NCBI RefSeq assembly: GCF_019916085.1
Contig: NZ_CP049834.1
Location: forward strand, 1,224,501-1,288,500
Reading direction: 5' to 3'
DNA: 64,000 bases
DNA from: Aquirufa lenticrescens
Lineage (GTDB): Bacteria; Bacteroidota; Bacteroidia; Cytophagales; Spirosomataceae
Part shown: one piece after another, positions 1 through 64,000 of the stretch
How the letters are laid out: each line of letters starts with the position of its first letter
Numbering within the stretch: position 1 is the first letter of the stretch
Notes under the pieces: generated by a model
The model's input: the letters and a program-made list of their open reading frames with translations, nothing else
Database searches by the model: none
Told to the model about the DNA's origin: nothing
Position numbers and translations under genes: made by a program

Positions 1-1020
1 AATATCATAAGCCGGGGATAAAATCCATCCTTCTTTGGACCACAAAAAACCGTGATTTCTAAGGTGGTCATCCACATTAGAAACGGCAATAGAAAAGGCC
101 ATTCGTCTCCACAATTGAACTAAATCACTCGAAACATTCGCACCCTGTTGTATGATAAAATCAGCTAATTCAAGATAACTAGCGCCATCTTGTCCATCGG
201 AATAGCCTAAAAGTGTCATCGCAGAAGCAAAATGTTTTCTTTTGCCAGCACTTGTTCGATCAAAGCGTTTCGTTAAAAAAGTATGGTGCTTTGTTGAATA
301 GATTTTAGCTTTTGCCTCAGCCATTTCAAGGCCCACTTTTAATGCCAAACGATGCGTTACCAATTCCCAGCCACCTACATCAAACGTATCTTGTCCACTG
401 GGGAATTTGGCGATCCAAAGGTGCCCGTTCACATCTGCAACACTTGCTTTTGGGCGAGCGCCCCCTAAGGAAGATCCAGGCGCCACTAATAAGCTTAACC
501 ACCGCAAATAATCAGGATCCTGAACCGCTTCCTCGCTTTCTAAACGCAAACTTATCTGTTCTAATTCTCTAATGGAAGTCCAGGCCGGAACCGCGTATTG
601 TTTGTTATCGTCCAAAAAAGGTCCATCCATTTCCCTTTTATAACGCAATCCTCCCATCCGATTTCCGTCAAAAACACCCAACAAAAAATCCAGTTCGGTC
701 AAATTTTGCATAGCCCTTTTCTCCAAACGCGCCATAGCCGCCTCCCTCCTACGCAACAAAACTCTTCCCCAGCGATCCGGCGATGAATCTAAAAACAATC
801 CAAAATTCGTTTTATCATCACTCAAATACTGCAACCCCTCACTAAAAACTAAATCGGGATCCAATATTTGCGCAAAATTACTCGACAACCATTCCTTCGA
901 ATAAACAAAAGAAAATACCTCTTTTCCTCGCAATAGTTCCGATTGCAGTTGACCCATGAGCATTTTCTCCTCTGGCAAACCCTCCCAATCAGCATATACA
1001 AAAACACTTCGATAAGCCAT
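1..1020 (-). CDS. hipA: HipA family serine/threonine kinase toxin (partial, C-terminus beyond left edge)
   Basis: The reading frame is open for 340 codons from an ATG at 1020 to the window edge, so the C-terminus is missing. HipA kinases phosphorylate a translation-related target (glutamyl-tRNA synthetase in E. coli) and induce dormancy. Visible family signatures are the catalytic loop SNVDDHLRNHGFL (about residues 314-326), the metal-binding segment LSPAYD near residue 335-339, and a glycine-rich SSLGGARPK segment with a downstream WIAKFPS lysine. The gene lies 5 bp after hipB on the same strand, the usual antitoxin-toxin operon. Seen: motifs and order. Known: HipA fold. Inferred: toxin activity, since the last third cannot be inspected. 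Confidence 0.93.
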   Translation of the reverse strand, partial: MAYRSVFVYADWEGLPEEKMLMGQLQSELLRGKEVFSFVYSKEWLSSNFAQILDPDLVFSEGLQYLSDDKTNFGLFLDSSPDRWGRVLLRRREAAMARLEKRAMQNLTELDFLLGVFDGNRMGGLRYKREMDGPFLDDNKQYAVPAWTSIRELEQISLRLESEEAVQDPDYLRWLSLLVAPGSSLGGARPKASVADVNGHLWIAKFPSGQDTFDVGGWELVTHRLALKVGLEMAEAKAKIYSTKHHTFLTKRFDRTSAGKRKHFASAMTLLGYSDGQDGASYLELADFIIQQGANVSSDLVQLWRRMAFSIAVSNVDDHLRNHGFLWSKEGWILSPAYDI

Positions 1021-1025
1021 CTTTC

Positions 1026-1337
1026 TTATTTTTTAGGCGCGCGTTGCTTTGTCACTAATTCCAAATCCTGTAATCTCCTTCCCAGCACATCATCCTTTGC
1101 AAGTAGCAAAAAATCAGAGGATAAATTTAGCACGTGCAATACCATAAAATACGCCCCCATACTGACAGAATCCACCCCTTTTTCAATCGAAACAAGCGTA
1201 GGACGACTAATCCCTGCCCGCATAGCCACTTGCTCAGCGCTCAATTTTCTGCGCAAACGCGCTAGCTTAATATTCTCACCCATACCACTCAAAATTCGTT
1301 GGTATTTAGGCATAAGTGGAAATCCCGAATTCGCCAT
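1026..1337 (-). CDS. hipB: HipB-like antitoxin, XRE-family helix-turn-helix
   Basis: A 103-residue protein with one Cro/CI helix-turn-helix (about residues 20-75: GENIKLARLRRKLSAEQVA followed by AGISRPTLVSIEKG). HipB proteins neutralise HipA and repress their own operon. A TATATTTG box on this strand (1363-1356) and a perfect 16-bp palindrome at 1373-1388 lie just upstream, as expected for autorepression. Alternative starts at internal methionines (residue 9 or 19) would still keep the DNA-binding domain. Transcribed with hipA, 5 bp apart. Confidence 0.9.
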   Translation of the reverse strand: MANSGFPLMPKYQRILSGMGENIKLARLRRKLSAEQVAMRAGISRPTLVSIEKGVDSVSMGAYFMVLHVLNLSSDFLLLAKDDVLGRRLQDLELVTKQRAPKK

Positions 1338-1355
1338 AACATTAAATATAATTTA

Positions 1356-1363
1356 CAAATATA
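1356..1363 (-). promoter_or_regulatory. -7 box of hipBA promoter
   Basis: On the minus strand this reads TATATTTG, an exact match to the Bacteroidota -7 consensus TAnnTTTG, 18 bp before the hipB start codon. No clear -33 TTG is visible; the upstream region is occupied by the palindrome at 1373-1388. Confidence 0.65.
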
Positions 1364-1372
1364 GCCTATTTT

Positions 1373-1388
1373 GTTAATTAAAATTAAC
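1373..1388. promoter_or_regulatory. Palindromic putative HipB operator
   Basis: GTTAATT-AA-AATTAAC is a perfect inverted repeat with 7-bp arms and a 2-bp centre. It covers the area where the -33 element of the hipBA promoter would lie and also sits about 40 bp before the -7 box of the divergent gene at 1439. Binding by HipB is inferred from position and symmetry. Confidence 0.55.
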
Positions 1389-1425
1389 ATTATAAATTTG
1401 ATTCTGTCTAAAAACTAAATTTTCC

Positions 1426-1433
1426 TATATTTG
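1426..1433 (+). promoter_or_regulatory. -7 box of the thioredoxin-like gene
   Basis: TATATTTG matches TAnnTTTG exactly and ends only 5 bp before the ATG at 1439, so the transcript would have almost no 5' leader. Confidence 0.6.
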
Positions 1434-1438
1434 CCCCC

Positions 1439-2806
1439 ATGAACAGATTCTTTGCCCTTTTACTTTTCATCCCGCTTTTTACCCAGGCGCAGTTTAAAAT
1501 CACTGTTTCTCGCACAAAAGACCCCGTTTATTTCCGTGGAACCCTGTTTGATGAGAAGAATTATTTGGCCAAAGACACTGTGCGCGGCACGCTTTTAACA
1601 TCGAAAACTCCCATCAAAGGCGGTATTTATTACCTACAATTCGCTCCGTCTAAGGAGCGCATCTACTTCAATATCGAGAACAACGATAAATTCACTTTGA
1701 CCTTTTCCGGCCCGGCCTATTTAGATTCAGCACACTCCTCAGACCCAAAAAACGAAGTCTTTTTAAACTACCAAAGACTCGAAAAATCCTTTGCCGTCAT
1801 CGACTCCCTGTACCAGGTAGAAATTGCCCGCGGTCGCAAGTTCAAGTTCGCGGAGAAAGCTGCCTTTTTCCAGTCCAAAACGACTGCCTTAGTAGCCTTC
1901 CGCAAGAAAGCACTTTTGTCGCTTCCCCCCACTTCTACGCTTGCACTCTATTTTAAATCACTGAATTCGCTGGACGAATCCGTACCAAGCCGTACGGATT
2001 ATGCAGCTCGCTCTAAGTTCTTTTCTCGCATCCCTTTTAGCGATGGGAAGTTATTGTTCACCCCCGTTTTCCGTTCTTTGCTCGTAGAATACCTCTCCTA
2101 TTATCCTTTGCAAGCTGATTCGATCCGTGTAGGTGTAGAAAAAGCGATGTCCAAAATCGACTGCGGCGCCAAATCCTATCCCTTCGTTTTCGACTATTTC
2201 TCCACCGTGATGAAGAACCGAAACATCGTGGGCAACACAGAGGGCTATGCCTGGTTTTTAACCAAATACGGGGTAGGGAATGCGTGCGGCGCGTTTACCG
2301 CCGCGCAGAAAAAAGCCTTTAAAGAAGAAGCCGATAAATTGAGCGCCTTGAAATCGAACGCAGTCGCCGCAAACATCGTGCTAAAAGACACCGCCGGCGC
2401 CACCCAGGACCTCCACAAATTCGCATCAGAGAACGATTACACCCTCCTAATGTTCTACGCACCCACCTGTGATCATTGCCAAAAAGAGGTCCCCGAAATC
2501 GACTCCACCACCTCCGTCATCTCCCGCATCATGAACCTAAAAATAGGGCGCTTCGCGGTTTGCAACGAACCCGGCGTATCCCGCGCGGTTTGGCTAGATT
2601 TCATTTCTAAATACCGCGTAAACACGAACGTCCTCCACGTCGACCTACCCGCTAATTCCCCCTTGCGCAGCACCTACGACGCCTTCTCAAACCCCACCTT
2701 TTATCTCTTAAACCGCAAAGGCGAAATCATCGCTAAAAAAATCAGCCCCACCACCCTCCGAAAATACTTCGCCGGCCTACAGTCCTCGCGACCTAATGTG
2801 CCATAG
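1439..2806 (+). CDS. Secreted thioredoxin-like protein (TlpA/DUF5106-type)
   Basis: 455 residues with an N-terminal signal peptide (residues 1-17, ending TQAQ). The first 300 residues are a helical, poorly conserved region typical of Bacteroidota TlpA-like proteins. The last 140 residues form a thioredoxin fold with the redox motif CDHC (in APTCDHCQKEVPEID) and the cis-proline segment NPTFYLLNRKG. It probably acts as a periplasmic or surface-attached disulfide reductase; substrates are unknown. It is transcribed alone, divergent from hipBA. GC content rises strongly toward the 3' end. Confidence 0.8.
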   Translation: MNRFFALLLFIPLFTQAQFKITVSRTKDPVYFRGTLFDEKNYLAKDTVRGTLLTSKTPIKGGIYYLQFAPSKERIYFNIENNDKFTLTFSGPAYLDSAHSSDPKNEVFLNYQRLEKSFAVIDSLYQVEIARGRKFKFAEKAAFFQSKTTALVAFRKKALLSLPPTSTLALYFKSLNSLDESVPSRTDYAARSKFFSRIPFSDGKLLFTPVFRSLLVEYLSYYPLQADSIRVGVEKAMSKIDCGAKSYPFVFDYFSTVMKNRNIVGNTEGYAWFLTKYGVGNACGAFTAAQKKAFKEEADKLSALKSNAVAANIVLKDTAGATQDLHKFASENDYTLLMFYAPTCDHCQKEVPEIDSTTSVISRIMNLKIGRFAVCNEPGVSRAVWLDFISKYRVNTNVLHVDLPANSPLRSTYDAFSNPTFYLLNRKGEIIAKKISPTTLRKYFAGLQSSRPNVP

Positions 2807-2840
2807 GGGGCTTTGATGCCACTATTGTGAGGTATTTTGC

Positions 2841-2885
2841 TCGAGGTACGCAGAGGACTTTTCAGGTATTGACAATTGCTGTCAA
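2841..2885 (+). repeat. Left copy of a 45-bp inverted repeat (possible TIR)
   Basis: This segment matches the reverse complement of 3640-3684 at 38 of 45 positions by eye, starting TCGAGGTAC and containing the identical core CTTTTCAGGTATTGACA. Most differences fall in the 5-nt centre of an inner dyad TTGACA-N5-TGTCAA. The pair encloses one small gene and a terminator. Confidence 0.75.
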
Positions 2886-2965
2886 CACCCCAAATGCGAT
2901 TATCAATAACCTGATAGGTTTGGGCTGAAAATTGTTAGAGGTTTGCAAAAATAACCACTAATAAT

Positions 2966-3472
2966 ATGGACCTAATAGTAAGTATCTCGGCGGGCCTCGC
3001 CTCATCCTATTTTTTTCTCGTATTCTTCCTGTACCAGAAAAAGCCAATCATTGCGATTTCAGAAAATATAAGCCTCGTAAAATTCAACGGCGAAGACAAT
3101 TACACGTTCAAATTTGTGAACTTAACGCCTGCCGTAATTTTCGACGTGCGTGTAGAATTAACATTTTACAAACCGGTGGGAGATTTTAAGGGGAATAATT
3201 TACAAGGAAGCGACATAAAACTTAAGGGTAATTTTATCGCCTATATACCACGAAGCAACGATAATGATTCCTTTAATCTACACGCAATGAGGCTTAGAAC
3301 AACTGATAATTTGCCCGATTTATGGAAAGATAAATCATCTTTTATTCGACTCACAATTATAGGAAAACATGCCCTATCTGGCTTTAATCAAGTATTTGTG
3401 AAAGATTTTTTGAGCGTAGATTGCATCACCACTAAGAAATTCCAATCCGGCAATTATTTAACCGTAAAATAA
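2966..3472 (+). CDS. Hypothetical protein with one N-terminal membrane segment
   Basis: 168 residues. Residues 4-24 form a hydrophobic helix (ISAGLASSYFFLVFFLYQ), followed by a soluble beta-rich domain; the pattern 'FKFVNLTPAVIFDVRVEL' suggests an immunoglobulin-like beta sandwich facing one side of the membrane, but I recognise no family. The gene is more AT-rich than the one before it and is the only sizeable ORF between the inverted repeats at 2841-2885 and 3640-3684, so it could be cargo of a small mobile unit. Function unknown. Confidence 0.6.
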   Translation: MDLIVSISAGLASSYFFLVFFLYQKKPIIAISENISLVKFNGEDNYTFKFVNLTPAVIFDVRVELTFYKPVGDFKGNNLQGSDIKLKGNFIAYIPRSNDNDSFNLHAMRLRTTDNLPDLWKDKSSFIRLTIIGKHALSGFNQVFVKDFLSVDCITTKKFQSGNYLTVK

Positions 3473-3538
3473 ATCATTCACAATCATCATTAATCCATTT
3501 TTCCTTCTACCTTTATCTCAGTTTTAAACAAAAACAAA

Positions 3539-3565
3539 ATGAAAAAAGATGTAATTGTAGGCTAA
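3539..3565 (+). CDS. Possible 8-codon ORF (MKKDVIVG) before a terminator
   Basis: A short ORF encoding MKKDVIVG follows an AT-rich leader with a near -7 box (TACCTTTA, about 3508-3515) and precedes a strong Rho-independent terminator at 3591-3616. The layout is that of a small terminated transcript or leader peptide, but no structural gene follows on this strand. It may equally be a decayed gene start. Confidence 0.25.
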   Translation: MKKDVIVG

Positions 3566-3590
3566 GCGCCTAATTAATATTCGAATTGAA

Positions 3591-3616
3591 AAAGCCTGAA
3601 TCTTCAGGCTTTTTTT
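3591..3616 (+). terminator. Rho-independent terminator
   Basis: Stem AAAGCCTGA / TCAGGCTTT with loop ATCT, followed by a run of T. It lies inside the inverted-repeat-bounded segment, downstream of the gene ending at 3472 and the 8-codon ORF. Confidence 0.8.
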
Positions 3617-3639
3617 ATGCCCTGAAAACAGGAAGATAA

Positions 3640-3684
3640 TTGACACATTCTGTCAATACCTGAAAAGCCCTCTGAGTACCTCGA
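3640..3684 (-). repeat. Right copy of the 45-bp inverted repeat (possible TIR)
   Basis: Inverted partner of 2841-2885. Homology stops sharply outside the TCGA end, as for a defined element boundary, but no convincing target-site duplication is visible beside either end. Confidence 0.75.
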
Positions 3685-3732
3685 CGTTTATTTCACACAT
3701 TATTGCTCATACGGCCCGCAAACAACATATCT

Positions 3733-3792
3733 GACTAAACCGCGAAGCGATGACTAAGCCACGAAGTGGCGAGTCGACTAAGTCCGCAGGAC
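3733..3792. repeat. Three GACTAA-hairpin units at the GH3 3' end
   Basis: Three copies of GACTAA each followed by a mini-hairpin: ACCGC-GAA-GCGAT (one mismatch), GCCAC-GAA-GTGGC, and GTCC-GCA-GGAC. Stem sequences differ while pairing is kept. The linker at 3776-3781 contains, on the minus strand, the TAG stop of the GH3 gene, and the last hairpin lies within its coding end. Same family as the array at 25752-26102. Confidence 0.85.
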
Positions 3793-5268
3793 GCCTTCCG
3801 CCAGCACCCGGTCATTCGAGAGGCGGGGAACTTTGTTTTGGCCCCCTAATTTACCCTGGGACTTCATATATGAGATAAAAGCACCTGCGGGAAGTGAAGT
3901 AAGAACTAAAGGGCGCAAGATAGAGCCAGTAATCAGATCACGGTAATAGATATTTTGCGCGCACATGGACGCATCTAAAGCCTCCTGAAAAGCAGATAAA
4001 GACGACGGCGGCGATGAAAACTCGATAAGCCACTCATGGTAAGGCAAACCACTTGCAGGAGAAACCTGCGGTGCAACAGTAAACTCAACCACCCGAGCTT
4101 CTGGGCAAGCAGAGAGCGCGGCAGCTAATGCTTTCTCGACTTCTTCAGCGATGACGTGTTCGCCAAAGGCCGAAATAAAGTGCTTAATCCGACCCGTCAC
4201 CACAATGCGATAGGGATTCAAAGAAACGAACTTCACGGTATCGCCGATGGAATAGGACCAAAGGCCGGCATTCGTCGTCAACAAGAGCGCGTAATTAACG
4301 TCTAATGAGACCTCTGTGAGGCTTAAGCGGACTGGGTTAGCACCGAAATAGGTATCCGTAGGAACAAACTCAAAGAAAATCCCGCCGTCTACGTTCAATA
4401 AAAGCCCTGGTTCGCCCGAAGAGTCGTCAAACGCAATGAACCCCTCCGAAGCGGGATATGTCTCCACCACGTCAATTTCTCGGCCTATCGAGGCCAGTAG
4501 TTTCTCCCGGTATGGCTCGAAGTTTACGCCGCCGGTCACGAAGACCTGGAAATCGGGGAAGAGGTCGCCTATTTTTTGGCCAGATAACTCCTCTAGACGA
4601 TCAAAATACATCTGCACCCAAGGCGGAATCCCGGAAATCAATCCCATCCGCTTCGAAATCGTTTCTTGCACAATGGCCTCGAGCTTTTGCTCCCAGTCTT
4701 CAATGCAATTCGTCTCATAAGATGGCATCTGATTGCCGCGTAAATAACCTGGCACATGGTGGTTCACGATCCCCGAAAGGCGGCCAGTGGGCACTCCATT
4801 CGTCTCGGTCATCTCCGGAGAACCGCTTAGAAAAATCAACTTCCGGTCTAAAAACGACGCATTGCCACTATAATAAACATAATGCAACAAGGCATCTCGC
4901 GCAGCAGTAATGTGAAAAGGCATCGAATCCGATGAGATGGGGATGTATTTGACGCCGGAGGTGGTGCCGGAGGTTTTGGCAAAATAGGCTGGTTTTCCTG
5001 GCCAAAGAATATCTTCCTTACCCGCCACAACTTCGTCAATATAGGGCTTAATGTCTTCGTATTCGAAGATGGGTACATTAGAGCGGTAGTCGAGGTAGTT
5101 CTTGATTTTGGAGAAGGAGTGCCCTCGCCCGAAAAGGGTTTTCTCCGCCTTTGCCACCATCTGCTTTAACCAAAAGTCTTGGCGCTCAAAGGCCTGCTGT
5201 TGGCTCAAGCGGTACTTTTTAACGACACGGGCCGCTAGAGGTTTGGCAAAAAAGGAACGAATACCCAT
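3778..5268 (-). CDS. GH3 family acyl-adenylate synthetase-like protein
   Basis: 496 residues, full length for bacterial GH3 proteins. GH3 enzymes belong to the ANL superfamily; plant members adenylate carboxylic acids such as auxin or jasmonate and join them to amino acids, while bacterial substrates are mostly unknown. Visible: P-loop-like KTSGTTSGVKYIPIS (about residues 98-113), acidic motif TYPASEGFIAFDD (about 270-283), and a C-terminal subdomain with VVTGRIKHFISAFGEHV. The ATG at 5268 is 7 bp downstream of the TPR gene stop on the same strand, so these two and RhlE probably form one operon. The last residues (GVLRT) are encoded by a GACTAA-hairpin unit. Confidence 0.88.
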   Translation of the reverse strand: MGIRSFFAKPLAARVVKKYRLSQQQAFERQDFWLKQMVAKAEKTLFGRGHSFSKIKNYLDYRSNVPIFEYEDIKPYIDEVVAGKEDILWPGKPAYFAKTSGTTSGVKYIPISSDSMPFHITAARDALLHYVYYSGNASFLDRKLIFLSGSPEMTETNGVPTGRLSGIVNHHVPGYLRGNQMPSYETNCIEDWEQKLEAIVQETISKRMGLISGIPPWVQMYFDRLEELSGQKIGDLFPDFQVFVTGGVNFEPYREKLLASIGREIDVVETYPASEGFIAFDDSSGEPGLLLNVDGGIFFEFVPTDTYFGANPVRLSLTEVSLDVNYALLLTTNAGLWSYSIGDTVKFVSLNPYRIVVTGRIKHFISAFGEHVIAEEVEKALAAALSACPEARVVEFTVAPQVSPASGLPYHEWLIEFSSPPSSLSAFQEALDASMCAQNIYYRDLITGSILRPLVLTSLPAGAFISYMKSQGKLGGQNKVPRLSNDRVLAEGVLRT

Positions 5269-5275
5269 CGCTACA

Positions 5276-5995
5276 CTATTTAAATATGCCTTTCGGATCC
5301 GGCATTTTGGCAGCTAACAGCGAACCAAAATTCAAGTCCAATTGCAAAATATCAGCCATGCGAGCTTCGTGGAAATAGGTCCACGCTAACTCGTAATTCT
5401 CTTTATAATACGCCACCTGGCAGCGCTTCATCCACGCATTCGCGTTCTTCGGATCCTGTGCCAGGGCATGCTTTAATTCCGTTTCTACTTCGTCCAAAGT
5501 TCCACAATCCTGGCCTTTTTGGTAACAATCTAACTTCACTATCGCATAATCCACACGCATCATCGACTGTGTAGAATCAAGCTCTAAACCTTTGTTTAAC
5601 AGGCGAATAGCGAGATCGTTGTCCCCTCTTTGGAACGAAATAACCCCTAATCCCCAAAACGCATCCACGCAATTCGGGTCAAGCGCACTAATCAAATTAA
5701 AGCGGTAAGTCGCGGTGTCTAAACGAGCAGAGGCAATATATTCCCAAGCGCGTTCCGCGAAAAAAGCCACGGCTTCAGCTCTCGAGCCAAAAGAGGCATC
5801 GCAGCTCGCCACGAACTCATTTAACTCTTTTTGATCGGCTTTCGACAGTGGTTTTGAACCATACAAAACTTCGTACTTCGCTGCGCGAACGGGTTTTACA
5901 GGCGCCGCGACCGCTTCACTCTTTGCGGGCTTAGTCTGCGAAAACGCTGTGAAACCAGCCATCGAAATCAAACACAATAACAGAACTCTCTTCAT
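5276..5995 (-). CDS. Secreted TPR-repeat protein
   Basis: I start it at the ATG at 5995, not at the longer frame opening inside the helicase gene, because the protein then begins with a good signal peptide (MKRVLLLCLISMAGFTAFSQ). About 239 residues. TPR-like helical pairs are recognisable at about residues 75-180 (SALDPNCVDAFWGLGVISF and LNKGLELDSTQSMMRVDYA, with the spacing of tetratricopeptide units). TPR domains mediate protein contacts; no enzyme motif is present. It lies between rhlE (11 bp) and the GH3 gene (7 bp). Confidence 0.8.
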   Translation of the reverse strand: MKRVLLLCLISMAGFTAFSQTKPAKSEAVAAPVKPVRAAKYEVLYGSKPLSKADQKELNEFVASCDASFGSRAEAVAFFAERAWEYIASARLDTATYRFNLISALDPNCVDAFWGLGVISFQRGDNDLAIRLLNKGLELDSTQSMMRVDYAIVKLDCYQKGQDCGTLDEVETELKHALAQDPKNANAWMKRCQVAYYKENYELAWTYFHEARMADILQLDLNFGSLLAAKMPDPKGIFK

Positions 5996-6005
5996 AATCA
6001 CAAAA

Positions 6006-7430
6006 CTAACGTTTCTTTTTATTGGACGCTGCGCCAGGACGGAATTTTGCATTCTTACCTGGGCGGTTATTTCGGACAATAGGCTTAGGGCCTTGAACGG
6101 CGCCGCCTTTGGGTCCAGCTTTAGTAACGGCTTTTTTCTGGGGCACTTTCTTGCCTGCCGCTTTGGCCTTAATCACCCATTTCTTATCGTGGAACGCACC
6201 CTTAAAGTCCGGATCCTCGCGTTTGCGCTGATCATCGACCGCGCGTAACATATCTTGTTGCTCTAAAAACGGCGTTTCTTCGATCTTAATTCCTTCCGGC
6301 AGCTGTTCGATTTCGATCTTCTGCTGAATGATCTCCTCGATCTTCGTCCAGTGGTAGCTTTCCGCTAACGTAATAAAGGTAATCGACTCCCCTATCTCCT
6401 CTGCACGTCCCGTACGGCCGATTCGGTGGACATAATCCTCATAAATCAAAGGCACATCGAAGTTGATCACGTGAGAAACTTTCGGGATATCGATCCCGCG
6501 TGCCGCCACATCCGTGGTCACCAAAACGCGCACATTTCCCTCGCGGAATTGGGCCATCGCATTGATACGCGTGTTCTGGCCCTTGTTCGAGTGAATCACA
6601 CGAACCTGGTCTTTCGGCAAGGATTTCAACAACCACTTCTCCACCTCATTTGCCGCATCTTTCGAGCGACAGAATACCATAACCCGATGAAAATCAGGGT
6701 TTTGCATAAAGTAAGCCAGGGCGTGTAATTTCGTTAATAAGTTTGGCGCCTCGTAAACCGATTGTGTCACCTGGCTCGCTGGCGTTGCCTGCGGGGTGAT
6801 TTCGATCTTCATCGGAAACTCCAAAAACTCGTGGGACAAGTTCTCCACCTTCTCTGGGAAAGTCGCAGAAAATAATCCGTTCATTCGTTTTTTGTACGGT
6901 ATTTTCTCCAAAATCTGACGAATCTGCGGCATAAAGCCCATATCCATCATCTTATCCGCTTCGTCTAAAATCAAGAATTTCAATTCCTTCACCACAATCA
7001 CATCCTTGCGGTACAATTCGAGGAATCGACCCGGCGTAGAAACGAGGATGTCGATGCCTTCCTCGAGGGCTTGGATCTGAGGTTTTGGCCCTAATCCTCC
7101 GTATAAGGCTAAAATACGCAAGTCCGTAAACTGCGCTAAACCGATCATCACGGTGTGAATCTGCATCACCAGCTCGCGGGTAGGCGCTAAAATCAAGGCA
7201 CGCGGATTCTTTCCTTGCGCATATTTGCAGCGCATCAAGATAGGCAACGCATAAGCAGCCGTCTTTCCGGTCCCCGTTTGCGCAATTCCCAGCAAATCGT
7301 GGCCTTGCAATAATAACGGAATCGCCTTCTCCTGGATCGGAGTTGGTTTCGTATAACCCACCGCGGTACACGCGCGTTGCAGCTGTGGATTTAATCCCAA
7401 ACTTAAAAATTCATCCATTGGATTCGGCAT
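6006..7430 (-). CDS. rhlE: DEAD-box ATP-dependent RNA helicase, RhlE type
   Basis: 474 residues containing the full DEAD-box motif set: Q-motif region GYTKPTPIQEKAIP, Walker A AQTGTGKTAAY, PTRELVMQI, DEAD (LDEADKMMDMGF), SAT (FSATFP), ARGID and HRIGRTGR. The C-terminal 70 residues are rich in Lys, Arg and Gly, as in RhlE/CsdA-type helicases that remodel rRNA or mRNA structure. A TACCTTTG box on this strand (7451-7444) lies 13 bp before the ATG. First gene of the leftward rhlE-TPR-GH3 operon. Confidence 0.95.
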   Translation of the reverse strand: MPNPMDEFLSLGLNPQLQRACTAVGYTKPTPIQEKAIPLLLQGHDLLGIAQTGTGKTAAYALPILMRCKYAQGKNPRALILAPTRELVMQIHTVMIGLAQFTDLRILALYGGLGPKPQIQALEEGIDILVSTPGRFLELYRKDVIVVKELKFLILDEADKMMDMGFMPQIRQILEKIPYKKRMNGLFSATFPEKVENLSHEFLEFPMKIEITPQATPASQVTQSVYEAPNLLTKLHALAYFMQNPDFHRVMVFCRSKDAANEVEKWLLKSLPKDQVRVIHSNKGQNTRINAMAQFREGNVRVLVTTDVAARGIDIPKVSHVINFDVPLIYEDYVHRIGRTGRAEEIGESITFITLAESYHWTKIEEIIQQKIEIEQLPEGIKIEETPFLEQQDMLRAVDDQRKREDPDFKGAFHDKKWVIKAKAAGKKVPQKKAVTKAGPKGGAVQGPKPIVRNNRPGKNAKFRPGAASNKKKR

Positions 7431-7443
7431 TGTAGTAGATTTG

Positions 7444-7475
7444 CAAAGGTAGGGAAAATATAATTCTTACCTTTG
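7444..7475. promoter_or_regulatory. Divergent -7 boxes between rhlE and the ClC gene
   Basis: TACCTTTG occurs on the minus strand at 7451-7444 (toward rhlE) and on the plus strand at 7468-7475 (toward the ClC gene). Both match TAnnTTTG exactly. The plus-strand box sits 19 bp before the TTG start at 7495. Confidence 0.6.
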
Positions 7476-7494
7476 AAACAAAATTATTGTTGTT

Positions 7495-8586
7495 TTGGCA
7501 CGAATTAAGGCATTTCTATCGAATCTAGGCCTATTGGTCGCACTCTCCTTCGTCACAGGGAGCCTTTCTTCGCTATTTTTAGCCGGCCTCGACTGGATTC
7601 AACACAACGGATCCTACCTCTATGCCTTACCTCTGGTAGGTTTAATTTTCCAAAGCTTCAAAGTCCCAGCCTACCTCATCATCCCCGCCACCTGGCTGAG
7701 TCATTTGGCCGGAGCGTCTGTTGGTCGCGAGGGAACGGCAGTCACCATGGGTCGGGTGCTGGGTGAGAAATTTTCAGACGTTGACCTATTCTCTAAGGCT
7801 GGCATGGCCGCCGGCTTCGCCTCCGTTTTTGGAACGCCACTCGCCGGAGCCTTTTTTGCACTCGAAGTAGGAGAGGTGGGCAAAATTAATTTTCGCCACA
7901 TCCCCGCCTGCCTTTTCGCTGCTTTTTCGGCGAATTATATCAGTCTCCACGTGTACGGCACAAAACATCTTTCTTACCCGGCCATTTTTTTACCGGAGTT
8001 TTCAGGTACATTTTATGCGAAATTAGCGCTCCTGGGCCTATTTTTAGCCCTAATTGCCTTTCTCTATAAGCGCTCAGAATCGATTATAATTGCTGCGTTC
8101 GACAAATCACCCGTACAAGGTCCTCTAAAAGGGATTCTCGCGGGCTTGATTTTGCTCGGTGTACTAAGCGTTCCGATGTTTCACGAAACGATCGGACTCG
8201 GTTCGGAATTTTTACTTCGACCATTTACGTCGGTCACACCAGACTTCGCCCTTTGGAAAATGCTCGCGACAAACTTGAGTTTAGGTCTCGGATTTAAAGG
8301 GGGAGAAGCGACGCCGTTGTTTTTGATCGGGTCACATGCGGCGTCCGGTTTCGCCTCTTGGTTTGCGTTACCAGTAGGATTATCGGCAGCCATCGGCTTC
8401 GTCAGTTTATATGGTGGTCTTGCCAAAACTCCGCTTGCCGCCACCTTCTTAGGCATGGAACTTTTCGGTACATCTGCCTGGTTCATTTATTTCATCATTA
8501 CCCTGATCGTTCTATTCGGCTCAGGCAAAAAAGGAATCTTTTCAAATCAAACCTGGGCTGACTATCTGCCCAAACCAATCTACTAA
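7495..8586 (+). CDS. ClC-type chloride channel/transporter
   Basis: 363 residues, shorter than typical ClC proteins (about 400-450), with many membrane helices. The ClC selectivity motif is seen as GASVGREGTAVTMG (about residues 71-84; family GREGP becomes GREGT). The second signature region appears as GFKGGEATPLFLIG. The N-terminal GSGIP motif is not recognisable, fitting a shortened or divergent branch. No ATG precedes the homology, so TTG at 7495 is the best start. The stop overlaps the next gene's ATG, suggesting translational coupling. Confidence 0.82.
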   Translation: MARIKAFLSNLGLLVALSFVTGSLSSLFLAGLDWIQHNGSYLYALPLVGLIFQSFKVPAYLIIPATWLSHLAGASVGREGTAVTMGRVLGEKFSDVDLFSKAGMAAGFASVFGTPLAGAFFALEVGEVGKINFRHIPACLFAAFSANYISLHVYGTKHLSYPAIFLPEFSGTFYAKLALLGLFLALIAFLYKRSESIIIAAFDKSPVQGPLKGILAGLILLGVLSVPMFHETIGLGSEFLLRPFTSVTPDFALWKMLATNLSLGLGFKGGEATPLFLIGSHAASGFASWFALPVGLSAAIGFVSLYGGLAKTPLAATFLGMELFGTSAWFIYFIITLIVLFGSGKKGIFSNQTWADYLPKPIY

Positions 8587-9767
8587 TGTTTGCAAAAGCC
8601 TTCGAACACTACGACTCCTTCCGCGAAAATCGCCTAATGAAACGCCGCTTTTCGGCGGCTCTTTGGCAAGAATTAATCACCGAATGGTCTACCCATTTTG
8701 CTGTCCGCGAGCTAGGTAAAACTGAAGAGGGCAGACCTATCCACGAGGTAAAATGGGGCGAGGGACCTATCCAAATCATTGCCTGGTCCCAAATGCACGG
8801 AGATGAAGCGACAGCCACTATGGCTTTAGCCGATATTTTTCGTTTATTATCCACATCAGGCCAAATTAGTACCGAGTTTAAGCAAAAATTGCATCAGAAA
8901 ATCACCTTGCGCATCATTCCGCGCCTGAATGCAGATGGCGCAGAAAGATGGCAACGCGAAACGGCTTTGGGTATCGATATGAACCGTGATGCGACGAAGC
9001 AAAACTCCGTAGAAGCTCGTCTTTTATCTGCTTGGGCTGACGAAATTAAGCCCGCTTTTGCCTTCAATTTACACGACCAAAACCGCTTGTATTCGGTAGG
9101 CAATAGCCCAGAACAAACACATATCGCCTTCCTAGCCACCACAGGTGACGATGCAGGAACTTGGACTCCATCACGCTTACGTGCTGGCCAAATCTGCCAA
9201 CGAATGATGCACCAAATCCAACCCATTATCCCAGGCAAAATCGCCAAATGGACAGACGAATTTGAGTCCCGCGCCTTTGGTGATACCTTCTCGTCTCGCG
9301 GATACGGTTTGGTTTTATTAGAATCAGGCGGGGCAGGATGGGACCTAGAAAAACAATCGCTACGCAAATTAAACGCTTGTCTCTTGCTCGATGCCTTCTG
9401 CGCGATTGCAGATGGTTCCTATGCAGCAGAATCCATAGAAGATTACGAGGCCTTACCTACAAACGAGCGAGCGATTGTGGACATCAAAATCACCGATGCG
9501 CCACTCAGTGCGACGGTTCGCGCAGACGTATTATTTAACTTGGTAGAAACCCCGATGACCGATGGAAATATCCATTATTCCTGGGTAGTCGAGAACATCG
9601 GAGACATGTCGCCGTTCTATGGATTAACAGAAATCGACGGGAAAGACTTACATTTGTCCCCTGATTCAAGCATTAACTTAGGCGAGAATTACACCGAATT
9701 GGTCTTGCTAAAAGACGGAATTCCTAGTTTCAAATTATCAGATTACACGCATAAAATACAATCCTAA
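8586..9767 (+). CDS. M14 family zinc carboxypeptidase-like protein
   Basis: 393 residues. The zinc-binding HxxE is at residues 71-74 (MHGDEATATMA), followed by the substrate-binding RIIPRLNADGAERW and DMNRDA segments, a third zinc ligand in AFNLHDQN, and a catalytic glutamate candidate in LLESGG. M14 peptidases remove C-terminal residues or cleave peptidoglycan amide bonds. There is no signal peptide, so a cytoplasmic role is likely. The C-terminal 100 residues are a beta-rich extension. The ATG overlaps the ClC stop (TAATG), and the next gene starts directly after this stop. Confidence 0.85.
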   Translation: MFAKAFEHYDSFRENRLMKRRFSAALWQELITEWSTHFAVRELGKTEEGRPIHEVKWGEGPIQIIAWSQMHGDEATATMALADIFRLLSTSGQISTEFKQKLHQKITLRIIPRLNADGAERWQRETALGIDMNRDATKQNSVEARLLSAWADEIKPAFAFNLHDQNRLYSVGNSPEQTHIAFLATTGDDAGTWTPSRLRAGQICQRMMHQIQPIIPGKIAKWTDEFESRAFGDTFSSRGYGLVLLESGGAGWDLEKQSLRKLNACLLLDAFCAIADGSYAAESIEDYEALPTNERAIVDIKITDAPLSATVRADVLFNLVETPMTDGNIHYSWVVENIGDMSPFYGLTEIDGKDLHLSPDSSINLGENYTELVLLKDGIPSFKLSDYTHKIQS

Positions 9768-10403
9768 ATGACTTCATTACCTGTAATTATCATTGGCGTA
9801 AATCCTTTTGGCTTAGAAGCTGCACACATTTTCCAAAAAAACGACGTCGTTATCTACGGATTCTTAGATGACGATCCTAAGAAAAAGGATACCAGCATTG
9901 GCGAAATTCCCGTTTTAGGAACAGCAGACGATGAGTCTTATTTCAAATTAATTGGTAAAAACTGCGGCGTATTTGTAGCCTTAGAAAACCCAACCGAGCG
10001 CAAGAAAATGATCGAATTAATTTTAGAAGAGCGCGAAGTAAAACCCGTAAACGCCATACATCCTACCGCTAATATTGCAGATGTGAAAAGCCTAGCGTAC
10101 GGTGTATTCATCGGAAGTGGAGCACAGATTTTACCTGAAACAAAGCTGGGGGATCATGTTATCATTGGCTCAGGTGCTATCGTGGAAACGGGTGCACAAA
10201 TTGCTGATTTTGCTTCCATCGGAGCGGGTTCAGTGATAGGCAAAGAAGCCATCATTGAGAACAATGCTTACGTAGGAATTCACTCAACTATCGTGGGAAG
10301 TGTGAAGGTAGGAAAGAGCGCAACAGTAGGAGCGGGGAGTGTGGTAATTGAGAATGTAGCAGCCTCGAAACGTGTCTTCGGAAATCCGGCAAAGGCCCTA
10401 TAA
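9768..10403 (+). CDS. NeuD-like sugar O-acyltransferase (left-handed beta-helix)
   Basis: 211 residues: an N-terminal Rossmann-like PglD/NeuD domain (IIGVNPFGLEAAHIF, then YGFLDDD) followed by hexapeptide repeats from about residue 100 (GVFIGSGAQILPET, VIIGSGAIVETGA, SIGAGSVIGKEA). Such enzymes transfer acetyl groups from acetyl-CoA to nucleotide sugars or sialic-acid-like sugars. It follows the M14 gene with no gap and converges with the exonuclease gene, overlapping it by 6 bp. The acceptor cannot be named from the sequence. Confidence 0.85.
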   Translation: MTSLPVIIIGVNPFGLEAAHIFQKNDVVIYGFLDDDPKKKDTSIGEIPVLGTADDESYFKLIGKNCGVFVALENPTERKKMIELILEEREVKPVNAIHPTANIADVKSLAYGVFIGSGAQILPETKLGDHVIIGSGAIVETGAQIADFASIGAGSVIGKEAIIENNAYVGIHSTIVGSVKVGKSATVGAGSVVIENVAASKRVFGNPAKAL

Positions 10404-11123
10404 TTTGACAATATTTTCTGGCGCAACTAGATCTAAAAAGTGAAAACGTAGATAGAGTTGCGCCACTACGATGACATCTTCTAGGCAATACTCATTGATC
10501 CTAGCTAATCCATTTTCCTTGTAGAAAACACGGTTCACCTGGTCTCCAGAAAGATCAGCTTTGGCCCCAGAAATCCCCATCAATTCAGCTAACAATTCTA
10601 GCGAAGTATAGGATCTTCTATCGCCAAACTTCCACATCTCCATCGTATCCTGGTGGATAATTTCCCATGGTTTTTTGCCTTGTAATTGCAACGACTTCGG
10701 AATTTCCAATCCATTAATGAGCATGCGTCTACACAAATACGGAAAGTCAAATTCCTTGCCATTATGCGCCACTAGCGTCAATTCTCTCGACTTATAGGTC
10801 TTATTTACGAACGCTATGAACTCTGTGAGAAGCGTTTTTTCGTCTGCCAGAGCAATCGTCTTCACTTTTAAGGCCATCTCGCCCTGTTTGTTAACGAACA
10901 AAAAGCCCATTCCCACCACGATAATCTTCCCAAATTCCGCATACAATGGCGCCTTTTCGAAATACATCTCTTCTAGGCTGATATTAGCGGGATTTATCAA
11001 ATTCTTCGCCTTTCTTAGCCAAAATTCTTTCATTTTATCTGAAAGTAGGGCAAAATCGGATACTCCGGACGAAGTTTCGATATCAATGAAGAGGGTATTC
11101 TTGAAGTTCTTTAAGGTATCCAT
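10398..11123 (-). CDS. PolB-like 3'-5' exonuclease
   Basis: 241 residues of the DnaQ-like exonuclease superfamily, closest in pattern to the stand-alone PolB exonuclease domain family (DNA_pol_B_exo2). ExoI motif FIDIETSSG (residues 12-20), ExoII HNGKEFDFPYLCRRM, and ExoIII EYCLEDVIVVAQLYLR supply the acidic metal ligands. It probably trims single-stranded DNA in repair or replication. The start lies 7 bp from a parS-like palindrome at 11130-11145. Confidence 0.85.
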   Translation of the reverse strand: MDTLKNFKNTLFIDIETSSGVSDFALLSDKMKEFWLRKAKNLINPANISLEEMYFEKAPLYAEFGKIIVVGMGFLFVNKQGEMALKVKTIALADEKTLLTEFIAFVNKTYKSRELTLVAHNGKEFDFPYLCRRMLINGLEIPKSLQLQGKKPWEIIHQDTMEMWKFGDRRSYTSLELLAELMGISGAKADLSGDQVNRVFYKENGLARINEYCLEDVIVVAQLYLRFHFLDLVAPENIVKL

Positions 11124-11129
11124 ATTTCA

Positions 11130-11145
11130 TGTTCCACGTGGAACG
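11130..11145. promoter_or_regulatory. parS-type centromere site 1
   Basis: TGTTCCACGTGGAACG matches the ParB-binding consensus palindrome (TGTTNCACGTGNAACA type) except for the last base. It lies just upstream of the exonuclease start, 36 bp from a second site. Confidence 0.8.
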
Positions 11146-11153
11146 TGTAAATC

Positions 11154-11888
11154 TTATGCTTTCAATGTTTCACGTGAAACATTCATTAATTCCATTTTAA
11201 ATAGATCATTCAAATGCCCTTTGACAATAGCCGAAACAGCTTCAAAATCCATTTCCTTACCTAATTCCTGCTGCAACGAAGTAACTCCACGGGTCGCAAT
11301 GCCACAAGGCACAATGTGAGAGAAATAGCTCAAATCCGTATTAACGTTCAATGCAAATCCATGCATGCTAATCCACCTTGATGCCTTAACACCCATGGCA
11401 CAAATCTTGCGTGCACTCTCCTGAGCAGGATCAATCCAAACGCCGGTTAAACCTTCGATTCTCCCGGCAACTAATCCAAAACCCTCACAGGTTTTAATGA
11501 TTGCCTCTTCCAACATTCGAAGATATAAATGAATATCCGTATAGAAATTCTCTAAATCCAGAATAGGGTAACCCACTAATTGCCCTGGTCCGTGGTAGGT
11601 AATATCACCTCCTCTATTTGTCTTAAAATAGGTTGCACCTATCGTAGACAAGAAGGATTCTTGCAGCAACAAATGGGACTCATCACCGCTCTTACCTAGG
11701 GTATACACATGCGGATGTTGGCAAAATAAAAGGTAATTATTCGTGATGACTTTGTGATCCTCCTCAAGGCCTCTATTATCCAATTTAACCGACGCTATAC
11801 GATTTAACAAAGTCTCCTGGAGATCCCAAGCTTCCTTGTATTCTATCAGTTTTAAATCAACAAATTGGACTTCTTTATTCTGCTTCAT
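11154..11888 (-). CDS. lipB: Lipoyl(octanoyl) transferase
   Basis: 244 residues, normal LipB length. LipB moves octanoyl groups from acyl carrier protein to lipoyl domains of dehydrogenases. Signatures seen: GGDITYHGPGQLVGYPIL (about residues 95-112) and the region MGVKASRWISMHGFALNVN, followed by the active-site cysteine in IVPCGI. A TATCTTTG box on this strand (11951-11944) gives a roughly 50-nt leader. The last codons contain parS site 2, so the palindrome is part of the coding sequence. Confidence 0.96.
   Translation of the reverse strand: MKQNKEVQFVDLKLIEYKEAWDLQETLLNRIASVKLDNRGLEEDHKVITNNYLLFCQHPHVYTLGKSGDESHLLLQESFLSTIGATYFKTNRGGDITYHGPGQLVGYPILDLENFYTDIHLYLRMLEEAIIKTCEGFGLVAGRIEGLTGVWIDPAQESARKICAMGVKASRWISMHGFALNVNTDLSYFSHIVPCGIATRGVTSLQQELGKEMDFEAVSAIVKGHLNDLFKMELMNVSRETLKA
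11166..11181. promoter_or_regulatory. parS-type centromere site 2
   Basis: TGTTTCACGTGAAACA is a perfect 16-bp palindrome identical to the canonical ParB site. It lies within the 3' end of lipB. Confidence 0.93.
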
Positions 11889-11943
11889 TCTTTATCAAGA
11901 GGCTGATAGCGCCTAGCAAATCGCCGGGCTACCTTTAGAAAAA

Positions 11944-11951
11944 CAAAGATA
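11944..11951 (-). promoter_or_regulatory. -7 box of lipB
   Basis: TATCTTTG on the minus strand fits TAnnTTTG and lies 55 bp before the lipB start. A plus-strand near match TACCTTTA (about 11930-11937) could serve yraN. Confidence 0.55.
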
Positions 11952-11956
11952 CAATA

Positions 11957-12310
11957 ATGGCAAAACATATAACACAAGGAAAACTAGGCGAGCAAATTAG
12001 TGTAGACTACCTACTAAAAAACGCCTATTCAATCGAAGCAAGAAACTACCGCTACAAACGAGCGGAGATCGACATCGTCGCAAAAAAGGGAGATCTCTTG
12101 ATCTTCATAGAAGTCAAATCCCTTAGAAGAAATACCCACGGACATCCCGAACAAAAAATCACCCAGAACAAAATAAGGCTCATCAGCAGGGCTGCTTGTG
12201 CCTACCAATACCAGCATAAATGGCGCCAAGAAGTCCGATTTGACAGCATTTCGGTGAATTTTTATCCACAAGCCTTCAAAATAGAGCATTTCGAGGATGC
12301 TTTTTCGTAA
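11957..12310 (+). CDS. yraN: YraN family (UPF0102) endonuclease-fold protein
   Basis: 117 residues, normal for the family. YraN proteins share the Holliday-junction-resolvase/restriction-endonuclease fold; their cellular role is not settled. Visible: GKLGEQISVDYLL at the N-terminus, then the catalytic-type core RAEIDIVAKKGDLLIFIEVKS with the D...ExK arrangement. It precedes ybeY by 23 bp and contains an isolated DnaA box at 12262-12270. Confidence 0.92.
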   Translation: MAKHITQGKLGEQISVDYLLKNAYSIEARNYRYKRAEIDIVAKKGDLLIFIEVKSLRRNTHGHPEQKITQNKIRLISRAACAYQYQHKWRQEVRFDSISVNFYPQAFKIEHFEDAFS

Positions 12311-12333
12311 ATTCGCGCTTTAATAGCGCGCAC

Positions 12334-12744
12334 ATGATTCAATTTTGCTCAGAAGACATAACATTCTCCTTAAAAGAGAAGTTAAAACACAAAGCCTGGT
12401 TAAACGAGGTGGCGAAACAAGAAGGGAAAAAGATCCTAGAGTTAAGCTATGTCTTTTGCTCAGACGAATATCTGTTACAGATTAACCAAGAGTATTTGAA
12501 CCACGACACACTAACGGATATTGTGACTTTTGATAACTCAGAAGACCCGAAGAAAATAGAAGGAGATATCTTTATCTCAATCGATCGTGTGAAAGAAAAC
12601 GGCGAAAAGCTAGGTACTTCAGAAACAGAATTAGAGCGCGTCATGGTACACGGTTTATTGCACTTACTAGGTTATAAAGACAAGAAGAAAGAGGACAAGG
12701 CATTAATGACCGAGAAAGAAGATTTTTACATTAAACAATACTAA
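12334..12744 (+). CDS. ybeY: Endoribonuclease YbeY (rRNA maturation)
   Basis: 136 residues. YbeY is a zinc-dependent RNase involved in 16S rRNA 3' processing and ribosome quality control. The HxxxHxxxxxH metal motif appears as H106-GLL-H110-LLGYK-D116: the third histidine is aspartate here. The rest (NHDTLTDIVTF, EGDIFIS) is typical. It lies 27 bp before mnmG, separated by parS site 3. Confidence 0.94.
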   Translation: MIQFCSEDITFSLKEKLKHKAWLNEVAKQEGKKILELSYVFCSDEYLLQINQEYLNHDTLTDIVTFDNSEDPKKIEGDIFISIDRVKENGEKLGTSETELERVMVHGLLHLLGYKDKKKEDKALMTEKEDFYIKQY

Positions 12745-12746
12745 AA

Positions 12747-12762
12747 TGTTTCACGTGAAACA
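12747..12762. promoter_or_regulatory. parS-type centromere site 3
   Basis: TGTTTCACGTGAAACA, identical to site 2, between the ybeY stop and the mnmG start. Confidence 0.93.
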
Positions 12763-12771
12763 TTCATAGCT

Positions 12772-14631
12772 ATGCTAAATTCATACGATGTAATTGTGGT
12801 GGGAGCGGGACACGCCGGATGCGAAGCAGCTTATTCGGCGGCGCAGATGGGATCACGTGTTTTGTTAGTCACGATGAATATGCAGACGATAGCTCAGATG
12901 TCATGCAACCCAGCGATGGGTGGCGTGGCGAAGGGCCAAATCGTTAGAGAAATTGACGCCCTAGGGGGAATGTCTGGAATCATTTCAGACAAGACGATGA
13001 TTCAATTTAGAATGTTGAATCGTTCCAAAGGTCCGGCGATGTGGTCACCCCGTTGTCAGTCCGATCGTATGCGTTTTGCAGAGGAGTGGAGAAATGCCTT
13101 GGAGGGGAATTTGAATGTCGATTTTTGGCAAGATTCTGTTCAGCAATTAATCGTAGAAAAAGGCGAAGTGAAAGGGGTCATCACACGTATGGGAATGACC
13201 TTCACTGCACGCGCTGTCGTACTAACGAACGGTACATTTTTAAATGGCTTGATCCACATAGGGGAGAAGAATTTTGGAGGAGGAAGAATGGCAGAACCGA
13301 TGGCTATTGGACTAACAGAACAACTGGTTAACCTAGGTTTTGAATCTGGAAGAATGAAGACAGGAACACCTCCGCGTGTGGATGGCAGAAGCCTCGACTT
13401 CGCTGCGATGGAAGAACAAAAAGGCGACGAGAACCCAAGCTCTTTTTCTTACCTTACAGAAACTCCACTGACCGAACAACGCTCTTGTTGGATCACGCAT
13501 ACAAACTCGAAAGTGCACGAAGTCTTACGCAAAGGCTTCGACCGTTCGCCTATGTTCGCAGGAAGAATCAAAGGTTTGGGCCCGCGCTATTGTCCATCAG
13601 TTGAAGATAAAATCAACCGTTTTGCGGATAAAGATTCGCACCAAATTTTCGTCGAACCAGAAGGCTGGAGCACGGTAGAAATTTACGTCAATGGATTCTC
13701 CACTTCCTTGCCAGAGGACATTCAATTCGAAGCGATTCGTTTAATACCAGGATTTGAAAAAGCGAAGATGTTCCGTCCGGGTTATGCGATTGAATACGAT
13801 TATTTCCCACCTACCCAATTGACTCCAACCTTAGAGACCAAGCGCGTAAAAGGTTTATTCTTTGCGGGCCAAATCAACGGAACCACAGGTTACGAAGAAG
13901 CTGCATGTCAAGGACTAATGGCTGGTATCAATGCCCACTTAAAAACGCACGAATTAGATCCATTTACATTGTCTCGTTCGGATGCTTACATCGGTGTTTT
14001 AATAGACGATTTAATTAACAAAGGAACGGACGAGCCGTACCGTATGTTCACGTCCCGTGCTGAGTTTAGAACGTTACTTAGACAAGACAACGCGGATGAA
14101 CGCTTGACCGCGAAAGGATACCAATTAGGTTTGGCGACCGAGCAACGCTGGAATAAATTTCAGGAGAAGAAAGCGCAAGTAGCGGCTTTAACCGAAGAGA
14201 TAAAAAACACGAAAGTAAAACCCACAGAAGTAAACGACTGGCTAGAGCAGGAGGGAAGTGCTATCTTGAAAGAGGGGGCGCCTATCGTGAATTTATTACG
14301 TCGTTCCGATTTATCATTCGACCGCATTGCGACACACCCTAGTGTAGAACCGATCGTCAGAAACTATTCACAAGAAGTACGCGAACAAGTGGAAATCTTA
14401 GTGAAGTATGAAAGCTATATTGAGAAAGAACGTTTGATGGTAGACAAAATGCGATCGATGGAAGACCTATCCATTCCGGCGAATTTTGACTACGATAAAA
14501 TCAAAACACTTTCGACTGAATCACGCATTAAATTGAAATCCATTTTGCCACAGACGATCGGACAAGCTAGTCGCATTTCAGGTGTATCGGCTTCGGATGT
14601 TTCAATTCTACTTTTATTCATGGGACGCTAA
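12772..14631 (+). CDS. mnmG: tRNA uridine-5-carboxymethylaminomethyl modification enzyme MnmG
   Basis: 619 residues. MnmG (GidA), with MnmE, installs the cmnm group on U34 of tRNAs. FAD-binding motif [19 protein letters not shown] at residues 9-27; [23 protein letters not shown] and the GFKTGTPPR-like [15 protein letters not shown] are diagnostic; the C-terminal helical MnmE-binding domain ends with [15 protein letters not shown]. Found near oriC in many bacteria, as here (2.5 kb from the DnaA-box cluster). Its stop overlaps the next start. Confidence 0.98.
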
Positions 14632-15515
14632 TGGAAAATATTCAAAATTGCCCGGTTTGCGGATCTCCAGATTCAACCTTGAAATTCAAGGCGAAAGATT
14701 ATACCGTGTCGAACGAATTGTTTCATATCGTGACTTGTCATTCATGTCAATTGATTTACACAAATCCACGACCGGCGGCAAACGAGGCGGGGCCCTATTA
14801 CCACGCGAGTGCGTATATTTCCCACAGTGATACGAATGAGGGAATTGTCAACAAGTTATACCACGCCGTACGCAAATTCACGTTGCAATCGAAAACGAAT
14901 TGGATTGAACCTGAGAAAAAAGGAAATAAAGAGTTACTCGATATCGGTTGTGGAAACGGTCACTTCTTAGCGGCAGCGAAGGAAAAAGGCTGGAATATAA
15001 ATGGGGTCGAATTAGACCCAGAAACGGCCGATAGAGCAGCGAAGTTAACAGGCCTAGCCATTGCGCCATCTTTGAAAGAAATCGGCTCAGAGAAGAAATT
15101 TCAGGTAATTACACTTTGGCATGTATTAGAACATGTCTACGAGCTAGACGAATACTTTCAGTTCTTCAAAAGCCGTTTAACGCAAGACGGTAAATTGCTT
15201 TTAGCTTTACCTAATCCCGCGTCCTTCGATGCGAACTATTTCGAAGAATATTGGGCGGCTTATGATGTTCCACGACACATCTACCACTTCACGCCGGCAA
15301 CCATTACGGCATTAGCTGCGAAATACGGTTTTAAGTTAAAAAAGAGTCGCGGATTGATCTTTGATAGCTTTTACATTTCTTTGTTAAGTAACGAATACAA
15401 AACAGGAAATAAACGCTTACTTCATTCGTTCTGTATAGGTTTACTTTCAAACCTACGAGCGATGCTAGGAAAGCCCAATTATTCAAGCAATTTATATATC
15501 TTTGAAAATGCATAA
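14631..15515 (+). CDS. Class I SAM-dependent methyltransferase with N-terminal zinc ribbon
   Basis: 294 residues. The N-terminus has two CxxC pairs (CPVCG and CHSC), a small zinc ribbon common in this methyltransferase group. The SAM-binding motif LLDIGCGNGHFLAAAKEKG is at about residues 102-120, followed by VITLWHVLEHVYELDEYF. Typical of Methyltransf_23-type enzymes acting on small molecules or surface sugars; the substrate cannot be assigned. The ATG overlaps the mnmG stop by one base. Confidence 0.88.
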   Translation: MENIQNCPVCGSPDSTLKFKAKDYTVSNELFHIVTCHSCQLIYTNPRPAANEAGPYYHASAYISHSDTNEGIVNKLYHAVRKFTLQSKTNWIEPEKKGNKELLDIGCGNGHFLAAAKEKGWNINGVELDPETADRAAKLTGLAIAPSLKEIGSEKKFQVITLWHVLEHVYELDEYFQFFKSRLTQDGKLLLALPNPASFDANYFEEYWAAYDVPRHIYHFTPATITALAAKYGFKLKKSRGLIFDSFYISLLSNEYKTGNKRLLHSFCIGLLSNLRAMLGKPNYSSNLYIFENA

Positions 15516-17139
15516 GTTCTTGAAATTCAGTTTTTTAATGGCGTTTTTTGGCCTAGGAATCAGCTTGGTATTACTACAAAGTTGTGCCCAAATGGCCTCG
15601 CCTCCCGGTGGTAAAAAGGACACGTTGGCTCCGGTGGTAACGACCTCCATCCCGCTCAACAAAAGCAAGAATTTCAAAGGCAAAAAGATTGAATTAAACT
15701 TCAACGAATATGTCACCGTTAAGAACTTAAATCAGGAATTATTAATCACTCCCTCGATTGGTAATTACGAAACACGCATCCGTCCCACAGGATTAACACT
15801 CGTTCTCGATAGTGCGCTTAAAGACAATACAACGTATACGTTCAATTTTAGAAATGCAGTGGAAGATATCGCAGAGCGTAACAAAGGAAAAAATATTAAA
15901 CTTGTATTTAGTACGGCTAATACCATCGATTCCTTGAAAATAGAAGGTCGCGTGAAGCATTTGCTAACGAATAAAAAAGCCGATAACATCACCGTAGGCC
16001 TTTATCCCTACACGGATACCTTATCCATCGATAAGGCTAAGCCCTATTATTTTGTTCGTACAGACACGTCTGGAACGTATGCGCTAGAGAATTTAGCGGC
16101 AGGCAAATACTATATGGCGGCATTTGAAGATGCGAACAATAATCTACTATATAATTCTGCCAAAGAGTCGGTTGACTTCATAACCGAAAACTTTATTGAT
16201 CTGCATAAAAACGAGACACGGGACTTCAAAATAGCTCTTCAAAACCAGGATCCGTTGAAATTAAGCAAAACGACCACTACTGCAAAGACCATTTTGTATG
16301 AGTTCTCACGCGGCATTAAAGCAGCAGATTTACGCTTTTCGTCTAGCGAAAAGCCGCTATACATAATCGAAAACGAACGAAACCTTCGCATCTATGCGGG
16401 AGGATTAAACAAAGCGGATACGCTAAAAATCGAGGCTGCTTTAGAGGATTCGGTAGGGAGAAAATACGAGTTTAAACTGAAGGGAAAATTTAGGGAATTG
16501 GCAAAAAAAGAAAAGTCAACGTATATAGCGCTCGGCTTCGATATATTCCCTAAGGTAGGTGCTCAAATCGTTCCTACAGACTCTATTCTCATCATTTTCC
16601 CAAAACCCGTATTACAATGGGTGTCTAAGAAAGTACATATTTTAACCGAAAACGAGGATGATTTAACGTTCCCAGACGAAGCCTTTTCTTGGAATAAATT
16701 CCAGAATGTATTAACCATTAAATCAGCCTTCTTACCCAAGCTAGAAAAATTCACCCTTTCTTTGGATAAAATTGCATTCGTGGGCCCAGAAGCTGATTCT
16801 ACGAACGAATACAAACAAGTCATTAAACGACTAGACCCAGAAGAAACAGGTGTAATTGAAGGGGGGATTCGTAAACCTGGGCACTATATCTACCAATTAT
16901 TAAAGGGTGAGAAGCTTGAAAAGGCCTACGAGCAAAAGTCTACAGGACCCTGTTCTTTCCAAAACGTGGAACCAGGCATTTATACCTTAAGAGCCATTGT
17001 TGACAGCAATGAAAATGGACAATGGGATATTGGTGATTACAAGACGAAGATCAAGTCTGAGCCCATCTATTATTTTGATACTAAGATCAAATTAAAGGCA
17101 AACTTCCAGTTAAGTGACTTGTGGATAAATACCCCTTAG
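15508..17139 (+). CDS. Lipoprotein with bacterial Ig-like domain
   Basis: I choose ATG 15508 over the upstream TTG because it gives MHKFLKFSFLMAFFGLGISL followed by the lipobox LLQSC (Cys26). It overlaps the methyltransferase end by 8 bp. An Ig_5-like domain begins at about residue 40 (TTSIPLNKSKNFKGKKIELNF...EYV), followed by beta-rich repeats and a C-terminal carboxypeptidase-regulatory-like region (NVEPGIYTLRAIVDSNENGQWDIGDY). Such proteins occur across Bacteroidota as single-copy outer-membrane lipoproteins of unknown role. Its last codons overlap the first DnaA box of oriC. Confidence 0.85.
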   Translation: MHKFLKFSFLMAFFGLGISLVLLQSCAQMASPPGGKKDTLAPVVTTSIPLNKSKNFKGKKIELNFNEYVTVKNLNQELLITPSIGNYETRIRPTGLTLVLDSALKDNTTYTFNFRNAVEDIAERNKGKNIKLVFSTANTIDSLKIEGRVKHLLTNKKADNITVGLYPYTDTLSIDKAKPYYFVRTDTSGTYALENLAAGKYYMAAFEDANNNLLYNSAKESVDFITENFIDLHKNETRDFKIALQNQDPLKLSKTTTTAKTILYEFSRGIKAADLRFSSSEKPLYIIENERNLRIYAGGLNKADTLKIEAALEDSVGRKYEFKLKGKFRELAKKEKSTYIALGFDIFPKVGAQIVPTDSILIIFPKPVLQWVSKKVHILTENEDDLTFPDEAFSWNKFQNVLTIKSAFLPKLEKFTLSLDKIAFVGPEADSTNEYKQVIKRLDPEETGVIEGGIRKPGHYIYQLLKGEKLEKAYEQKSTGPCSFQNVEPGIYTLRAIVDSNENGQWDIGDYKTKIKSEPIYYFDTKIKLKANFQLSDLWINTP

Positions 17140-17560
17140 CACTGTGGATAAGTGGTGTATAACTCGCCTTTTTATCCACAATCAGTGTGCATAAATGTGC
17201 ATAACTTTTTAGCTGATATGTTCACTGTGGATAAACACAGACTTATCCACAAGTTGTTAGCTAGTTATCCACACAGGCATATGGGGTTTAAAATTTGCAA
17301 AACTCACTGATATCAAGCACTTACAAACACATATTAGACTTATCCACTTATCCACAGAGAACAACAAGAAGAAACAAAAAAGAGATTTAAAAACATTTTT
17401 CTTTTTTTAATTTATGTGTGTGGATAAGTTTTAAAGCTGAGAAAGAGGATTTGATGCTTTTTTGATATTTTAGGTATAAAAAATATTTATATCAGATAAA
17501 AAAAGATTAAATCACCTATTCATCTGTGGATAACTTGTGGATAAGTAATTTAGGTGCAAA
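17115..17560. other. Chromosomal replication origin oriC (DnaA-box cluster plus AT-rich region)
   Basis: Perfect TTATCCACA boxes (either strand) start at 17120, 17143, 17172, 17226, 17243, 17265, 17348, 17419, 17525 and 17536; two TTATGCACA variants are at 17186 and 17196 and TTATCCACT is at 17340. By chance about one such 9-mer would be expected in 100-130 kb. The tract about 17370-17520 is very AT-rich with A and T runs, suitable as the unwinding element. No gene fits in 17140-17616. dnaA itself is not in the window. Confidence 0.93.
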
Positions 17561-17616
17561 AAGAACTATATTTAATACTATTTGGCTAAATTGCTACCTC
17601 TAAACCCTTCATACTA

Positions 17617-19389
17617 ATGGTTCATCAACAATTCACCCGTGTCTTCGATTTACTAATCGCGTATCAAAACTTTCAAAAAGCGGATCTCTTTAATCTAAAG
17701 AGGGATGGTGAATGGAAAAACTATTCTACTTCCGATACCTTAGAAACGATTCAAACCTTGGCTTTGGGTCTTTTAGCCCTAAAAGTGAAACCAGGTGACA
17801 AAATTGCGATCATCTCTGGAAATCGTCCTGCTTGGAACTTTGTAGATTTTGCGGTCCAAATCATAGGTGGTGTGACCGTTCCCATGTACCCTACGATTAC
17901 CATTGAAGATTATGACTACATTTTCAGAGACGCTGAAGTAAAATACATCTTTTGTGAAAACGAGGAATTGTATTTAAAAGCTAAAGAAGCCTCTAAGGGA
18001 AATAAACAAATTAAAGGCATTTACACTTTTGATCCGGTAGCAGATGTTGAAATGTGGACGGTTGTGAAGGATTTAGGAGAAGGAAAGGATGCCGCTGTTT
18101 TACAACCTTTGATGGATGCGGTGAAGCCAAGTGATTTGTTGACTTTGATTTATACCTCAGGAACGACGGGTCGCCCTAAAGGAGTAATGCTTACCCACCA
18201 CAATATTGTGAGTAATGTGAAATCCTTAGTGCGTGGAAATTTCTTCGATTTACTACCAACTGATCGTGCGTTGAGTTTCTTGCCTTTGTGTCATATCTAC
18301 GAACGTACGGATGTGTACATGTACATGTATTATGGCGTTTCGGTCTATTATGCGGAGAGTATGGAGACGATTGCGGATAATATTCGCGAGGTGAAACCGG
18401 CGATGTTTGCTTCGGTTCCGCGTTTATTAGAGAAAGTATATGATAAGATTTTGGCCAAAGGAAATGAGCTCACCGGCATCAAACGGACTCTCTTCTTTGG
18501 TGCGTTAGAATTTGGATTGCAATACGATCCAATGGAGAAGTTAGGATTAATCGACTCGTTAAAATTAGCCTTCTATCGAAAAGTGATTTTCAGCAAATGG
18601 CGTGAAGCATTGGGCGGAAACGTTCGTTTGATTGCTTCTGGATCCGCAGCATTACAACCTCGTTTATCGCGTGTTTTCTGGGCAGCCGGAATTCCTGTTT
18701 CTGAGGGTTATGGTCTTACTGAAACTTCGCCGGTTATTTCTGTTTCACGTGTGAAGCCGGTGGACTTCAAGGTGGGTTGCGTGGGATCGTTAGTGGATTG
18801 CATCGAATTAAAGATTGCAGAAGACGGAGAGATCTGTGTGAAAGGAGATTCTGTGATGGTAGGTTATTACAAGAACCCAGAGGCTACCGCTGAAGCGATT
18901 GATTCGGAAGGCTGGTTCCACACAGGCGACATCGGTATGATGGTGGATGGAAAGTATTTGAAGATTACGGATCGCAAGAAGGAGATCTTTAAAACGTCTG
19001 GCGGTAAATATGTAGCGCCACAATTAGTGGAAAACAAGTTGAAAGAATCAGCATTTATTGAGCAATGTATGGTGGTGGGCGAAGGCCAAAAGTTCCCATC
19101 AGCGCTTGTCATCCCAGAATTTAATGCACTGCAAGTATGGGCTGATCAACAAGAATTGGGCGTGAAAGGTCCAGAGTCCTTGATCAACAACCCGAAAGTG
19201 TTAGCTAAAATCGAGCAAGAAGTTCAAGAGACGATGGCATCTGTGGCGAAATACGAACAAGTAAAAAAATTCGTTCTATTGCCGCGTTTGTTTACGGTAG
19301 CGGATGGAGAAATCACCCCTACTTTGAAATTAAAGCGCAAGGCAATTTACGCGAAACACGAGAAGGCGATTTTGGCCTTGTATGAATAA
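17617..19389 (+). CDS. fadD: Long-chain fatty acid-CoA ligase (AMP-forming)
   Basis: 590 residues. Adenylates fatty acids and transfers them to CoA. The ANL signature LIYTSGTTGRPKGVMLTHHN is at about residues 176-195, followed by SEGYGLTETSPVIS, GWFHTGDIG and TDRKKEIFKTSGGKYVAP with the catalytic-type lysine near the C-terminus. It matches the bacterial FadD15-like long-chain group in length and motif layout. First gene to the right of oriC, transcribed away from it. Confidence 0.92.
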   Translation: MVHQQFTRVFDLLIAYQNFQKADLFNLKRDGEWKNYSTSDTLETIQTLALGLLALKVKPGDKIAIISGNRPAWNFVDFAVQIIGGVTVPMYPTITIEDYDYIFRDAEVKYIFCENEELYLKAKEASKGNKQIKGIYTFDPVADVEMWTVVKDLGEGKDAAVLQPLMDAVKPSDLLTLIYTSGTTGRPKGVMLTHHNIVSNVKSLVRGNFFDLLPTDRALSFLPLCHIYERTDVYMYMYYGVSVYYAESMETIADNIREVKPAMFASVPRLLEKVYDKILAKGNELTGIKRTLFFGALEFGLQYDPMEKLGLIDSLKLAFYRKVIFSKWREALGGNVRLIASGSAALQPRLSRVFWAAGIPVSEGYGLTETSPVISVSRVKPVDFKVGCVGSLVDCIELKIAEDGEICVKGDSVMVGYYKNPEATAEAIDSEGWFHTGDIGMMVDGKYLKITDRKKEIFKTSGGKYVAPQLVENKLKESAFIEQCMVVGEGQKFPSALVIPEFNALQVWADQQELGVKGPESLINNPKVLAKIEQEVQETMASVAKYEQVKKFVLLPRLFTVADGEITPTLKLKRKAIYAKHEKAILALYE

Positions 19390-19413
19390 ATTGCGTTAGG
19401 CCTCTTTTTTGCG

Positions 19414-19421
19414 TAATTTTG
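19414..19421 (+). promoter_or_regulatory. -7 box of gmd
   Basis: TAATTTTG fits TAnnTTTG and lies 8 bp before the ATG at 19430. Because it overlaps the upstream TTG-initiated extension (19409), it argues that translation starts at 19430 or 19439. Confidence 0.6.
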
Positions 19422-19429
19422 GTTTCTTA

Positions 19430-20518
19430 ATGAATCGTATGTCGACAGGAAAAAAGGTAGCCCTCATTACGGGTGTAACAGGACAAGATGGCGCTTATTT
19501 AGCGGAATTTCTTTTAAATAAGGGTTATATCGTGCACGGTATCAAGCGCAGAAGCTCGTTGATTAATACCGATCGCATTGATCATTTGTACCAAGATCCA
19601 CACGTGGATTCTGCCTCTTTTATCTTGCATTACGGAGATTTAAGTGATTCCACGAATATCATTCGCATCATTCAAGAAGTTCAGCCGGACGAAATTTACA
19701 ATCTAGGGGCGATGTCCCACGTGAAAGTTTCTTTCGACGAACCAGAGTACACAGCGCAGGTAGACGGCATCGGAACTTTGCGTATTCTAGAGGCCATACG
19801 TTTGCTAGGTTTGATTAAAAAGACTAAAGTGTACCAAGCGTCCACTTCGGAACTTTACGGCCTGGTACAGGAAGTTCCGCAATCCGAAACAACTCCCTTT
19901 TATCCTCGTTCTCCCTACGCCGTCGCTAAATTATATGGCTACTGGATCACGGTGAATTACCGCGAAGCCTACGGTATGTTTGCGGTAAACGGTATTTTAT
20001 TTAACCACGAATCCCCGCTTCGCGGCGAGACCTTCGTGACGCGCAAGATTACTCGCGGTGTGGCCCAAATCGCTTTGGGACAAGAAAAAAAGATTCACTT
20101 AGGCAACCTAGACGCGAAACGCGACTGGGGCCACGCGAAAGATTACATCGAAGCGATGTGGTTAATTTTGCAACAAGATACACCCGAAGATTATGTGATC
20201 GCGACCGGTATTACAACGACCGTGCGCGAATTTATCCGCATGTCATTTGCGGAATTAGGTATTGAAGTAGCCTTTACTGGCGAGGGCGTGAACGAAATAG
20301 GAACCGTTGTTTCTTGCTCGAACCCGGCGTATCAAGTACCGGTGGGACAAGAAGTTATTGCGATCGATCCACGTTATTTCCGTCCTACGGAGGTAGAATT
20401 GTTGATCGGTGATCCTACGAAGGCCAAAGAAAAACTAGGCTGGACCCTCAAATACGACCTTGCCGCTTTAGTGAAAGACATGGTGCAGGCGGACGTAAAA
20501 CTTTTCTCGAACAAATAA
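19430..20518 (+). CDS. gmd: GDP-mannose 4,6-dehydratase
   Basis: About 362 residues. Converts GDP-mannose to GDP-4-keto-6-deoxymannose, precursor of fucose, rhamnose and related surface sugars. Short-chain dehydrogenase NADP motif [15 protein letters not shown] near the start, STSELYG (Ser of the catalytic triad), YxxxK in PYAVAKLYG, and [21 protein letters not shown] are diagnostic. The stop is followed by the UDP-sugar dehydrogenase start after 1 bp, so the two are one operon with UpxY. Confidence 0.95.
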
Positions 20519-20519
20519 G

Positions 20520-21773
20520 ATGAGTACACGGATCGCCATTATTGGCTTAGGATATGTGGGTTTTCCGCTGGCGGTGGAGTTTGGCAAAAACATCCCTACC
20601 CTCGGATTTGATATAGACACTAGCCGCATCGCGGAACTAAATAGCGGTTTCGACCGCACACAGGAAGTGACCGCGGAGCAATTAAAGGAATCCGTTTCTT
20701 TAACATTCTCTTCGAATGCTGCGGATTTAAGTACTTGCAATACTTTTATTGTTACAGTACCCACTCCCATTGACCACTTCAAAAAGCCGGATTTAAGTCC
20801 CCTGTTGAAGGCATCGGAAATGATAGGAAAAGCCTTGAAAAAGGGCGATTTAGTCATTTACGAATCCACCGTTTATCCGGGTTGTACGGAGGAAGATTGC
20901 GTTCCGGTTTTGGAGAAATTCTCCGGATTAAAATTCAATGTAGACTTCTTCTGCGGCTATTCGCCAGAGCGCATTAACCCAGGCGACAAGGTAAACACCT
21001 TGACTAAAATCAAGAAAGTTACCTCTGGATCCACTCCCGAAATCGCCGAAAAAGTCGACCAACTTTACCGCTCCATCATCACCGCAGGCACGCACAAAGC
21101 GCCTTCGATGAAAGTAGCCGAAGCGAGCAAGGCCATCGAAAACGCCCAACGAGACGTCAATATCTCGTTCGTAAACGAATTAGCCTTGATTTTCGACCGC
21201 ATGGGCATCGACACCACCGAGGTGTTAGAAGCCGCTGGAACGAAGTGGAATTTCTTGAATTTCAAGCCCGGTTTAGTAGGCGGGCACTGCATTGGCGTGG
21301 ACCCCTATTACCTATTACACAAATCCGAAAGCCTGGGTTATTATCCACAAGTGATCCTTTCGGGTCGCCGCGTGAACGATAACATGGGTATTTTCGTCGC
21401 GAATAAATTAGTCAAACTGTTGATTAACAAAGGCCAAAAAATAGGCGGCGCCAAAACCCTCATGCTCGGCATCACCTTCAAAGAAAACTGCCCAGACATC
21501 CGCAACTCCCGCGTGGTTGATATCTACAAGGAATTGGTGGACTTTGGCATGGACGTAGACGTCTACGATCCCTGGGCAAACGCAGCTGAAGTGAAGCACG
21601 AACACGGGATCGAATTAGTCTCTAAACTAGCCGATAAATACCAAGCGATCGTTTTAACCGTTGCCCACAACGAATTCCTTGACCTCCCCTTCGCAGACCT
21701 TAAGGCAGAAAACGGTGTCATTTTCGACATCAAATGTATTCTTTCCAAAGACCTGGCTGACGCCCGCTTATAA
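20520..21773 (+). CDS. tviB: Nucleotide sugar dehydrogenase (TviB/WbpO-like UDP-HexNAc 6-dehydrogenase)
   Basis: 417 residues of the UDP-glucose/GDP-mannose dehydrogenase family. NAD motif IGLGYVGFPLAVEFGK at residues 7-22; catalytic cysteine in GGHCIGVDPYYL; C-terminal domain with GITFKENCPDIRNSRVVDIY. The pattern is closest to TviB/WbpO enzymes, which oxidise UDP-GlcNAc or UDP-GalNAc to uronic acids for capsule or O-antigen; exact substrate is inferred. Lies between gmd and an UpxY antiterminator with 1-2 bp gaps. Confidence 0.88.
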   Translation: MSTRIAIIGLGYVGFPLAVEFGKNIPTLGFDIDTSRIAELNSGFDRTQEVTAEQLKESVSLTFSSNAADLSTCNTFIVTVPTPIDHFKKPDLSPLLKASEMIGKALKKGDLVIYESTVYPGCTEEDCVPVLEKFSGLKFNVDFFCGYSPERINPGDKVNTLTKIKKVTSGSTPEIAEKVDQLYRSIITAGTHKAPSMKVAEASKAIENAQRDVNISFVNELALIFDRMGIDTTEVLEAAGTKWNFLNFKPGLVGGHCIGVDPYYLLHKSESLGYYPQVILSGRRVNDNMGIFVANKLVKLLINKGQKIGGAKTLMLGITFKENCPDIRNSRVVDIYKELVDFGMDVDVYDPWANAAEVKHEHGIELVSKLADKYQAIVLTVAHNEFLDLPFADLKAENGVIFDIKCILSKDLADARL

Positions 21774-21775
21774 AC

Positions 21776-22252
21776 ATGGCTTGGTACGCGATTTATACGA
21801 AATCCAGAATGGAGAAGAAAGTCTCCTTGCGCCTCGAAGAGCTAGGCATCGAAGCCTATTGCCCTACCACGAAGCGCAAAAAGCAATGGTCTGACCGCAA
21901 AAAATGGGTTGAAGAAGTCCTCTTCCGCTCCTACGTATTCGTTAACATCGACCTCGAAAAACAAAGTGGCTTAGTCCGTCGCACCTTCGGTGTCGTGAAC
22001 TTCGTCTACTGGCTCCACAAACCTGCCGTCATCCAAGACGCAGAAATCCTCGCCATCAGACAATTCCTATCTGACCACCTCGAGGTAGAAACCATCGGCA
22101 CCACCGCAAAAGTGGGCGATTACATCACCATCGAATCCGGCCCACTCACCGGCCAAACAGCCAAGATTGTAGGGCTGAAGAATAAGCATGAGGTGAGGCT
22201 TAAGATTGAGAGTTTGGGGTTTGAGCTTGTTGCGGCATTAGCAGAGAAGTAA
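21776..22252 (+). CDS. UpxY family transcription antiterminator (NusG-like)
   Basis: 158 residues. N-terminal NusG-like domain (MAWYAIYTKSRMEKKVSLRL, then FRSYVFVNI) and a C-terminal KOW-like beta domain (VGDYITIESGPLTGQTAKIVG). UpxY proteins bind RNA polymerase at the start of polysaccharide loci and allow full-length transcription. Here it is the last gene of the gmd-tviB operon and is followed immediately by a large hairpin and a convergent gene, not by a polysaccharide locus. Confidence 0.87.
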   Translation: MAWYAIYTKSRMEKKVSLRLEELGIEAYCPTTKRKKQWSDRKKWVEEVLFRSYVFVNIDLEKQSGLVRRTFGVVNFVYWLHKPAVIQDAEILAIRQFLSDHLEVETIGTTAKVGDYITIESGPLTGQTAKIVGLKNKHEVRLKIESLGFELVAALAEK

Positions 22253-22253
22253 T

Positions 22254-22331
22254 AATGGTGAATGGTAAGTGGTAAATGGTAAATATTTGATGGTAGATTA
22301 ATTCACCATTTACCACTTACCATTCACCATT
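22254..22331. repeat. Perfect 27-bp inverted repeat built of 7-bp units
   Basis: Left arm 22254-22280 and right arm 22305-22331 are exact reverse complements, with a 24-nt AT-rich loop. Each arm consists of degenerate heptamers of the form TGGTRAA. It fills the gap between the convergent UpxY and SpmAB-type genes (2 bp and 6 bp from their stops). It may act as a bidirectional terminator or RNA-stabilising hairpin, or be a miniature mobile repeat; no T-run follows the arms. Confidence 0.9.
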
Positions 22332-22337
22332 TAAAGG

Positions 22338-23573
22338 TTATCCAAAAAACAAATAACTCACCCCCACCGCTGTAAGGATCCCCACCAAATCCGCCGCTAA
22401 TCCCGCCCATAGCGTGTAGCGAATGTTGCGAACTTGAACAGAGCCGTAGTACAGGGCGATGACGAAAAGGACCGTTTCTGCGGAGCCTTGGAAGACACAA
22501 GAAAGGCGGCCGGCGAAGGAATCTGGGCCGAAGGTTTTCATCGTGTCAATCATCATGGCGCGGGAACCGCTACCTGAAACGGGGTGTAAAAGAGCAGTGG
22601 GCATTGCGTCTGTGAAGCGATTGTCGATTCCCATATAGTTGACGGCCATTTTCATGCCGTCTACGATGAAATCTAAAACGCCAGAGTTGCGAAGGCAAGA
22701 AATGGCTACGAGCATGCCTACGAGGTAGGGAATGATGCGGACGGAGGTTTCGAATCCACCTTTGGCGCCTTCAACGAAGGTTCCGAAAATGTCTACTTTC
22801 TTATAAAAGGCTGCGGCGATGAAAGAGAATATCAGGGCGAAAAGGATACCGTTGCTGAAGAGTTTGGACTGGATGTCGATTTGCTCTTTTGGGAGGCTGC
22901 TGAAGTACCATAAAATACCGGCAAGAATGGCGGTGATGCTGAAAAGCCAGCCAAAGAGAACGGGTTCAAACAGACGAATTTTTTGCTTGAAGGAGACGAA
23001 AATCAGACCCGTGATGGTGGCGGCGTAAGTGGCCATGAGGCAGGGAATAAATACGTCTGAGGCGTCTTGGGCGCCATAAATGGCCCGTTGAGCCATGATG
23101 GAAAGTGGGATTAAAACGGGGCCTGCGCTGTGGAGCACGAGGAACATGATTTGGGCGTTAGAGGCGGTTTCCTTCTCTGTATTCAAATCCTGTAAACCTT
23201 GCATCGCTTTTAAACCGAATGGGGTGGCAGCGTTATCTAATCCTAAAAGGTTTGCCGAGAAGTTCATGATCATTTGGCCATGAACGGGGTGGTCTTTTGG
23301 AACTTCAGGAAACAAACGAGAAAAGAAAGGTTGGATTTTGCGGGCCAAAAAATGAATCGCACCCGCCTTCTCACCTACTTGTAAAATGCCCATAAAGAAG
23401 GCCATGACGCCCGTTAGTGGAAGAGCCACTTTCATGACGGCTACTTCCGCGGAGTCAAACATCCCGTCTACCAGGATTTTAAATATGTCGGTATTGCCGA
23501 AGAATATGAATTGAATCAGGGCGACCACGAACGCGACACCGAAGAACAAAAACCAAATCCAATTTAAAGCCAT
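22338..23573 (-). CDS. Nucleoside recognition (Gate) domain membrane protein, SpmA-SpmB fusion type
   Basis: 411 residues with about ten hydrophobic helices. Two Gate-type halves are visible: an N-terminal half resembling SpmA (GMFDSAEVAVMKVALPLTGV, NFSANLLGLDNAATPFGLKA) and a C-terminal half resembling SpmB (GFETSVRIIPYLVGMLVAI, ALLHPVSGSGSRAMMIDTM). In Bacillus the separate proteins affect spore-core dehydration; in non-sporulating Bacteroidota the fused form is of unknown function, possibly transport. Convergent with UpxY and divergent from the VanX-type gene. Confidence 0.85.
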   Translation of the reverse strand: MALNWIWFLFFGVAFVVALIQFIFFGNTDIFKILVDGMFDSAEVAVMKVALPLTGVMAFFMGILQVGEKAGAIHFLARKIQPFFSRLFPEVPKDHPVHGQMIMNFSANLLGLDNAATPFGLKAMQGLQDLNTEKETASNAQIMFLVLHSAGPVLIPLSIMAQRAIYGAQDASDVFIPCLMATYAATITGLIFVSFKQKIRLFEPVLFGWLFSITAILAGILWYFSSLPKEQIDIQSKLFSNGILFALIFSFIAAAFYKKVDIFGTFVEGAKGGFETSVRIIPYLVGMLVAISCLRNSGVLDFIVDGMKMAVNYMGIDNRFTDAMPTALLHPVSGSGSRAMMIDTMKTFGPDSFAGRLSCVFQGSAETVLFVIALYYGSVQVRNIRYTLWAGLAADLVGILTAVGVSYLFFG

Positions 23574-23621
23574 AGGTAAGAGAGGTAAAAAACGATTAAA
23601 TTTAGGGAAAATTCCGTCAAA

Positions 23622-24305
23622 ATGAAGAATCTATTCGCTAAAGCAGTTCTAATGCTACTAATTAGCTTGTCGTTGAAGGCACAAAAAACGACCTGTGCTG
23701 CCGAATTATCCATGCAGAAACAGGGGCTACAAGAGGTGACAGCTCAAGTGAAGAACGTTTTATTTGAGCTAAAATATGCGACTTCTGATAATTTCATGAA
23801 GAAGAACGTATATGGTTGTTTGACGCATGCCTACTTGCAAAAGGAGACGGTTGTGATGTTGAAGAAGGCACAGGAGAATTTGGAAAAAGCGCATCCGGGC
23901 TATCATTTGTTGATTTATGATGCGGCCAGACCGCTTTCGAAGCAGTGGGAACTTTGGAATACGTTGACAGAATATAGCCCAGAAAAACGCCGGACCTATG
24001 TGGCAGATCCGAAGGAACATTCGATTCACAATTATGGAAGTGCGATTGATTTAACGGTGGCGGATGAGAAGGGAAAGCCGCTGGAGATGGGGACGAAATA
24101 TGATTTCTTTGGCGAAATGGCCTACCCGAAAGAGGAAGCGAGACTTTTAAAGGCGGGTAAATTAAGCCAAAAAGCCATTGATAATCGCCTCATTCTACGC
24201 AATGCCATGAAAAGTGCGGGCTTTATGCCTATTGAATATGAGTGGTGGCACTTTAATGCATTTTCGCGCAAAGTGGCAAAAGAAAAGTTTTCCGTTATAC
24301 CATAA
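23622..24305 (+). CDS. D-alanyl-D-alanine dipeptidase (VanX/DdpX family, M15D)
   Basis: 227 residues with a signal peptide (MKNLFAKAVLMLLISLSLKAQ). Hydrolyses D-Ala-D-Ala. Zinc ligands and catalytic residues are visible in SIHNYGSAIDLTV (SxHxxGxAxD motif, about residues 136-148) and in EYEWWHFNAF (EWWH motif). The secreted form suggests peptidoglycan recycling more than glycopeptide resistance, since no vanHA genes are near. Confidence 0.9.
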   Translation: MKNLFAKAVLMLLISLSLKAQKTTCAAELSMQKQGLQEVTAQVKNVLFELKYATSDNFMKKNVYGCLTHAYLQKETVVMLKKAQENLEKAHPGYHLLIYDAARPLSKQWELWNTLTEYSPEKRRTYVADPKEHSIHNYGSAIDLTVADEKGKPLEMGTKYDFFGEMAYPKEEARLLKAGKLSQKAIDNRLILRNAMKSAGFMPIEYEWWHFNAFSRKVAKEKFSVIP

Positions 24306-24370
24306 ATGGGGTTTCATCCTGAAGCCTTGCCGTTTATCCTAAAATCAAGGTTGGCTTTCGCGGGATTGTT

Positions 24371-24378
24371 TACCTTTG
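24371..24378 (+). promoter_or_regulatory. -7 box of the tolC-like gene
   Basis: TACCTTTG, exact TAnnTTTG match, 22 bp before the ATG at 24401. A TTG lies 17 bp upstream (24351), slightly closer than the usual 19-21 bp. Confidence 0.55.
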
Positions 24379-24400
24379 CATACATTTTATTGTTGACCTT

Positions 24401-25753
24401 ATGTCTTTAAAAATATTTAGTCTTTCTGCTTTGCTTTTGGCCAGCGGAATGTCAGCTACAGCTCAGAACGCTTCAGCGATTCAGGCGAACGGAAATACCG
24501 TTCAATTATCGCTTTCTAAGGCGGTTGAAATCGCGTTACAACACAATCTGAATGTGAAGTCCTACGAGGTGAGTTTGCGCAACGCACAATTGCAGTTGCA
24601 GCAGTCGAAAAACAACGCCTTGCCTAATTTAAGTGCGAATATTAACCAATCGGCTTCTTTTGGACGTAGTATTAACCCCTTCACGAACGGATACGATTCG
24701 CGTAACATTAATTACAATAACTTGGGTTTAAACGCGGGAATGCTTCTTTTTAATGGAGGCCAAATTCGTAACTCGGTTCTCCAAAACGATTATAACCTGA
24801 AGGCTTCGCAAGAAGATTTGGCATCCATCAAGGAAAATATTTCCCTACAAGTGGTGCTTTCGTACTTAGCCATTTTGAATTCGGAAGATCAATTAAGCAT
24901 CGCGAAGTCGCAGACAGAAATTACGAAATTACAGATTTCTCGTACGGAGAAATTGGTGAATGCGGGCTCCCTTGCCCCTTCTAACCTATTGGATTTGAAA
25001 GCGCAATTAGCGAATGAAGAATCGAACGTGGTGAGTTTCCAGAGTTCTTTGGACCTCAATAAATTGACCTTGATTCAATTGTTAAACGATTCGAGTATTT
25101 CAGCCATTTCATTGCAACGCATTCAGGTTCCTACGCCTAGTTCTAATGGATATGACACGGGAATGGATGATTTATATGCCAAAGCTTTAGCGATCCAGCC
25201 TCTAGTGAAAGCCGCTGATCTACGTGTACAAAGTGCTCTAAAAGGCATATCGGTAGCCAAAGCAGGAACGATGCCTACTCTATCTTTAAGTGCAAGCATG
25301 TCTGCGAACCAGTCGAATGCCTTAACCATGGGCTATTTTGATCAATTGAACAATACCCAAAACAAGGTGATCTCTCTGGGATTAAACATCCCTATTTTTA
25401 CACGTTTCGCTAACAAGACGAGAATCGCACAGGCAGGTTTACAACGCGAGAACGCTTCGATTGAAGCATCAAAAGCGCGTTTAACTTTACGCCAAAACAT
25501 CGAACAAGCCTACGTTAATTTAAACAACGCGGCGATGAAATACGAGGCAGGCCTTTCACAAGTATCTGCTTTAGAAGAGTCTTTCCGCGCAGCTGAAAGC
25601 CGTTTTCAAGCAGGGACAATTGATTTCGTAAGCTATAACTTACAAAAAACGAATTTAGATAAGGCGCGTTTGAGCTTGGTACAATCGAAATATGACTTCG
25701 TGTTTAGAACGAAAATTTTGGATTTTTATCAAGGGAAGAGCCTGGTTTTTTAG
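24401..25753 (+). CDS. TolC family outer membrane efflux protein
   Basis: 450 residues with a signal peptide ending SATAQ. Outer-membrane channel subunit of a tripartite exporter. Two OEP repeats are seen, each starting with a helical KAVEIALQHNLNVKSYEVSLRNA-like segment (quoted in part) and ending in long coiled coils; typical glycines and the region SFGRSINPFTNGYDSRNINY occur in Bacteroidota TolC homologues. The stop codon TAG lies in the first unit of the GACTAA-hairpin array. The partner adaptor gene follows after the 354-bp array. Confidence 0.9.
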   Translation: MSLKIFSLSALLLASGMSATAQNASAIQANGNTVQLSLSKAVEIALQHNLNVKSYEVSLRNAQLQLQQSKNNALPNLSANINQSASFGRSINPFTNGYDSRNINYNNLGLNAGMLLFNGGQIRNSVLQNDYNLKASQEDLASIKENISLQVVLSYLAILNSEDQLSIAKSQTEITKLQISRTEKLVNAGSLAPSNLLDLKAQLANEESNVVSFQSSLDLNKLTLIQLLNDSSISAISLQRIQVPTPSSNGYDTGMDDLYAKALAIQPLVKAADLRVQSALKGISVAKAGTMPTLSLSASMSANQSNALTMGYFDQLNNTQNKVISLGLNIPIFTRFANKTRIAQAGLQRENASIEASKARLTLRQNIEQAYVNLNNAAMKYEAGLSQVSALEESFRAAESRFQAGTIDFVSYNLQKTNLDKARLSLVQSKYDFVFRTKILDFYQGKSLVF

Positions 25754-26102
25754 TTGCAGAGCAACTGAAAAACCATAGTCGCCGCGTTGCGGCTTAGTCA
25801 CCTCTACGAGGTTTAGTCGTCTCTGACGAGACTTAGTCATCGCGGTGCGATTTAGTCAAAGAGTCTAAAAGTGGACCTATTGACTAAGACGAAGTCGACT
25901 AGATTGCGAAGCAATGACTAAGTGACGAAGTCACGACTGATTAGCGACGCAGTCACGATATAGAGAGTTAATTATAAACAATAAATAAAGTTACAAAGAC
26001 TCAGACGAAGTCGACCAAACTGCGAAGCAGTGACTAAATCGCGAAGCGATGACTCATTGACTAAGCGACGTAGTCGCGACTAAGTCACAAAGTGACGACT
26101 AA
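25752..26102. repeat. Array of 14 covarying mini-hairpins with GACTAA/TTAGTC linkers
   Basis: Five units read TTAGTC + hairpin (25752-25857) and nine read GACTAA + hairpin (25882-26102), so the two halves face each other. Hairpins have 5-bp stems (3 in two cases) and 3-4 nt loops, e.g. GCCGC-GTT-GCGGC, ACCTC-TAC-GAGGT, ATTGC-GAA-GCAAT, GTGAC-GAA-GTCAC, ACTGC-GAA-GCAGT, GCGAC-GTA-GTCGC, GTCAC-AAA-GTGAC. Stem sequence changes but pairing is kept, with one mismatch in one unit. Two AT-rich spacers interrupt it (25858-25881, 25957-25997). The array fills the tolC-adaptor gap from stop codon to 5 bp before the next ATG. Confidence 0.9.
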
Positions 26103-26107
26103 AAATT

Positions 26108-27508
26108 ATGGCAACTAACAACAACAGTAAGCGGACTTGGATGATCATCGGAGGCGCGGTGGTATTGATTTTTGGTGGATTATTTCTAGCCAAAAAAATG
26201 GAATGGATCGGGAAAGTAGAGCCTACGGAGGTAGAGTTCGCGAAGGTTTCTCGTTCGACGATCATTGAAAAGGTAAGTGCGTCTGGAAAGATCCAGCCGG
26301 AGGTTGAAGTGAAATTGTCGCCAGACGTTTCTGGGGAGATTGTTTCTTTGAACGTAGCGGAAGGCGATTCAGTAGTGGCTGGCCAGGAATTGTTGAAGAT
26401 TCGTCCGGATAACTATGTGTCTCTTTTGGCACGTGCAGAAGCGCAAATGAATGCAACGAAAGCAAACATGGAACAAAGTAAGGCGGTGTTAGCCCAGAGC
26501 GAAGCGCGTCTTTCGAAGGCAAAAATCGACTACGATCGTAATGCGAAATTGCACAAGGACAAAGTAATCTCTGATGCGGACTTTGACCAATTTGTATCCG
26601 CTTATACAGTGGCGAAACAAGATTTGGAAGCGGCAAAAGCCAACGTAAATGCCGCGAATTACAATGTAAAATCATCACAAGCGACCTTAAAAGAAGCGAA
26701 AACCAACTTAACGAAGACGACGATTTATGCCCCTCAAAGCGGAATCATCTCGAAGTTAAACGTAGAATTAGGGGAGCGTGTCGTAGGAACGTCACAAATG
26801 GCTGGAACAGAAATGTTACGTATCGCGAACTTGAACAAAATGGAAGTGCGCGTGAATGTTAACGAAAATGATATCACTCGTGTAAGCATCGGTGATACGG
26901 TTTTAATCGACGTGGATGCATTTTCTTCTAGCGAACGTAAGTTTAAAGGGGTTGTGTATGAAATTGCTAGTTCAGCGAATTCAAGCGGAACAGCTTCCGT
27001 GGTTTCGAATGATGCGGTAACAGAATTCGAAGTGAAGATTCGTGTATTGCGTTCTTCTTATGCAGATTTAATCAAAGGCAAATTGTCTTATCCATTAAAG
27101 CCGGGGATGACAGCCTCTGTTGAGATTTTGACAAACAGAAAAGAAAACATTGCTACGGCACCTTTATCTTCTGTAACAACGCGCGAGATCGGAGCTGAGG
27201 TGAAAGAGGGCGAAAAGAAAGAAGACGACGGAACTAACTCAACTAACTCTAACGATGCCTTAGAAGCGAAGAAACGCAAGGAAAACACGAAAGAAGTGGT
27301 GTTCGTGATGGAGAATGGCAAAGCGAAAATGATCCAAGTGAAAACAGGCATCTCCGATTTTGAAAATATCGAAATCGTGAGCGGCTTGAAAGACGGACAA
27401 GAGATCATCGCAGGGCCATACGCGACAGTTGCTAAGAAGCTGAAAGAAGGAGACTTAGTGAAGAAGAAGGATCCAAAAGCAGCAGAAAAGGCTGCTGACA
27501 AGAAATAA
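26108..27508 (+). CDS. Efflux periplasmic adaptor subunit (HlyD/RND-MFP family)
   Basis: 466 residues. N-terminal anchor helix (WMIIGGAVVLIFGGLFLA, about residues 10-27), lipoyl-like half motifs (VSASGKIQPEVEVKLSPDV and YAPQSGIISKLNVELGE), a long alpha-helical hairpin (residues 105-200) and a beta-barrel domain. It bridges an inner-membrane pump and TolC. A charged, low-complexity segment (residues about 360-400: KKEDDGTNSTNSNDAL) is an insertion. No pump gene follows; the next features are a terminator and a tRNA. Confidence 0.9.
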   Translation: MATNNNSKRTWMIIGGAVVLIFGGLFLAKKMEWIGKVEPTEVEFAKVSRSTIIEKVSASGKIQPEVEVKLSPDVSGEIVSLNVAEGDSVVAGQELLKIRPDNYVSLLARAEAQMNATKANMEQSKAVLAQSEARLSKAKIDYDRNAKLHKDKVISDADFDQFVSAYTVAKQDLEAAKANVNAANYNVKSSQATLKEAKTNLTKTTIYAPQSGIISKLNVELGERVVGTSQMAGTEMLRIANLNKMEVRVNVNENDITRVSIGDTVLIDVDAFSSSERKFKGVVYEIASSANSSGTASVVSNDAVTEFEVKIRVLRSSYADLIKGKLSYPLKPGMTASVEILTNRKENIATAPLSSVTTREIGAEVKEGEKKEDDGTNSTNSNDALEAKKRKENTKEVVFVMENGKAKMIQVKTGISDFENIEIVSGLKDGQEIIAGPYATVAKKLKEGDLVKKKDPKAAEKAADKK

Positions 27509-27521
27509 ATTCAAAAAAAAC

Positions 27522-27563
27522 AGGGGGCTATCTTGCATTTAATGATTTAGCCCCCTATTTTTG
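27522..27563 (+). terminator. Terminator of the adaptor gene overlapping the tRNA promoter
   Basis: Stem AGGGGGCTA (27522-27530) / TAGCCCCCT (27548-27556) with a 17-nt loop, then ATTTTTG. The same bases contain a promoter: TTG at 27533-27535 (in the loop), 20 bp, then TATTTTTG at 27556-27563. Confidence 0.75.
27533..27563 (+). promoter_or_regulatory. Promoter of tRNA-Asn
   Basis: TTG-N20-TATTTTTG fits the Bacteroidota consensus TTG-N19-21-TAnnTTTG. It ends 21 bp before the tRNA. Confidence 0.7.
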
Positions 27564-27584
27564 CAGTCCCAATAGGAACCAAAT

Positions 27585-27658
27585 TCCTTCTTAGCTCAGT
27601 TGGTTAGAGCACATGACTGTTAATCATGGGGTCCCTGGTTCGAGCCCAGGAGAGGGAG
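27585..27658 (+). tRNA. tRNA-Asn (GTT)
   Basis: Full cloverleaf of 74 nt: acceptor TCCTTCT pairs with AGAGGGA (27651-27657), D arm GCTC/GAGC, anticodon stem CATGA/TCATG with loop CTGTTAA and anticodon GTT at 27619-27621, T arm CCTGG-TTCGAGC-CCAGG, discriminator G. CCA is not encoded. Confidence 0.97.
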
Positions 27659-27666
27659 CACAAATC

Positions 27667-27697
27667 AAAAAGAGGTCATTTCGACCTCTTTTTTTGT
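27667..27697. terminator. Terminator after tRNA-Asn
   Basis: AAAAGAGGTC / GACCTCTTTT stem with a short loop and flanking A and T runs, so it can stop transcription from both sides. Confidence 0.85.
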
Positions 27698-27883
27698 TTA
27701 AAAACTACCCTATATTTCCGTAAACAGACATTTTTTGTGGTTGCATCTTTTTACATTTTCAATACTTCATTTTTTGTAAATGTTACAACCCTAAATCAAT
27801 GAGTTTAGGAGAAATGTGGTCTATCGAATCATTTGGAAGATTTAATATTGGTTTTTGTGGTTCGAGGTCAGTAGAGGTGTCAA

Positions 27884-28543
27884 TTAGTTTAGGTTTAAAC
27901 CCAATGCCAGCCCCACCCACGGCTTTTGATTATAAATCCATTGAGATGAATTATTGTCAAGCAAATTATCAAATCCGTAGGCTATTCCTAATGTGAAATT
28001 GTTGATGGCAATAATACCAGCGATACCTTTGGAAAAAGTAATACCCTGGTATTCATAAGGGATTAAACCTTGACTAACATCACTATTAATGACCGAATTA
28101 CCTAAACCAACAAAACCTCCTATAGAAAAGCCATAGTGGTCGATTTTCCGCTTGAATCGGTTGCTAGGGGATTTCTCAAAATTTACCTGAAAATAATCAT
28201 TTCGCTTACCAAAATACAAGGCCGCATTAATTTCACTGTTTAATTGGGCAGGCATTCCTGATAAACTTACTCGGTATTTGGCAGGGATGGCAAGCACATC
28301 TATGTCAAATGTAGATTTTTCGAGGGTAAAATTACGTTGTGGTACAGAACTAATAGCAAGAAGAGAATGCTCCTTTTTCCCGTTTTCAGAAAATACAAGA
28401 AGCGTATCGTTTTGTGTTTCAATAAGCACCTTCCCTTGATTTGTTCGGTATAACCCGTCCTTTAACCCAAATTTTGAAGTATTTTGAATGACTCCACAAC
28501 TTCCAAGAAGAAAAATGAAGGAGATGTAAACGAGTAAGCGCAT
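27884..28543 (-). CDS. Hypothetical lipoprotein
   Basis: 219 residues with lipobox FLLGSC (Cys16). The rest is beta-rich with a C-terminal series of amphipathic strands (GFSIGGFVGLGNSVI, LGIAYGFDNLL, WVGLALGLNLN), suggesting an outer-membrane or surface beta structure. No family recognised. AT-rich compared with the tolC region. Divergent from corA. Confidence 0.7.
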   Translation of the reverse strand: MRLLVYISFIFLLGSCGVIQNTSKFGLKDGLYRTNQGKVLIETQNDTLLVFSENGKKEHSLLAISSVPQRNFTLEKSTFDIDVLAIPAKYRVSLSGMPAQLNSEINAALYFGKRNDYFQVNFEKSPSNRFKRKIDHYGFSIGGFVGLGNSVINSDVSQGLIPYEYQGITFSKGIAGIIAINNFTLGIAYGFDNLLDNNSSQWIYNQKPWVGLALGLNLN

Positions 28544-28603
28544 ATTTGAGTAGATTTCGAATGCAAGTTAATAAATACAAATTACCCCTTAATTAAATTT
28601 TAA

Positions 28604-29506
28604 ATGGCAATTGTAATTTTTGAAAATAAAGAGCAAATGTTGACCTGGGTAGATGTAACTGCTCCTTCATCCACAGAATTAACGGAACTTAGCAAAACCT
28701 ATGATTTAAACCATTTTGCTTTATCTGCTTGCTTACAGCCAGACCACTTACCTAAACACGAGGATATTGAAGGAACTCATTTTATTATCACCAGGGTACT
28801 AATGCCTATTCGAAGTGGTAAGTCTGTTTCCATACAATCCATTTCTACTAAAATTGCGTTTTTCTACAGACCTGGATTGTTAATCACAATCCATCGAATT
28901 TCACACGATTTTATACAGGATGTTCGAATGCGTTTTTTCGATAAAGGACAATTTAAATTAGTCGAATCGATTGTTGCCAAATTGTTGTGGCACATCTTAC
29001 ATTCATACGAATTGCCAGCGGTAGGCTTATCAACGGAATTAGATGAATTTGAGAATATGGTTTTTTCACAAAACCTTACCCCTCAAATGTTATTGGAATT
29101 ATATCAAATCAAACGCAAAGCCCTGATGAGTAAGAAACTTCTATTATTCAGTCAAGAAGCGATAAGTTCTGTCAAATTACCAGTAGCAAAAGCAGATGAC
29201 TTACAGGATTCAAGAGACTTACACTTAAAGCTCCTAAATATTTATGACCAAATTCACGAAGACGTTTCCAATTTGGTGAATTTTTACCTCTCCATTTCAG
29301 CACAGAAAACGAACGATGTCATCAAAGTATTAACCATCTTTTCGGTGTTTTTTATGCCTCTTACTTTTGTGGCAGGAATTTATGGAATGAACTTTGACTA
29401 TATGCCAGAGTTGAAAATGCGTTATGGTTATCCTTTACTTCTTGGCATTATGGTCCTTTTAAGTGGCGGAATTTACTTGTGGTTTAGGAAAAAAAGATGG
29501 CTATAA
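28604..29506 (+). CDS. corA: CorA-type divalent cation (Mg2+/Co2+) transporter
   Basis: 300 residues. The CorA pore signature YGMNF is seen after the first of two C-terminal membrane helices (VFFMPLTFVAGIYGMNFDYM); the second ends with the basic tail WFRKKRWL. The N-terminal 230 residues form the cytoplasmic funnel. The length is typical of short CorA-like transporters. A strong terminator follows at 29615. Confidence 0.93.
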   Translation: MAIVIFENKEQMLTWVDVTAPSSTELTELSKTYDLNHFALSACLQPDHLPKHEDIEGTHFIITRVLMPIRSGKSVSIQSISTKIAFFYRPGLLITIHRISHDFIQDVRMRFFDKGQFKLVESIVAKLLWHILHSYELPAVGLSTELDEFENMVFSQNLTPQMLLELYQIKRKALMSKKLLLFSQEAISSVKLPVAKADDLQDSRDLHLKLLNIYDQIHEDVSNLVNFYLSISAQKTNDVIKVLTIFSVFFMPLTFVAGIYGMNFDYMPELKMRYGYPLLLGIMVLLSGGIYLWFRKKRWL

Positions 29507-29614
29507 ATCAAACTATTAATATGGATTAAAGTATGAGATTTAACTTTTAAATTTTTTGATAGACGCAAGCCCAAGCATCGAAAATGGCTGCAACATTCCA
29601 CCTAGTAAGGGAGC

Positions 29615-29644
29615 AAGCCGATCAGAAATGATCGGCTTTTTTGT
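29615..29644 (+). terminator. Terminator downstream of corA
   Basis: Perfect stem AAGCCGATCA / TGATCGGCTT with loop GAAA and a T-run. Nearly identical to the terminator at 31702. Confidence 0.88.
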
Positions 29645-29683
29645 TGTATTTCGGGTTGTTGGAAGGATTAAAAAAATTCATAG

Positions 29684-29691
29684 TATATTTG
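29684..29691 (+). promoter_or_regulatory. -7 box of the nucleotidyltransferase pair
   Basis: TATATTTG, exact consensus, 3 bp before the ATG at 29695; transcription would start at or next to the start codon. Confidence 0.6.
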
Positions 29692-29694
29692 ATT

Positions 29695-29889
29695 ATGCTA
29701 AAATTTGATAGAACGTATAGCACCTCTGGAAACCTTTTTGATCAAAAAGAAGAGGCTACACATTACGTAGGAATGAGCAAGGAAGAAATAGGTAAGGTTT
29801 TTGCCTATTTAAACAGTGTTTCTTATAATTACCCTTTTGGGAATCCACCTAAAATGGACAAAGCGGTATTTTCTACACGCAAAAAGTAG
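29695..29889 (+). CDS. Small protein paired with a nucleotidyltransferase
   Basis: 64 residues from the ATG at 29695; a TTG further upstream (29641) would place the start before the promoter box, so I reject it. Charged, no membrane segment; contains HYVGMSKEEIGKVFAYLNSV and a lysine-rich tail. I recognise no domain. It ends 2 bp before the nucleotidyltransferase start, so they are cotranscribed; a two-gene toxin-antitoxin-like arrangement is possible. Confidence 0.65.
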   Translation: MLKFDRTYSTSGNLFDQKEEATHYVGMSKEEIGKVFAYLNSVSYNYPFGNPPKMDKAVFSTRKK

Positions 29890-29891
29890 CC

Positions 29892-30350
29892 ATGGGGAAT
29901 ATTTTTAATTCAGATTTTCAAGAATTTTTATTGGCTTTGAATAAAAATGAAGTCAGCTATGTCTTAGTTGGAGGATATTCCGTTATCTATCATGGATTTC
30001 CCCGAACTACAGGAGACATTGATATATTTGTTGAGGTTTCAAAAAACAATTATGATAAATTGGTTCAGGCCTTTGAGCAATTTCAAATGCCTCTTTTTGA
30101 TATGACTGAAGAGTCCTTTCTTCACCAAGCACACATAAATGTATACACCTTTGGAAGGCCCCCTGTGTGCATTGAAATCTTGAAAGAAATATCTGGATTT
30201 ACTTTTCAAGAAATTTATAACAATGCATTAGAAACTGTTTTTGAAGAAATCCCAATGAAAGTAATCCACATCAATGACCTGAAAAGAAACAAGGAAATAA
30301 GTGGTAGAGCCAAGGATTTAAATGACTTGGAAAATCTGTCTAAATTGTGA
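29892..30350 (+). CDS. Nucleotidyltransferase-fold protein (AbiEii/DUF6036-like)
   Basis: 152 residues. N-terminal nucleotidyltransferase core: VLVGGYSVIYHGFPRTTGDIDIFV (about residues 24-47, quoted in parts: VGGY and TGDIDIF), giving the GG and DxD metal-binding pattern, and a C-terminal segment INDLKRNKEISGRAKDLNDL typical of the group. Relatives act as toxin-antitoxin partners or are uncharacterised. AT-rich. Confidence 0.75.
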   Translation: MGNIFNSDFQEFLLALNKNEVSYVLVGGYSVIYHGFPRTTGDIDIFVEVSKNNYDKLVQAFEQFQMPLFDMTEESFLHQAHINVYTFGRPPVCIEILKEISGFTFQEIYNNALETVFEEIPMKVIHINDLKRNKEISGRAKDLNDLENLSKL

Positions 30351-30372
30351 AATTGGCTTGCCCCCTTTTATC

Positions 30373-30735
30373 TTAGCACCTATCATTTAATACGTCTTCC
30401 TTGAACTGAAGTAATAGTTTCTTCATCTCCTTTATCTCTTTCATCTTTTGCTCTAAAGAGACCAATTTTTCGGCTAGAATTTCAAGCTTTTGTTCTTTGG
30501 TATAAGCATTATTATACCATGCATTAATGATTTGTCCTATTTCTTTAATGGTAAAGCCTACCGACTTTGCATCACTAATGAATTCCAATTTTTCAACGCT
30601 TACTTCATCATAGTGGAAGTAATTATTTGAAGTAACAGAATCGTCTTGTTTCCCCTCGATCAACCCCGATTTCTCATAAAATCGAATGGTGTGTGCAGAG
30701 AGCCCCGTTCTTTTTGATAGTTCATTTATTAGCAT
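30373..30735 (-). CDS. MerR family transcriptional regulator
   Basis: 120 residues. Winged-helix N-terminus MLINELSKRTGLSAHTIRFY followed by EKSGLI, then a long dimerisation coiled coil (residues 75-115). No cysteine-based metal motif is apparent, so it is probably a small-molecule or redox-responsive member. Divergent from an SDR gene 104 bp away, the usual MerR regulator-target layout. TATATTTG on this strand (30747-30740) ends 4 bp before the ATG. Confidence 0.88.
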   Translation of the reverse strand: MLINELSKRTGLSAHTIRFYEKSGLIEGKQDDSVTSNNYFHYDEVSVEKLEFISDAKSVGFTIKEIGQIINAWYNNAYTKEQKLEILAEKLVSLEQKMKEIKEMKKLLLQFKEDVLNDRC

Positions 30736-30739
30736 GTGA

Positions 30740-30747
30740 CAAATATA
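30740..30747 (-). promoter_or_regulatory. -7 box of the merR-type gene
   Basis: TATATTTG on the minus strand, 4 bp before the start codon at 30735; near-leaderless transcript. Confidence 0.6.
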
Positions 30748-30789
30748 GTGGATTGAAAATAAATGTCAACCATAGACCATACTCTAATG

Positions 30790-30820
30790 TTGTGGGTTTA
30801 AAATAAAGGGAATAGATTTG
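30790..30820 (+). promoter_or_regulatory. Promoter of the SDR gene
   Basis: TTG (30790-30792), 20 bp, TAGATTTG (30813-30820): full Bacteroidota promoter, 19 bp before the ATG at 30840. The region just upstream is the likely site for the divergent MerR protein. Confidence 0.65.
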
Positions 30821-30839
30821 TTCAAAATCAAATAAACAA

Positions 30840-31658
30840 ATGATGAATAAGACCATATTGATTACCGGAACGTCTAGCGGCATTGGAAAAGCAACCGTTT
30901 ATGAGTTCGCAAAAATGGGGTGGAATGTGATAGCTACTCAACGAAATCCTGCAACAGAAACAGATTTCAACCAATACCCCAATGTAAAATTATACCCCTT
31001 GGATGTAACAAACCTTGAAAGTATTTCCCAAGCGATGTCCCGTGCTATAAACGATTTTGGTAAAATTGATATTGTGGTAAACAATGCAGGTTATGGTGTT
31101 GATGGCGCATTTGAGGCTATGTCAGATGAGATCATTGAAAAACAATTCAACACTAACGTCTTTGGATTAATGCGTGTAACTAGAGAAGCAATAAAACATA
31201 TGAGACCCACTGGTGGCGGAATTATTATTCAAATTTCGAGTATGGGAGGAAAAATCACCTTTCCTCTTTACAGCATTTACCACGCTACGAAATTTGCAGT
31301 GGAAGGTTTTACAGAGTCGTTACATTACGAGTTAAGTCAGTTTAATATAAAAATGAAACTCATTGAACCGGGCCCCATCGTTACTGATTTTTATGGCCGA
31401 AGTCGTCAATTTATTAAACCTACTGATACAAATCAATATGACGGGTTTATTCAAAAGTTTAATAATGCTGCAGAGAAAGTAATGAAAGATGCTGAAGGTC
31501 CAGAAGTTGTAGCAAAGATGATTTACAAATCTGCAACTGACAATAGTAATCAAATGAGATATGCAGTGGGTAAACCCGGCCCTATGTTGTTGGTGCTAAG
31601 AAAATTGCTTTCTGATAAGTTATACTTTTTGATGGTTAGAAAAAGTTATAATTTATAA
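30840..31658 (+). CDS. Short-chain dehydrogenase/reductase (SDR)
   Basis: 272 residues of classical SDR type. NAD(P) motif TGTSSGIGKATVYEF (residues 7-21), NNAGYG, catalytic serine in QISSMGG and YxxxK in YHATKFAVEG. Substrate unknown; likely an aldehyde or ketone reductase controlled by the divergent MerR. Followed by a strong terminator. Confidence 0.92.
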   Translation: MMNKTILITGTSSGIGKATVYEFAKMGWNVIATQRNPATETDFNQYPNVKLYPLDVTNLESISQAMSRAINDFGKIDIVVNNAGYGVDGAFEAMSDEIIEKQFNTNVFGLMRVTREAIKHMRPTGGGIIIQISSMGGKITFPLYSIYHATKFAVEGFTESLHYELSQFNIKMKLIEPGPIVTDFYGRSRQFIKPTDTNQYDGFIQKFNNAAEKVMKDAEGPEVVAKMIYKSATDNSNQMRYAVGKPGPMLLVLRKLLSDKLYFLMVRKSYNL

Positions 31659-31701
31659 ATATGCCACCTGTAAAGTTGCAGCGTATGTTAATAGAGATAG
31701 T

Positions 31702-31731
31702 AAGCCGATCAGCAATGATCGGCTTTTTTGT
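31702..31731 (+). terminator. Terminator downstream of the SDR gene
   Basis: Stem AAGCCGATCA / TGATCGGCTT with loop GCAA and T-run, the same stem as at 29615. Confidence 0.88.
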
Positions 31732-31786
31732 TTTATAGTTACCCCCAGTTTTAATAATCCAATCATTTTTACAGCTGCAACTTCCT

Positions 31787-31794
31787 TATATTTG
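31787..31794 (+). promoter_or_regulatory. -7 box of the CMD-family gene
   Basis: TATATTTG, 5 bp before an ATG at 31800 that opens a 4-codon ORF (MNII, 31800-31814) whose TGA overlaps the true start at 31811. Confidence 0.6.
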
Positions 31795-31810
31795 TTAAAA
31801 TGAATATAAT

Positions 31811-32146
31811 ATGAGCGAAGAAAAGAACGTATCCGCAGCGGAGAAAATGTTAGGCGATTTTGCCCCAAGATTATTGGGCTACACAGATAATGTATTGTTT
31901 GGCGATGTCTGGGAGGGCAAGGAGCTTTCAAGACGCGAAAGGAGTTTAATAACGGTGGCGGCTTTAGTTGCGGGAGAACATTCTAACCAAATCAAATTTC
32001 ATTTGAATTACGCGAAAGAACATGGTTTAACGGAAGCGGAGCTCGTGGAGGTTATCACCCACTTAGCTTTTTATGTAGGTTGGCCTAAGGCCATGACGGC
32101 TATTATGATTGCGAAGGAGGCGTTTGGGCAAGAGAAATTAACGTAG
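31811..32146 (+). CDS. Carboxymuconolactone decarboxylase family protein, cysteine-free
   Basis: 111 residues, one CMD/AhpD-like domain: RERSLITVAALVAGEHSNQIKFHLNYA (core at about residues 38-64, quoted as RERSLITVAALVAGEH) and GLTEAELVEVITHLAFYVGW. AhpD-type CxxC is absent; the protein has no cysteine at all, so peroxidase activity by thiol chemistry is unlikely. gamma-Carboxymuconolactone decarboxylase-like activity is possible but no pathway genes are near. Confidence 0.85.
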   Translation: MSEEKNVSAAEKMLGDFAPRLLGYTDNVLFGDVWEGKELSRRERSLITVAALVAGEHSNQIKFHLNYAKEHGLTEAELVEVITHLAFYVGWPKAMTAIMIAKEAFGQEKLT

Positions 32147-32162
32147 TTTGTTATTAATTACA

Positions 32163-33230
32163 TTAATCCATCACACAACGAAAACCGGTATGCTGCAAGC
32201 CTGAGTCTGGGCTTGACTTCATCCGTGCGGAGCACCGGTAACTAGAACAATACCCATCGTTGCATAAAAAAGAACCGCCTCGCATGACGCGTTTGGCAAC
32301 ACCGGGTTCATCCGGATCATCACTCGTGGAAGGGCCACGTGGGTTTAGACTCGGACTTTTTTTGTAATAATCGGCACGGTACCAATCCGCGCACCATTCC
32401 CATACATTTCCAGCGGTATCATATAATCCATAGCCATTTGCAGGGAAAGATTTAACCGGAGCAGTGGTCGTTTTATACCCGTCTAATGCTTGATCCTCAT
32501 AGGGGAAATGCCCCTGGAAACTATTCGCTTTATACGGGGCGGAATTCACCGACACGTCCCCCCAGGGGTAAATCTTATTTTTTAATCCCCCACGGCTGGC
32601 CCATTCCCATTCTGCTTCTGTGGGTAATCTTTTGCCAGCCCAACGGGCATAGGCGGCGGCATCATCCCATGAAACATGAACGACGGGATGATTTTCTAGT
32701 CCATGAATCGTTGACCCAGGACCTGTGGGGTGTCGCCAGTCGGCCCCTCGTTTAAACGCCCACCATTGGGAATAGTCGCTTAAATCGACCGGACCTGTTG
32801 TAGGAACAAATACCAAAGAACTGGGCGCCAAAAGCGAATCTGCCGGTTTAGGCGTTCCCTTCGGAGCTTGCTTAGACAACTCCGTCCAATCAATCGTCTT
32901 TTCAGCTGTGGTTATGTAGCCCGTTGATTTAACAAATGCTGCAAACGCCGCATTGGTTACCTCTGTTTCATCCATCCAAAATGCCTTAATACGCACTTGG
33001 TGTAACGGGTATTCGTCTGCACGACCCTGCGTATCGTGTGAGCCCATAGAAAATATACCTCCCGGAATGCGCTTCATGCCAGCCTGGGATTTCAACGTAG
33101 GTTTGTGATTAATCGATTTAATTTGCTTCAGCCGATTGGGTGTGGAAACGTGGCATATAGGGATTGGGGTCTGACTGAAAACAGACAGTGTGATGACTAA
33201 TAAATAAAGGGAAATAGAATACCGACTCAT
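32163..33230 (-). CDS. Formylglycine-generating enzyme family protein (sulfatase maturase)
   Basis: 355 residues with a signal peptide. The FGE-sulfatase domain starts at about residue 50 (MKRIPGGIFSMGSHD) and includes SWDDAAAYARWAGKRLPTEAEWEWASRGG (quoted as RLPTEAEWEWASRGG) and the C-terminal RGGSFLCNDGYC. The two copper-binding active-site cysteines of FGE correspond to C323 and C328, so it should be catalytic. It would oxidise the sulfatase cysteine to formylglycine. The start overlaps the end of the sulfatase gene by 4 bp: translationally coupled maturase and substrate. Confidence 0.92.
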   Translation of the reverse strand: MSRYSISLYLLVITLSVFSQTPIPICHVSTPNRLKQIKSINHKPTLKSQAGMKRIPGGIFSMGSHDTQGRADEYPLHQVRIKAFWMDETEVTNAAFAAFVKSTGYITTAEKTIDWTELSKQAPKGTPKPADSLLAPSSLVFVPTTGPVDLSDYSQWWAFKRGADWRHPTGPGSTIHGLENHPVVHVSWDDAAAYARWAGKRLPTEAEWEWASRGGLKNKIYPWGDVSVNSAPYKANSFQGHFPYEDQALDGYKTTTAPVKSFPANGYGLYDTAGNVWEWCADWYRADYYKKSPSLNPRGPSTSDDPDEPGVAKRVMRGGSFLCNDGYCSSYRCSARMKSSPDSGLQHTGFRCVMD

Positions 33231-34876
33231 TTTCTTTTGGCTTTCATCTCCGCCGCCTTTTGTTTCGGCACACCGAATACCTTTCCTTCTGCTGCATCAT
33301 TCAAAAAGCGATCTATGTAGCCGTTGCTAATGGTGCTATTGTCCTTGTATTTCAGTCGTAATGCGTCTAATTGCTTATGCAAAGTCTTTCGAATCGAAGC
33401 ATACGCCGGATCATTGTAGACATTCTTTAATTCCAAAGGGTCCTTCTCGCGGTCAATAAGCTCCCAAGCATCCGTAGAAAAATAGTAATGAATTAACTTA
33501 TATTTCTTAGTCACGATGGCATAATGTCGATTCACCATGTGTTCTGCTGGGTATTCATAATAGTGGTAATATACTGCATCGCGCTTCCAAGATTTACCCG
33601 TCATCAGAGGGATTAGACTTTGGCCTTGCATATCTTTAGGCGCTGGAATGTCTGCTGCATCCAAAAAGGTTTGGGCAAAATCGAGGTTTTGAACTAAAGC
33701 ATCTGATTTTTGACCGGCTTTAATTTGGCTTGGCCACGACACCATCAGCGGAGTCTTGAAGGATTCATCATAGATGAAGCGCTTATCGAACCAACCGTGC
33801 TCGCCTAAGTAAAATCCTTGGTCGGAAGTATACACAATAATTGTATTTTCCATCAAGTTATTCGCTTCCAAATAATCCAATAAACGGCCTACGTTCTCAT
33901 CTACTGATCGTAAAGTTCCTAGATAATCTTGCATGTAGCGTTGAAATTTCCAGCGCATTTTATCTTGCTCCGTCATGTTCGGGTAGGCCTTGATGAATTC
34001 CGCATTAATACGATTGTAAACGCGGTCAAAATTCGCTTTTTGGCTTGGGGTTAATCGGCCCATTTCAGCAGCGAAACGACGCTTATCAAAACCGATTTCT
34101 GGGATTTTCAATGAGTCCATCGTAGCGGGATAAATTTTGTTATCCCCGGCCCAACTCATACTGTTTAGGATATTCATTTCTGCTTCTTTGGCGGGGGATG
34201 TCCTACCGGAATAATCATCAAAAAGCGTCTTGGGTTCCGGGTACGTTTTCTGCGTCATTTCATCCAAATGGCGTTCTGCCATTAACCAGGAACGATGTGG
34301 AGCCTTGTGTAAATACATCAATAGGAAAGGTTTTTCAGGAGTTCGCTCCTGCTTCAACCAGTCCAAAGTCATGTCGGTAATTATATCTGTTACATAGCCA
34401 TTGACTTTAATATTCCCCTCGTTTTTTGTGATGAAATCGGGATTATAATAATTGCCTTGGTCAGGTAAGATTTTGAACTGATCAAAGCCCTTTGGGCTAT
34501 TTCCAAAATGTAGTTTCCCAAACATCGCCGTTTGGTATCCGTTTGCCTGTAAAATCTGCGGGAAGGTAATGTTCGTTGTATCGAATTTAAAGTGATTGTC
34601 GACCTTACCATTTAGGTGTGAATGCTTACCGGTTAGGATCGTGGCCCGACTGGGCGCACAGATGGAATTGGTCACGCTGGCATTCGTAAACAGGATACCA
34701 TTTTTTGCAATGCGGTCTATGTTAGGAGTCGAAATTAAGCGTTGGTCATATGCCGAAATGGCCTGATAAGCATGGTCGTCCGACATGATGAAGATGATGT
34801 TCGGACGCTTATTGGCTTGCGCTAAAATTTGTGAAAAGCTCGCGCACATGAGCAATCCAATTAAAATATGTTTCAT
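33227..34876 (-). CDS. Secreted Cys-type sulfatase
   Basis: 549 residues with a signal peptide (residues 1-20). Metal-binding MSDDHAYQAI, and the formylglycine site CAPSR with Cys73 (NSICAPSRATILTGKH). Further arylsulfatase motifs: GYQTAMFGKLHFG and YTSDQGFYLGEHGWFDKR. The pattern resembles iduronate/heparan-type or polysaccharide sulfatases (S1 family), which remove sulfate from glycans. Coupled to its maturase; no SusCD pair nearby, so the glycan cannot be named. Confidence 0.93.
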   Translation of the reverse strand: MKHILIGLLMCASFSQILAQANKRPNIIFIMSDDHAYQAISAYDQRLISTPNIDRIAKNGILFTNASVTNSICAPSRATILTGKHSHLNGKVDNHFKFDTTNITFPQILQANGYQTAMFGKLHFGNSPKGFDQFKILPDQGNYYNPDFITKNEGNIKVNGYVTDIITDMTLDWLKQERTPEKPFLLMYLHKAPHRSWLMAERHLDEMTQKTYPEPKTLFDDYSGRTSPAKEAEMNILNSMSWAGDNKIYPATMDSLKIPEIGFDKRRFAAEMGRLTPSQKANFDRVYNRINAEFIKAYPNMTEQDKMRWKFQRYMQDYLGTLRSVDENVGRLLDYLEANNLMENTIIVYTSDQGFYLGEHGWFDKRFIYDESFKTPLMVSWPSQIKAGQKSDALVQNLDFAQTFLDAADIPAPKDMQGQSLIPLMTGKSWKRDAVYYHYYEYPAEHMVNRHYAIVTKKYKLIHYYFSTDAWELIDREKDPLELKNVYNDPAYASIRKTLHKQLDALRLKYKDNSTISNGYIDRFLNDAAEGKVFGVPKQKAAEMKAKRK

Positions 34877-35043
34877 GTAAATAGGTTTAATATTGGCAAA
34901 TTAGATAAATAAACAGGAAAGACCCCCAAGGCTACCGATTTAAATCTAATTTCAGCAATTCTTTTTTGTTCCCTTTTCCCTTTTGGGAACAGATTTTAGC
35001 GGTTAATCTTACTACTTCTTTACCTTATACTTAAATTTAAATT

Positions 35044-35775
35044 ATGAGCTTAAAGAACAAGGCAGCTAAATTACGTTTCGATCTATCAGGGTATTACTTT
35101 TTCGGATTGGTCTTTCTCGTATTACTGGGTTTTTGGCCTTCGTATTTTGCCAAATTTTTCAACGGCACAGCGGATTTTTCCTTCTATTTTCACTTTCATG
35201 CTGGCGTGCTCATTCTTTGGATGAGCTTACTTATTCTTCAGCCCATTTTAATCCGGAAAAAGCACTTAGATATCCATCGCTTGCTGGGGAAAGTAAGTTA
35301 TTTTCTTATTCCCTTCATCTTTATATCTATCATTTTATTGACTCATTCTCGTTTGCCACATCAGGGGCAATTAACGGACGACCATTTAGTGGGGACGTTC
35401 AATTCGGTTAAGGATTTAGTGATTTTGGCTGTTGCCTTTTTTATCGCGTTAAAGTATGTAAAGGACTATCAGTTACACGCCAGGGGAATGATTGTGACGG
35501 GTTTGGCATTCATAGAACCCGCATTTATTCGCTTTACGTTAAGAGTGATTAGTGATCCAATGATGGCTTATGTGGCAACTATACTAACCGTTTACGCGGT
35601 ATTCATTTATTTGATTTATCTCGAGCGAAAACAAGCCAGCGCTCGCTGGGTGTTTCCATTGGTCTTAGCCCTTTATGTGATTGCTCATGGAATGGTCATA
35701 TCCGAGATCGTGTATTTTCCATTCTGGCGTGAATTTGTCACTTGGTTTGCAGGATTACCTTTGACAATAAACTAA
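35044..35775 (+). CDS. Hypothetical integral membrane protein
   Basis: 243 residues with six or seven hydrophobic helices (e.g. FGLVFLVLLGFWPSYF, VSYFLIPFIFISIILL, LALYVIAHGMVIS). Conserved-looking histidines in the second and third helices (FHFHAGVLILW, LDIHRLLGK) recall haem- or metal-binding membrane families such as DUF2306, but I cannot assign it. Transcribed alone, divergent from the sulfatase. Confidence 0.7.
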   Translation: MSLKNKAAKLRFDLSGYYFFGLVFLVLLGFWPSYFAKFFNGTADFSFYFHFHAGVLILWMSLLILQPILIRKKHLDIHRLLGKVSYFLIPFIFISIILLTHSRLPHQGQLTDDHLVGTFNSVKDLVILAVAFFIALKYVKDYQLHARGMIVTGLAFIEPAFIRFTLRVISDPMMAYVATILTVYAVFIYLIYLERKQASARWVFPLVLALYVIAHGMVISEIVYFPFWREFVTWFAGLPLTIN

Positions 35776-35803
35776 TTTTATACTAATAAAATTAGGGTAA
35801 TTG

Positions 35804-36310
35804 TCATTTCCAATACTCAAATACTGGCCCATTATCTCCAAACACAGAATCTTTATCTGGAAGTGGAATACTAGCGATTTCTGCCAAAACAGATGAACTT
35901 TCTTCCTTTTTCAAACTAAACTTCAGGTTCCAATCTGCGCCATTCGGATAGCCTCCTACAAATTGATATTCCAGAGAATTATCTACTGAAATATGCCCAA
36001 TACCTGCGGGCAAGATGATTACGTCCCCCTTTTCCACGGTAACAATTTCTCCCTTTTCTCCACCTAGCTTTAAGCGCGCGTGTCCACTTTTTAGTCCCAA
36101 AACTTCATGCGTATTGCTATGAAAATGGTCTTCGGTTAATATGATATCATGCCAGTTATTTCCCCATCCGTTTTGGCAAAATAATACTTCCAGGTCCTTG
36201 CGAGCAACGTGCTCAAGGGCATTTTTATAAATTATCACGGGGAGAATGTTGTTCGGAATATCTCCGTCATTCTCGAAAAAGTAGGTGATAATATCTTGTT
36301 TGTTCATCAT
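35804..36310 (-). CDS. Cupin domain protein
   Basis: 168 residues. A single cupin barrel: the metal-site motif is EDHFHSNTHEVLGLKSGHARL (quoted as HFHSNTHEVLGL) and the second half is GDVIILPAGIGHIS. Histidines and glutamate of cupin motif 1 and the histidine of motif 2 are present, so it probably binds a metal. Function unknown. Follows the esterase-like gene by 9 bp on the same strand. Confidence 0.82.
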   Translation of the reverse strand: MMNKQDIITYFFENDGDIPNNILPVIIYKNALEHVARKDLEVLFCQNGWGNNWHDIILTEDHFHSNTHEVLGLKSGHARLKLGGEKGEIVTVEKGDVIILPAGIGHISVDNSLEYQFVGGYPNGADWNLKFSLKKEESSSVLAEIASIPLPDKDSVFGDNGPVFEYWK

Positions 36311-36319
36311 TCACTGAAC

Positions 36320-37231
36320 CTATTTCGCCACCAGGAACTTATTCACATCCAACCAATGGATAAACGCATCAAACCATTTATTGCTCGTTCTATTCGGATT
36401 ACCTAAACCAAAGCCGTGGCCGCCGTTTTGGTATAAGTGAAACTCCACCGGTCTACCCGCTTTGAACCACGATTCAATCACTCCAAATTGGGAATTAAAT
36501 AAGAAGTCATCGGAGGCAATCGCGTTAAACATCGGTGGTGCGTTGGCTGGCACTTTCACTGGACCCATTCCACCATAAATCGGTCCAATAAAGGCAAGTT
36601 TCATCGTTTTCGAATTAAGCGTTGCGTGCATCGTTAAACCAGCTCCAGCAGAAAATCCAATCATACCAATTCGTTGTGTATCTACACCCCAAGCTGCGGC
36701 GTTTTTGATGATCATCGCATAGGCCGCTTCTGCGTCAGTTAATTGATTCGACAGATCCATTTGAGCCATTGGATTCGTATTCTTTGCTGTGCTGTCTGTC
36801 TTTTGTGGTGCCGGACGTGGACGATTCATCCAAGCCGTAAAGTCATCTAACTTTTCAGGGGTTGGGAATAAGCGGTATTTTAGAACGAAAGCGGTAATTC
36901 CTTTTTTGGCCAAAGCCTCAGCCACTTCCCAGCCCTCATTTCCCATCGAAAGCCAACGGTATCCCCCACCCGGCGCCACAATAACAGCAGCTCCATTTGC
37001 CTTGCCCTTTTCAGGGAAGAAAGGCGTTAAGGTAGCTTGGGAAATATTCCGCGCCATCGGATCGCCCCACTGGCGAAACCACGTTTCAGCTGCCGGCTGG
37101 TCCTTCACGGAACCAGTATTTAATGGAATCGCATTAGGTTCTTTAGGCGCATCTAGCGGATAAATCGTTCCATCTTGTGCGATGGTGTTGAAAGCCAAAC
37201 AGGTTAGAATGGCAATAAATAGCTTTTTCAT
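36320..37231 (-). CDS. Secreted alpha/beta hydrolase (esterase, acetylxylan-esterase-like)
   Basis: 303 residues with a signal peptide (MKKLFIAILTCLAFNTIAQ). Oxyanion-type VIVAPGGGYRWLSMGNEGW, nucleophile elbow GFSAGAGL (Ser about residue 195) and a C-terminal histidine in YQNGGHGFGLGNPN. Members of this group (annotated as xylanase or acetylxylan esterase) deacetylate plant glycans or cleave small esters. Probably cotranscribed with the cupin gene. Confidence 0.88.
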   Translation of the reverse strand: MKKLFIAILTCLAFNTIAQDGTIYPLDAPKEPNAIPLNTGSVKDQPAAETWFRQWGDPMARNISQATLTPFFPEKGKANGAAVIVAPGGGYRWLSMGNEGWEVAEALAKKGITAFVLKYRLFPTPEKLDDFTAWMNRPRPAPQKTDSTAKNTNPMAQMDLSNQLTDAEAAYAMIIKNAAAWGVDTQRIGMIGFSAGAGLTMHATLNSKTMKLAFIGPIYGGMGPVKVPANAPPMFNAIASDDFLFNSQFGVIESWFKAGRPVEFHLYQNGGHGFGLGNPNRTSNKWFDAFIHWLDVNKFLVAK

Positions 37232-37372
37232 AGTTTTACGAGGTTTAGATTGACAAGATAAATAATTTCATTTGGTTTTATTATCATGGATTAAGGGGTT
37301 CAAAATCAAGAGTTTGATAAATGGCAAGACAATGTTGTTAGCTAGGGTTTTAATGTCTAATTTGCTGGAGCA

Positions 37373-37687
37373 ATGAACCAGGTAAAAATCCATACTAAAA
37401 AAGAGCTTTTGAATGCACTTTCTAAAAACAGAGAGATGATAAAGTTATTTGGAGTGACTAGCCTAGGCATTTTTGGATCGTTTAGCAAAGGGAAAATTAA
37501 GGAATCGAGTGATGTGGATTTATTAGTTGATTTTGACCCAGCTAAAAAGAGCTTTGACAATTTTATGGATCTGTCCTTCTTTTTAGAGGGGATTTTTGGC
37601 AGAAAAGTGGAGATAGTTACCACTCAATCATTAAGTAAGTTTATTGGACCTCATATTCTAAATGAGGTTCAAAATGTTAGCCTCTAA
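37373..37687 (+). CDS. mntA: MntA-like nucleotidyltransferase antitoxin
   Basis: 104 residues of the minimal nucleotidyltransferase family. The signature GSFSKGKIKESSDVDLLVDF (residues 35-54) carries the GSxxxG and DxD motifs. In HEPN/MNT (type VII) systems this protein AMPylates a tyrosine of the HEPN toxin and inactivates it. The hepT gene overlaps its end by 26 bp. Confidence 0.9.
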   Translation: MNQVKIHTKKELLNALSKNREMIKLFGVTSLGIFGSFSKGKIKESSDVDLLVDFDPAKKSFDNFMDLSFFLEGIFGRKVEIVTTQSLSKFIGPHILNEVQNVSL

Positions 37688-38003
37688 TATCGAATTGGTT
37701 CAACATATTCTTGTTGAAACATCTTTCATCTTACAGCATACGAATAATAAGTCTAAAGCGGACGTTGTAAACGACGAAGTGCTTTGTCGTGCAGTAGTTA
37801 GAAGCCTAGAAATTATAGGAGAAGCTGCTAAAAAATTGGATGACGAATTTAAGTCAATCAATAACCATATAGAGTGGAAAAAACTTGCCGGCACTCGTGA
37901 CAAATTGATACATGATTATTTCGGCATTGATTATGATATTGTCTGGGATATTATCGAAACCAAAATTCAGGACTTAGATTATTTCTTGCGACAACTGGTT
38001 TAG
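37662..38003 (+). CDS. hepT: HepT-like HEPN RNase toxin
   Basis: 113 residues. The HEPN catalytic motif RxxxxH is R79-DKLI-H84, followed by a tyrosine (DYFGID) that fits the AMPylated RX4HXY position. IIGEAAKKLDDEF is also typical. An alternative start at 37674 would give MLASNIELV and a 14-bp overlap with mntA. HEPN RNases cut mRNA or tRNA when released from MNT. Confidence 0.9.
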   Translation: MRFKMLASNIELVQHILVETSFILQHTNNKSKADVVNDEVLCRAVVRSLEIIGEAAKKLDDEFKSINNHIEWKKLAGTRDKLIHDYFGIDYDIVWDIIETKIQDLDYFLRQLV

Positions 38004-38073
38004 CTTTAAAGCTCTTACTTTTGTTTTGTGGAGGCAAATCCTTTACTTTAACCTATTAATCGGTCTTAATTAG

Positions 38074-38361
38074 ATGAACCTCGGAATCGTAGTTAAATGG
38101 AGCTTTGTTATTAGCTTAGTTTTTGAGCTTGTGGGCGCGTTAATGAAGATTATGCATCTTCCAGGTGCTGATATCTTATTAATCATTGGTATGGTGGCCA
38201 ATGGGGTTTTTATTGTTTCTGCTTTATCGGAAGTTTGGGGATCTGTGAGAATCAATACGAATGAAAAAGTGATGTGGACGATTGCCTTTATTTTTATGGG
38301 ATTTTTAGGCGCCATAGCAGGAATACTTTATGTAGTAATGGGGCGTAAACGGATAGTATAA
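38074..38361 (+). CDS. Small membrane protein similar to GldL N-terminus
   Basis: 95 residues with three hydrophobic helices; the segment VFELVGALMKIMHLPGADILL resembles the first helices of the gliding/secretion motor protein GldL (quoted in part: ALMKIMHLPGAD). The C-terminal cytoplasmic part of GldL is absent, and gldK, gldM and gldN are not nearby, so this is a stand-alone relative of unknown role. Confidence 0.7.
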   Translation: MNLGIVVKWSFVISLVFELVGALMKIMHLPGADILLIIGMVANGVFIVSALSEVWGSVRINTNEKVMWTIAFIFMGFLGAIAGILYVVMGRKRIV

Positions 38362-38366
38362 TTCAT

Positions 38367-38465
38367 ATGAAGCAATTCTTTACTAAGTACCGAAACCAAA
38401 TTATCGTGGGCGTTATAGTCTATCTATTCTTGATTTTTAGAGATGTAATCAAATCTATTTTTTAG
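38367..38465 (+). CDS. Very small membrane protein (32 aa)
   Basis: ATG 38367 to TAG 38465 encodes MKQFFTKYRNQ followed by one hydrophobic helix IIVGVIVYLFLIF and a basic end. It begins 5 bp after the GldL-like gene and ends 10 bp before the next, so it fits an operon position. Basic-helix-basic layout resembles small membrane peptides; type I toxin-like or structural role is speculative. Confidence 0.45.
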   Translation: MKQFFTKYRNQIIVGVIVYLFLIFRDVIKSIF

Positions 38466-38475
38466 TTAATCAATT

Positions 38476-38841
38476 ATGAAAAAAGTAGCCTTTATCCTTA
38501 GTCTTTTCTTAATGGCATTTTCTGCAAAAGCCCAGGATAATATTAACATCAATTTCTCCAATGATTACAAAGATGTGTATCATCTCTCGTTAATTATTTA
38601 TACTCCAGATGGTAAAATACAAACCCGCGTTAGTAATCTAAATCCGGCCGAAACCAAGACGTATTCCTTACCTGCTCGTACCGAAATTTTCATCGCAGAT
38701 TATAAACAAGAAGCTTTTGCGATGAAAGGAAATGATATAAAAGCAACAGGTGTGAAACCTTTTCTTGTGCTAAAAGATTCGGAATCCGAAGTCCTTATTA
38801 AGTTAAGTTCCATCGCGAACACTCAAATGTCGTCTAAATGA
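38476..38841 (+). CDS. Hypothetical secreted protein
   Basis: 121 residues with a signal peptide cleaved after FSAKA. The mature part is a beta-rich domain (YHLSLIIYTPDGKIQTRVSNL, quoted in part) with no recognised family. Located in a run of small plus-strand genes between the hepT pair and a DinB gene. Confidence 0.65.
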   Translation: MKKVAFILSLFLMAFSAKAQDNININFSNDYKDVYHLSLIIYTPDGKIQTRVSNLNPAETKTYSLPARTEIFIADYKQEAFAMKGNDIKATGVKPFLVLKDSESEVLIKLSSIANTQMSSK

Positions 38842-38887
38842 CGCACCGATGCCAATAATTAGAAAAAAGTAACGATCATATTTGCAA

Positions 38888-39268
38888 ATGGAATTTGGTG
38901 CCAGAGTTAAAGAGATTAGAACAAGTTTGAATTATTCTCAAAAAGAACTTTCTGAACAAACCGGCTTAACGCTCAGAACAATTCAACGAATCGAGAATAA
39001 AGAAGTGAAACCTAGTCTTCATTCATTGAAGGTGATAGGCGAGGCTTTGAAAACAGATTTGTCCGAATACTCCACAGCGGCTGACACTAAACCCTACGAG
39101 TTTAATTTCACCATTAAAATCACGGATATGAATCAATTTATCACAGACTTAAAAACATTAGTAAAGAACAATTGGAAGTTAATTCTTTGGGTAATCTTAA
39201 TTGTTTCTTTTATTTCCAATTACGATCAAATTAAAGCCGGCTTTATCGATGGCTGGAATAATAAATAG
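38888..39268 (+). CDS. XRE-family regulator with a C-terminal membrane segment
   Basis: 126 residues from the ATG at 38888; the TTG at 38882 lies in the promoter box CATATTTG (38877-38884). N-terminal helix-turn-helix (GARVKEIRTSLNYSQKELSE, TLRTIQRIENKEVKPSLHSL), then a linker and a hydrophobic helix (NWKLILWVILIVSFIS). A membrane-tethered DNA-binding protein. Cotranscribed with the next gene (4 bp gap). Confidence 0.82.
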   Translation: MEFGARVKEIRTSLNYSQKELSEQTGLTLRTIQRIENKEVKPSLHSLKVIGEALKTDLSEYSTAADTKPYEFNFTIKITDMNQFITDLKTLVKNNWKLILWVILIVSFISNYDQIKAGFIDGWNNK

Positions 39269-39272
39269 TTGA

Positions 39273-39926
39273 ATGAATGATTTTTATAAACAGCCAAAAG
39301 CCTTAGTCTGGATCGAATCCATTCTATTCCTTTTGGCTGGTTTTTTTCTAGCGGTTTTGATCATCGAAAAGGGTTCGGAACAACCAGTATTTTACGCAGC
39401 GTTCATTTTATACGTTCCCATCAGCCAATTTTTGTATACGCCTATTTTTAAGCTAACGGGTGGATATACCTATTATTCGCCCATGCTGTTAGGCTATATG
39501 GCGAACGAGAAACAGATCGATTTACATAGCGGGACCGGCTTTGATTATTTGTTTGTTTTTAGAAATTATAAGCCGGGAATTGAATTAAGAAATAGGCTGC
39601 TCGCTTATCATTTGGAAGGCTTATTACAGCTCATCTCTTTAATCGAAAACAAGCAGGTTTCGGAATCTGTTACAATCGTGGGAACATCGTATTTTTTCAA
39701 CGATAGAACCTTACTAAAACTCGGGTTCCAAATCGAAAAGGCGTCTACCTTTTATCGAGCAAATCTCTTTATTAATTTCATCGATTTATTTTGGATGTAT
39801 TCTCTTTCGCGAGGCAAAGTTTCCATACCCGCTATGTGGGATGCTAAAAAAGCGAGTATTCAGGGGGCAGCACTAGTGGCTCAGAAAGGGAAATTTGAAG
39901 CACTTAAAAATCATTTAACGGATTAA
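39273..39926 (+). CDS. Hypothetical membrane-associated protein
   Basis: 217 residues. Two N-terminal hydrophobic helices (IESILFLLAGFFLAVLII and AAFILYVPISQFLY) and a soluble C-terminal part with a pattern GTSYFFNDRTLLKLGFQIEK suggestive of an acyltransferase-like beta-alpha unit. No family recognised. Follows the membrane-tethered regulator by 4 bp and may be functionally linked. Confidence 0.65.
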   Translation: MNDFYKQPKALVWIESILFLLAGFFLAVLIIEKGSEQPVFYAAFILYVPISQFLYTPIFKLTGGYTYYSPMLLGYMANEKQIDLHSGTGFDYLFVFRNYKPGIELRNRLLAYHLEGLLQLISLIENKQVSESVTIVGTSYFFNDRTLLKLGFQIEKASTFYRANLFINFIDLFWMYSLSRGKVSIPAMWDAKKASIQGAALVAQKGKFEALKNHLTD

Positions 39927-39935
39927 TCGCCTACT

Positions 39936-40373
39936 ATGGAAAAGCAAATTTTCAAAGACCTATTAGCGCAAAATCAGCTAAGTTGCAGTTTTGCTTTCAA
40001 TGAAATTAATGACAAAAATGTGTCATTGCGATTAAGCGCAGGTGCATCTTCTATAGGTTTTATTTATCGTCACATAGCTGAAACAATGCTCATGTTTGGT
40101 TATTTTTTCGGCATGCCTAGTGATGTTGCAAATACTACGATGGGTCAACAGGATGAAGGCCAAGGCAACAATTGTGGTGAAACAAAAACCCTAATGGAAA
40201 AAGGCTTTTTGATGTTGGAACAATTGATTGAAAATACGTCTGATGGAGGTTGGAATGAAACAGTAGATACGCCTTTTTTCGGAACTGTTTCTAAGGCACG
40301 CTTATTTGCGCATATTTTATACCATAATTCTTATCATGCAGGCCAAATAGGCTTGACACTTAAAAGGGCTTAG
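39936..40373 (+). CDS. DinB family protein
   Basis: 145 residues, DinB/YfiT-like four-helix bundle. The metal histidines are seen in FIYRHIAETMLMF and in HILYHNSYHAGQIGL near the C-terminus. These proteins are often thiol-dependent transferases or hydrolases with a Ni/Zn/Fe centre; substrate unknown. Confidence 0.82.
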   Translation: MEKQIFKDLLAQNQLSCSFAFNEINDKNVSLRLSAGASSIGFIYRHIAETMLMFGYFFGMPSDVANTTMGQQDEGQGNNCGETKTLMEKGFLMLEQLIENTSDGGWNETVDTPFFGTVSKARLFAHILYHNSYHAGQIGLTLKRA

Positions 40374-40380
40374 GATAAGT

Positions 40381-40797
40381 CTAACACTCCACCATCCACT
40401 CCACCCCAAACTTATCCCGGAAAGTCCCTAAAATAGTGCCCCAAGGCCCCTCATCTAAGGGCATTTCAACAGTGCCTCCAGCTGATAAACCATTGAATAT
40501 AGTCTCCGCTTCTTCTTTTGTCGAGACAGCAATAACAATCTTACTTCGATTCTCTTCCTCGCTCACCACCCCCATAAAATTAGGTACATCGCTACCTGAT
40601 AAATAACCTCCACCATTGATTGGCAAACGGATCAACATGATCTTGTTCTGCTCTTCTTCCGGGAACGAGAATTCAGGATTGTTCAATTCTTTAAATCGCA
40701 TGAGACGCGAAAATGATCCGCCTAAAACTGAGCGGTAAAATTCAAACGCTTCTTCCGTGTTTCCGTTGAAGTGGATGTGAGGGATAATAGTTGCCAT
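40381..40797 (-). CDS. VOC/PhnB-like glyoxalase-fold protein
   Basis: I start at ATG 40797, 3 bp after the oxidoreductase stop, giving 138 residues MATIIPHIHFNGNTEEAF. The PhnB/3-demethylubiquinone methyltransferase-like glyoxalase fold is shown by FYRSVLGGSFSRLMRF, LPINGGGYLSGSD and the end GTFRDKFGVEWMVEC. Members bind small ligands; activity not predictable. Confidence 0.85.
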   Translation of the reverse strand: MATIIPHIHFNGNTEEAFEFYRSVLGGSFSRLMRFKELNNPEFSFPEEEQNKIMLIRLPINGGGYLSGSDVPNFMGVVSEEENRSKIVIAVSTKEEAETIFNGLSAGGTVEMPLDEGPWGTILGTFRDKFGVEWMVEC

Positions 40798-40799
40798 AC

Positions 40800-42488
40800 T
40801 TATAAATTTAATTTCTTCTTTTCTTTTAAAGCGTAATCCACCGCTCTTGCGGTTAATGCCATGTAGGTCAATGAAGGATTTTGGGTAGAGGTTGAGGTCA
40901 TGCAAGAGCCATCAGTGACAAAGACATTCTTGCAATGATGTAGTTGGTTGAAGGCGTTTAACATTGAGGTCTTTGGATCTCTTCCCATCCGGACGCCGCC
41001 CATTTCGTGGTTCTCGTTTCCGGGTAAGCGTTTCGTGTCGATAGGCTTAATGTTATGGAAGCCGGCGGCCTCGTACATTTCGGTGAATTGCTGGTGAAAA
41101 TCTTTGAGCATTTTCTCATCGTTTTCGTCGTATCCGATCGAAATGCGGAGCTGTGGAATGCCGTATTTGTCTTTCAGTTCTGAGTCTAATCGAACGGTTG
41201 AATGGGCCTTGGGAATCGTCTCTCCCATCATACCCACATTGATGTGCCAATTGCCTAGTTTTGGGGCAAATAAGGAATTCTTTAAGGACTCTCCTACTAA
41301 ATCGTTTGTGTTTTCCACTATACGTGAGGCGCTTAAATTGCTCGCATAGCCTCGAAGGAAATCTGTTTCCTGTTTGTATACATTTCTGAAGCGCGGAATG
41401 TAGCCTGATGTGGGCCGTTTCCCGGAAGTCGTTTTGTCTAAATCCCCATCGTATTCTGCCGTGATTCTGCCGCGGTAACTGTGGAAGGCCATGTGCGTTC
41501 CTAAGATGCCTGAGTCATTTCCTAGGCCAGTAGGGAAGCGCGATGAAGTGGAATTTAAGAGGATTAAGTTAGTGGCCAAAGGCGAAGCATTCACAAAAAT
41601 GATCGAAGCAAAATACTCTTCCATTTCGTCCGTAAGTGCATTTATAACCCTCACCCCAATCGCCTTCTTTTTCTTTTCATCATAGATAATCGAATGTGCA
41701 ACGGAATGGGTTTTCATTGTTAAATTTCCCGTCTGATACGCTGCCGGTAAAGTTGCGGAATTACTGCTGAAATAGCCCCCATATGGACAGCCACGCTCAC
41801 AGAGGTTGCGGTGTTGGCATTGGCTGCGTCCCACGGACTGGTGGATTTTATCGGCTTGACTTAAGTTGGCTGTACGTGCGATGATGACGTGTCGGTCGGG
41901 GTATTTTTGGCTCACTTTTTGGCCAAAATGTTTCTCCACACAACTCAACTCATAGGGCTTTATAAAGTCGCCATCCGGCAAGGTTTCCAGGCCATCTTTA
42001 TTTCCAGAAATCCCCACAAATTTCTCCACGTGACTATACCACGGCGCAAGGTCTTTATAGCGAATAGGCCAGTCGACCGCAAAGCCATCGCGCTCCGGAC
42101 CGGTAAAATCAAAATCACTCCAGCGCTGGGTATGTCGACCCCACAAGAGCGAACGACCGCCCACGTGATAAGCCTGAATCCAATCGTAGGGCTTGTCTTG
42201 GATGTAAGGTTGTTCTCCGTCCTTGGTCAAAAAATGAGCCGTAGCTTCAGTGAAAATAAAATTTTTACTTGCGGTTTTGTATTCCTTTTTCTGCTCTAAA
42301 GTCGCTTGTCCTCCGTGTGGAAATTCCCAGGGATTCAGCATCGTGGTGGGATAATCGACTACGTGTTTTACATCTCTGCCGCGGTCTAAAAGCAGGGTTT
42401 TTAGGCCTTTCTCCGTCAGTTCTTTGGCAGACCATCCACCGCTAATTCCGGAACCGATGACGATGGCATCAAAGGTGCGTTTTGACAT
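40800..42488 (-). CDS. GMC family oxidoreductase (gluconate 2-dehydrogenase-like)
   Basis: 562 residues. FAD-binding N-terminus IVIGSGISGGWSAKEL (residues 10-25), cysteine-rich segment CQHRNLCERGCPYGG typical of bacterial three-subunit dehydrogenases, and the C-terminal GMC signature NEMGGVRMGRDP...NVFVTDGS (parts). It probably oxidises a sugar or alcohol and passes electrons to a cytochrome, but the usual small subunit 3 gene is not beside it. Nearest upstream gene on this strand is a secreted DUF4350-like protein. Confidence 0.88.
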   Translation of the reverse strand: MSKRTFDAIVIGSGISGGWSAKELTEKGLKTLLLDRGRDVKHVVDYPTTMLNPWEFPHGGQATLEQKKEYKTASKNFIFTEATAHFLTKDGEQPYIQDKPYDWIQAYHVGGRSLLWGRHTQRWSDFDFTGPERDGFAVDWPIRYKDLAPWYSHVEKFVGISGNKDGLETLPDGDFIKPYELSCVEKHFGQKVSQKYPDRHVIIARTANLSQADKIHQSVGRSQCQHRNLCERGCPYGGYFSSNSATLPAAYQTGNLTMKTHSVAHSIIYDEKKKKAIGVRVINALTDEMEEYFASIIFVNASPLATNLILLNSTSSRFPTGLGNDSGILGTHMAFHSYRGRITAEYDGDLDKTTSGKRPTSGYIPRFRNVYKQETDFLRGYASNLSASRIVENTNDLVGESLKNSLFAPKLGNWHINVGMMGETIPKAHSTVRLDSELKDKYGIPQLRISIGYDENDEKMLKDFHQQFTEMYEAAGFHNIKPIDTKRLPGNENHEMGGVRMGRDPKTSMLNAFNQLHHCKNVFVTDGSCMTSTSTQNPSLTYMALTARAVDYALKEKKKLNL

Positions 42489-42501
42489 TATTCGGTAAAA
42501 A

Positions 42502-43419
42502 TTATTTTGATAACCAGTGGAATGTATTCAGGGCAAACTGCTTCCAGTCATACTCTGCGACCTGCATACCAGCTGAAAACTTTTTTGATTTCATCATGAC
42601 GTACATTGCTGTAAATCCGTTGCAATCGCCTAATGCTACGACTTTTCCTTTGCCATAATTACCAGCCAATCCTTGTGATTCCGCCGTGCCTGAGGGAGCA
42701 CTACCACTGTATTTTTTAATAGTGGCAGATGGCGAAAGCTTGAAAAGAGTAGTATAGCTTTTGCCTGTTAATCCACCTCCGCCATAGCTCATGATGTTGT
42801 TAATTTGTTCACCTGCTTGTTCGCCTTGTGTGATAGGGTGATCCGAGTTTAATAGTCCATTGCTTCGTGTAAATTTAAGCATGGTTTCTTTGCTTGACAT
42901 CTCAATTTTGGTCTCATAGTTAAGTGAATCTGACACAATTCCAATGGACAATTGTATTCCAAATTTATTAAAAAGAGGAGTCACCGATTTATCAATGGGG
43001 GCATGCTCGTCGAACATGAGTAAAGAGCCGCCATTTGAAACCCATTCTTGTAATGCACTTAATTCGTCAGGAGTAAAGGTGATTTCATCTGTTACTTGAT
43101 TTTTCGAACCAAATGTAAAAGGCATTGCAGGAAAGATGACCAGCATTTTATATTTTGACAAATAGGCTTTCGTAAATTTCATCGAATCTACGCTCACCTG
43201 ATATCCGTCAGCCGTTGCTACATCTATCAATGGTTTTGCCAAACCCAAATCCACGATAAAATTGTAATGGCCTCTGTCGAATAAAACCTTAGGGCCTTTG
43301 CCTTTTGAGTATTTTGGATGCGCGACGCTAGCATCGAAAGGGCTGTCGTTTAACATTTGGCCTTGAACGGCGATGTTTATCACCAAGCAAATAGTCAGTA
43401 AGGTAGATTTCATAGGCAC
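42502..43419 (-). CDS. Secreted glutamine-amidotransferase-like (DUF4350-type) protein
   Basis: 305 residues (or 303 from the second Met) with a signal peptide ending VQGQ. A Rossmann-like segment contains VLFDRGHYNF and LQEWVSNGGSLLMFDEHAP, the pattern of ThuA/DUF4350 domains that look like class I amidotransferases without the catalytic cysteine. It may bind a sugar or peptide in the periplasm. Lies 13 bp before the GMC gene. Confidence 0.7.
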   Translation of the reverse strand: MPMKSTLLTICLVINIAVQGQMLNDSPFDASVAHPKYSKGKGPKVLFDRGHYNFIVDLGLAKPLIDVATADGYQVSVDSMKFTKAYLSKYKMLVIFPAMPFTFGSKNQVTDEITFTPDELSALQEWVSNGGSLLMFDEHAPIDKSVTPLFNKFGIQLSIGIVSDSLNYETKIEMSSKETMLKFTRSNGLLNSDHPITQGEQAGEQINNIMSYGGGGLTGKSYTTLFKLSPSATIKKYSGSAPSGTAESQGLAGNYGKGKVVALGDCNGFTAMYVMMKSKKFSAGMQVAEYDWKQFALNTFHWLSK

Positions 43420-43472
43420 AGGTTTTATTTGATTAAGAAGTAAATTAGATAAAATTCTGATAATTTACCTAC

Positions 43473-43664
43473 ATGTTAAATTACAAAGATGTTACTATTC
43501 ATCTCGACCTTTTACCGTCAGGTGAAAACTTTATTGAGGTGGAGGCGAAGGATTATACGGAGGAGTTTTCATTCGTTGAACTTCAGGCACATTGCCAAAG
43601 TCTTTTTGAACAATTAGGAATCAATCCGGATGATGTTTTAAGATCTGGTTATTTATCGTATTAA
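43473..43664 (+). CDS. Hypothetical 63-residue protein
   Basis: Small acidic protein (MLNYKDVTIHLDLLPSGENF at the start). No membrane segment or known domain. Ends 1 bp before the FAD monooxygenase start, so the two are likely cotranscribed. Confidence 0.55.
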   Translation: MLNYKDVTIHLDLLPSGENFIEVEAKDYTEEFSFVELQAHCQSLFEQLGINPDDVLRSGYLSY

Positions 43665-43665
43665 T

Positions 43666-44862
43666 ATGAAGGCAAAAAAAATACTCATCTCAGGCGCAAG
43701 CATCGCTGGCCCAACCCTCGCTTTTTGGTTACACCGATATGGTTTTGACGTCACGATTGTAGAGCGTGCGGAATCATTACGTTTAGGGGGGCAAAACGTC
43801 GACATCAAGGGAGCCGCCCAAAAAATTGCCCAATGGATGGGCATCGAAGAGGAGATTCGAGCAGCGGATACGGGGGAATTAGGGGTTTTATTTGTTGATA
43901 AAAATAATGTCACCAAGGCCGCTTTACCGAAAGGCGAATCCAATTTGGGAACGAGTGAATTAGAAATTCTTCGTGGGGACTTAGTGATGATTTTATACGA
44001 GCATACGAAGGAAAATGTCGAGTATCTTTTTGGCAATCAAATTATCGCGCTCGATGAACATCAAGATGGGGTAAAAGTCACTTTTCAAAACGGTGAAATC
44101 CGTGATTTTGATTTAGTTATTTGTGCGGATGGGATTCGTTCGCGGACGCGGAGTTTGATTTTTGGCGATGAGCCTGTCGTAAAACCGGTGGGACTTTATG
44201 TTTCCTATTTTACGATTCCCAGAACAGCTACTGATAGTCGATGGGCTCGCTGGTATAATGCGACTGACGCCCGCGTGATATTCATGCGCCCTGACAACGA
44301 AGGCACCATACGTGCGTCTTTTTCGTTTATGTCGGAACCTAAGGGTTACGAAAAACTGTCACAAGAGGAGCAAAAAGCCTTGTTGCAGGAAAAATTTGCG
44401 GATGCTGGTTGGGAAGCTAAACGGGCATTAGCGGAATTAGATAACAATGCGGACGTTTATTTTGACGCCATCAGCCAGGTTTTCGCACCCCGTTGGTCCG
44501 AAGGCCGTTGTGCCATGACTGGCGACGCTGCCTTTTGTCCCTCCCCATTAACTGGAATGGGCGTTAGTTTGTCGGTGGTGGGTGCGTATATATTAGCGGG
44601 GGAATTATCTCGCCATGACGATCATAGCGATGCCTTTGCCGCTTACGACAAAGCGTTCAGGCCTTATGTGACGGAAATCCAAAAACTTCCTCCGGGTGTT
44701 CCTAGGCTAGCTCACCCTAAAACGAAGCTCGGAATATTCTTCTTGAACACGATTCTCAACTTGATTTCGAGTAAGTTCGTGAAAAAAATTGGGCAGCTAT
44801 TTTCCGATAAGAATAAGTCCTCGACGGACGATACGATTGAGTTGGAGGAGTATGGGAAATAG
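43666..44862 (+). CDS. FAD-dependent monooxygenase (class A, TetX/PHBH-like fold)
   Basis: 398 residues. GxGxxG-type FAD motif ISGASIAGPTLAFWLHRYG (residues 7-25), DG motif LVICADGIRSRTRSLIF, and GD motif GRCAMTGDAAFCPSPLTGMG. Such flavoproteins hydroxylate aromatic or polyketide substrates; some members inactivate tetracyclines or rifamycin, but this protein cannot be assigned to them from motifs alone. Confidence 0.9.
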   Translation: MKAKKILISGASIAGPTLAFWLHRYGFDVTIVERAESLRLGGQNVDIKGAAQKIAQWMGIEEEIRAADTGELGVLFVDKNNVTKAALPKGESNLGTSELEILRGDLVMILYEHTKENVEYLFGNQIIALDEHQDGVKVTFQNGEIRDFDLVICADGIRSRTRSLIFGDEPVVKPVGLYVSYFTIPRTATDSRWARWYNATDARVIFMRPDNEGTIRASFSFMSEPKGYEKLSQEEQKALLQEKFADAGWEAKRALAELDNNADVYFDAISQVFAPRWSEGRCAMTGDAAFCPSPLTGMGVSLSVVGAYILAGELSRHDDHSDAFAAYDKAFRPYVTEIQKLPPGVPRLAHPKTKLGIFFLNTILNLISSKFVKKIGQLFSDKNKSSTDDTIELEEYGK

Positions 44863-44866
44863 TGTT

Positions 44867-45430
44867 TTATAATAATGCATGCAGGTAATCTGCAGTATCT
44901 TTTAATCCATTTTTTCGACAAATATCTAATACCTGATATTCGTCTAAATCGGGATTTTTCTTGTGTGAAACCATCATTTGAAAAGCGGCTAGTGCTATTT
45001 CATGGTTAAGATCAATGAGATCAGTTAAAAAGTCGTCTGCGTTTTTGGCCGCGATATTGAAGCCTTTCAAATACGATTCTGGGAAGTCTTTTAAATTATT
45101 TGTTACGATGATGTCAGCATTAGATTTAATCGCTGCTGCTAATACATGACGGTCTTTTAAATCGGGGAGTTTTAATGTTTTCGTTATAGATTCATAGTCT
45201 TGAACCATAGCTCCGGCAAATGCCAAATTTACATTTTCAATGCGCTTTAGTATTTCTGCTTCTGAAACATTTTTTCGCCTCATAACATCAGCCCATTCCG
45301 TAAAAATATCAGGACTCCATTTGGGCGTATATAATTCATAGTGGGCAAACCATAGGAGGATATCCCGGGTCAAGATCGGATAAATGACATTAGTGTCCAG
45401 AAAGCAGGTAAACTTAACGCTATGAATCAT
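44867..45430 (-). CDS. PIN-domain toxin
   Basis: 187 residues from the ATG at 45430, chosen because the PIN core CFLDTNVIYPILTRD then starts near residue 8. Acidic residues for metal binding: D in FLDTN, and D in LPDLKDRHVLAAAI and VTNNLKDFP. PIN toxins are VapC-like RNases. The C-terminal 60 residues form a helical extension typical of the excisionase-partnered group. Overlaps the antitoxin end by 11 bp. Confidence 0.88.
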   Translation of the reverse strand: MIHSVKFTCFLDTNVIYPILTRDILLWFAHYELYTPKWSPDIFTEWADVMRRKNVSEAEILKRIENVNLAFAGAMVQDYESITKTLKLPDLKDRHVLAAAIKSNADIIVTNNLKDFPESYLKGFNIAAKNADDFLTDLIDLNHEIALAAFQMMVSHKKNPDLDEYQVLDICRKNGLKDTADYLHALL

Positions 45431-45875
45431 ACAGCCCGAGGTCTTCATCCATTTTCATCATGTCGATAATTCGCGCTCGTTGTTTGGAATACATGTGGGC
45501 TTTGTATTGCGTAATATCTTCGAATTTAATTCGACGATGCTTTCCTACTTTGATAAAAGGAATTTCTCCACTTTCTAGCAATGAAATCAAATGGGGTCTT
45601 GAGCATCCCAATAATTCGGATGCCGCCTGTGTAGTCATTTCTGTTGCTATGGGAACGATGGAAATGGGTTTACCTTGACTTGTTGCTTTTAGGATTGTTG
45701 CCAAAAGCTTTAAGGCCTTTAGCGGAACCCTGATTTTTTCAGAGGTTTCTTCAATTTCAATTTCTGGGTTTGTTGCATGAAGGGATTCCAAAGTCGCAGA
45801 TAGCGCTTCATAGGATTCTTTCGCAACCCTTTGCTCCTCTTTAGTGGGTCTACTTATTCTTGCTTCGGCTTCCAT
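45420..45875 (-). CDS. Helix-turn-helix (excisionase-type) antitoxin
   Basis: 151 residues. The C-terminal MerR/excisionase helix-turn-helix TQAASELLGCSRPHLISLLE followed by GEIPFIKVGKHRRIKFED is clear; the N-terminus is helical. In this family the HTH protein represses the operon and neutralises the PIN partner. Confidence 0.87.
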   Translation of the reverse strand: MEAEARISRPTKEEQRVAKESYEALSATLESLHATNPEIEIEETSEKIRVPLKALKLLATILKATSQGKPISIVPIATEMTTQAASELLGCSRPHLISLLESGEIPFIKVGKHRRIKFEDITQYKAHMYSKQRARIIDMMKMDEDLGLYDS

Positions 45876-45999
45876 TTGTTTAAGTTGATTTACGAAATTA
45901 AATGAAATAACTGAATTAAACGAAATAAATGAAAATATTTTATTTTGTTACGTTGGACGATAGATGTCGATTAGTTTGTGAATATGCTATTTCTTTGGA

Positions 46000-46350
46000 C
46001 TAGTTTTTATATCCCATCGAAAGCCCTACATCACCCTTCACATCTAGCTTAACGTCCACCGATTTATCAGACGAATTTTCAATTCGAAGAGCGGTATTTT
46101 TCCCTACTTTAAGTTTCACATTTGCGGCAGGTTGTAAGGTTAAAGGTGAATGACGTCCCCCATCGATTGGATATTGCCAAACCGTTAATGGAGAAGTCGA
46201 AGTATTAGTCACACTCGCAGTAAAACGGCCATGCTTATTATTTCCTAGAATAAACGCATCGTTCGCCTGAATAGTAGTAGTGGAATGAAGCATATTGCAA
46301 GCAGAAAGGAAGATTCCGGTTATCAGGATGCTAAAAATGGATTTGATCAT
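46000..46350 (-). CDS. Hypothetical lipoprotein
   Basis: 116 residues with lipobox FLSAC (Cys18). The mature part is a short beta-sandwich-like domain (FTASVTNTSTSPLTVWQYP, VDVKLDVKGDVGLSMGY). No family recognised. Single gene, divergent from the DUF1398 gene. Confidence 0.65.
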   Translation of the reverse strand: MIKSIFSILITGIFLSACNMLHSTTTIQANDAFILGNNKHGRFTASVTNTSTSPLTVWQYPIDGGRHSPLTLQPAANVKLKVGKNTALRIENSSDKSVDVKLDVKGDVGLSMGYKN

Positions 46351-46394
46351 TTTAGTTTGTTTAGTAGCTTAACGGCATTTAGGAGGAAAAGTTT

Positions 46395-46402
46395 TAGCTT
46401 TG
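46395..46402 (+). promoter_or_regulatory. -7 box of the DUF1398-ABM operon
   Basis: TAGCTTTG matches TAnnTTTG, 19 bp before the ATG at 46422. Confidence 0.55.
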
Positions 46403-46421
46403 AGAATTATAAAATGACCTG

Positions 46422-46811
46422 ATGTTTACCCTTGACCAAATAACCTCCGCCCACAGCCTCGTCAAATCAGGGGCCGATTTCCCTCCATATGTTCGCGACT
46501 TGAAAGCATTAGGTGTCATGAATTACATAGCTTTTGTGGCGGATGGGCACATCGATTATTTTGGCGCGGAAGAGTATCTAGTGCAGGCTACCGGAAAATA
46601 TGAGGCTTTGGCCAAAGCAAAAACTGCCAACATCCCCTTATTTAAATCAGAGCTAATAGCCCACCAACAAGGCAAAACAGACTACCCCACTTTCATTCAG
46701 ATGTGCGCTGAAACGGGCATAGAAAAGAGGGAAGTTAACCTCGAAAAATTAACCTGTACCTATTTCGATATCGCAGGAAATGAAGTAGTAACCGAACAAA
46801 TCCCCACCTAA
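46422..46811 (+). CDS. DUF1398 family protein
   Basis: 129 residues. Matches the DUF1398/YbcV pattern: HSLVKSGADFPPYVRDLKAL at the N-terminus, YFGAEEYLV and the end region MCAETGIEKREVNLEKLTCTYFD (quoted in part). Soluble; function unknown. One bp gap to the next gene. Confidence 0.8.
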   Translation: MFTLDQITSAHSLVKSGADFPPYVRDLKALGVMNYIAFVADGHIDYFGAEEYLVQATGKYEALAKAKTANIPLFKSELIAHQQGKTDYPTFIQMCAETGIEKREVNLEKLTCTYFDIAGNEVVTEQIPT

Positions 46812-46812
46812 A

Positions 46813-47187
46813 ATGAAACACTTTTTCTTCATTCTATTTCTGCTAATGTCTAGCCAAATCTATGCGCAGGAATCCAATCGCATGCACCGCATTGCGAAAA
46901 TCAAAGTTGATGCGAAGCAACTCGACGTCTACAAATCGCTTTTAAATGAGCAGATGAATGCCGCGATAAAAGTGGAACCTGGCGTTTTATCGTACACAGC
47001 GGTGGCGGATAAAAAAGATGCGACAAGCATCATTATTTTCGAAGTTTATGCGAGTGTAGAAGCCTACCAGTCTCACATTTTAACGCCCCATTTTAAGAAA
47101 TACAAAGATGCGGTAAAGGACATGGTTTTGTCACTCGAACTGATCGATACGGACGTCGTTTGCTTAGCTAAGAAAGATAATTTCTGA
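46813..47187 (+). CDS. Secreted antibiotic biosynthesis monooxygenase-domain protein
   Basis: 124 residues with a signal peptide (FFILFLLMSSQIYAQE). The mature part is a dimeric alpha-beta barrel ABM domain (HRIAKIKVDAKQLDVYKSLL, FEVYASVEAYQSHILTPHFK). Similar quinol-monooxygenase-like proteins are mostly cytoplasmic; export is notable. Its stop overlaps the next start (TGATGA). Confidence 0.82.
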   Translation: MKHFFFILFLLMSSQIYAQESNRMHRIAKIKVDAKQLDVYKSLLNEQMNAAIKVEPGVLSYTAVADKKDATSIIIFEVYASVEAYQSHILTPHFKKYKDAVKDMVLSLELIDTDVVCLAKKDNF

Positions 47188-47471
47188 TGAAATCATTCAA
47201 AGAATCCTTGTCGCAATCTGCTCCTGATCCGCAACTTTCGACTATTCTAAAAAGTCTTTGGTATGATGCCAAAGGAGACTGGGATCAAGCTCACGCCCTC
47301 ATCGATCAGCTCGCTGATCGTGATTCAGCTTGGGTTCATGCCTATTTGCACCGCAAGGAGGGGGACATTTGGAATGCAGATTATTGGTATGCCCGCGCTA
47401 AGAAAACGCGTCCGACATATTCGTTGGATGAAGAATGGGCGAACTTAGTTTCTTATTTTTTTAACACCTAA
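47187..47471 (+). CDS. Hypothetical 94-residue protein
   Basis: Small helical protein with aromatic pattern SLWYDAKGDWDQAHALIDQL and LHRKEGDIWNADYWYARA; a conserved-looking family in Bacteria with no known function. The sequence after its start is coupled to the previous stop. Its own stop region contains the putative ECF -35 element of the downstream TonB receptor. Confidence 0.72.
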   Translation: MKSFKESLSQSAPDPQLSTILKSLWYDAKGDWDQAHALIDQLADRDSAWVHAYLHRKEGDIWNADYWYARAKKTRPTYSLDEEWANLVSYFFNT

Positions 47472-47500
47472 GAAGGAATTCTTTGCTTGGATCATCTAAG
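47472..47500 (+). promoter_or_regulatory. Putative ECF-sigma promoter of the TonB receptor
   Basis: GAAG (47472-47475), exactly 17 bp, CATCTAAG (47493-47500). Same -10 octamer and spacing as the divergent pair at 51171-51254, with a partial -35 (GAAGGAA shared with the 51223 copy). 46 bp before the ATG at 47547. Confidence 0.65.
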
Positions 47501-47546
47501 TGAATAGTAAGCAATTCTGCTTCAATTATTTACTAATCATCCTCCT

Positions 47547-49892
47547 ATGTGGCGTTTCCTATCCATTCTTTTGTTGATTTCATTCAACGCTTTTACGCAA
47601 AACAACACCCAAACCATACGTGGTGTTATTACTGACAAACTTTCTCAAACACCCATTCCGGGGGCCAGCATTCAAATTGCATCTTTGCAAAAAGGAGTGG
47701 CAACGGATAGTTTGGGCCAATTTAGTTTGAAAAACATTCCCCCTAATCGCTATGAAATTAAGGTTACTTGCGTGGGATATAAAAACGTTACGCTTCCGAA
47801 TGTGATTGTGATTTCTGGGAAAGAAGTAATCCTAGATATTCAATTAGAAGAGTTGTTTAATCAACTCAGCGAAGTCGTTGTTAAAGCCAGTAACAAAGGC
47901 GGAACGATAAATAAATTAGCGAGTGTTAGCGCTCGAACGTTTTCGATGGAAGAGGTGAATCGTTATGCGGGAGGTCGTTCAGATCCAGCGCGTTTAGCCG
48001 CAAATTTTGCTGGCGTTTCTGCGCCGGACGACAGCCGAAATGATATCGTTATTCGGGGCAATTCTCCGGTGGGTGTTTTGTGGCGAATCGATGGAATGAA
48101 TGTGACTAACCCGAACCATTTTGCCTCCGTGGGTACGACGGGTGGAGCCGTAAGTGCTCTTAATACGAATCTCTTAAAAAATTCGGATTTCTTTACCTCT
48201 GCTTTTCCCGCAGAATATGGGAATGCGACGGCCGGTGTTTTTGATTTAGGCTTCCGTTCTGGGAATAATAAAAAGAGAGAGACCACTTTACAAATGGGCG
48301 TTATAACCGGTTTAGAAGCGACGACAGAAGGGCCATTTTCAAAGAAAAGTGACGCATCTTATGTGGTGGGATATCGCTATTCATTAGCAGGAGTCGCACA
48401 AAAAATGGGCGTTGACATCGGTACCACCGCCTTGCCGTCATACCAAGACTTGTCTTTTAAAGTGGCGAGCGGCAATAGTAAATATGGCAAATTTTCCTTG
48501 TTTGGGATTTTGGCAAACAGTACGATTGAAATCAGTGGAGGGAGTTCTAGTAGCTTATATGGGAACGGAAATCAGGTCGACTTTGCGAGTAAAATAGGAA
48601 TCACAGGCTTGAATCACTTTAAGCAATTGACATCAAAGTCATACATTACCTCGACCTTGGGCGTAAGCTACTCTAGCAATGACCAAACGTCCTATGATTT
48701 TGACCGAAACGACAACCTCGACTTTATTAAAGAGGTAAATAATGTAGCTCGAACGAGCTATAATTTTAGTTCCACTTACCATTCAAAACTAAATGCACGG
48801 ACCTTTATTAAGATGGGAATTCGAAACGAAGTGATTGATCTGTATTTGAATTATAAAACTAAAAATAGGGCTAGAGACACCTATATGCAGCTTTGGGATT
48901 ATAATAGTAGCACGAACCTTGTCCAAGCATTTGCTCACGTTAAATACGATGTTAGCGAAAGATTGACGATGAATGCGGGTTTGAATACCCAATTATTTTC
49001 GTTGAATAATTCTACTTCTGTGGAGCCACGTTTGGGCTTGATTTATGCAACGTCGGATAATAGTAGTTTGAATTTTGGCTACGGATTGAATGCCCAACTG
49101 CAGCCGATCAATGTCTATTTTTTAGCGAGCACAAACCCGAGCGGAAGCAAGAGTTACACAAATCAAGGTTTGGACTTTACGAAAAGTCACCACTTGGTTT
49201 TAGGTTATAATGTTCAACCTTGGAAGGACTGGAGAATTAAGACGGAGGCGTATTACCAGTCTATTTATAATGTTCCGGTTACGTCATATTCTAGCAGTTA
49301 TTCGATGTTGAATACGGGGGCGACATTTAAAGCAGATTTACAGGATAGTTTGGTTAATGAAGGAACGGGCAAGAATTATGGCCTTGAATTAACGGTGGAG
49401 AAGTTTTTCAGCGACGGGTATTATGGCCTATTTACGACCTCCTTGTATGATTCAAAATATGTCGCCAGTGATGGCATTGAACGAAATACAGCCTTTAATG
49501 GCAAGTATATTTTTAATGTATTAGGGGGAAAAGAGTGGACGGTAGGTCGCGTGGGTCGAAATAAGATTTCGATTGATGTAAAATATACGAATGCAGGAGG
49601 GCGGGCTTATACTCCGATAGACCTATTGAAGTCTAAAGCAACCGGTCGAGAACAACTATCTTCTGAGGAGTATTCGAGTTTCTATGAAAATTATTACCGG
49701 GTAGATTTCAAGGTAGGATACACCTTAAATAGCGCGAACAAAAACCGTTCACATACGGTCTCGTTAGATTTGCAAAATGTGACGAATCACAAGAATATTT
49801 TTTCGCAGAATTATGACAATAAAAGCCAAAGCATCAACACGAAATACCAATTAGGCTTCTTCCCTAATGTGGTGTATAAATTGCAGTTTTAA
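47547..49892 (+). CDS. TonB-dependent receptor with CarboxypepD_reg-like domain
   Basis: 781 residues. Signal peptide (FLSILLLISFNAFTQ), N-terminal carboxypeptidase-regulatory-like domain (residues 22-105: IRGVITDKLSQTPIPGASIQ), plug domain (NDIVIRGNSPVGVLWRIDGM, with VFDLGFRSGNN) and a 22-strand barrel ending VVYKLQF. No SusD partner, so a metal or siderophore-like ligand is more likely than a glycan. Preceded by an ECF-type promoter matching those of the sigma gene 1.3 kb downstream, with which it converges (4-bp overlap with the CpxP/CnrX-like gene). Confidence 0.9.
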   Translation: MWRFLSILLLISFNAFTQNNTQTIRGVITDKLSQTPIPGASIQIASLQKGVATDSLGQFSLKNIPPNRYEIKVTCVGYKNVTLPNVIVISGKEVILDIQLEELFNQLSEVVVKASNKGGTINKLASVSARTFSMEEVNRYAGGRSDPARLAANFAGVSAPDDSRNDIVIRGNSPVGVLWRIDGMNVTNPNHFASVGTTGGAVSALNTNLLKNSDFFTSAFPAEYGNATAGVFDLGFRSGNNKKRETTLQMGVITGLEATTEGPFSKKSDASYVVGYRYSLAGVAQKMGVDIGTTALPSYQDLSFKVASGNSKYGKFSLFGILANSTIEISGGSSSSLYGNGNQVDFASKIGITGLNHFKQLTSKSYITSTLGVSYSSNDQTSYDFDRNDNLDFIKEVNNVARTSYNFSSTYHSKLNARTFIKMGIRNEVIDLYLNYKTKNRARDTYMQLWDYNSSTNLVQAFAHVKYDVSERLTMNAGLNTQLFSLNNSTSVEPRLGLIYATSDNSSLNFGYGLNAQLQPINVYFLASTNPSGSKSYTNQGLDFTKSHHLVLGYNVQPWKDWRIKTEAYYQSIYNVPVTSYSSSYSMLNTGATFKADLQDSLVNEGTGKNYGLELTVEKFFSDGYYGLFTTSLYDSKYVASDGIERNTAFNGKYIFNVLGGKEWTVGRVGRNKISIDVKYTNAGGRAYTPIDLLKSKATGREQLSSEEYSSFYENYYRVDFKVGYTLNSANKNRSHTVSLDLQNVTNHKNIFSQNYDNKSQSINTKYQLGFFPNVVYKLQF

Positions 49893-50347
49893 CGACTCGA
49901 CCTAGGTCCCATAAAACCAAAGTTAGAACTCGTTAAAATCTTTTCCACTAAGCGATCAAAGGCCTTAATTTGAGGGCCTTTGCATAGTCCGCGGATATCG
50001 CGAAAGTGGGCATAATTCAAAGAATCTAATTTTCCGTAAGTCGCTGTTAACTGTTGCAGGGCTTGCGGATTTTTATTTTCAAATTGGTAATAGGCTTTTT
50101 TAGCATCGGCAATCTCTTTTCTAATTTGGGCTGATTGGTCTTGGTGATTTTTGACGTAGCCGGCGTAAATCCTCCGCTGCTGTTCATTGAATTGTAGTTC
50201 GTCGGCGATGACATTTTTTAATTGTGGGCCGCCAGGAAAGGGACGATGTTGGAATTCGTTGAAAACAAAAAATCCGAGCGCTAGCACATTAATGAACAGG
50301 CCAATACCAAATACCCAAGTCCACACTTTTTTGCGTTGGTTTACCAT
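49889..50347 (-). CDS. Membrane-anchored CpxP/Spy/CnrX-like periplasmic metal sensor
   Basis: 152 residues. N-terminal anchor helix (VWTWVFGIGLFINVLALGFFV), then a helical periplasmic domain with the family pattern LQFNEQQRRIYAGYV and HFRDIRGLCKGPQIKAFDRLVEKI (parts), matching the periplasmic heavy-metal sensor (CnrX/ZraP/CpxP) group. Histidines in EFQHRP, KNHQDQ and YAHFRDI are candidate ligands. Third gene of the sigma operon, the CnrX position relative to an ECF factor. Confidence 0.8.
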   Translation of the reverse strand: MVNQRKKVWTWVFGIGLFINVLALGFFVFNEFQHRPFPGGPQLKNVIADELQFNEQQRRIYAGYVKNHQDQSAQIRKEIADAKKAYYQFENKNPQALQQLTATYGKLDSLNYAHFRDIRGLCKGPQIKAFDRLVEKILTSSNFGFMGPRSSR

Positions 50348-50351
50348 GATT

Positions 50352-50618
50352 TTAATAGGTTAAATTGTTTGCGGCGTAGGATTTAGCTACGGATTCCAGT
50401 TGAATTTGGGCGATTTCTTGTTGCGTTTGTTTCCCAGCATAAAATAGGGCACCGGAGAAAAATATCGCGACGAAGCTCGCCGCCGCCATCCAGCGCATCG
50501 ACTCGCTTTGCTCTTTTTCTTGCATGGCATCAAACATATGATCTAACACCTCTGTTTGATTTTTCCACTGTAGGCCTTGAAGGACCTGCAATTGTTCGTC
50601 TAATGGGTCTTCTTTCAT
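50352..50618 (-). CDS. Small one-TM protein, probable anti-sigma factor
   Basis: 88 residues: a cytoplasmic N-terminus of about 40 residues, one membrane helix (AAASFVAIFFSGALFYAG) and a 25-residue periplasmic tail. This is the topology of CnrY-type anti-sigma factors. The ATG overlaps the sigma stop by 4 bp. No ZAS-type HxxxCxxC zinc motif is present. Assignment rests on size, topology and position. Confidence 0.65.
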   Translation of the reverse strand: MKEDPLDEQLQVLQGLQWKNQTEVLDHMFDAMQEKEQSESMRWMAAASFVAIFFSGALFYAGKQTQQEIAQIQLESVAKSYAANNLTY

Positions 50619-51157
50619 TTCAATTCTTTTTTAATGTTTTCTTTCGCACGACTGACGAGCGATTCTATAGCTTTGATACTTAAGTTCATCAATTCACTGG
50701 CCTCGGCATACGACATTTCATCTAATTTTATCAGCGTAAAGGCGACGCGTTGGTTTGGATTTAATCGGTCAATGGCGCGGTAAAGTGACAGCGCTTTTTC
50801 TTTATTTTCTAATTGAATATCCGGGTGGAGTTCCGTGGACTCATAGCTTTTAGATTCGTTTGGCATCCACCAGGGCAATAATTCCCGCCACTGCGATCGT
50901 CTTTTTTCTTTTCGTAGCTTTTCTAAAGCCTTGTTTATCGCAATCCGAATAATCCACGTACTCAACGAAGATTGACTCTTAAAAGATTTGATCGACTCAT
51001 AGACTTGAATAAAGGTCTCTTGACACACATCCTCTGCCTCTTCACGGTTTCTCAGAATCTGCATGGCGTGATGGAACACCCGACCTTGGTATTCTTTTAC
51101 CAAAGTCCGGAATGCCACCTCGTCACCCGAAATCAAATCCCTAATTTTCCGATCCAT
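50615..51157 (-). CDS. ECF-type RNA polymerase sigma factor
   Basis: 180 residues. Region 2 (EYQGRVFHHAMQILRNREEAEDVCQETFIQVYESI, in parts; STWIIRIAINKALEKLRKEK) and region 4 (LNPNQRVAFTLIKLDEMSYAEASELMNLSIKAIESLVSRA, in parts) are intact, with no extra C-terminal domain. Read from one arm of a divergent promoter pair (51171-51202), indicating autoregulation. Followed by the anti-sigma-like and CnrX-like genes with overlaps of a few bases. Confidence 0.93.
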   Translation of the reverse strand: MDRKIRDLISGDEVAFRTLVKEYQGRVFHHAMQILRNREEAEDVCQETFIQVYESIKSFKSQSSLSTWIIRIAINKALEKLRKEKRRSQWRELLPWWMPNESKSYESTELHPDIQLENKEKALSLYRAIDRLNPNQRVAFTLIKLDEMSYAEASELMNLSIKAIESLVSRAKENIKKELK

Positions 51158-51170
51158 TCTTCAATCATAC

Positions 51171-51254
51171 CTTAGATGTTTCTGCTTTCCAAATTCTTCG
51201 GTTGAAATAAAAATATTTTTTTACCGAAGGAAATGTAGATGTGGCGCATCTAAG
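51171..51254. promoter_or_regulatory. Mirror-symmetric divergent ECF promoters
   Basis: Plus strand: ACCGAAG (51223-51229), 17 bp, CATCTAAG (51247-51254), toward 51273. Minus strand: ACCGAAG (51202-51196), 17 bp, CATCTAAG (51178-51171), toward the sigma gene at 51157. Elements and spacing are identical on both strands; the 20 bp between the -35 elements is A/T only except for one G. Neither side has a TAnnTTTG box. Confidence 0.85.
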
Positions 51255-51272
51255 AACAAAAAAGCAAACCTC

Positions 51273-52241
51273 ATGTTAAGCAAATCCATTAAAATAATCT
51301 TCAGCTGTTTATTATTAACAGCTTGTTCGCAATCGGAAGATATTAGCCCATCTAATGCTACAGACGTCATTTTAGAGGTTGATCCTACGCTTTTTATCCC
51401 AGCAGGTTTAGTGGGAACTATCACTAAAGTGGAAAAAACACTTTCAAATGGGACTACCACGATGTGCTATAAAATCACCACTTCTAAAACACCTACGGAT
51501 CATGTAATGGGTCCTTGGTGTCCCACTAATGCGTCGGATGATGCTAGTAAAGGTGGGCTTTGGTTTGAAAAAGGCAATATCTATGATGTGGATGGAGCGT
51601 TTGTTAAAAATTTGGCCACTTTTTATAATGATTCAAAATGGAATCTAATAAGAAGCGACGGAACCATTAAAGTGACAAACACGAAAGAAGCTTGCCAGGC
51701 TGCTGCACGTCCTGACGTAGATCCACAATACAATAATTATTGCGTGGAATGTCAACCCACCTATTTCTCTAACATTAAATTAACGTATTATATTCCTGTT
51801 AAACCGATTAAAACGAACGGGACAACAACTTTAGGTGGCGGAGCTCCGGGCGGTATGGTAGGAGTTGCATTTAACGGAATTAATTTTGATCCACCCGCAC
51901 CTACACAGGCTATTTTAGGGGCTTACACCTTAGCTCCAATGGATGACGCAGGCGGTCACGTCAATGGGGCAACGGGTTATCATTACCATGCTGCTACCGG
52001 GAAAAGCAAGAAAGTAGAACAAGTAGATGGACATGCCGCGATGATAGGGTATGCGATGGACGGTTTTGGGTTGTATGAACTGCTGGATAAAACCAATAAA
52101 GAACCGACAGATTTAGACGCTTGTCGCGGACATTATGACACGACCAGAGGTTATCATTATCATGTGGCCAAAGCAGGAAGTAATAGTTTCATCGGCTGTT
52201 TTCATGGCGCGCAAGGAAGCGTTGAAATAACCACTAATTAA
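51273..52241 (+). CDS. YHYH-domain lipoprotein
   Basis: 322 residues with lipobox LLLTAC (Cys18). Two YHYH motifs are visible (GYHYHAATG about residue 233, GYHYHVAKAG about residue 292), diagnostic of the YHYH protein family, with additional His, Cys and Asp residues that could bind metal. Function of the family is unknown. First gene of a four-gene operon driven by the ECF promoter; its stop overlaps the next ATG. Confidence 0.85.
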   Translation: MLSKSIKIIFSCLLLTACSQSEDISPSNATDVILEVDPTLFIPAGLVGTITKVEKTLSNGTTTMCYKITTSKTPTDHVMGPWCPTNASDDASKGGLWFEKGNIYDVDGAFVKNLATFYNDSKWNLIRSDGTIKVTNTKEACQAAARPDVDPQYNNYCVECQPTYFSNIKLTYYIPVKPIKTNGTTTLGGGAPGGMVGVAFNGINFDPPAPTQAILGAYTLAPMDDAGGHVNGATGYHYHAATGKSKKVEQVDGHAAMIGYAMDGFGLYELLDKTNKEPTDLDACRGHYDTTRGYHYHVAKAGSNSFIGCFHGAQGSVEITTN

Positions 52242-53560
52242 TGCGTGGCCTACTAATTTTACTGTTTTTTTTGCCCCTAGGTGTTTTTGGACATAGTTCA
52301 CAAATCTCCACTTTTGCACTTGTTAAAGACTTAAAAGGACAATGGACTGTTCACCTCAGTGCGTCATTAGAGGCTTTTGAAAGTGCGTTAGGAAACAAAA
52401 AATTTAGCTCTGCTGAAGCTTTTCAAAAAGAGCTAATTCAGCAGGTCAAAAGCGACATTAAAATCAAGTCGGGGGTTCTACAATCTGTAAACTTAAACGA
52501 TGGTCAATGTCATTTAGGCCATCAAACGGATTTGAAATTTACATTAAGTGGTTTATCAGCTGAAGCATCTACTATTTCTGTGGAAAATGAGTTCTTTAAA
52601 GAACTGAACAGCCATTTTATGGTATTTAAAGTCATTAATGGAGCCACAGAATCGAATCAATTCGTACTGCAATCTTCGAATCATTTTTCAGCTCAGGTAC
52701 ACATTCAGCCTACGGGTATCATAGTAGATTCTGAGCAGGCGTTTAACTATTATTATCTCCTTTTTATTGCTCCTATTGTATTACTTCTCTTACTTAAATA
52801 TCCCATGAAAAAATCCATAAGCGTAGTTACGTTAGCCACGTTATTTTTCGCCTGTTCTACAGATGATTCTACTGTTACTCCAGCTGCCTCATCAGCCGAA
52901 GTTCCAGCCGTATATAAGAAAATCTATGGCGCATCCAGTGTGACGAGTGATAGGACGACTATTTCCATCAAAGTAAACGGGTTGCCGGATCATAAAAGCC
53001 CTTATTATGCAACGACCAATAGTCTATATCAGTCGTATTCCGGGCTTACTTTTGGAGGATATATTTTTGAAAAAAATCCGAATTCCATTATCGAACAATC
53101 GGCTACTTTCAAAATTCCTGTTAACCCAGTGATGGCAACAAATCATGCAGCAACACCTTTAGGTCCCATCGGTATTGCTTTAAATGGCGTACCATTTTTC
53201 AATCAATATGCCGGCCCGAACAACCAAGAACTAAAGGGAGAAATGGCGGGATTTGATCAGTTTTATGGTCATCCACAAAACTCAGGGGTATACCACTACC
53301 ACGTGGAACCGTTGCATCTAACCACCGTTAAGTCTACTAAATCCGGCCTTCTGGGATTCCTTTTGGACGGATTCCCGGTATATGGACCGCAAGAAGAAAC
53401 GGGTTCTGCGGTGACGAATGCAAATTTAGATGTGTACCATGGACATAGCCATGCCACGGTAGATTATCCCAATGGAATTTACCATTACCATTTTACGTCA
53501 GAAGCTCCTTATTTAAATGGTAATGGTTTTTATGGAACGCCGGGAACTCTTACACAATAA
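52241..53560 (+). CDS. Fused protein: periplasmic domain + TM + YHYH lipoprotein-like domain
   Basis: 439 residues in one frame. Residues 1-17 are a signal peptide (ending VFGH); residues 18-165 a soluble domain with His residues; 168-186 a hydrophobic helix (YYYLLFIAPIVLLLLLKYP). At residue 189 (ATG 52805) a complete lipoprotein signal peptide begins in frame: MKKSISVVTLATLFFAC, followed by a YHYH domain with YHYHVEP and YHYHFTSE. So either a recent fusion or two proteins with an internal start. Coupled to both neighbours by 1-bp overlaps. Confidence 0.8.
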   Translation: MRGLLILLFFLPLGVFGHSSQISTFALVKDLKGQWTVHLSASLEAFESALGNKKFSSAEAFQKELIQQVKSDIKIKSGVLQSVNLNDGQCHLGHQTDLKFTLSGLSAEASTISVENEFFKELNSHFMVFKVINGATESNQFVLQSSNHFSAQVHIQPTGIIVDSEQAFNYYYLLFIAPIVLLLLLKYPMKKSISVVTLATLFFACSTDDSTVTPAASSAEVPAVYKKIYGASSVTSDRTTISIKVNGLPDHKSPYYATTNSLYQSYSGLTFGGYIFEKNPNSIIEQSATFKIPVNPVMATNHAATPLGPIGIALNGVPFFNQYAGPNNQELKGEMAGFDQFYGHPQNSGVYHYHVEPLHLTTVKSTKSGLLGFLLDGFPVYGPQEETGSAVTNANLDVYHGHSHATVDYPNGIYHYHFTSEAPYLNGNGFYGTPGTLTQ

Positions 53561-53967
53561 TGATGAGATACGCTGTACTTCTTCTTTTTTTTTGGAGCTG
53601 TTCTAAATCAGAGCCGAAAACCGTAGTCGAAAAAAAGTATTTCCTATCTGGTCAGATTAGGGAAATTCGATACATCCAAAATGGAGTAAGGCAGGGTATG
53701 CAAACGGCGTTTTGGGAGAATGGCAAGAAGCGTTTTGAATACACTGCGGTTAATGATGCATACGAAGGAGAGCTTAAAGAATGGGCTGAAAATGGACAAC
53801 TTTTTCACTTAGCCCATTACAAAAATGGACAAGAAGACGGGGTCCAAAAGATGTGGCATGCAAACGGCAAAATTCGTTCGAATTTTGTGATCATAAATGG
53901 TCGCCGATACGGTTTATTAGGCACTAAAAACTGCAAGAATCGGGATGAGAAATTATTGGCTTATTAG
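53560..53967 (+). CDS. YwqK/MORN-repeat lipoprotein
   Basis: 135 residues with lipobox FFWSC (Cys14). At least three repeats of the form FLSGQIREIRYIQNGVRQG, FWENGKKRFEYTAVN and WHANGKIRSNFVIINGR, typical of the YwqK-like antitoxin-repeat family, in which repeats form beta-hairpins. Though the family name includes antitoxin, no toxin is beside it; a surface binding role is more likely. Start overlaps the YHYH fusion stop; end overlaps the SCO gene by 23 bp. Confidence 0.8.
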   Translation: MMRYAVLLLFFWSCSKSEPKTVVEKKYFLSGQIREIRYIQNGVRQGMQTAFWENGKKRFEYTAVNDAYEGELKEWAENGQLFHLAHYKNGQEDGVQKMWHANGKIRSNFVIINGRRYGLLGTKNCKNRDEKLLAY

Positions 53968-54571
53968 TATTTTCTTAGTGGCTTGTTCGGAAACCCCTGT
54001 TTCGAAAATTCCTTTTTATAACACCCCTGATTTCAATCCCTATTTTATCAGTGAGGCGGAGGCTAGTTCGAAAATTACGCACCGCATTAAACCTTTTGCC
54101 TTTTATAATCAAGACAGTACATTATTCCGCAGTGAATCACTTCAAGGAAAAGTGTACGTGGCGAACTTCATTTTTACGCGCTGCAGCAATATATGTCCTG
54201 ATATGACTGCTCAAATGAAGCGCATCGAAAAAGCTTTTAAGTCAAATTCAACTGTAGCCCTTGTTTCTTTTACCGTAACGCCTTGGTTCGACGATGTGAA
54301 GACACTGCGTAAATTTGGCGAAAAATTCCAAATCTCCTCATCGAATTGGTCTTTGTTAACGGGCCCCAAAGCATCCATCTACACCCTTGCCCGCCAATCC
54401 TTTTTTGCAGAAGAGTCTATCGGTTATAATAAGGATACAAACGAGTTTTTACACACGGAGCACATCATTTTAGTGGATCAAAAAGGCCGCATTCGCGGGA
54501 TTTATAATGGTACGATTCCCTTTGATGCAGATCAATGCATAGAGGACATGAAATTGCTTTTGCAGGAGTAA
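53945..54571 (+). CDS. SCO1/SenC family copper chaperone lipoprotein
   Basis: 208 residues with lipobox FLVAC (Cys14). Thioredoxin-like fold with the copper-binding CxxxC motif C80-SNI-C84 (FTRCSNICPDM) and the distal histidine in EFLHTEHIILVD (H170 or H173). SCO proteins deliver copper to cytochrome oxidase or handle periplasmic copper and redox stress. Last gene of the ECF-controlled operon. Confidence 0.92.
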   Translation: MRNYWLISIFLVACSETPVSKIPFYNTPDFNPYFISEAEASSKITHRIKPFAFYNQDSTLFRSESLQGKVYVANFIFTRCSNICPDMTAQMKRIEKAFKSNSTVALVSFTVTPWFDDVKTLRKFGEKFQISSSNWSLLTGPKASIYTLARQSFFAEESIGYNKDTNEFLHTEHIILVDQKGRIRGIYNGTIPFDADQCIEDMKLLLQE

Positions 54572-54635
54572 GGGCTTATTTTATCGAAAAAATACATTAA
54601 CTTGAATTTTCAACAAAATTTTTAATTCAGTACCT

Positions 54636-55514
54636 ATGAAAATCAAATCAATAGTAGCGGTATGTGCCATGTTGGCTATGACCCTATTCTCCTTCAAAGC
54701 AACGGATAAAGAGGTTCAATCAGACAAGCGTTTTGGCGGATTAGCCTTGTATACGGTTCGCGATGCGATGAAAGATGCGCGTGCAACATTAGAAAAAGTA
54801 GCACAAGCGGGCTATGTAAACGTAGAATCTGCGGGTTACAACAATGGTAAATTCTACAATTTATCTCCAGCGGATTTCAAATCATTGTTAGATGAAATGA
54901 AATTAACGCCTATTTCTGCTCACCAAGGAACGGTTACTTTTGAAAATATCGATCAACAAATCGCCGATTTAAAAGCAGCAGGATTCAAGTACTTTGTCAT
55001 TCCAGTTCCTCCTATGGGATTGTTTACATTTGATAATGTGAATAAGCGTATGGCGATGAAAGGTGGCGCGAAGAATTTGGCAGAAATCTTAGACAAATTA
55101 GGCGAGAAATGTACGGCTGGTGGCTTGCAGTTATTGTACCACAACCACGATTTCGAATTCAGAAAAGATGCAGAGGGTATTGTACCAATCGAATACCTTT
55201 TAGAGCATTGCAATCCGAAGAACGTTAATTTCCAAATGGATTTATATTGGGTGACTAAAGCTGAAGCAGATCCAGTGGATTATTTCAAGCGCTATCCAGG
55301 ACGTTTCAAAATTTGGCACGTAAAGGATATGGATGATCAAGGTCGTTTCGCTCCAGTAGGAAATGGAAAGATTGATTTCAAACGTATTTTAGACAACAAG
55401 AAATTGTCAGGCATGCAATACTATTTCGTAGAGCAAGATGCTTGTTTCAATGAAACGGCTTTAGAAGCGATCGTAATCAGCCATAAGGGTTTAGAAAAGA
55501 TAGGATTTAAGTAA
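54636..55514 (+). CDS. Sugar phosphate isomerase/epimerase (TIM barrel, AP endonuclease 2 family)
   Basis: 292 residues with a signal peptide-like start (IVAVCAMLAMTLFSFKAT). Xylose-isomerase-like TIM barrel: GLALYTVRDAMKDARATLEK, YHNHDFEF (metal histidines), NVNFQMDLYWVTKAEADPVDY and KIWHVKDMD. Secreted members of this family are common in Bacteroidota and may act on inositol- or keto-sugars. Separate from the ECF operon by 64 bp. Confidence 0.88.
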   Translation: MKIKSIVAVCAMLAMTLFSFKATDKEVQSDKRFGGLALYTVRDAMKDARATLEKVAQAGYVNVESAGYNNGKFYNLSPADFKSLLDEMKLTPISAHQGTVTFENIDQQIADLKAAGFKYFVIPVPPMGLFTFDNVNKRMAMKGGAKNLAEILDKLGEKCTAGGLQLLYHNHDFEFRKDAEGIVPIEYLLEHCNPKNVNFQMDLYWVTKAEADPVDYFKRYPGRFKIWHVKDMDDQGRFAPVGNGKIDFKRILDNKKLSGMQYYFVEQDACFNETALEAIVISHKGLEKIGFK

Positions 55515-55522
55515 TCTTAGTG

Positions 55523-55530
55523 TACTTTTG
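55523..55530 (+). promoter_or_regulatory. -7 box of the hxlR-type gene
   Basis: TACTTTTG fits TAnnTTTG, 8 bp before the ATG at 55539. Confidence 0.5.
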
Positions 55531-55538
55531 CGACCGTT

Positions 55539-55985
55539 ATGGAAAATGATACAGTAGTACAGTTTCGGTCTTTGTGTCCAGTAGCAACCGGTTTGGATGT
55601 TTTTGGGGATAAATGGACCTTGTTGATTCTGCGAGACATGTTGTTTCTTCATAAGTCTACGTTTAATGAATTCAAGGCTGCACCAGAATTAATGCCGAGT
55701 AAAATGCTTTCGAATAGGCTTAAAAAACTGGAATCACTTGGATATCTAAGTAGAAAAAAAGGAGAAGTCAACAAGAAAAATGTGCATTACCTTTTAGAAG
55801 AAAAAGGGATGGAAACATTTCCCATCATGGTAGAAATCGCGTTGTTTACCACCGATTTTTATTATGATCATTTAGGAGATACGTATACCGAAGTGGTAAA
55901 AACGCGTATGAAAAACGACAAGGATAACTACATCAATGAGATGATTGAAAGTTATAAGTCGTTTAAAGAATCCCTCGTTATTTAG
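55539..55985 (+). CDS. HxlR family transcriptional regulator
   Basis: 148 residues. HxlR winged helix: CPVATGLDVFGDKWTLLILRDM (Cys14 is the redox cysteine position of the family), FNEFKAAPELMPSKMLSNRL, GYLSRKKGEVN. Such proteins repress or activate genes in response to aldehydes, quinones or hypochlorite. A matching palindrome lies 94 bp downstream of its stop, in front of the next gene, which is the likely target. Confidence 0.92.
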   Translation: MENDTVVQFRSLCPVATGLDVFGDKWTLLILRDMLFLHKSTFNEFKAAPELMPSKMLSNRLKKLESLGYLSRKKGEVNKKNVHYLLEEKGMETFPIMVEIALFTTDFYYDHLGDTYTEVVKTRMKNDKDNYINEMIESYKSFKESLVI

Positions 55986-56008
55986 AATATAGAAATTCGA
56001 TTTTGAAG

Positions 56009-56038
56009 AGCCTCCGGAATTTTCCGGGGGCTTTTTTT
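56009..56038 (+). terminator. Terminator of the hxlR-type gene
   Basis: 11-bp stem AGCCTCCGGAA / TTCCGGGGGCT (one G-T pair) with a 2-nt loop and a run of seven T. Confidence 0.88.
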
Positions 56039-56078
56039 GTTGCTTTATTTTTTGGAAAATAATCTAGAAAATGTTTTT

Positions 56079-56103
56079 AGTATCAAAATGATACTTATAT
56101 TTG
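56079..56103 (+). promoter_or_regulatory. HxlR-type operator and -7 box
   Basis: AGTATCA-AAA-TGATACT (56079-56095) is a perfect palindrome of the kind bound by HxlR regulators (GTATC-N-GATAC type). It directly abuts the -7 box TATATTTG (56096-56103), so a bound protein would block RNA polymerase. Confidence 0.7.
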
Positions 56104-56130
56104 GCAAACATAACAATTCTAAATTATACT

Positions 56131-56682
56131 ATGAAAAAATTACTACTACCCCTGATGGTCATCGCTACGATGTTTGCCTGTTCATCACCAGAAACAAAAA
56201 CGGCTGATGCTTCAACATCATCAGATGCCCATTCTGGAACGTTTTCCTCACAAGATGAAAAGTCTGCAAAGGTGAAAGAGCTTTTGGAAGCTTACATGAA
56301 GAATGATTCCACTAAGATTTATGAGTACTATGTAGATACCGTTCAGATTTACGATCAAATGGCCGCAAACCAAGAAGGCGGGAAAACGAAAGCCAATCCA
56401 GGTGGGCGCGCAGGTTTTGCTGCAAATGAGCGCATGAACCATGATTTTTATTCGAACATCAAGGTAACTACGGACAAAATCATGACTTTAAAATTTGCGA
56501 ATGGAGAAGAACATACAGGAGTTTGGTGTGTGTGGACGGGTAAAGGAAAGTTTACTAATAATGAAGTTTCTGCACCATTACACCTTGCTTTTATTTGGCA
56601 AGGAGATAAAATCGTTCGCGAATACCGCTTCTTTGACCCTGCTACATTGTATGAAGAAGTTGCAGCGTCACAAAAGAAATAA
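56131..56682 (+). CDS. Lipoprotein, SnoaL/NTF2-like
   Basis: 183 residues from ATG 56131; the earlier TTG (56101) overlaps the -7 box and is rejected. Lipobox MFAC (Cys17). The mature domain has the NTF2/SnoaL pattern: helix VKELLEAYMKNDSTKIYEYY, DTVQIYDQ, and strand ANGEEHTGVWCVWTG, ending with VREYRFFDPATLYEEV. Likely a small-ligand-binding or isomerase-like protein, and the probable target of the upstream HxlR. Confidence 0.78.
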   Translation: MKKLLLPLMVIATMFACSSPETKTADASTSSDAHSGTFSSQDEKSAKVKELLEAYMKNDSTKIYEYYVDTVQIYDQMAANQEGGKTKANPGGRAGFAANERMNHDFYSNIKVTTDKIMTLKFANGEEHTGVWCVWTGKGKFTNNEVSAPLHLAFIWQGDKIVREYRFFDPATLYEEVAASQKK

Positions 56683-56758
56683 AATTGGTTTAGGGTTTGA
56701 TGAAAAGGGGGGCAATGTGTCCCTCTTTTTCTTTGTGCTCTAGTCGTTTTCACTATGA

Positions 56759-56977
56759 CTAATCTGTCTTCCCCTTAAACAGCGCCCAAATCGCCATGCA
56801 ATGTCCATGGCCTAATTCAAACTCTTCTTTTAGCCAATTAGTGACGTCTGTTGCTTTAACCGTGGCTACAAGTTTCCTGTTTTGCAGAAAGCCTTTTTGT
56901 TCGGCTAAGGCTTTTAAATCTTCTGGACTTTTACCGGTTTTGGCTTGAATATTATCGAGGTAGGCTTGGAATGACAT
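56759..56977 (-). CDS. DUF4287 domain protein
   Basis: 72 residues: MSFQAYLDNIQAKTGKSPED, then VKATDVTNWLKEEFELGHGH and MAIWALFKG, the full DUF4287 domain (function unknown, often fused to or beside DUF5655). Its TAG stop is within GATTAGTC, so a TTAGTC motif again supplies a stop codon. Confidence 0.88.
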   Translation of the reverse strand: MSFQAYLDNIQAKTGKSPEDLKALAEQKGFLQNRKLVATVKATDVTNWLKEEFELGHGHCMAIWALFKGKTD

Positions 56978-57014
56978 AATGTTAGTACTTTTGGTGCGCT
57001 AAATTATTCAAAAA

Positions 57015-57461
57015 ATGAGCCTTATAAAAGAACTTATATCCCTTTACGATCGCGACCTGAAGGCGCTTCGCAACGAAATCGAATCTTACCCGGATGATGC
57101 TTCGGTTTGGAAAAAGACTCCAGGAATTTCTAATCCCGGTGGCAATGTATTTCTGCATTTAATGGGGAATTTGAACACGTTTTTGGGGGCAGTTTATGCG
57201 AATACCGGCTATGTTCGTGATCGTCCGCTTGAGTTTTCGGCAACGGGAATTTCTCGAGCAAAGTTACTAGCTATGTTGGATGAAATTCATCCGATTGTGT
57301 TGCAGGTGTTGCGGGATTTTCCATCTGAAAATCTGGGGGAAATCTATCCCATCAAGATTTTCGATGAAGAGAAAACGGTCTCTTATATTTTTATTCATTT
57401 GGAGACGCATTTGGCGTATCATTTAGGCCAAATAAATTACCACCGACGCATCCTATCTTAA
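57015..57461 (+). CDS. DinB-like (DUF1572) protein
   Basis: 148 residues. Four-helix bundle with metal-site histidines in NVFLHLMGNLN, HLETHLAYHLGQINYHRR (C-terminal HxxxH). Soluble; function unknown. Converges with the TonB receptor gene (4-bp overlap). Confidence 0.82.
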   Translation: MSLIKELISLYDRDLKALRNEIESYPDDASVWKKTPGISNPGGNVFLHLMGNLNTFLGAVYANTGYVRDRPLEFSATGISRAKLLAMLDEIHPIVLQVLRDFPSENLGEIYPIKIFDEEKTVSYIFIHLETHLAYHLGQINYHRRILS

Positions 57462-59881
57462 TTCACAAACTTCACATTCAATCCCACGTACCAAGTCCTT
57501 CCATCAGCCGGTAAAATTCCTGGACCAGGATATCCGCCAGATCTTCTCGTAAAGTAGCGCGTATCGGTTAAGTTATTAACCCCAAATTTCAGCTGGGCAT
57601 ACTTTTTAAACTTGTAAGAACCTGAAATATCTTGTACCTGGTAAGCAGGAATTAAACCTGTTGTCGCTGCTGCATTAGCCGATATGGTATTGCTCGCATC
57701 CGCAAAGGCCTGACCAATGTCGCTGATTTGCCAGCTCAAAGTAAGTCCCTTTTTTGAATAAGTAATTCCATAGCGATTGATTTTTTCAGGGGCGTTTTCC
57801 ACTCTTTTCCCGGCTAAATTTCCTTCCACAATTTGACCGCTTACCACTGAGGTAGTTTTGAAATCAAGGTAGCGCGCCTGGATGGCAGCGATGGAGGCAA
57901 AAACGGAAATATTACCGATTTTCGATCCCCTTAACCACCCGGTAGTGGGGCTAAATTCGATGTAGGCCTCTGCTCCTTTGGAAACCGAATGACCCAGGTT
58001 CGTGCGGTACTGATAGATTTTTCCCTCCGTGTTTGTACGCGAAATAGTTCCTACACGATTATCGTAATTGAGGTAGAAATAGTCGACGTCAAAGGTTAAA
58101 TAATTGCCTACTTCTCCTCGGTAACCTAGGTCAAAATTGAAGCCTTTCGCATCCGATAAATTGGGGTCAATTACGTCCGTAGTAGCAGGAGGCAATAGGT
58201 CAGAAGCTAATACCGGGCGATATGCTTGTGCGATGTTACTGTAGAGTTTAGTGTTAGCGCTCAGCTTATATTCCGTGCCTGCACCTAGCAAAACGAATGA
58301 TCTTCCTCGTGAACTAGGTGTGACTGCAATGGGCGAACCGGTAGTGCTTAGCCCGGATTGTCCCGTCATGTGTGTTTCGATTTGTTCCAAACGGGCACCT
58401 AAAGTGACTAGGATCCGGTCAGATGGCCGTAAAATCGTCTCAGCAAAAGCGGCATAGTTGGTATTTTGGAAAACTAGGTCGCGCGTATACAATCCTTGAA
58501 TGTCAAAGTCCATACCGCTTCCATTGCTCCCTACACCCAGTTGTTTACGTTTGATTTCTCCCGAGAAATACCGCAAACCTGTAGCCATTGTATTCTTCCA
58601 TGACCCTATTTGATAGTTTACTAGGTAGCGTAATTCCGTACCATTTGTTTGGTAATAATCTCGGTCAACCTGGCGATTTCCTTTCGGATCCACTTCTGTA
58701 ATCGGTTTAGTGAAACCGATAGAACTACGTTCTGCCGATGTCCCAAAATACTTTAAACTCAGTTTAGAATCCGCATTAATGACATAGTCAGCGGTCAACG
58801 CATAGATGAACCAAGGGTTACTAAACCAATTTCTGGCGCGCTTACTTTGCTGTGCATTGAGGGCAAATTCTGTATCGGTCAAACCGCCGGCTTGTTGACT
58901 CTGCGTGTACATGTAGGTCATTTGCCCGCCTACTTTCAGTTTATTTGAAATGGCGTAAGATAATTCTGCGTGCGAGTGGTCCGTGTTAAAATAGGAGTTT
59001 TGGCGCCATCCATTTCCTACGCGTTTTTGGTAGTAGGTTGTATAGCTTAAACGTCCAGCGGTTCCACCTACATAATTAAAAGAGCTGAAGAGGCCATTGT
59101 TTCCGGTGGTGTTTTGGCTTTCAACGACCAGCTTAGTAGAGAGGTCAGGCTTGCGAAGAACGAAATTCATCAGCCCCCCAAACTGTGGTCCATATTGCAA
59201 TGAACTTGCCCCTCGAATGATCTCAATGCGGTCAACCACCTCCATCGGTGGTGTATAATAGGCTTCTGGATAGCCCATCGGGTCTGGAGTGATATCGTAA
59301 CCGTCCATTCGCACATTGAATTCCCAAGAGCGATTAGGAGAAAGACCTCGCGAGGCCACCCCTAATTGAATCCCTGAACCATCACTTTCCCAAACCGAAA
59401 TTCCGGGTGTTCTGGAGAAGATTTGGCGGGAATTATTCATCGCTAAATTCGCCTGTAAATTATCCAGCAGAATCACCTCATTTTTCTTCCCGGCCGTAAT
59501 CGTGTATTCGTTAACTTGAGGTAAAAAGGTATTGCCTTTTACGCCCGATTGAGCCGTGACGGAAACGCCTTGTAGTTCTGTCACATCGCTTAGGGTAAAG
59601 TTTGCTACAAGCTGGTCTCCCTCTTTTATGCTGATTTCCTGTAATTGGGTTTTATAACCCACAAAACTCACTTTGATTGTATATTGTCCGGGCTTTAATC
59701 CCTTCAGGATATACTGGCCTTTTGCATTCGTTTGGACTCCCCTAACCGTTCCCTCTAAGGTGATTGATGCTCCAGGAAGAGGCTCTTTAGTTTCTGTTGA
59801 GATATGTCCTGAAATGGAAGCTAACTGGGCGAAGGAGTTGAATGAAAGTAGTAATACGAAGGCTAATAGCGTGTTTTTCAT
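57458..59881 (-). CDS. TonB-dependent receptor (iron/siderophore type)
   Basis: 807 residues. Signal peptide (LLAFVLLLSFNSFAQ), CarboxypepD_reg-like domain (ISGHISTETKEPLPGASITL), plug with IFSRTPGISVWESDGSGI, SLQYGPQFGGLMNFVLRKPD, and a barrel whose C-terminus is GRTWYVGLNVKFVN. The plug is like FecA-type siderophore receptors (GLSPNRSWEFNVRMDG). Promoter flanked by two Fur-like boxes, supporting iron regulation. Confidence 0.9.
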   Translation of the reverse strand: MKNTLLAFVLLLSFNSFAQLASISGHISTETKEPLPGASITLEGTVRGVQTNAKGQYILKGLKPGQYTIKVSFVGYKTQLQEISIKEGDQLVANFTLSDVTELQGVSVTAQSGVKGNTFLPQVNEYTITAGKKNEVILLDNLQANLAMNNSRQIFSRTPGISVWESDGSGIQLGVASRGLSPNRSWEFNVRMDGYDITPDPMGYPEAYYTPPMEVVDRIEIIRGASSLQYGPQFGGLMNFVLRKPDLSTKLVVESQNTTGNNGLFSSFNYVGGTAGRLSYTTYYQKRVGNGWRQNSYFNTDHSHAELSYAISNKLKVGGQMTYMYTQSQQAGGLTDTEFALNAQQSKRARNWFSNPWFIYALTADYVINADSKLSLKYFGTSAERSSIGFTKPITEVDPKGNRQVDRDYYQTNGTELRYLVNYQIGSWKNTMATGLRYFSGEIKRKQLGVGSNGSGMDFDIQGLYTRDLVFQNTNYAAFAETILRPSDRILVTLGARLEQIETHMTGQSGLSTTGSPIAVTPSSRGRSFVLLGAGTEYKLSANTKLYSNIAQAYRPVLASDLLPPATTDVIDPNLSDAKGFNFDLGYRGEVGNYLTFDVDYFYLNYDNRVGTISRTNTEGKIYQYRTNLGHSVSKGAEAYIEFSPTTGWLRGSKIGNISVFASIAAIQARYLDFKTTSVVSGQIVEGNLAGKRVENAPEKINRYGITYSKKGLTLSWQISDIGQAFADASNTISANAAATTGLIPAYQVQDISGSYKFKKYAQLKFGVNNLTDTRYFTRRSGGYPGPGILPADGRTWYVGLNVKFVN

Positions 59882-59890
59882 TTAAAGTTT

Positions 59891-59969
59891 ATTTAGACTA
59901 ATTTTAAATAGAGCACAAATGTAGGAAGCGATCTCGAGTTGCGCAACACTATTTAGAATTATTTTAAAT
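59891..59969 (-). promoter_or_regulatory. Promoter of the TonB receptor flanked by paired Fur-like boxes
   Basis: On the minus strand: TTG (59946-59944), 20 bp, TACATTTG (59923-59916), a full Bacteroidota promoter. Two near-identical imperfect palindromes lie at 59891-59909 and 59951-59969 (ATTTAGA-N2-ATTTTAAAT pattern, starts exactly 60 bp apart), one upstream of the -33 and one just after the transcription start. The sequence resembles Fur sites of Bacteroidota. Confidence 0.7.
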
Positions 59970-60013
59970 AAGAATTTTTGCTAGTCGAGTATAGCAGGTT
60001 GTAATGAATAAGG

Positions 60014-60021
60014 TAAATTTG
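60014..60021 (+). promoter_or_regulatory. -7 box of the metallo-beta-lactamase gene
   Basis: TAAATTTG fits TAnnTTTG, 16 bp before the ATG at 60038. Confidence 0.5.
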
Positions 60022-60037
60022 GTTTAACGATTTAAAA

Positions 60038-60745
60038 ATGAAGAAGTTTGTCTTGGTTTTATTGCTTGGCTATATGCCGTTTATTCAAGCGCAACAGATA
60101 ACCCTAAAGCAGTTATCCAACAACACATTTATTCATACCTCCTATTTACAAACAGATGATTTTGGCCATGTTCCTTGCAATGGTTTAGTGATTCGAAATG
60201 GCCAGCAGGCCCTTGTTTTTGATACCCCCACGGATGATAAAGGTGCAAAAGAATTAATTCGTCTGGTGCACGATTCCTTGCATTGTAAAGTCGTTATGGT
60301 TATTCCGACCCATTTTCACAACGATTGCTTAGGAGGCCTACAGGCTTTTCACGATGCCGGAATACCTTCCATAGCGAACGAATTAACGCTAGAATTAGCT
60401 AAAAATAGTCAGGTGGCTGTACCGGAATTTAGCTTTCATAAATCCTTTACCTTTAAAGTGGGAAAAGAAAAAGTGTTGATCAAGTTTTTAGGCCAAGGCC
60501 ACACTCGGGATAATGTGGTGGGCTATTTTCCTAGCGAAAAGGTGTTGTTTGGGGGCTGTTTGATTAAAGAAATAGGCGCTTCTAAGGGTTATCTAGGAGA
60601 TGCAAATGTGGAAGAATGGTCCGCAACAGTGAAAAGAGTTAAAAGGAAATTTCCCCGTGTGAAAGTGGTCGTGCCGGGTCATGGGGAAGCCGGGGATTCG
60701 AGTCTGCTTGATTATACCCGCAAACTATTCACAAAACAAAACTAA
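60038..60745 (+). CDS. Subclass B1 metallo-beta-lactamase
   Basis: 235 residues with a signal peptide (FVLVLLLGYMPFIQA). All B1 zinc ligands are present: H92, H94 and D96 (THFHND), H155 (GHTRDN), C174 (FGGCLIKE) and H215 (VPGHGE). GGCLIK with the active-site lysine and GDAN-W spacing are B1 hallmarks. It should hydrolyse beta-lactams, probably including carbapenems, but the substrate range is inferred. No IS or integron beside it, so it looks like a resident gene. Next to a Rieske lipoprotein gene. Confidence 0.93.
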   Translation: MKKFVLVLLLGYMPFIQAQQITLKQLSNNTFIHTSYLQTDDFGHVPCNGLVIRNGQQALVFDTPTDDKGAKELIRLVHDSLHCKVVMVIPTHFHNDCLGGLQAFHDAGIPSIANELTLELAKNSQVAVPEFSFHKSFTFKVGKEKVLIKFLGQGHTRDNVVGYFPSEKVLFGGCLIKEIGASKGYLGDANVEEWSATVKRVKRKFPRVKVVVPGHGEAGDSSLLDYTRKLFTKQN

Positions 60746-60782
60746 GTTTATCTGGTTAATAGCTTGAAAAATAGCTACTAAG

Positions 60783-61229
60783 ATGAACATGAATCGCGAA
60801 GAGTTCTTACACAAATTATCTGGAGGTTTAGCCGCAACCTGCGTTGCTTGTTTGGCCGCCGCCTGTTCTTCAGAAAATCCTGGTCCTATTTCGCCGGCTA
60901 CTGGATCCAATCCGACAGGAAATACCGCGGGGACCACAGTAAATTTAGATTCTGAGTTAAAAAATATCAATGATTTTGTTGCTAAAAACTCCACTATCAT
61001 CATTCGCACCGCGTCCGGAAATGCCGTCACTAGTTTTTTAGCCTTCTCCTCGGTATGTCCTCACGCTGGAGCCACAGTAGAGTACAATAATTCTACCTCC
61101 TCCTTTTTATGTGCGGCCCATGGTTCCACCTTTAATTCTAATGGAGGTTTAGTGCAAGGTCCCGCGACTAAGGGACTCACGAAATTGACGGTTGAAATTA
61201 CTGGGTCTACTTTAACGGTCAAGGCGTAA
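60783..61229 (+). CDS. Rieske [2Fe-2S] lipoprotein
   Basis: 148 residues. N-terminus MNMNREEFLHKL with a lipobox LAAAC (Cys28). Rieske ligands C92-P-H94 and C110-AA-H113 (VCPHAGATVE, LCAAHGSTF) are complete. A short stand-alone periplasmic Rieske protein, possibly an electron carrier; no cytochrome b or c partner is near. 37 bp after the beta-lactamase gene. Confidence 0.88.
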   Translation: MNMNREEFLHKLSGGLAATCVACLAAACSSENPGPISPATGSNPTGNTAGTTVNLDSELKNINDFVAKNSTIIIRTASGNAVTSFLAFSSVCPHAGATVEYNNSTSSFLCAAHGSTFNSNGGLVQGPATKGLTKLTVEITGSTLTVKA

Positions 61230-61268
61230 ATTATTTTTATCTTTGATTTAGATAAAAATAATAACCCT

Positions 61269-61496
61269 ATGAAAAAGTCTCTTGTTAAATCATTTGTTGC
61301 TTTAGCTCTATTAGCGTCTATGAGTTCATGCGCCACAGTACTTGGTGGAAGAGTTACGGAGTACCAACGTACAAAACCAGCACCAGGGAAACCTGCCAGA
61401 GAAATTAGAAGTGCAGCATTGATTGCTGATGTGATCTTGTTTTGGCCAGGTGCTATCGTTGACTTTGTAACCGGTGCGATTTACAGGCCACAATAA
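61269..61496 (+). CDS. Small lipoprotein
   Basis: 75 residues with lipobox MSSC (Cys21). Contains a hydrophobic segment AALIADVILFWPGAIVDFV and ends GAIYRPQ, the pattern of small YceK-like lipoproteins. Function unknown. Preceded by an AT-rich region with no TAnnTTTG match that I could find. Confidence 0.7.
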   Translation: MKKSLVKSFVALALLASMSSCATVLGGRVTEYQRTKPAPGKPAREIRSAALIADVILFWPGAIVDFVTGAIYRPQ

Positions 61497-61591
61497 TTTC
61501 GTCGACGAAAACCCTAGTTTCCATCGACTATTGGACTAAGTATTTGGTGATTCTGTGCGGAACTTTGGCCCAGTAAAAAAACCAACATCAT

Positions 61592-62146
61592 ATGAAAAAA
61601 TACCTACCCATTTTAGTTGCAACACTACTTTTTACTTCCTGTAAAAAAGAGGAAGATATTCATCCGACAGATGACAACGAATTGATTACTCGTGTCGAGT
61701 TAAAATTTACAGATGTAACTGCAAAGACAACTCTTACCTATACTTTTCAAGACAAGGATGGGGATCCCAAAACCGCCCCGGAAAAGTTTGATAAAATCGT
61801 ATTAAATAAGGGAGTAACCTATTCCGTTTCTGTAGGGGTTTATGACGATACGAAATCGCCAGTTGAAGATATTGCGGAGGAGATCGCTGAAGAATCAGAT
61901 GTGCATTTATTTGTATATAAGGCTACACCGGCATCTTTATTAACGACGACTATTTTGGACAAAGATAAAAATGGTTTACCTATAGGTTTATCTTCCTCTA
62001 TTTTGACTCAGTCTACAGCAGGAACGGGTAAATTAAATCTAATATTAAAACACCAACCTGAATTAAATGGGGTTCGTGTGAAGACGGGCCAGGAAGCCGG
62101 CGGAAGCACGGATATAGACTTGCTGTTTGATGTAGAAATAAAATAA
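61592..62146 (+). CDS. Lipoprotein of Bacteroidota type 1 periplasmic-binding-like group
   Basis: 184 residues with lipobox LFTSC (Cys17) followed by KKEED. Beta-rich mature region (TYTFQDKDGDPKTAPEKFD, VYSVGVYDDT-like VSVGVYDD) and GTGKLNLILKHQPELNGV near the end, a pattern seen in lipoproteins encoded near iron-type TonB receptors in this phylum. It may hand a ligand to a receptor; this is inferred. Confidence 0.7.
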   Translation: MKKYLPILVATLLFTSCKKEEDIHPTDDNELITRVELKFTDVTAKTTLTYTFQDKDGDPKTAPEKFDKIVLNKGVTYSVSVGVYDDTKSPVEDIAEEIAEESDVHLFVYKATPASLLTTTILDKDKNGLPIGLSSSILTQSTAGTGKLNLILKHQPELNGVRVKTGQEAGGSTDIDLLFDVEIK

Positions 62147-62165
62147 TTCCAGTGACTTAATTAGG

Positions 62166-62190
62166 AAGCCCTCATATGAGGGCTTTTTTT
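62166..62190 (+). terminator. Terminator
   Basis: Perfect palindrome AAGCCCTCATATGAGGGCTT followed by T-run, directly after the lipoprotein gene. Confidence 0.9.
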
Positions 62191-62260
62191 ATGGTTAGCC
62201 TACAAGGTGTTCGTGGATTAAAAATTTATTTCATTAATTTGGACCAAATTCAAATAACGA

Positions 62261-64000
62261 ATGAAAAAAGCACTTCTCATCATCTTCGGCCTAGTAGCCA
62301 CTTCATTTTTAAGCCACGCGCAAAACGCTAAAGCACCTGCCGCCGTGCAGCCTAAAACAGCTGATTCTTCTGCCGCCAGGAAGCCCGCATCGAAGGCTAA
62401 ATCTTACGATCAGGTAATCACCAAGGACGCTAAATCCAAGAAAGGATTATTCACCACGCATCAAATAGGCGATAAATTCTATTTCGAAATCCCGAAAAAA
62501 CACTTGGGCAAAGACATGTTATTAGTTAGCCAAATCGCCAAACTTCCCACGGGTATTGGCGGAGGCTATGTGAATGCCGGAACCTCTTCGCACGAGCAAT
62601 TGATCGTATGGGAAAAGTTCCAAGAAAAGATCTTAATCAAAATCAAATCCTATGCGGCAGTAGCCGCAGATTCATTGCCTATCAGTTTATCCGTAAAGGC
62701 AAATAATTACGAGCCTACGCTGTATATGTTTGACATTGAAACGTATAGCAAAGACTCTTCGAATGTCGTGATCGATGTGACCAAGTTTTATAGCAGTGAC
62801 ATTCCTGCGATGAGTGCATTAGATGCCTCTTTGCGCGTGACACACGGGGTAAGAAATTTAGATGCGTCTCGGAGTTTCATTCGTTCCATCAAATCATTCC
62901 CATTGAACATCGAGGTGTTACAAGATTTCACCTACAATGCTTCGAAACCATCTGCAACACCCTACACAGAGACCATCAGTTTGCAGATGAATCAGTCGAT
63001 GATTTTATTGCCAGAGAAGCCGATGAAACCCCGTTTATTTGATGAGCGCGTGGGTTATTTCACCCAAAAGCAGTACGATTACTCTAGCGAGGAATTAAAA
63101 TCCGTTCAAAAATCCTACATCCAACGCTGGCGCCTAGAGCCTAAAGATATGGCGGCTTACATGCGTGGCGAATTGGTGGAACCTATTAAGCCTATCGTTT
63201 ATTACCTGGATCCAGCGACCCCGATGAAGCTTCGCAAGCACATGAAAAAAGGGGTGGAGAATTGGCAAAAAGCCTTTGAGGTTGCCGGGTTTAAAAATGC
63301 TATTATTTGCAAAGATCCACCGACCGCCGCGGAAGATCCAGATTTTTCACCAGAAGACATTCGGTATTCGGTGATTCGTTATGTGGCGAGTACTACTCGA
63401 AATGCAACAGGACCAAGCGTTAGTGACCCACGTTCTGGGGAGATTATTGAGAGTGACATTATTTGGTACCATAACCATTTGCGTTCGTACCGTAACCGGT
63501 TCTTGTTAGAAACCGGAGCTTCTAATCCGAATGCTCGTACGCTTAATACGCGCGAAGAGGACATTGGCGAAATGATGGAGATGGTGATTTCACATGAGGT
63601 GGGTCACGCTCTCGGTTTCCCACATAATATGGGCGCAAGTAGCTCTTATGAAGTGGAGAATTACCGCAAGGCAGATTTCACCAATAAAGAGGGGATCTCT
63701 GCTAGTATTATGGATTATGCGCGCTTTAATTACATCGCGCAGCCGGGTGATCAAGGGGTTCGCTATATTCGCAAAATGGGCCCATATGATGATTATGCCG
63801 TGAATTGGGGCTATCGGGTTTTACCAGACGCGGCTCGTCCAGAAGATGAAGTGCCTACGTTAGATAAGTGGATTGAGGCCAAAGCAGGGGATCCAAGATT
63901 CCGTTTTGGCAATCAAGGAACGACTTTTGATCCAAGTTCTCAAACGGAAGATATTGGAAATGATCCCATTCGTGCGAGTACCTATGGCGTGAAAAACTTG
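62261..64000 (+). CDS. Secreted zinc metalloprotease (DUF5117/DUF5118 type), partial at right edge
   Basis: 580 codons remain open at the window end. Signal peptide (MKKALLIIFGLVATSFLSHA) and a Lys/Ala-rich linker, then the DUF5118/5117 domains (KKGLFTTHQIGDKFYFEIP, SQIAKLPTGIGGGYVNAGTS) and a metzincin-like motif HEVGHALGFPHNM (about residues 445-457), whose HExxHxxGxxH gives three zinc-ligand histidines and a catalytic glutamate. Such large secreted proteins are frequent in Bacteroidota; substrate unknown. The C-terminus lies outside. Confidence 0.9.
   Translation, partial: MKKALLIIFGLVATSFLSHAQNAKAPAAVQPKTADSSAARKPASKAKSYDQVITKDAKSKKGLFTTHQIGDKFYFEIPKKHLGKDMLLVSQIAKLPTGIGGGYVNAGTSSHEQLIVWEKFQEKILIKIKSYAAVAADSLPISLSVKANNYEPTLYMFDIETYSKDSSNVVIDVTKFYSSDIPAMSALDASLRVTHGVRNLDASRSFIRSIKSFPLNIEVLQDFTYNASKPSATPYTETISLQMNQSMILLPEKPMKPRLFDERVGYFTQKQYDYSSEELKSVQKSYIQRWRLEPKDMAAYMRGELVEPIKPIVYYLDPATPMKLRKHMKKGVENWQKAFEVAGFKNAIICKDPPTAAEDPDFSPEDIRYSVIRYVASTTRNATGPSVSDPRSGEIIESDIIWYHNHLRSYRNRFLLETGASNPNARTLNTREEDIGEMMEMVISHEVGHALGFPHNMGASSSYEVENYRKADFTNKEGISASIMDYARFNYIAQPGDQGVRYIRKMGPYDDYAVNWGYRVLPDAARPEDEVPTLDKWIEAKAGDPRFRFGNQGTTFDPSSQTEDIGNDPIRASTYGVKNL

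Follow-up and report, generated by a model that had tools for sequence, protein, structure and literature searches.

Does a short site in front of a TonB-dependent receptor gene of Aquirufa lenticrescens tie this receptor to the ECF sigma operon next to it, and how far does the regulon so defined extend? The first-pass annotation of the window (the whole stretch of 64,000 nucleotides that was analysed) had taken the site for the third copy of an ECF promoter, and its description proved accurate: the site, GAAGGAATTCTTTGCTTGGATCATCTAAG, follows immediately 3' of the stop codon (47469-47471) of a 94-aa gene, lies 46 bp before the receptor ATG (47547) and has GAAGGAA in common with the copy upstream of the YHYH operon. 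The third exact copy is found on the minus strand, read from 51199 to 51171, 5' of the sigma gene, and the pattern GAAG-N17-CATCTAAG, that is, two boxes with a 17-base gap, is identical at all three sites (Table 1). It is highly probable that this element (GAAGGA, 17-base gap, TCTAA) represents an ECF-sigma promoter serving the sigma, YHYH and receptor units of a proposed sigma-release regulon. The promoter assignment for the receptor and its link to the sigma factor are very likely, and we infer that transcription of the receptor depends on this factor. The receptor leader (47533-47549) ends in CATCCTCCTATG, an anti-Shine-Dalgarno-like sequence unchanged in the relatives L048 and L049; a structured leader 5' of the receptor was considered and is unsupported (z -0.7).

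Table 1. Predicted features of the module and its edges, with positions in the window.
Feature	Position	Strand	Basis
Left CTTATTTT direct repeat at module edge	47452..47459	+	Single copy at the empty site of L287
ECF-type promoter of TonB receptor, GAAGGA ... TCTAAG	47472..47500	+	Exact motif; conserved in L048, L049
TonB-dependent receptor, 781 aa, CarboxypepD_reg and Plug, without STN domain	47547..49892	+	Pfam
CnrX/NccX-related periplasmic sensor, 152 aa, N-terminal membrane helix	49889..50347	-	Family profile
Putative anti-sigma of 88 aa with a single hydrophobic helix, resembling CnrY in size, layout and gene order	50352..50618	-	Sequence; same place in relatives
ECF sigma factor, 180 aa, regions 2 and 4	50615..51157	-	Pfam and NCBIfam
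ECF-type promoter of sigma operon	51171..51199	-	Exact motif; kept in L048, L049, L050
ECF-type promoter of YHYH operon	51226..51254	+	Exact motif; single changes in L048, L049, L050; GARGG-N17-RTCTA form before Y1 orthologs across the order
YHYH protein Y1, lipoprotein-like	51273..52241	+	Pfam PF14240
Y2, N-terminal domain (separate gene elsewhere) fused to YHYH domain	52241..53560	+	Pfam; separate ORFs in L155-L166, L282
MORN-variant repeat protein	53560..53967	+	Pfam
SCO1/SenC protein	53945..54571	+	Pfam
Right CTTATTTT direct repeat at module edge	54575..54582	+	Single copy at the empty site of L287

Pattern scans of the whole genome (2,505,188 bases, with the reversed pattern as control) recovered the exact two-box pattern three times, always within the module and over a span of 3.8 kb, and 17 times when one mismatch was allowed, against 13 for the control. 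The first-pass annotation had suggested a scan for enrichment of the octamer at this regulon. By itself CATCTAAG does not mark it and was rejected for that purpose, being present in 122 copies genome-wide versus 85 for the control, whereas the two-box pattern is confined to the module. As the octamer is so common, chance alone would pair it with GAAG at N17 about 0.6 times per genome, which lends some ground to the idea that the three matches came together by accident; such a coincidence is nevertheless scarcely credible, given that all exact matches fall within 3.8 kb, stand in promoter position and are conserved, and that the same promoter precedes YHYH genes of other genera. The relaxed form GARGR-N17-RTCTAA has 13 matches in the genome, only the three module sites lying between genes with a start codon close downstream; the other copies, nine of them within ORFs and one intergenic with no gene following, were for this reason rejected as additional regulon members in A. 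lenticrescens. A profile trained exclusively on other genomes placed the module sites at ranks 1 to 3 among all positions of the window; its scores did not rise above the best of shuffled sequence, and since the training sites had been picked with a similar pattern, only the ranking was used.

The module is carried by three relatives, namely L048 and L049, which belong to the same genus and have sigma factors 92-93% identical to that of the window, and L050, a MAG labelled Flavobacteriales (77%). All three retain the promoters of the sigma and YHYH units, that of the YHYH unit with single changes. The receptor promoter is kept in L048 and L049 and is known from three genomes including that of the window, two of which are very similar at the site; in these relatives it has no changes in 12 core bases and six in the other 17. 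When the most divergent comparison is taken for each of the three promoters, 0/36 core bases are changed versus 25/51 other bases (p about 8e-8), and comparison of the aligned copies thus demonstrates constraint on the predicted promoter boxes. Retention of the boxes while the spacer drifts, exclusivity of the pattern to the module and the occurrence of the promoter before YHYH genes throughout the order all speak for the earlier proposal that the receptor is tied to the adjacent sigma operon.

Similarity of the receptor 5' region to L048 and L049 starts just before GAAGGAATTC, and the DNA farther upstream differs. The module, 7.1 kb long, is flanked by the 8-bp direct repeats CTTATTTT, and in the congeners L284 and L287 the IolE-like gene located 3' of SCO1 in the window comes immediately after the 94-aa gene. 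No transposase was found within the module, which we infer to move as a unit. These edges, the empty site in congeners and a genome with no further promoter-placed copy fit the self-contained regulon that had been claimed for this locus. Other congeners carry different inserts at this position, about 1.1-1.4 kb in length. In the congener L282 (2934-7458) the position is occupied by an HTH/SocA-Panacea gene, a small gene and a multicopper oxidase gene, followed by YHYH, MORN and SCO1 genes; neither the sigma gene nor the motif was found at this locus.

Another reading is that the receptor owes its transcription mostly to a housekeeping promoter, or to read-through from the 94-aa gene, and that the ECF-like site is incidental. 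The 94-aa gene does run in the direction of the receptor, its final base lying next to the site, and a partial Bacteroidetes-type promoter can be read in the sequence as TTTG (47482) and TA (47505) with a 19-base gap, judged by what we take to be the consensus. However, L048 and L049 lack TTTG but retain GAAGGA and CATCTAAG; the different upstream DNA of these relatives includes, in L049, a tRNA-Glu gene on the opposite strand near the promoter; and the 94-aa gene is a component of the old site, outside the module. An incidental site is, on this evidence, improbable, and an ECF-type promoter remains the preferred assignment.

The sigma factor that would read these promoters contains regions 2 and 4 only (Sigma70_r2 and Sigma70_r4_2, both above the Pfam cut-off), and its putative anti-sigma has no curated family match in Pfam or NCBIfam. 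The sensor by itself gave no Pfam match above cut-off; other members of its family match Metal_resist and LTXXQ, and a profile built from that family recovers NccX (E 3e-5) and several CnrX chains in the PDB (7e-5 and below). As predicted from these proteins, the regulator is a CnrYXH-like trio, sharing with the nickel-cobalt systems CnrYXH/NccYXH of Cupriavidus and relatives the ECF sigma factor and the membrane-tethered CnrX-type sensor, with the 88-aa protein of one hydrophobic stretch as candidate for the short one-helix anti-sigma. Unlike in these systems, the genes follow the order sigma, anti-sigma, sensor, and the place of an RND efflux pump among the targets would be taken by YHYH, MORN, SCO1 and the TonB receptor. 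The sensor also departs from CnrX at its metal ligands: its Ile118 aligns with Met123 of CnrX in the profile alignment, and differences are seen, in the alignment read by eye, at positions 42, 46 and 63, which together with His119 we take to be the remaining CnrX ligands. His119 has an equivalent in His114, invariant in an eight-member alignment, so that Met123 and three of the other four presumed positions, i.e., most of the CnrX metal ligands, are not kept. The CnrYXH layout combined with the changed ligand positions suggests that the regulator would work like CnrYXH and respond to a different signal.

In the known system, CnrX with bound metal loosens CnrY from CnrH, and Met123 of CnrX is essential (PMC7689651). 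Promoters stand there before both the regulator and the target operons (cnrYp and cnrCp; PMC9045368), an arrangement that recurs in the module. In the mechanism proposed here, the one-helix anti-sigma and the CnrX-like sensor would hold the sigma factor at the membrane in the resting state; a signal in the periplasm, which is probably a metal ion or a stress related to metals and may involve copper, would act on the sensor and free the sigma factor, which would then transcribe its own operon in a feedback loop, the YHYH/SCO operon and the receptor. The promoters themselves share with classical ECF promoters, exemplified by the RpoE-type GAACTT-N16-TCTGA, a GAA-type -35, a TCTAA-type -10 and a gap of 16-17, and differ from them in a -35 that reads GAAGGA or GAGGGA.

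The adjacency of a TonB receptor, an ECF sigma factor and an anti-sigma is also a feature of the Fec-like systems of Bacteroidota, and the receptor might, by FecIRA-type surface signalling, sense a ligand and signal to the anti-sigma. Unlike in those systems, Pfam found no STN domain in the receptor and no FecR domain in the anti-sigma, a CnrX-related sensor is present instead, and the receptor stands outside the conserved core: in relatives such as L050 the sigma trio occurs without a receptor beside the module, and that genome has no more than a partial match to the receptor, at 29%. Signalling through the receptor is very unlikely, and the missing STN domain argues for an output, or effector, rather than a FecA-type input. 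Receptor relatives are widespread in the order (193/390 genomes) and, among the matches listed, many adjoin LytTR two-component genes. None of the 39 receptor homologs inspected elsewhere carries the promoter and, no receptor standing beside the module of L050, the receptor was rejected as a general member of the regulon family. It would rather be an effector recruited, and so brought under control of the sigma factor, in the lineage of the window (three genomes seen).

The promoter of the YHYH genes has a much wider distribution. In many genera the sigma, anti-sigma and sensor genes lie beside YHYH, MORN and SCO1 genes, as in the window. For orthologs of Y1 collected by protein similarity from 12 other genomes, with the motif not considered in the choice, CGARGGA ... 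RTCTAA with the same gap is found upstream of most. The strict form GARGG-N17-RTCTA occurs within 200 bp upstream of 8/15 Y1 genes versus 4/796 control genes (p about 7e-13), a contrast that is, if anything, diminished by the fact that some control loci had been fetched around motif matches. Of the four motif-bearing controls, three may be regulon members themselves: an EF-hand protein, a CotH protein and an anti-sigma candidate. YHYH-MORN-SCO operons elsewhere have the same promoter or a close form of it, e.g., GTAGGA ... CGTCTAAG. It was also seen 5' of small EF-hand lipoproteins and of a CotH protein in other genomes (L213, 3063 and 5364; L166, 2499), which are possible regulon members. Upstream of sigma genes in distant relatives the strict motif was found in 0/14 cases, with weak forms in two others, and autoregulation is therefore seen only near the window. 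In L214 (5190) and L217 (5496) it is found at the 3' end of the sigma gene, upstream of the anti-sigma gene, a position that would give negative feedback only.

As far as predicted promoters and gene neighbourhoods can tell, the conserved core of the regulon is the set of YHYH, MORN and SCO1 genes, to which the receptor was added in the lineage of the window, and the motif is the mark of a regulon family broader than the single regulon first described. This breadth, namely the coupling of the promoter word and the CnrX-like ECF module to YHYH genes across the order, is what the present comparison would add to the first-pass annotation; a CnrX-like ECF module and conserved promoter tied to YHYH proteins in this way were not found described in the literature searched.

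The function of the core is likely metal handling, perhaps of copper. The multicopper oxidase of L282 and SCO1 point, by association only, to copper. For YHYH proteins, the literature searched held no tested function, and one paper predicts a YHYH protein to be a zinc-dependent hydrolase; PDB relatives of the receptor and of Y1 were limited to N-terminal-domain or weak matches, with no hint of a ligand. Y2 joins two proteins encoded by separate genes in most other genomes, its N-terminal part resembling DUF6702 relatives. Tentatively, and with distinctly less confidence than is placed in the promoter itself, the locus may be viewed as one case of a regulon that spans the order and has so far gone undescribed. 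In it, an ECF sigma factor released by a CnrX-like sensor whose ligands differ from those of CnrX would switch on a YHYH-MORN-SCO pathway for copper handling; in the lineage of the window the regulon would be carried as a transferable cassette of 7 kb, with the TonB receptor added as an uptake arm.

The conserved promoter, the sensor and the recurring partners (SCO1 and MORN, with a multicopper oxidase in one congener) would assign YHYH proteins to a regulatory context and make a link to metals open to testing, and the promoter word may allow the regulon to be traced in other genomes of Bacteroidota.

Follow-up and report, generated by a model that had tools for sequence, protein, structure and literature searches.

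Two ECF-type promoters of one class very probably stand back to back between two divergent operons of Aquirufa lenticrescens, and both would be read by the ECF sigma factor encoded at 50615-51157. We analysed a stretch of 64,000 nucleotides from this organism, which is called the window herein. That this sigma factor drives its own operon and the neighboring YHYH/SCO operon through a shared promoter class was the core of the original prediction, and it is supported by comparative sequence evidence. The relevant features are as follows.

51171-51202, minus strand: predicted promoter arm 1 (sigma operon); -35 ACCGAAG at 51202-51196, 17-bp spacer, -10 CATCTAAG at 51178-51171
51203-51222, no strand: A/T-rich centre of 20 bp, 19/20 A/T, between the two back-to-back -35 elements
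51223-51254, plus strand: predicted promoter arm 2 (YHYH/SCO operon); -35 ACCGAAG at 51223-51229, 17-bp spacer, -10 CATCTAAG at 51247-51254
50615-51157, minus strand: ECF sigma factor, 180 aa; Pfam Sigma70_r2 (PF04542) 1.6e-21 and Sigma70_r4_2 (PF08281) 3.8e-15
50352-50618, minus strand: small anti-sigma candidate, 88 aa, overlapping the ECF stop; named from position and alignment
49889-50347, minus strand: CnrX/Spy-like membrane-anchored periplasmic protein, candidate sensor, 152 aa, helical; named from profile and fold
51273-52241, plus strand: YHYH1, predicted lipoprotein with a YHYH domain; Pfam PF14240 2.8e-12
52241-53560, plus strand: YHYH2, YHYH-domain protein overlapping the YHYH1 stop; Pfam PF14240 8.1e-26
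53560-53967, plus strand: MORN-repeat lipoprotein; Pfam PF07661 1.5e-12
53945-54571, plus strand: SCO1/SenC-family protein; Pfam PF02630 1.6e-24, with CxxxC (CSNIC) in the translation

Both strands carry ACCGAAG, exactly 17 bp and CATCTAAG, as had been predicted. These two sites are the only exact matches in the window and in the whole 2,505,188-base genome, across which the reversed control pattern has no match, and 100 dinucleotide-preserving shuffles of the window yielded none. The spacer letters differ between the arms. With one arm in place, a second exact match of 15 bases would turn up by chance within 100 bp with a probability of about 2e-7. Together with the shuffles and the genome count, this rules out a chance origin of the pair, and the claim that coincidence is negligible holds. 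The A/T-rich centre is also as described, and might act as an UP-like element common to both -35 elements. The sigma-A -7 box of Bacteroidota, TAnnTTTG, had been reported missing on either side, and we likewise found none on either strand of 51100-51330. Arm 1 ends 13 nt before the ATG of the ECF gene and arm 2 ends 18 nt before that of YHYH1, so the leaders would be short. When two mismatches are allowed, the genome holds 23 matches versus 25 for the control, and counts at the control level mean that a wider regulon is not readable from this genome alone.

Comparison within the genus indicates that the two arms are maintained. The sigma factor is present in just 3 of 38 genomes, all three of which have the divergent layout. 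The original prediction regarded orthologous loci lacking both elements as evidence against it; the two sisters that carry the sigma gene, G013 and G028, retain both arms. Both boxes of arm 1 are identical in the three genomes. Arm 2 of the sisters reads TCGAAG and CGTCTAAG, with the 17-bp distance unchanged and different spacer letters. There are indels elsewhere in the sister intergenic region, with arm spacing intact, and the A/T centre is nearly unchanged. Conservation of boxes and distance while the spacer drifts is the mark of selection on a predicted promoter.

Outside the genus, the orthologous ECF factors are mostly 36-49% identical to that of the window. Their usual operon encodes the ECF factor, the anti-sigma and the CnrX-like protein, often followed by YHYH2, MORN and SCO genes on the same strand; such loci occur in Flavobacteriaceae, Chitinophagaceae and others. 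A SCO gene adjoins the sigma operon in many lineages, and in many the genes are united in one operon whose only promoter precedes the ECF gene. From these layouts, we infer that the divergent arrangement in the window arose by splitting of an operon that is single elsewhere.

The same promoter class recurs at these distant loci, where it precedes many of the orthologous ECF genes by 20-70 bp. There, CGCAAGTTT...CATCTAA is common and lies in the register of the CGAAG...CATCTAA of the window. When bipartite words ahead of ECF genes were counted de novo outside the genus of the window, the top word was GCAA-N19-TCTAA, at 11 loci, versus 5-7 for the best words of ten shuffled sets. We scored loci on the 13 positions of CGnAnG and CRTCTAA, with a gap of 15-17 and a cut-off of at least 12. 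By this measure, 34 of 59 orthologous loci carry the motif, either ahead of the ECF gene or within the gap between ECF and anti-sigma genes, and the roughly 40% of loci without a good match are explained in part by uncertain gene starts and lineage variants. Second copies precede YHYH2 in L063, L067 and L070, and distant genes in others; the class is thus found before ECF genes, in the ECF/anti-sigma gap, and before YHYH2 or YHYH1. The predicted promoter core is CGMARG-N16-CRTCTAA, of which ACCGAAG is the variant found with the sigma subclade of the window. A copy sits in the ECF/anti-sigma gap in some groups, among them flavobacteria such as Tamlana, Kordia and Winogradskyella. In the flavobacteria, this position may mean that the anti-sigma and sensor are induced but the sigma gene itself is not part of the regulon. 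Gap promoters were recorded at L153, L155, L157, L158 and L164, the last of which has an additional copy upstream of the ECF gene.

A score of 12 with CGMARG is reached by 43 of 74 CnrX-linked ECF genes versus 2 of 52 other ECF genes, although a few loci are repeated in the first set and the two sets are not matched in taxonomy. When CCGMARN17CRTCTAA was searched over the whole genomes of 149 relatives, the overall count was not above that of the reversed control; the only conspicuous sites are those associated with ECF, YHYH, MauG and CotH genes. As a result, the evidence rests on position beside ECF- and YHYH-type genes rather than on genome-wide excess. One further site, CCGCAAGTTT...CATCTAA in G050, lies about 110 bp upstream of a gene for a 211-aa protein without a Pfam match (L228:3794-4429), which is a possible additional target.

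The motif also tracks the presence of the sigma factor. YHYH1 orthologues (51-95% identity) occur in 11 genomes, of which six encode the sigma factor (E <= 1e-25). All seven YHYH1 genes of the six sigma-bearing genomes carry the motif with a score of 12 or 13 of 13, whereas none of the five YHYH1 genes in the five genomes without sigma does so (best scores 9-10, no better than shuffles); this comparison ignores shared ancestry by counting sisters separately, and by lineage it is about four versus three. Among the genomes without sigma are members of the same genus that have kept YHYH1 but not the motif. In G073, G125 and G057, YHYH1 is far from the sigma gene yet bears the motif, without a mirrored partner, so linkage is not the explanation. 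G057 also has two full-length tandem YHYH1 genes (L042:6927-9153), each with its own promoter copy.

A letter-level connection between this sigma factor and its predicted -35 box lies in the protein itself. The ECF factor has sigma-2 and sigma-4 regions, and by alignment its recognition helix includes IKAIESL, which is of the K-A type. Helices of the form x-S-[VI]-E-S-L pair with the -35 box CGCAAG, with A at position 5 in 17 of 18 loci. The form K-A-[IV]-E-S-L, to which the window belongs, pairs with CGnAG and has G at this position in 7 of 7 loci, as do other x-A helices in 7 of 9; the exceptions to the A/G rule are L064, L072 and L179. The difference between K-A and x-S helices gives a Fisher p of 1.7e-5 with shared ancestry ignored, and because the tree shows a single large clade of K-A helices and a small number of separate switches (L085, L149, L163), independent helix/-35 events are few. 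Even so, the fit between helix and box is good evidence that the sigma factor at 50615-51157 reads the -35 box predicted here.

Other readings of the two arms must be considered. Because the arms mirror each other around the A/T centre, they could be a single palindromic operator for a dimeric regulator (CTTCGGT-N20-ACCGAAG plus outer repeats), with no promoters at all. We consider this extremely unlikely, since the mirror symmetry is not kept at orthologous loci, where single unmirrored copies stand at a set distance from gene starts. Moreover, the outer box looks like the -10 element of an ECF promoter (C[AG]TCTAA), the -35 letters vary together with the sigma factor and not with a repressor, and symmetry beyond the matched words is weak (62% overall). 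It is also conceivable that only the sigma arm functions and that arm 2 remains from an inversion or duplication by which the ancestral operon was divided, given that the genes form one operon with a lone promoter before the ECF gene in many lineages and that this genome has no further site. The core and spacing of the YHYH arm are nonetheless preserved in the sisters as the spacer drifts, and the separate YHYH1 genes of G073, G125 and G057 have the motif with no mirrored partner, which makes a vestigial arm very improbable.

A different objection accepts the promoters as real and assigns them to another ECF factor of the genome, or to several. There are about nine other ECF-like candidates, and ECF regulons overlap in other bacteria, a matter discussed for flavobacteria in PMC9723704. 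An outside reader is unlikely, however, when motif presence follows the sigma subclade of the window, when the -35 letters follow its recognition helix, and when genomes of the genus that lack this factor have YHYH1 with no motif. Divergent promoters read by the adjacent sigma factor remain our strongly preferred reading.

The 88-aa protein encoded next to the sigma factor has one predicted membrane span, judged by eye, no database match of its own, and a profile without any solved (PDB) relative; we infer an anti-sigma role for it. The profile of the CnrX-like sensor family matches NccX (7.5e-7), Spy (5.2e-6) and CnrX (7.9e-6), and 10 of its 16 members have a Metal_resist domain. CnrX chains are the best fold match to the sensor model (pLDDT 81.6), with Z 10.4 and rmsd 2.5 over 97 residues, and because unrelated helical proteins score Z 8-9, the sequence match outweighs the fold match. 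In a profile alignment, the CnrX ligands H42, H46, E63 and M123 have no counterpart in the sensor family, and H119 alone does, in the invariant H114; the family also has its own near-invariant C122. A TonB-dependent receptor gene at 47547-49892 converges on the sigma operon, and TonB receptors also adjoin the orthologous ECF genes of L069, L071, L072, L078 and L085.

On the opposite strand, the ends of the YHYH1, YHYH2, MORN and SCO genes overlap. The structure prediction for YHYH1 has a mean pLDDT of 35.8. Within YHYH2, a membrane segment is followed, near residue 188, by a lipoprotein-like signal, YPMKKSISVVTLATLFFACSTDDS, and the protein looks like an upstream membrane protein fused to the YHYH2 lipoprotein; it is of equal length in G028 (L033). 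Our literature search found no paper on the YHYH family, and one for YHYH-linked sigma factors, made largely without subscription journals, also found none.

These observations suggest a circuit. At rest, the sigma factor would be kept at the membrane by the small anti-sigma together with the CnrX-like periplasmic protein. Its release would follow an envelope signal, for which an excess or mishandling of copper or a related metal is the likeliest candidate. Arm 1 would then drive the genes for the sigma factor, anti-sigma and sensor in positive autoregulation, and arm 2 would drive YHYH1-YHYH2-MORN-SCO, whose products might deal with the metal or restore envelope proteins that depend on metals.

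We lean slightly toward copper over general envelope stress as the signal. SCO proteins are a copper-chaperone family, and their genes adjoin the sigma operon in many lineages. Genes for MbnP and MauG-type di-haem proteins occur in sister operons of the ECF family (L150, L174), and a MauG gene elsewhere (L230) carries the promoter. The conservation of His114 and Cys122 in the sensor likewise argues for a metal. The same circuit could instead respond to general envelope or protein-folding stress, which is a plausible if less favored alternative: the sensor resembles Spy as well, the missing CnrX ligands weaken the case for metal sensing, and LTXXQ and PepSY-like proteins are among the targets elsewhere. 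Further promoter-bearing or linked genes of relatives encode LTXXQ, PepSY-like, CotH and sulfatase proteins, and the CotH, PepSY-like and sulfatase genes do not point to copper. In L150 (5616-7408) and L174 (8396-10116), which are from Bacteroidota MAGs, the MbnP/MauG genes lie directly downstream of the ECF, anti-sigma and CnrX-like genes; genes in L176 and L178 match them by size and order alone.

The closest known relative of this arrangement is CnrYXH, which consists of the sigma factor CnrH, the anti-sigma CnrY and the metal sensor CnrX. In Cupriavidus metallidurans, this sigma factor acts on the promoter of its own operon and on that of a target operon (cnrYp/cnrCp; PMC9045368), as is predicted here. 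In both systems, the gene for the ECF factor is accompanied by genes for a small partner anchored in the membrane and for a periplasmic protein of the CnrX fold. In the window, however, the sigma gene comes first, the promoters are back to back, and the adjacent target is YHYH1-YHYH2-MORN-SCO rather than an RND efflux operon. Because four of the five CnrX metal ligands and the RND target are missing, and because the anti-sigma candidate, with no PDB profile match, is not recognizably CnrY, we do not class the system as CnrYXH. It is better described as an envelope sigma circuit that resembles CnrYXH and probably responds to copper or some other metal.

Other systems share some of these features. 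In Escherichia coli, RpoE is a positively autoregulated ECF factor, and the CpxP/Spy envelope stress response involves Spy-like periplasmic proteins. The present system is similar in its predicted autoregulation and in the Spy-like periplasmic proteins of relatives' regulons, but we saw no RseA-like anti-sigma and no DegS or RseP neighbors, and a CnrY-sized partner is found instead. Methanobactin loci of Methylosinus have a FecI/FecR-type sigma pair and a TonB receptor, and MbnP/MbnH pairs have been linked to copper loci, with a function then unclear (PMC3621798). Operons of this ECF family similarly contain MbnP with a MauG-like di-haem protein, although in the window this pair is absent and SCO/YHYH genes take its place. 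Finally, the SM6 motif is another non-sigma-A promoter class of Bacteroidota, and its CGT in the -10 region is compatible with CRTCTAA; unlike the class described here, it is tied to type IX secretion genes, and the available text does not connect it with a CnrX-like sensor or with SCO/YHYH genes (PMC9723704).

Promoter maps for the ECF factors of Bacteroidota are poor, because for most of these factors neither signals nor targets are known. Here, a promoter could be assigned to its sigma factor from sequence alone, with a letter-level tie between recognition helix and DNA through which the evolution of -35 specificity can be tested directly. Copper-type envelope handling is also a first lead to a function for the unstudied YHYH family. 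It is also tempting to speculate, as a tentative proposal with a little less than an even chance, that a CnrX-linked ECF family in several Bacteroidota classes runs a copper-handling envelope regulon (SCO, YHYH, MbnP/MauG) in which the sigma-4 helix and the -35 box have changed together. If so, the family would provide a natural series of sigma/promoter pairs with differing specificity (S-[VI]-E-S-L with CGCAAG, K-A-[IV]-E-S-L with CGnAG).
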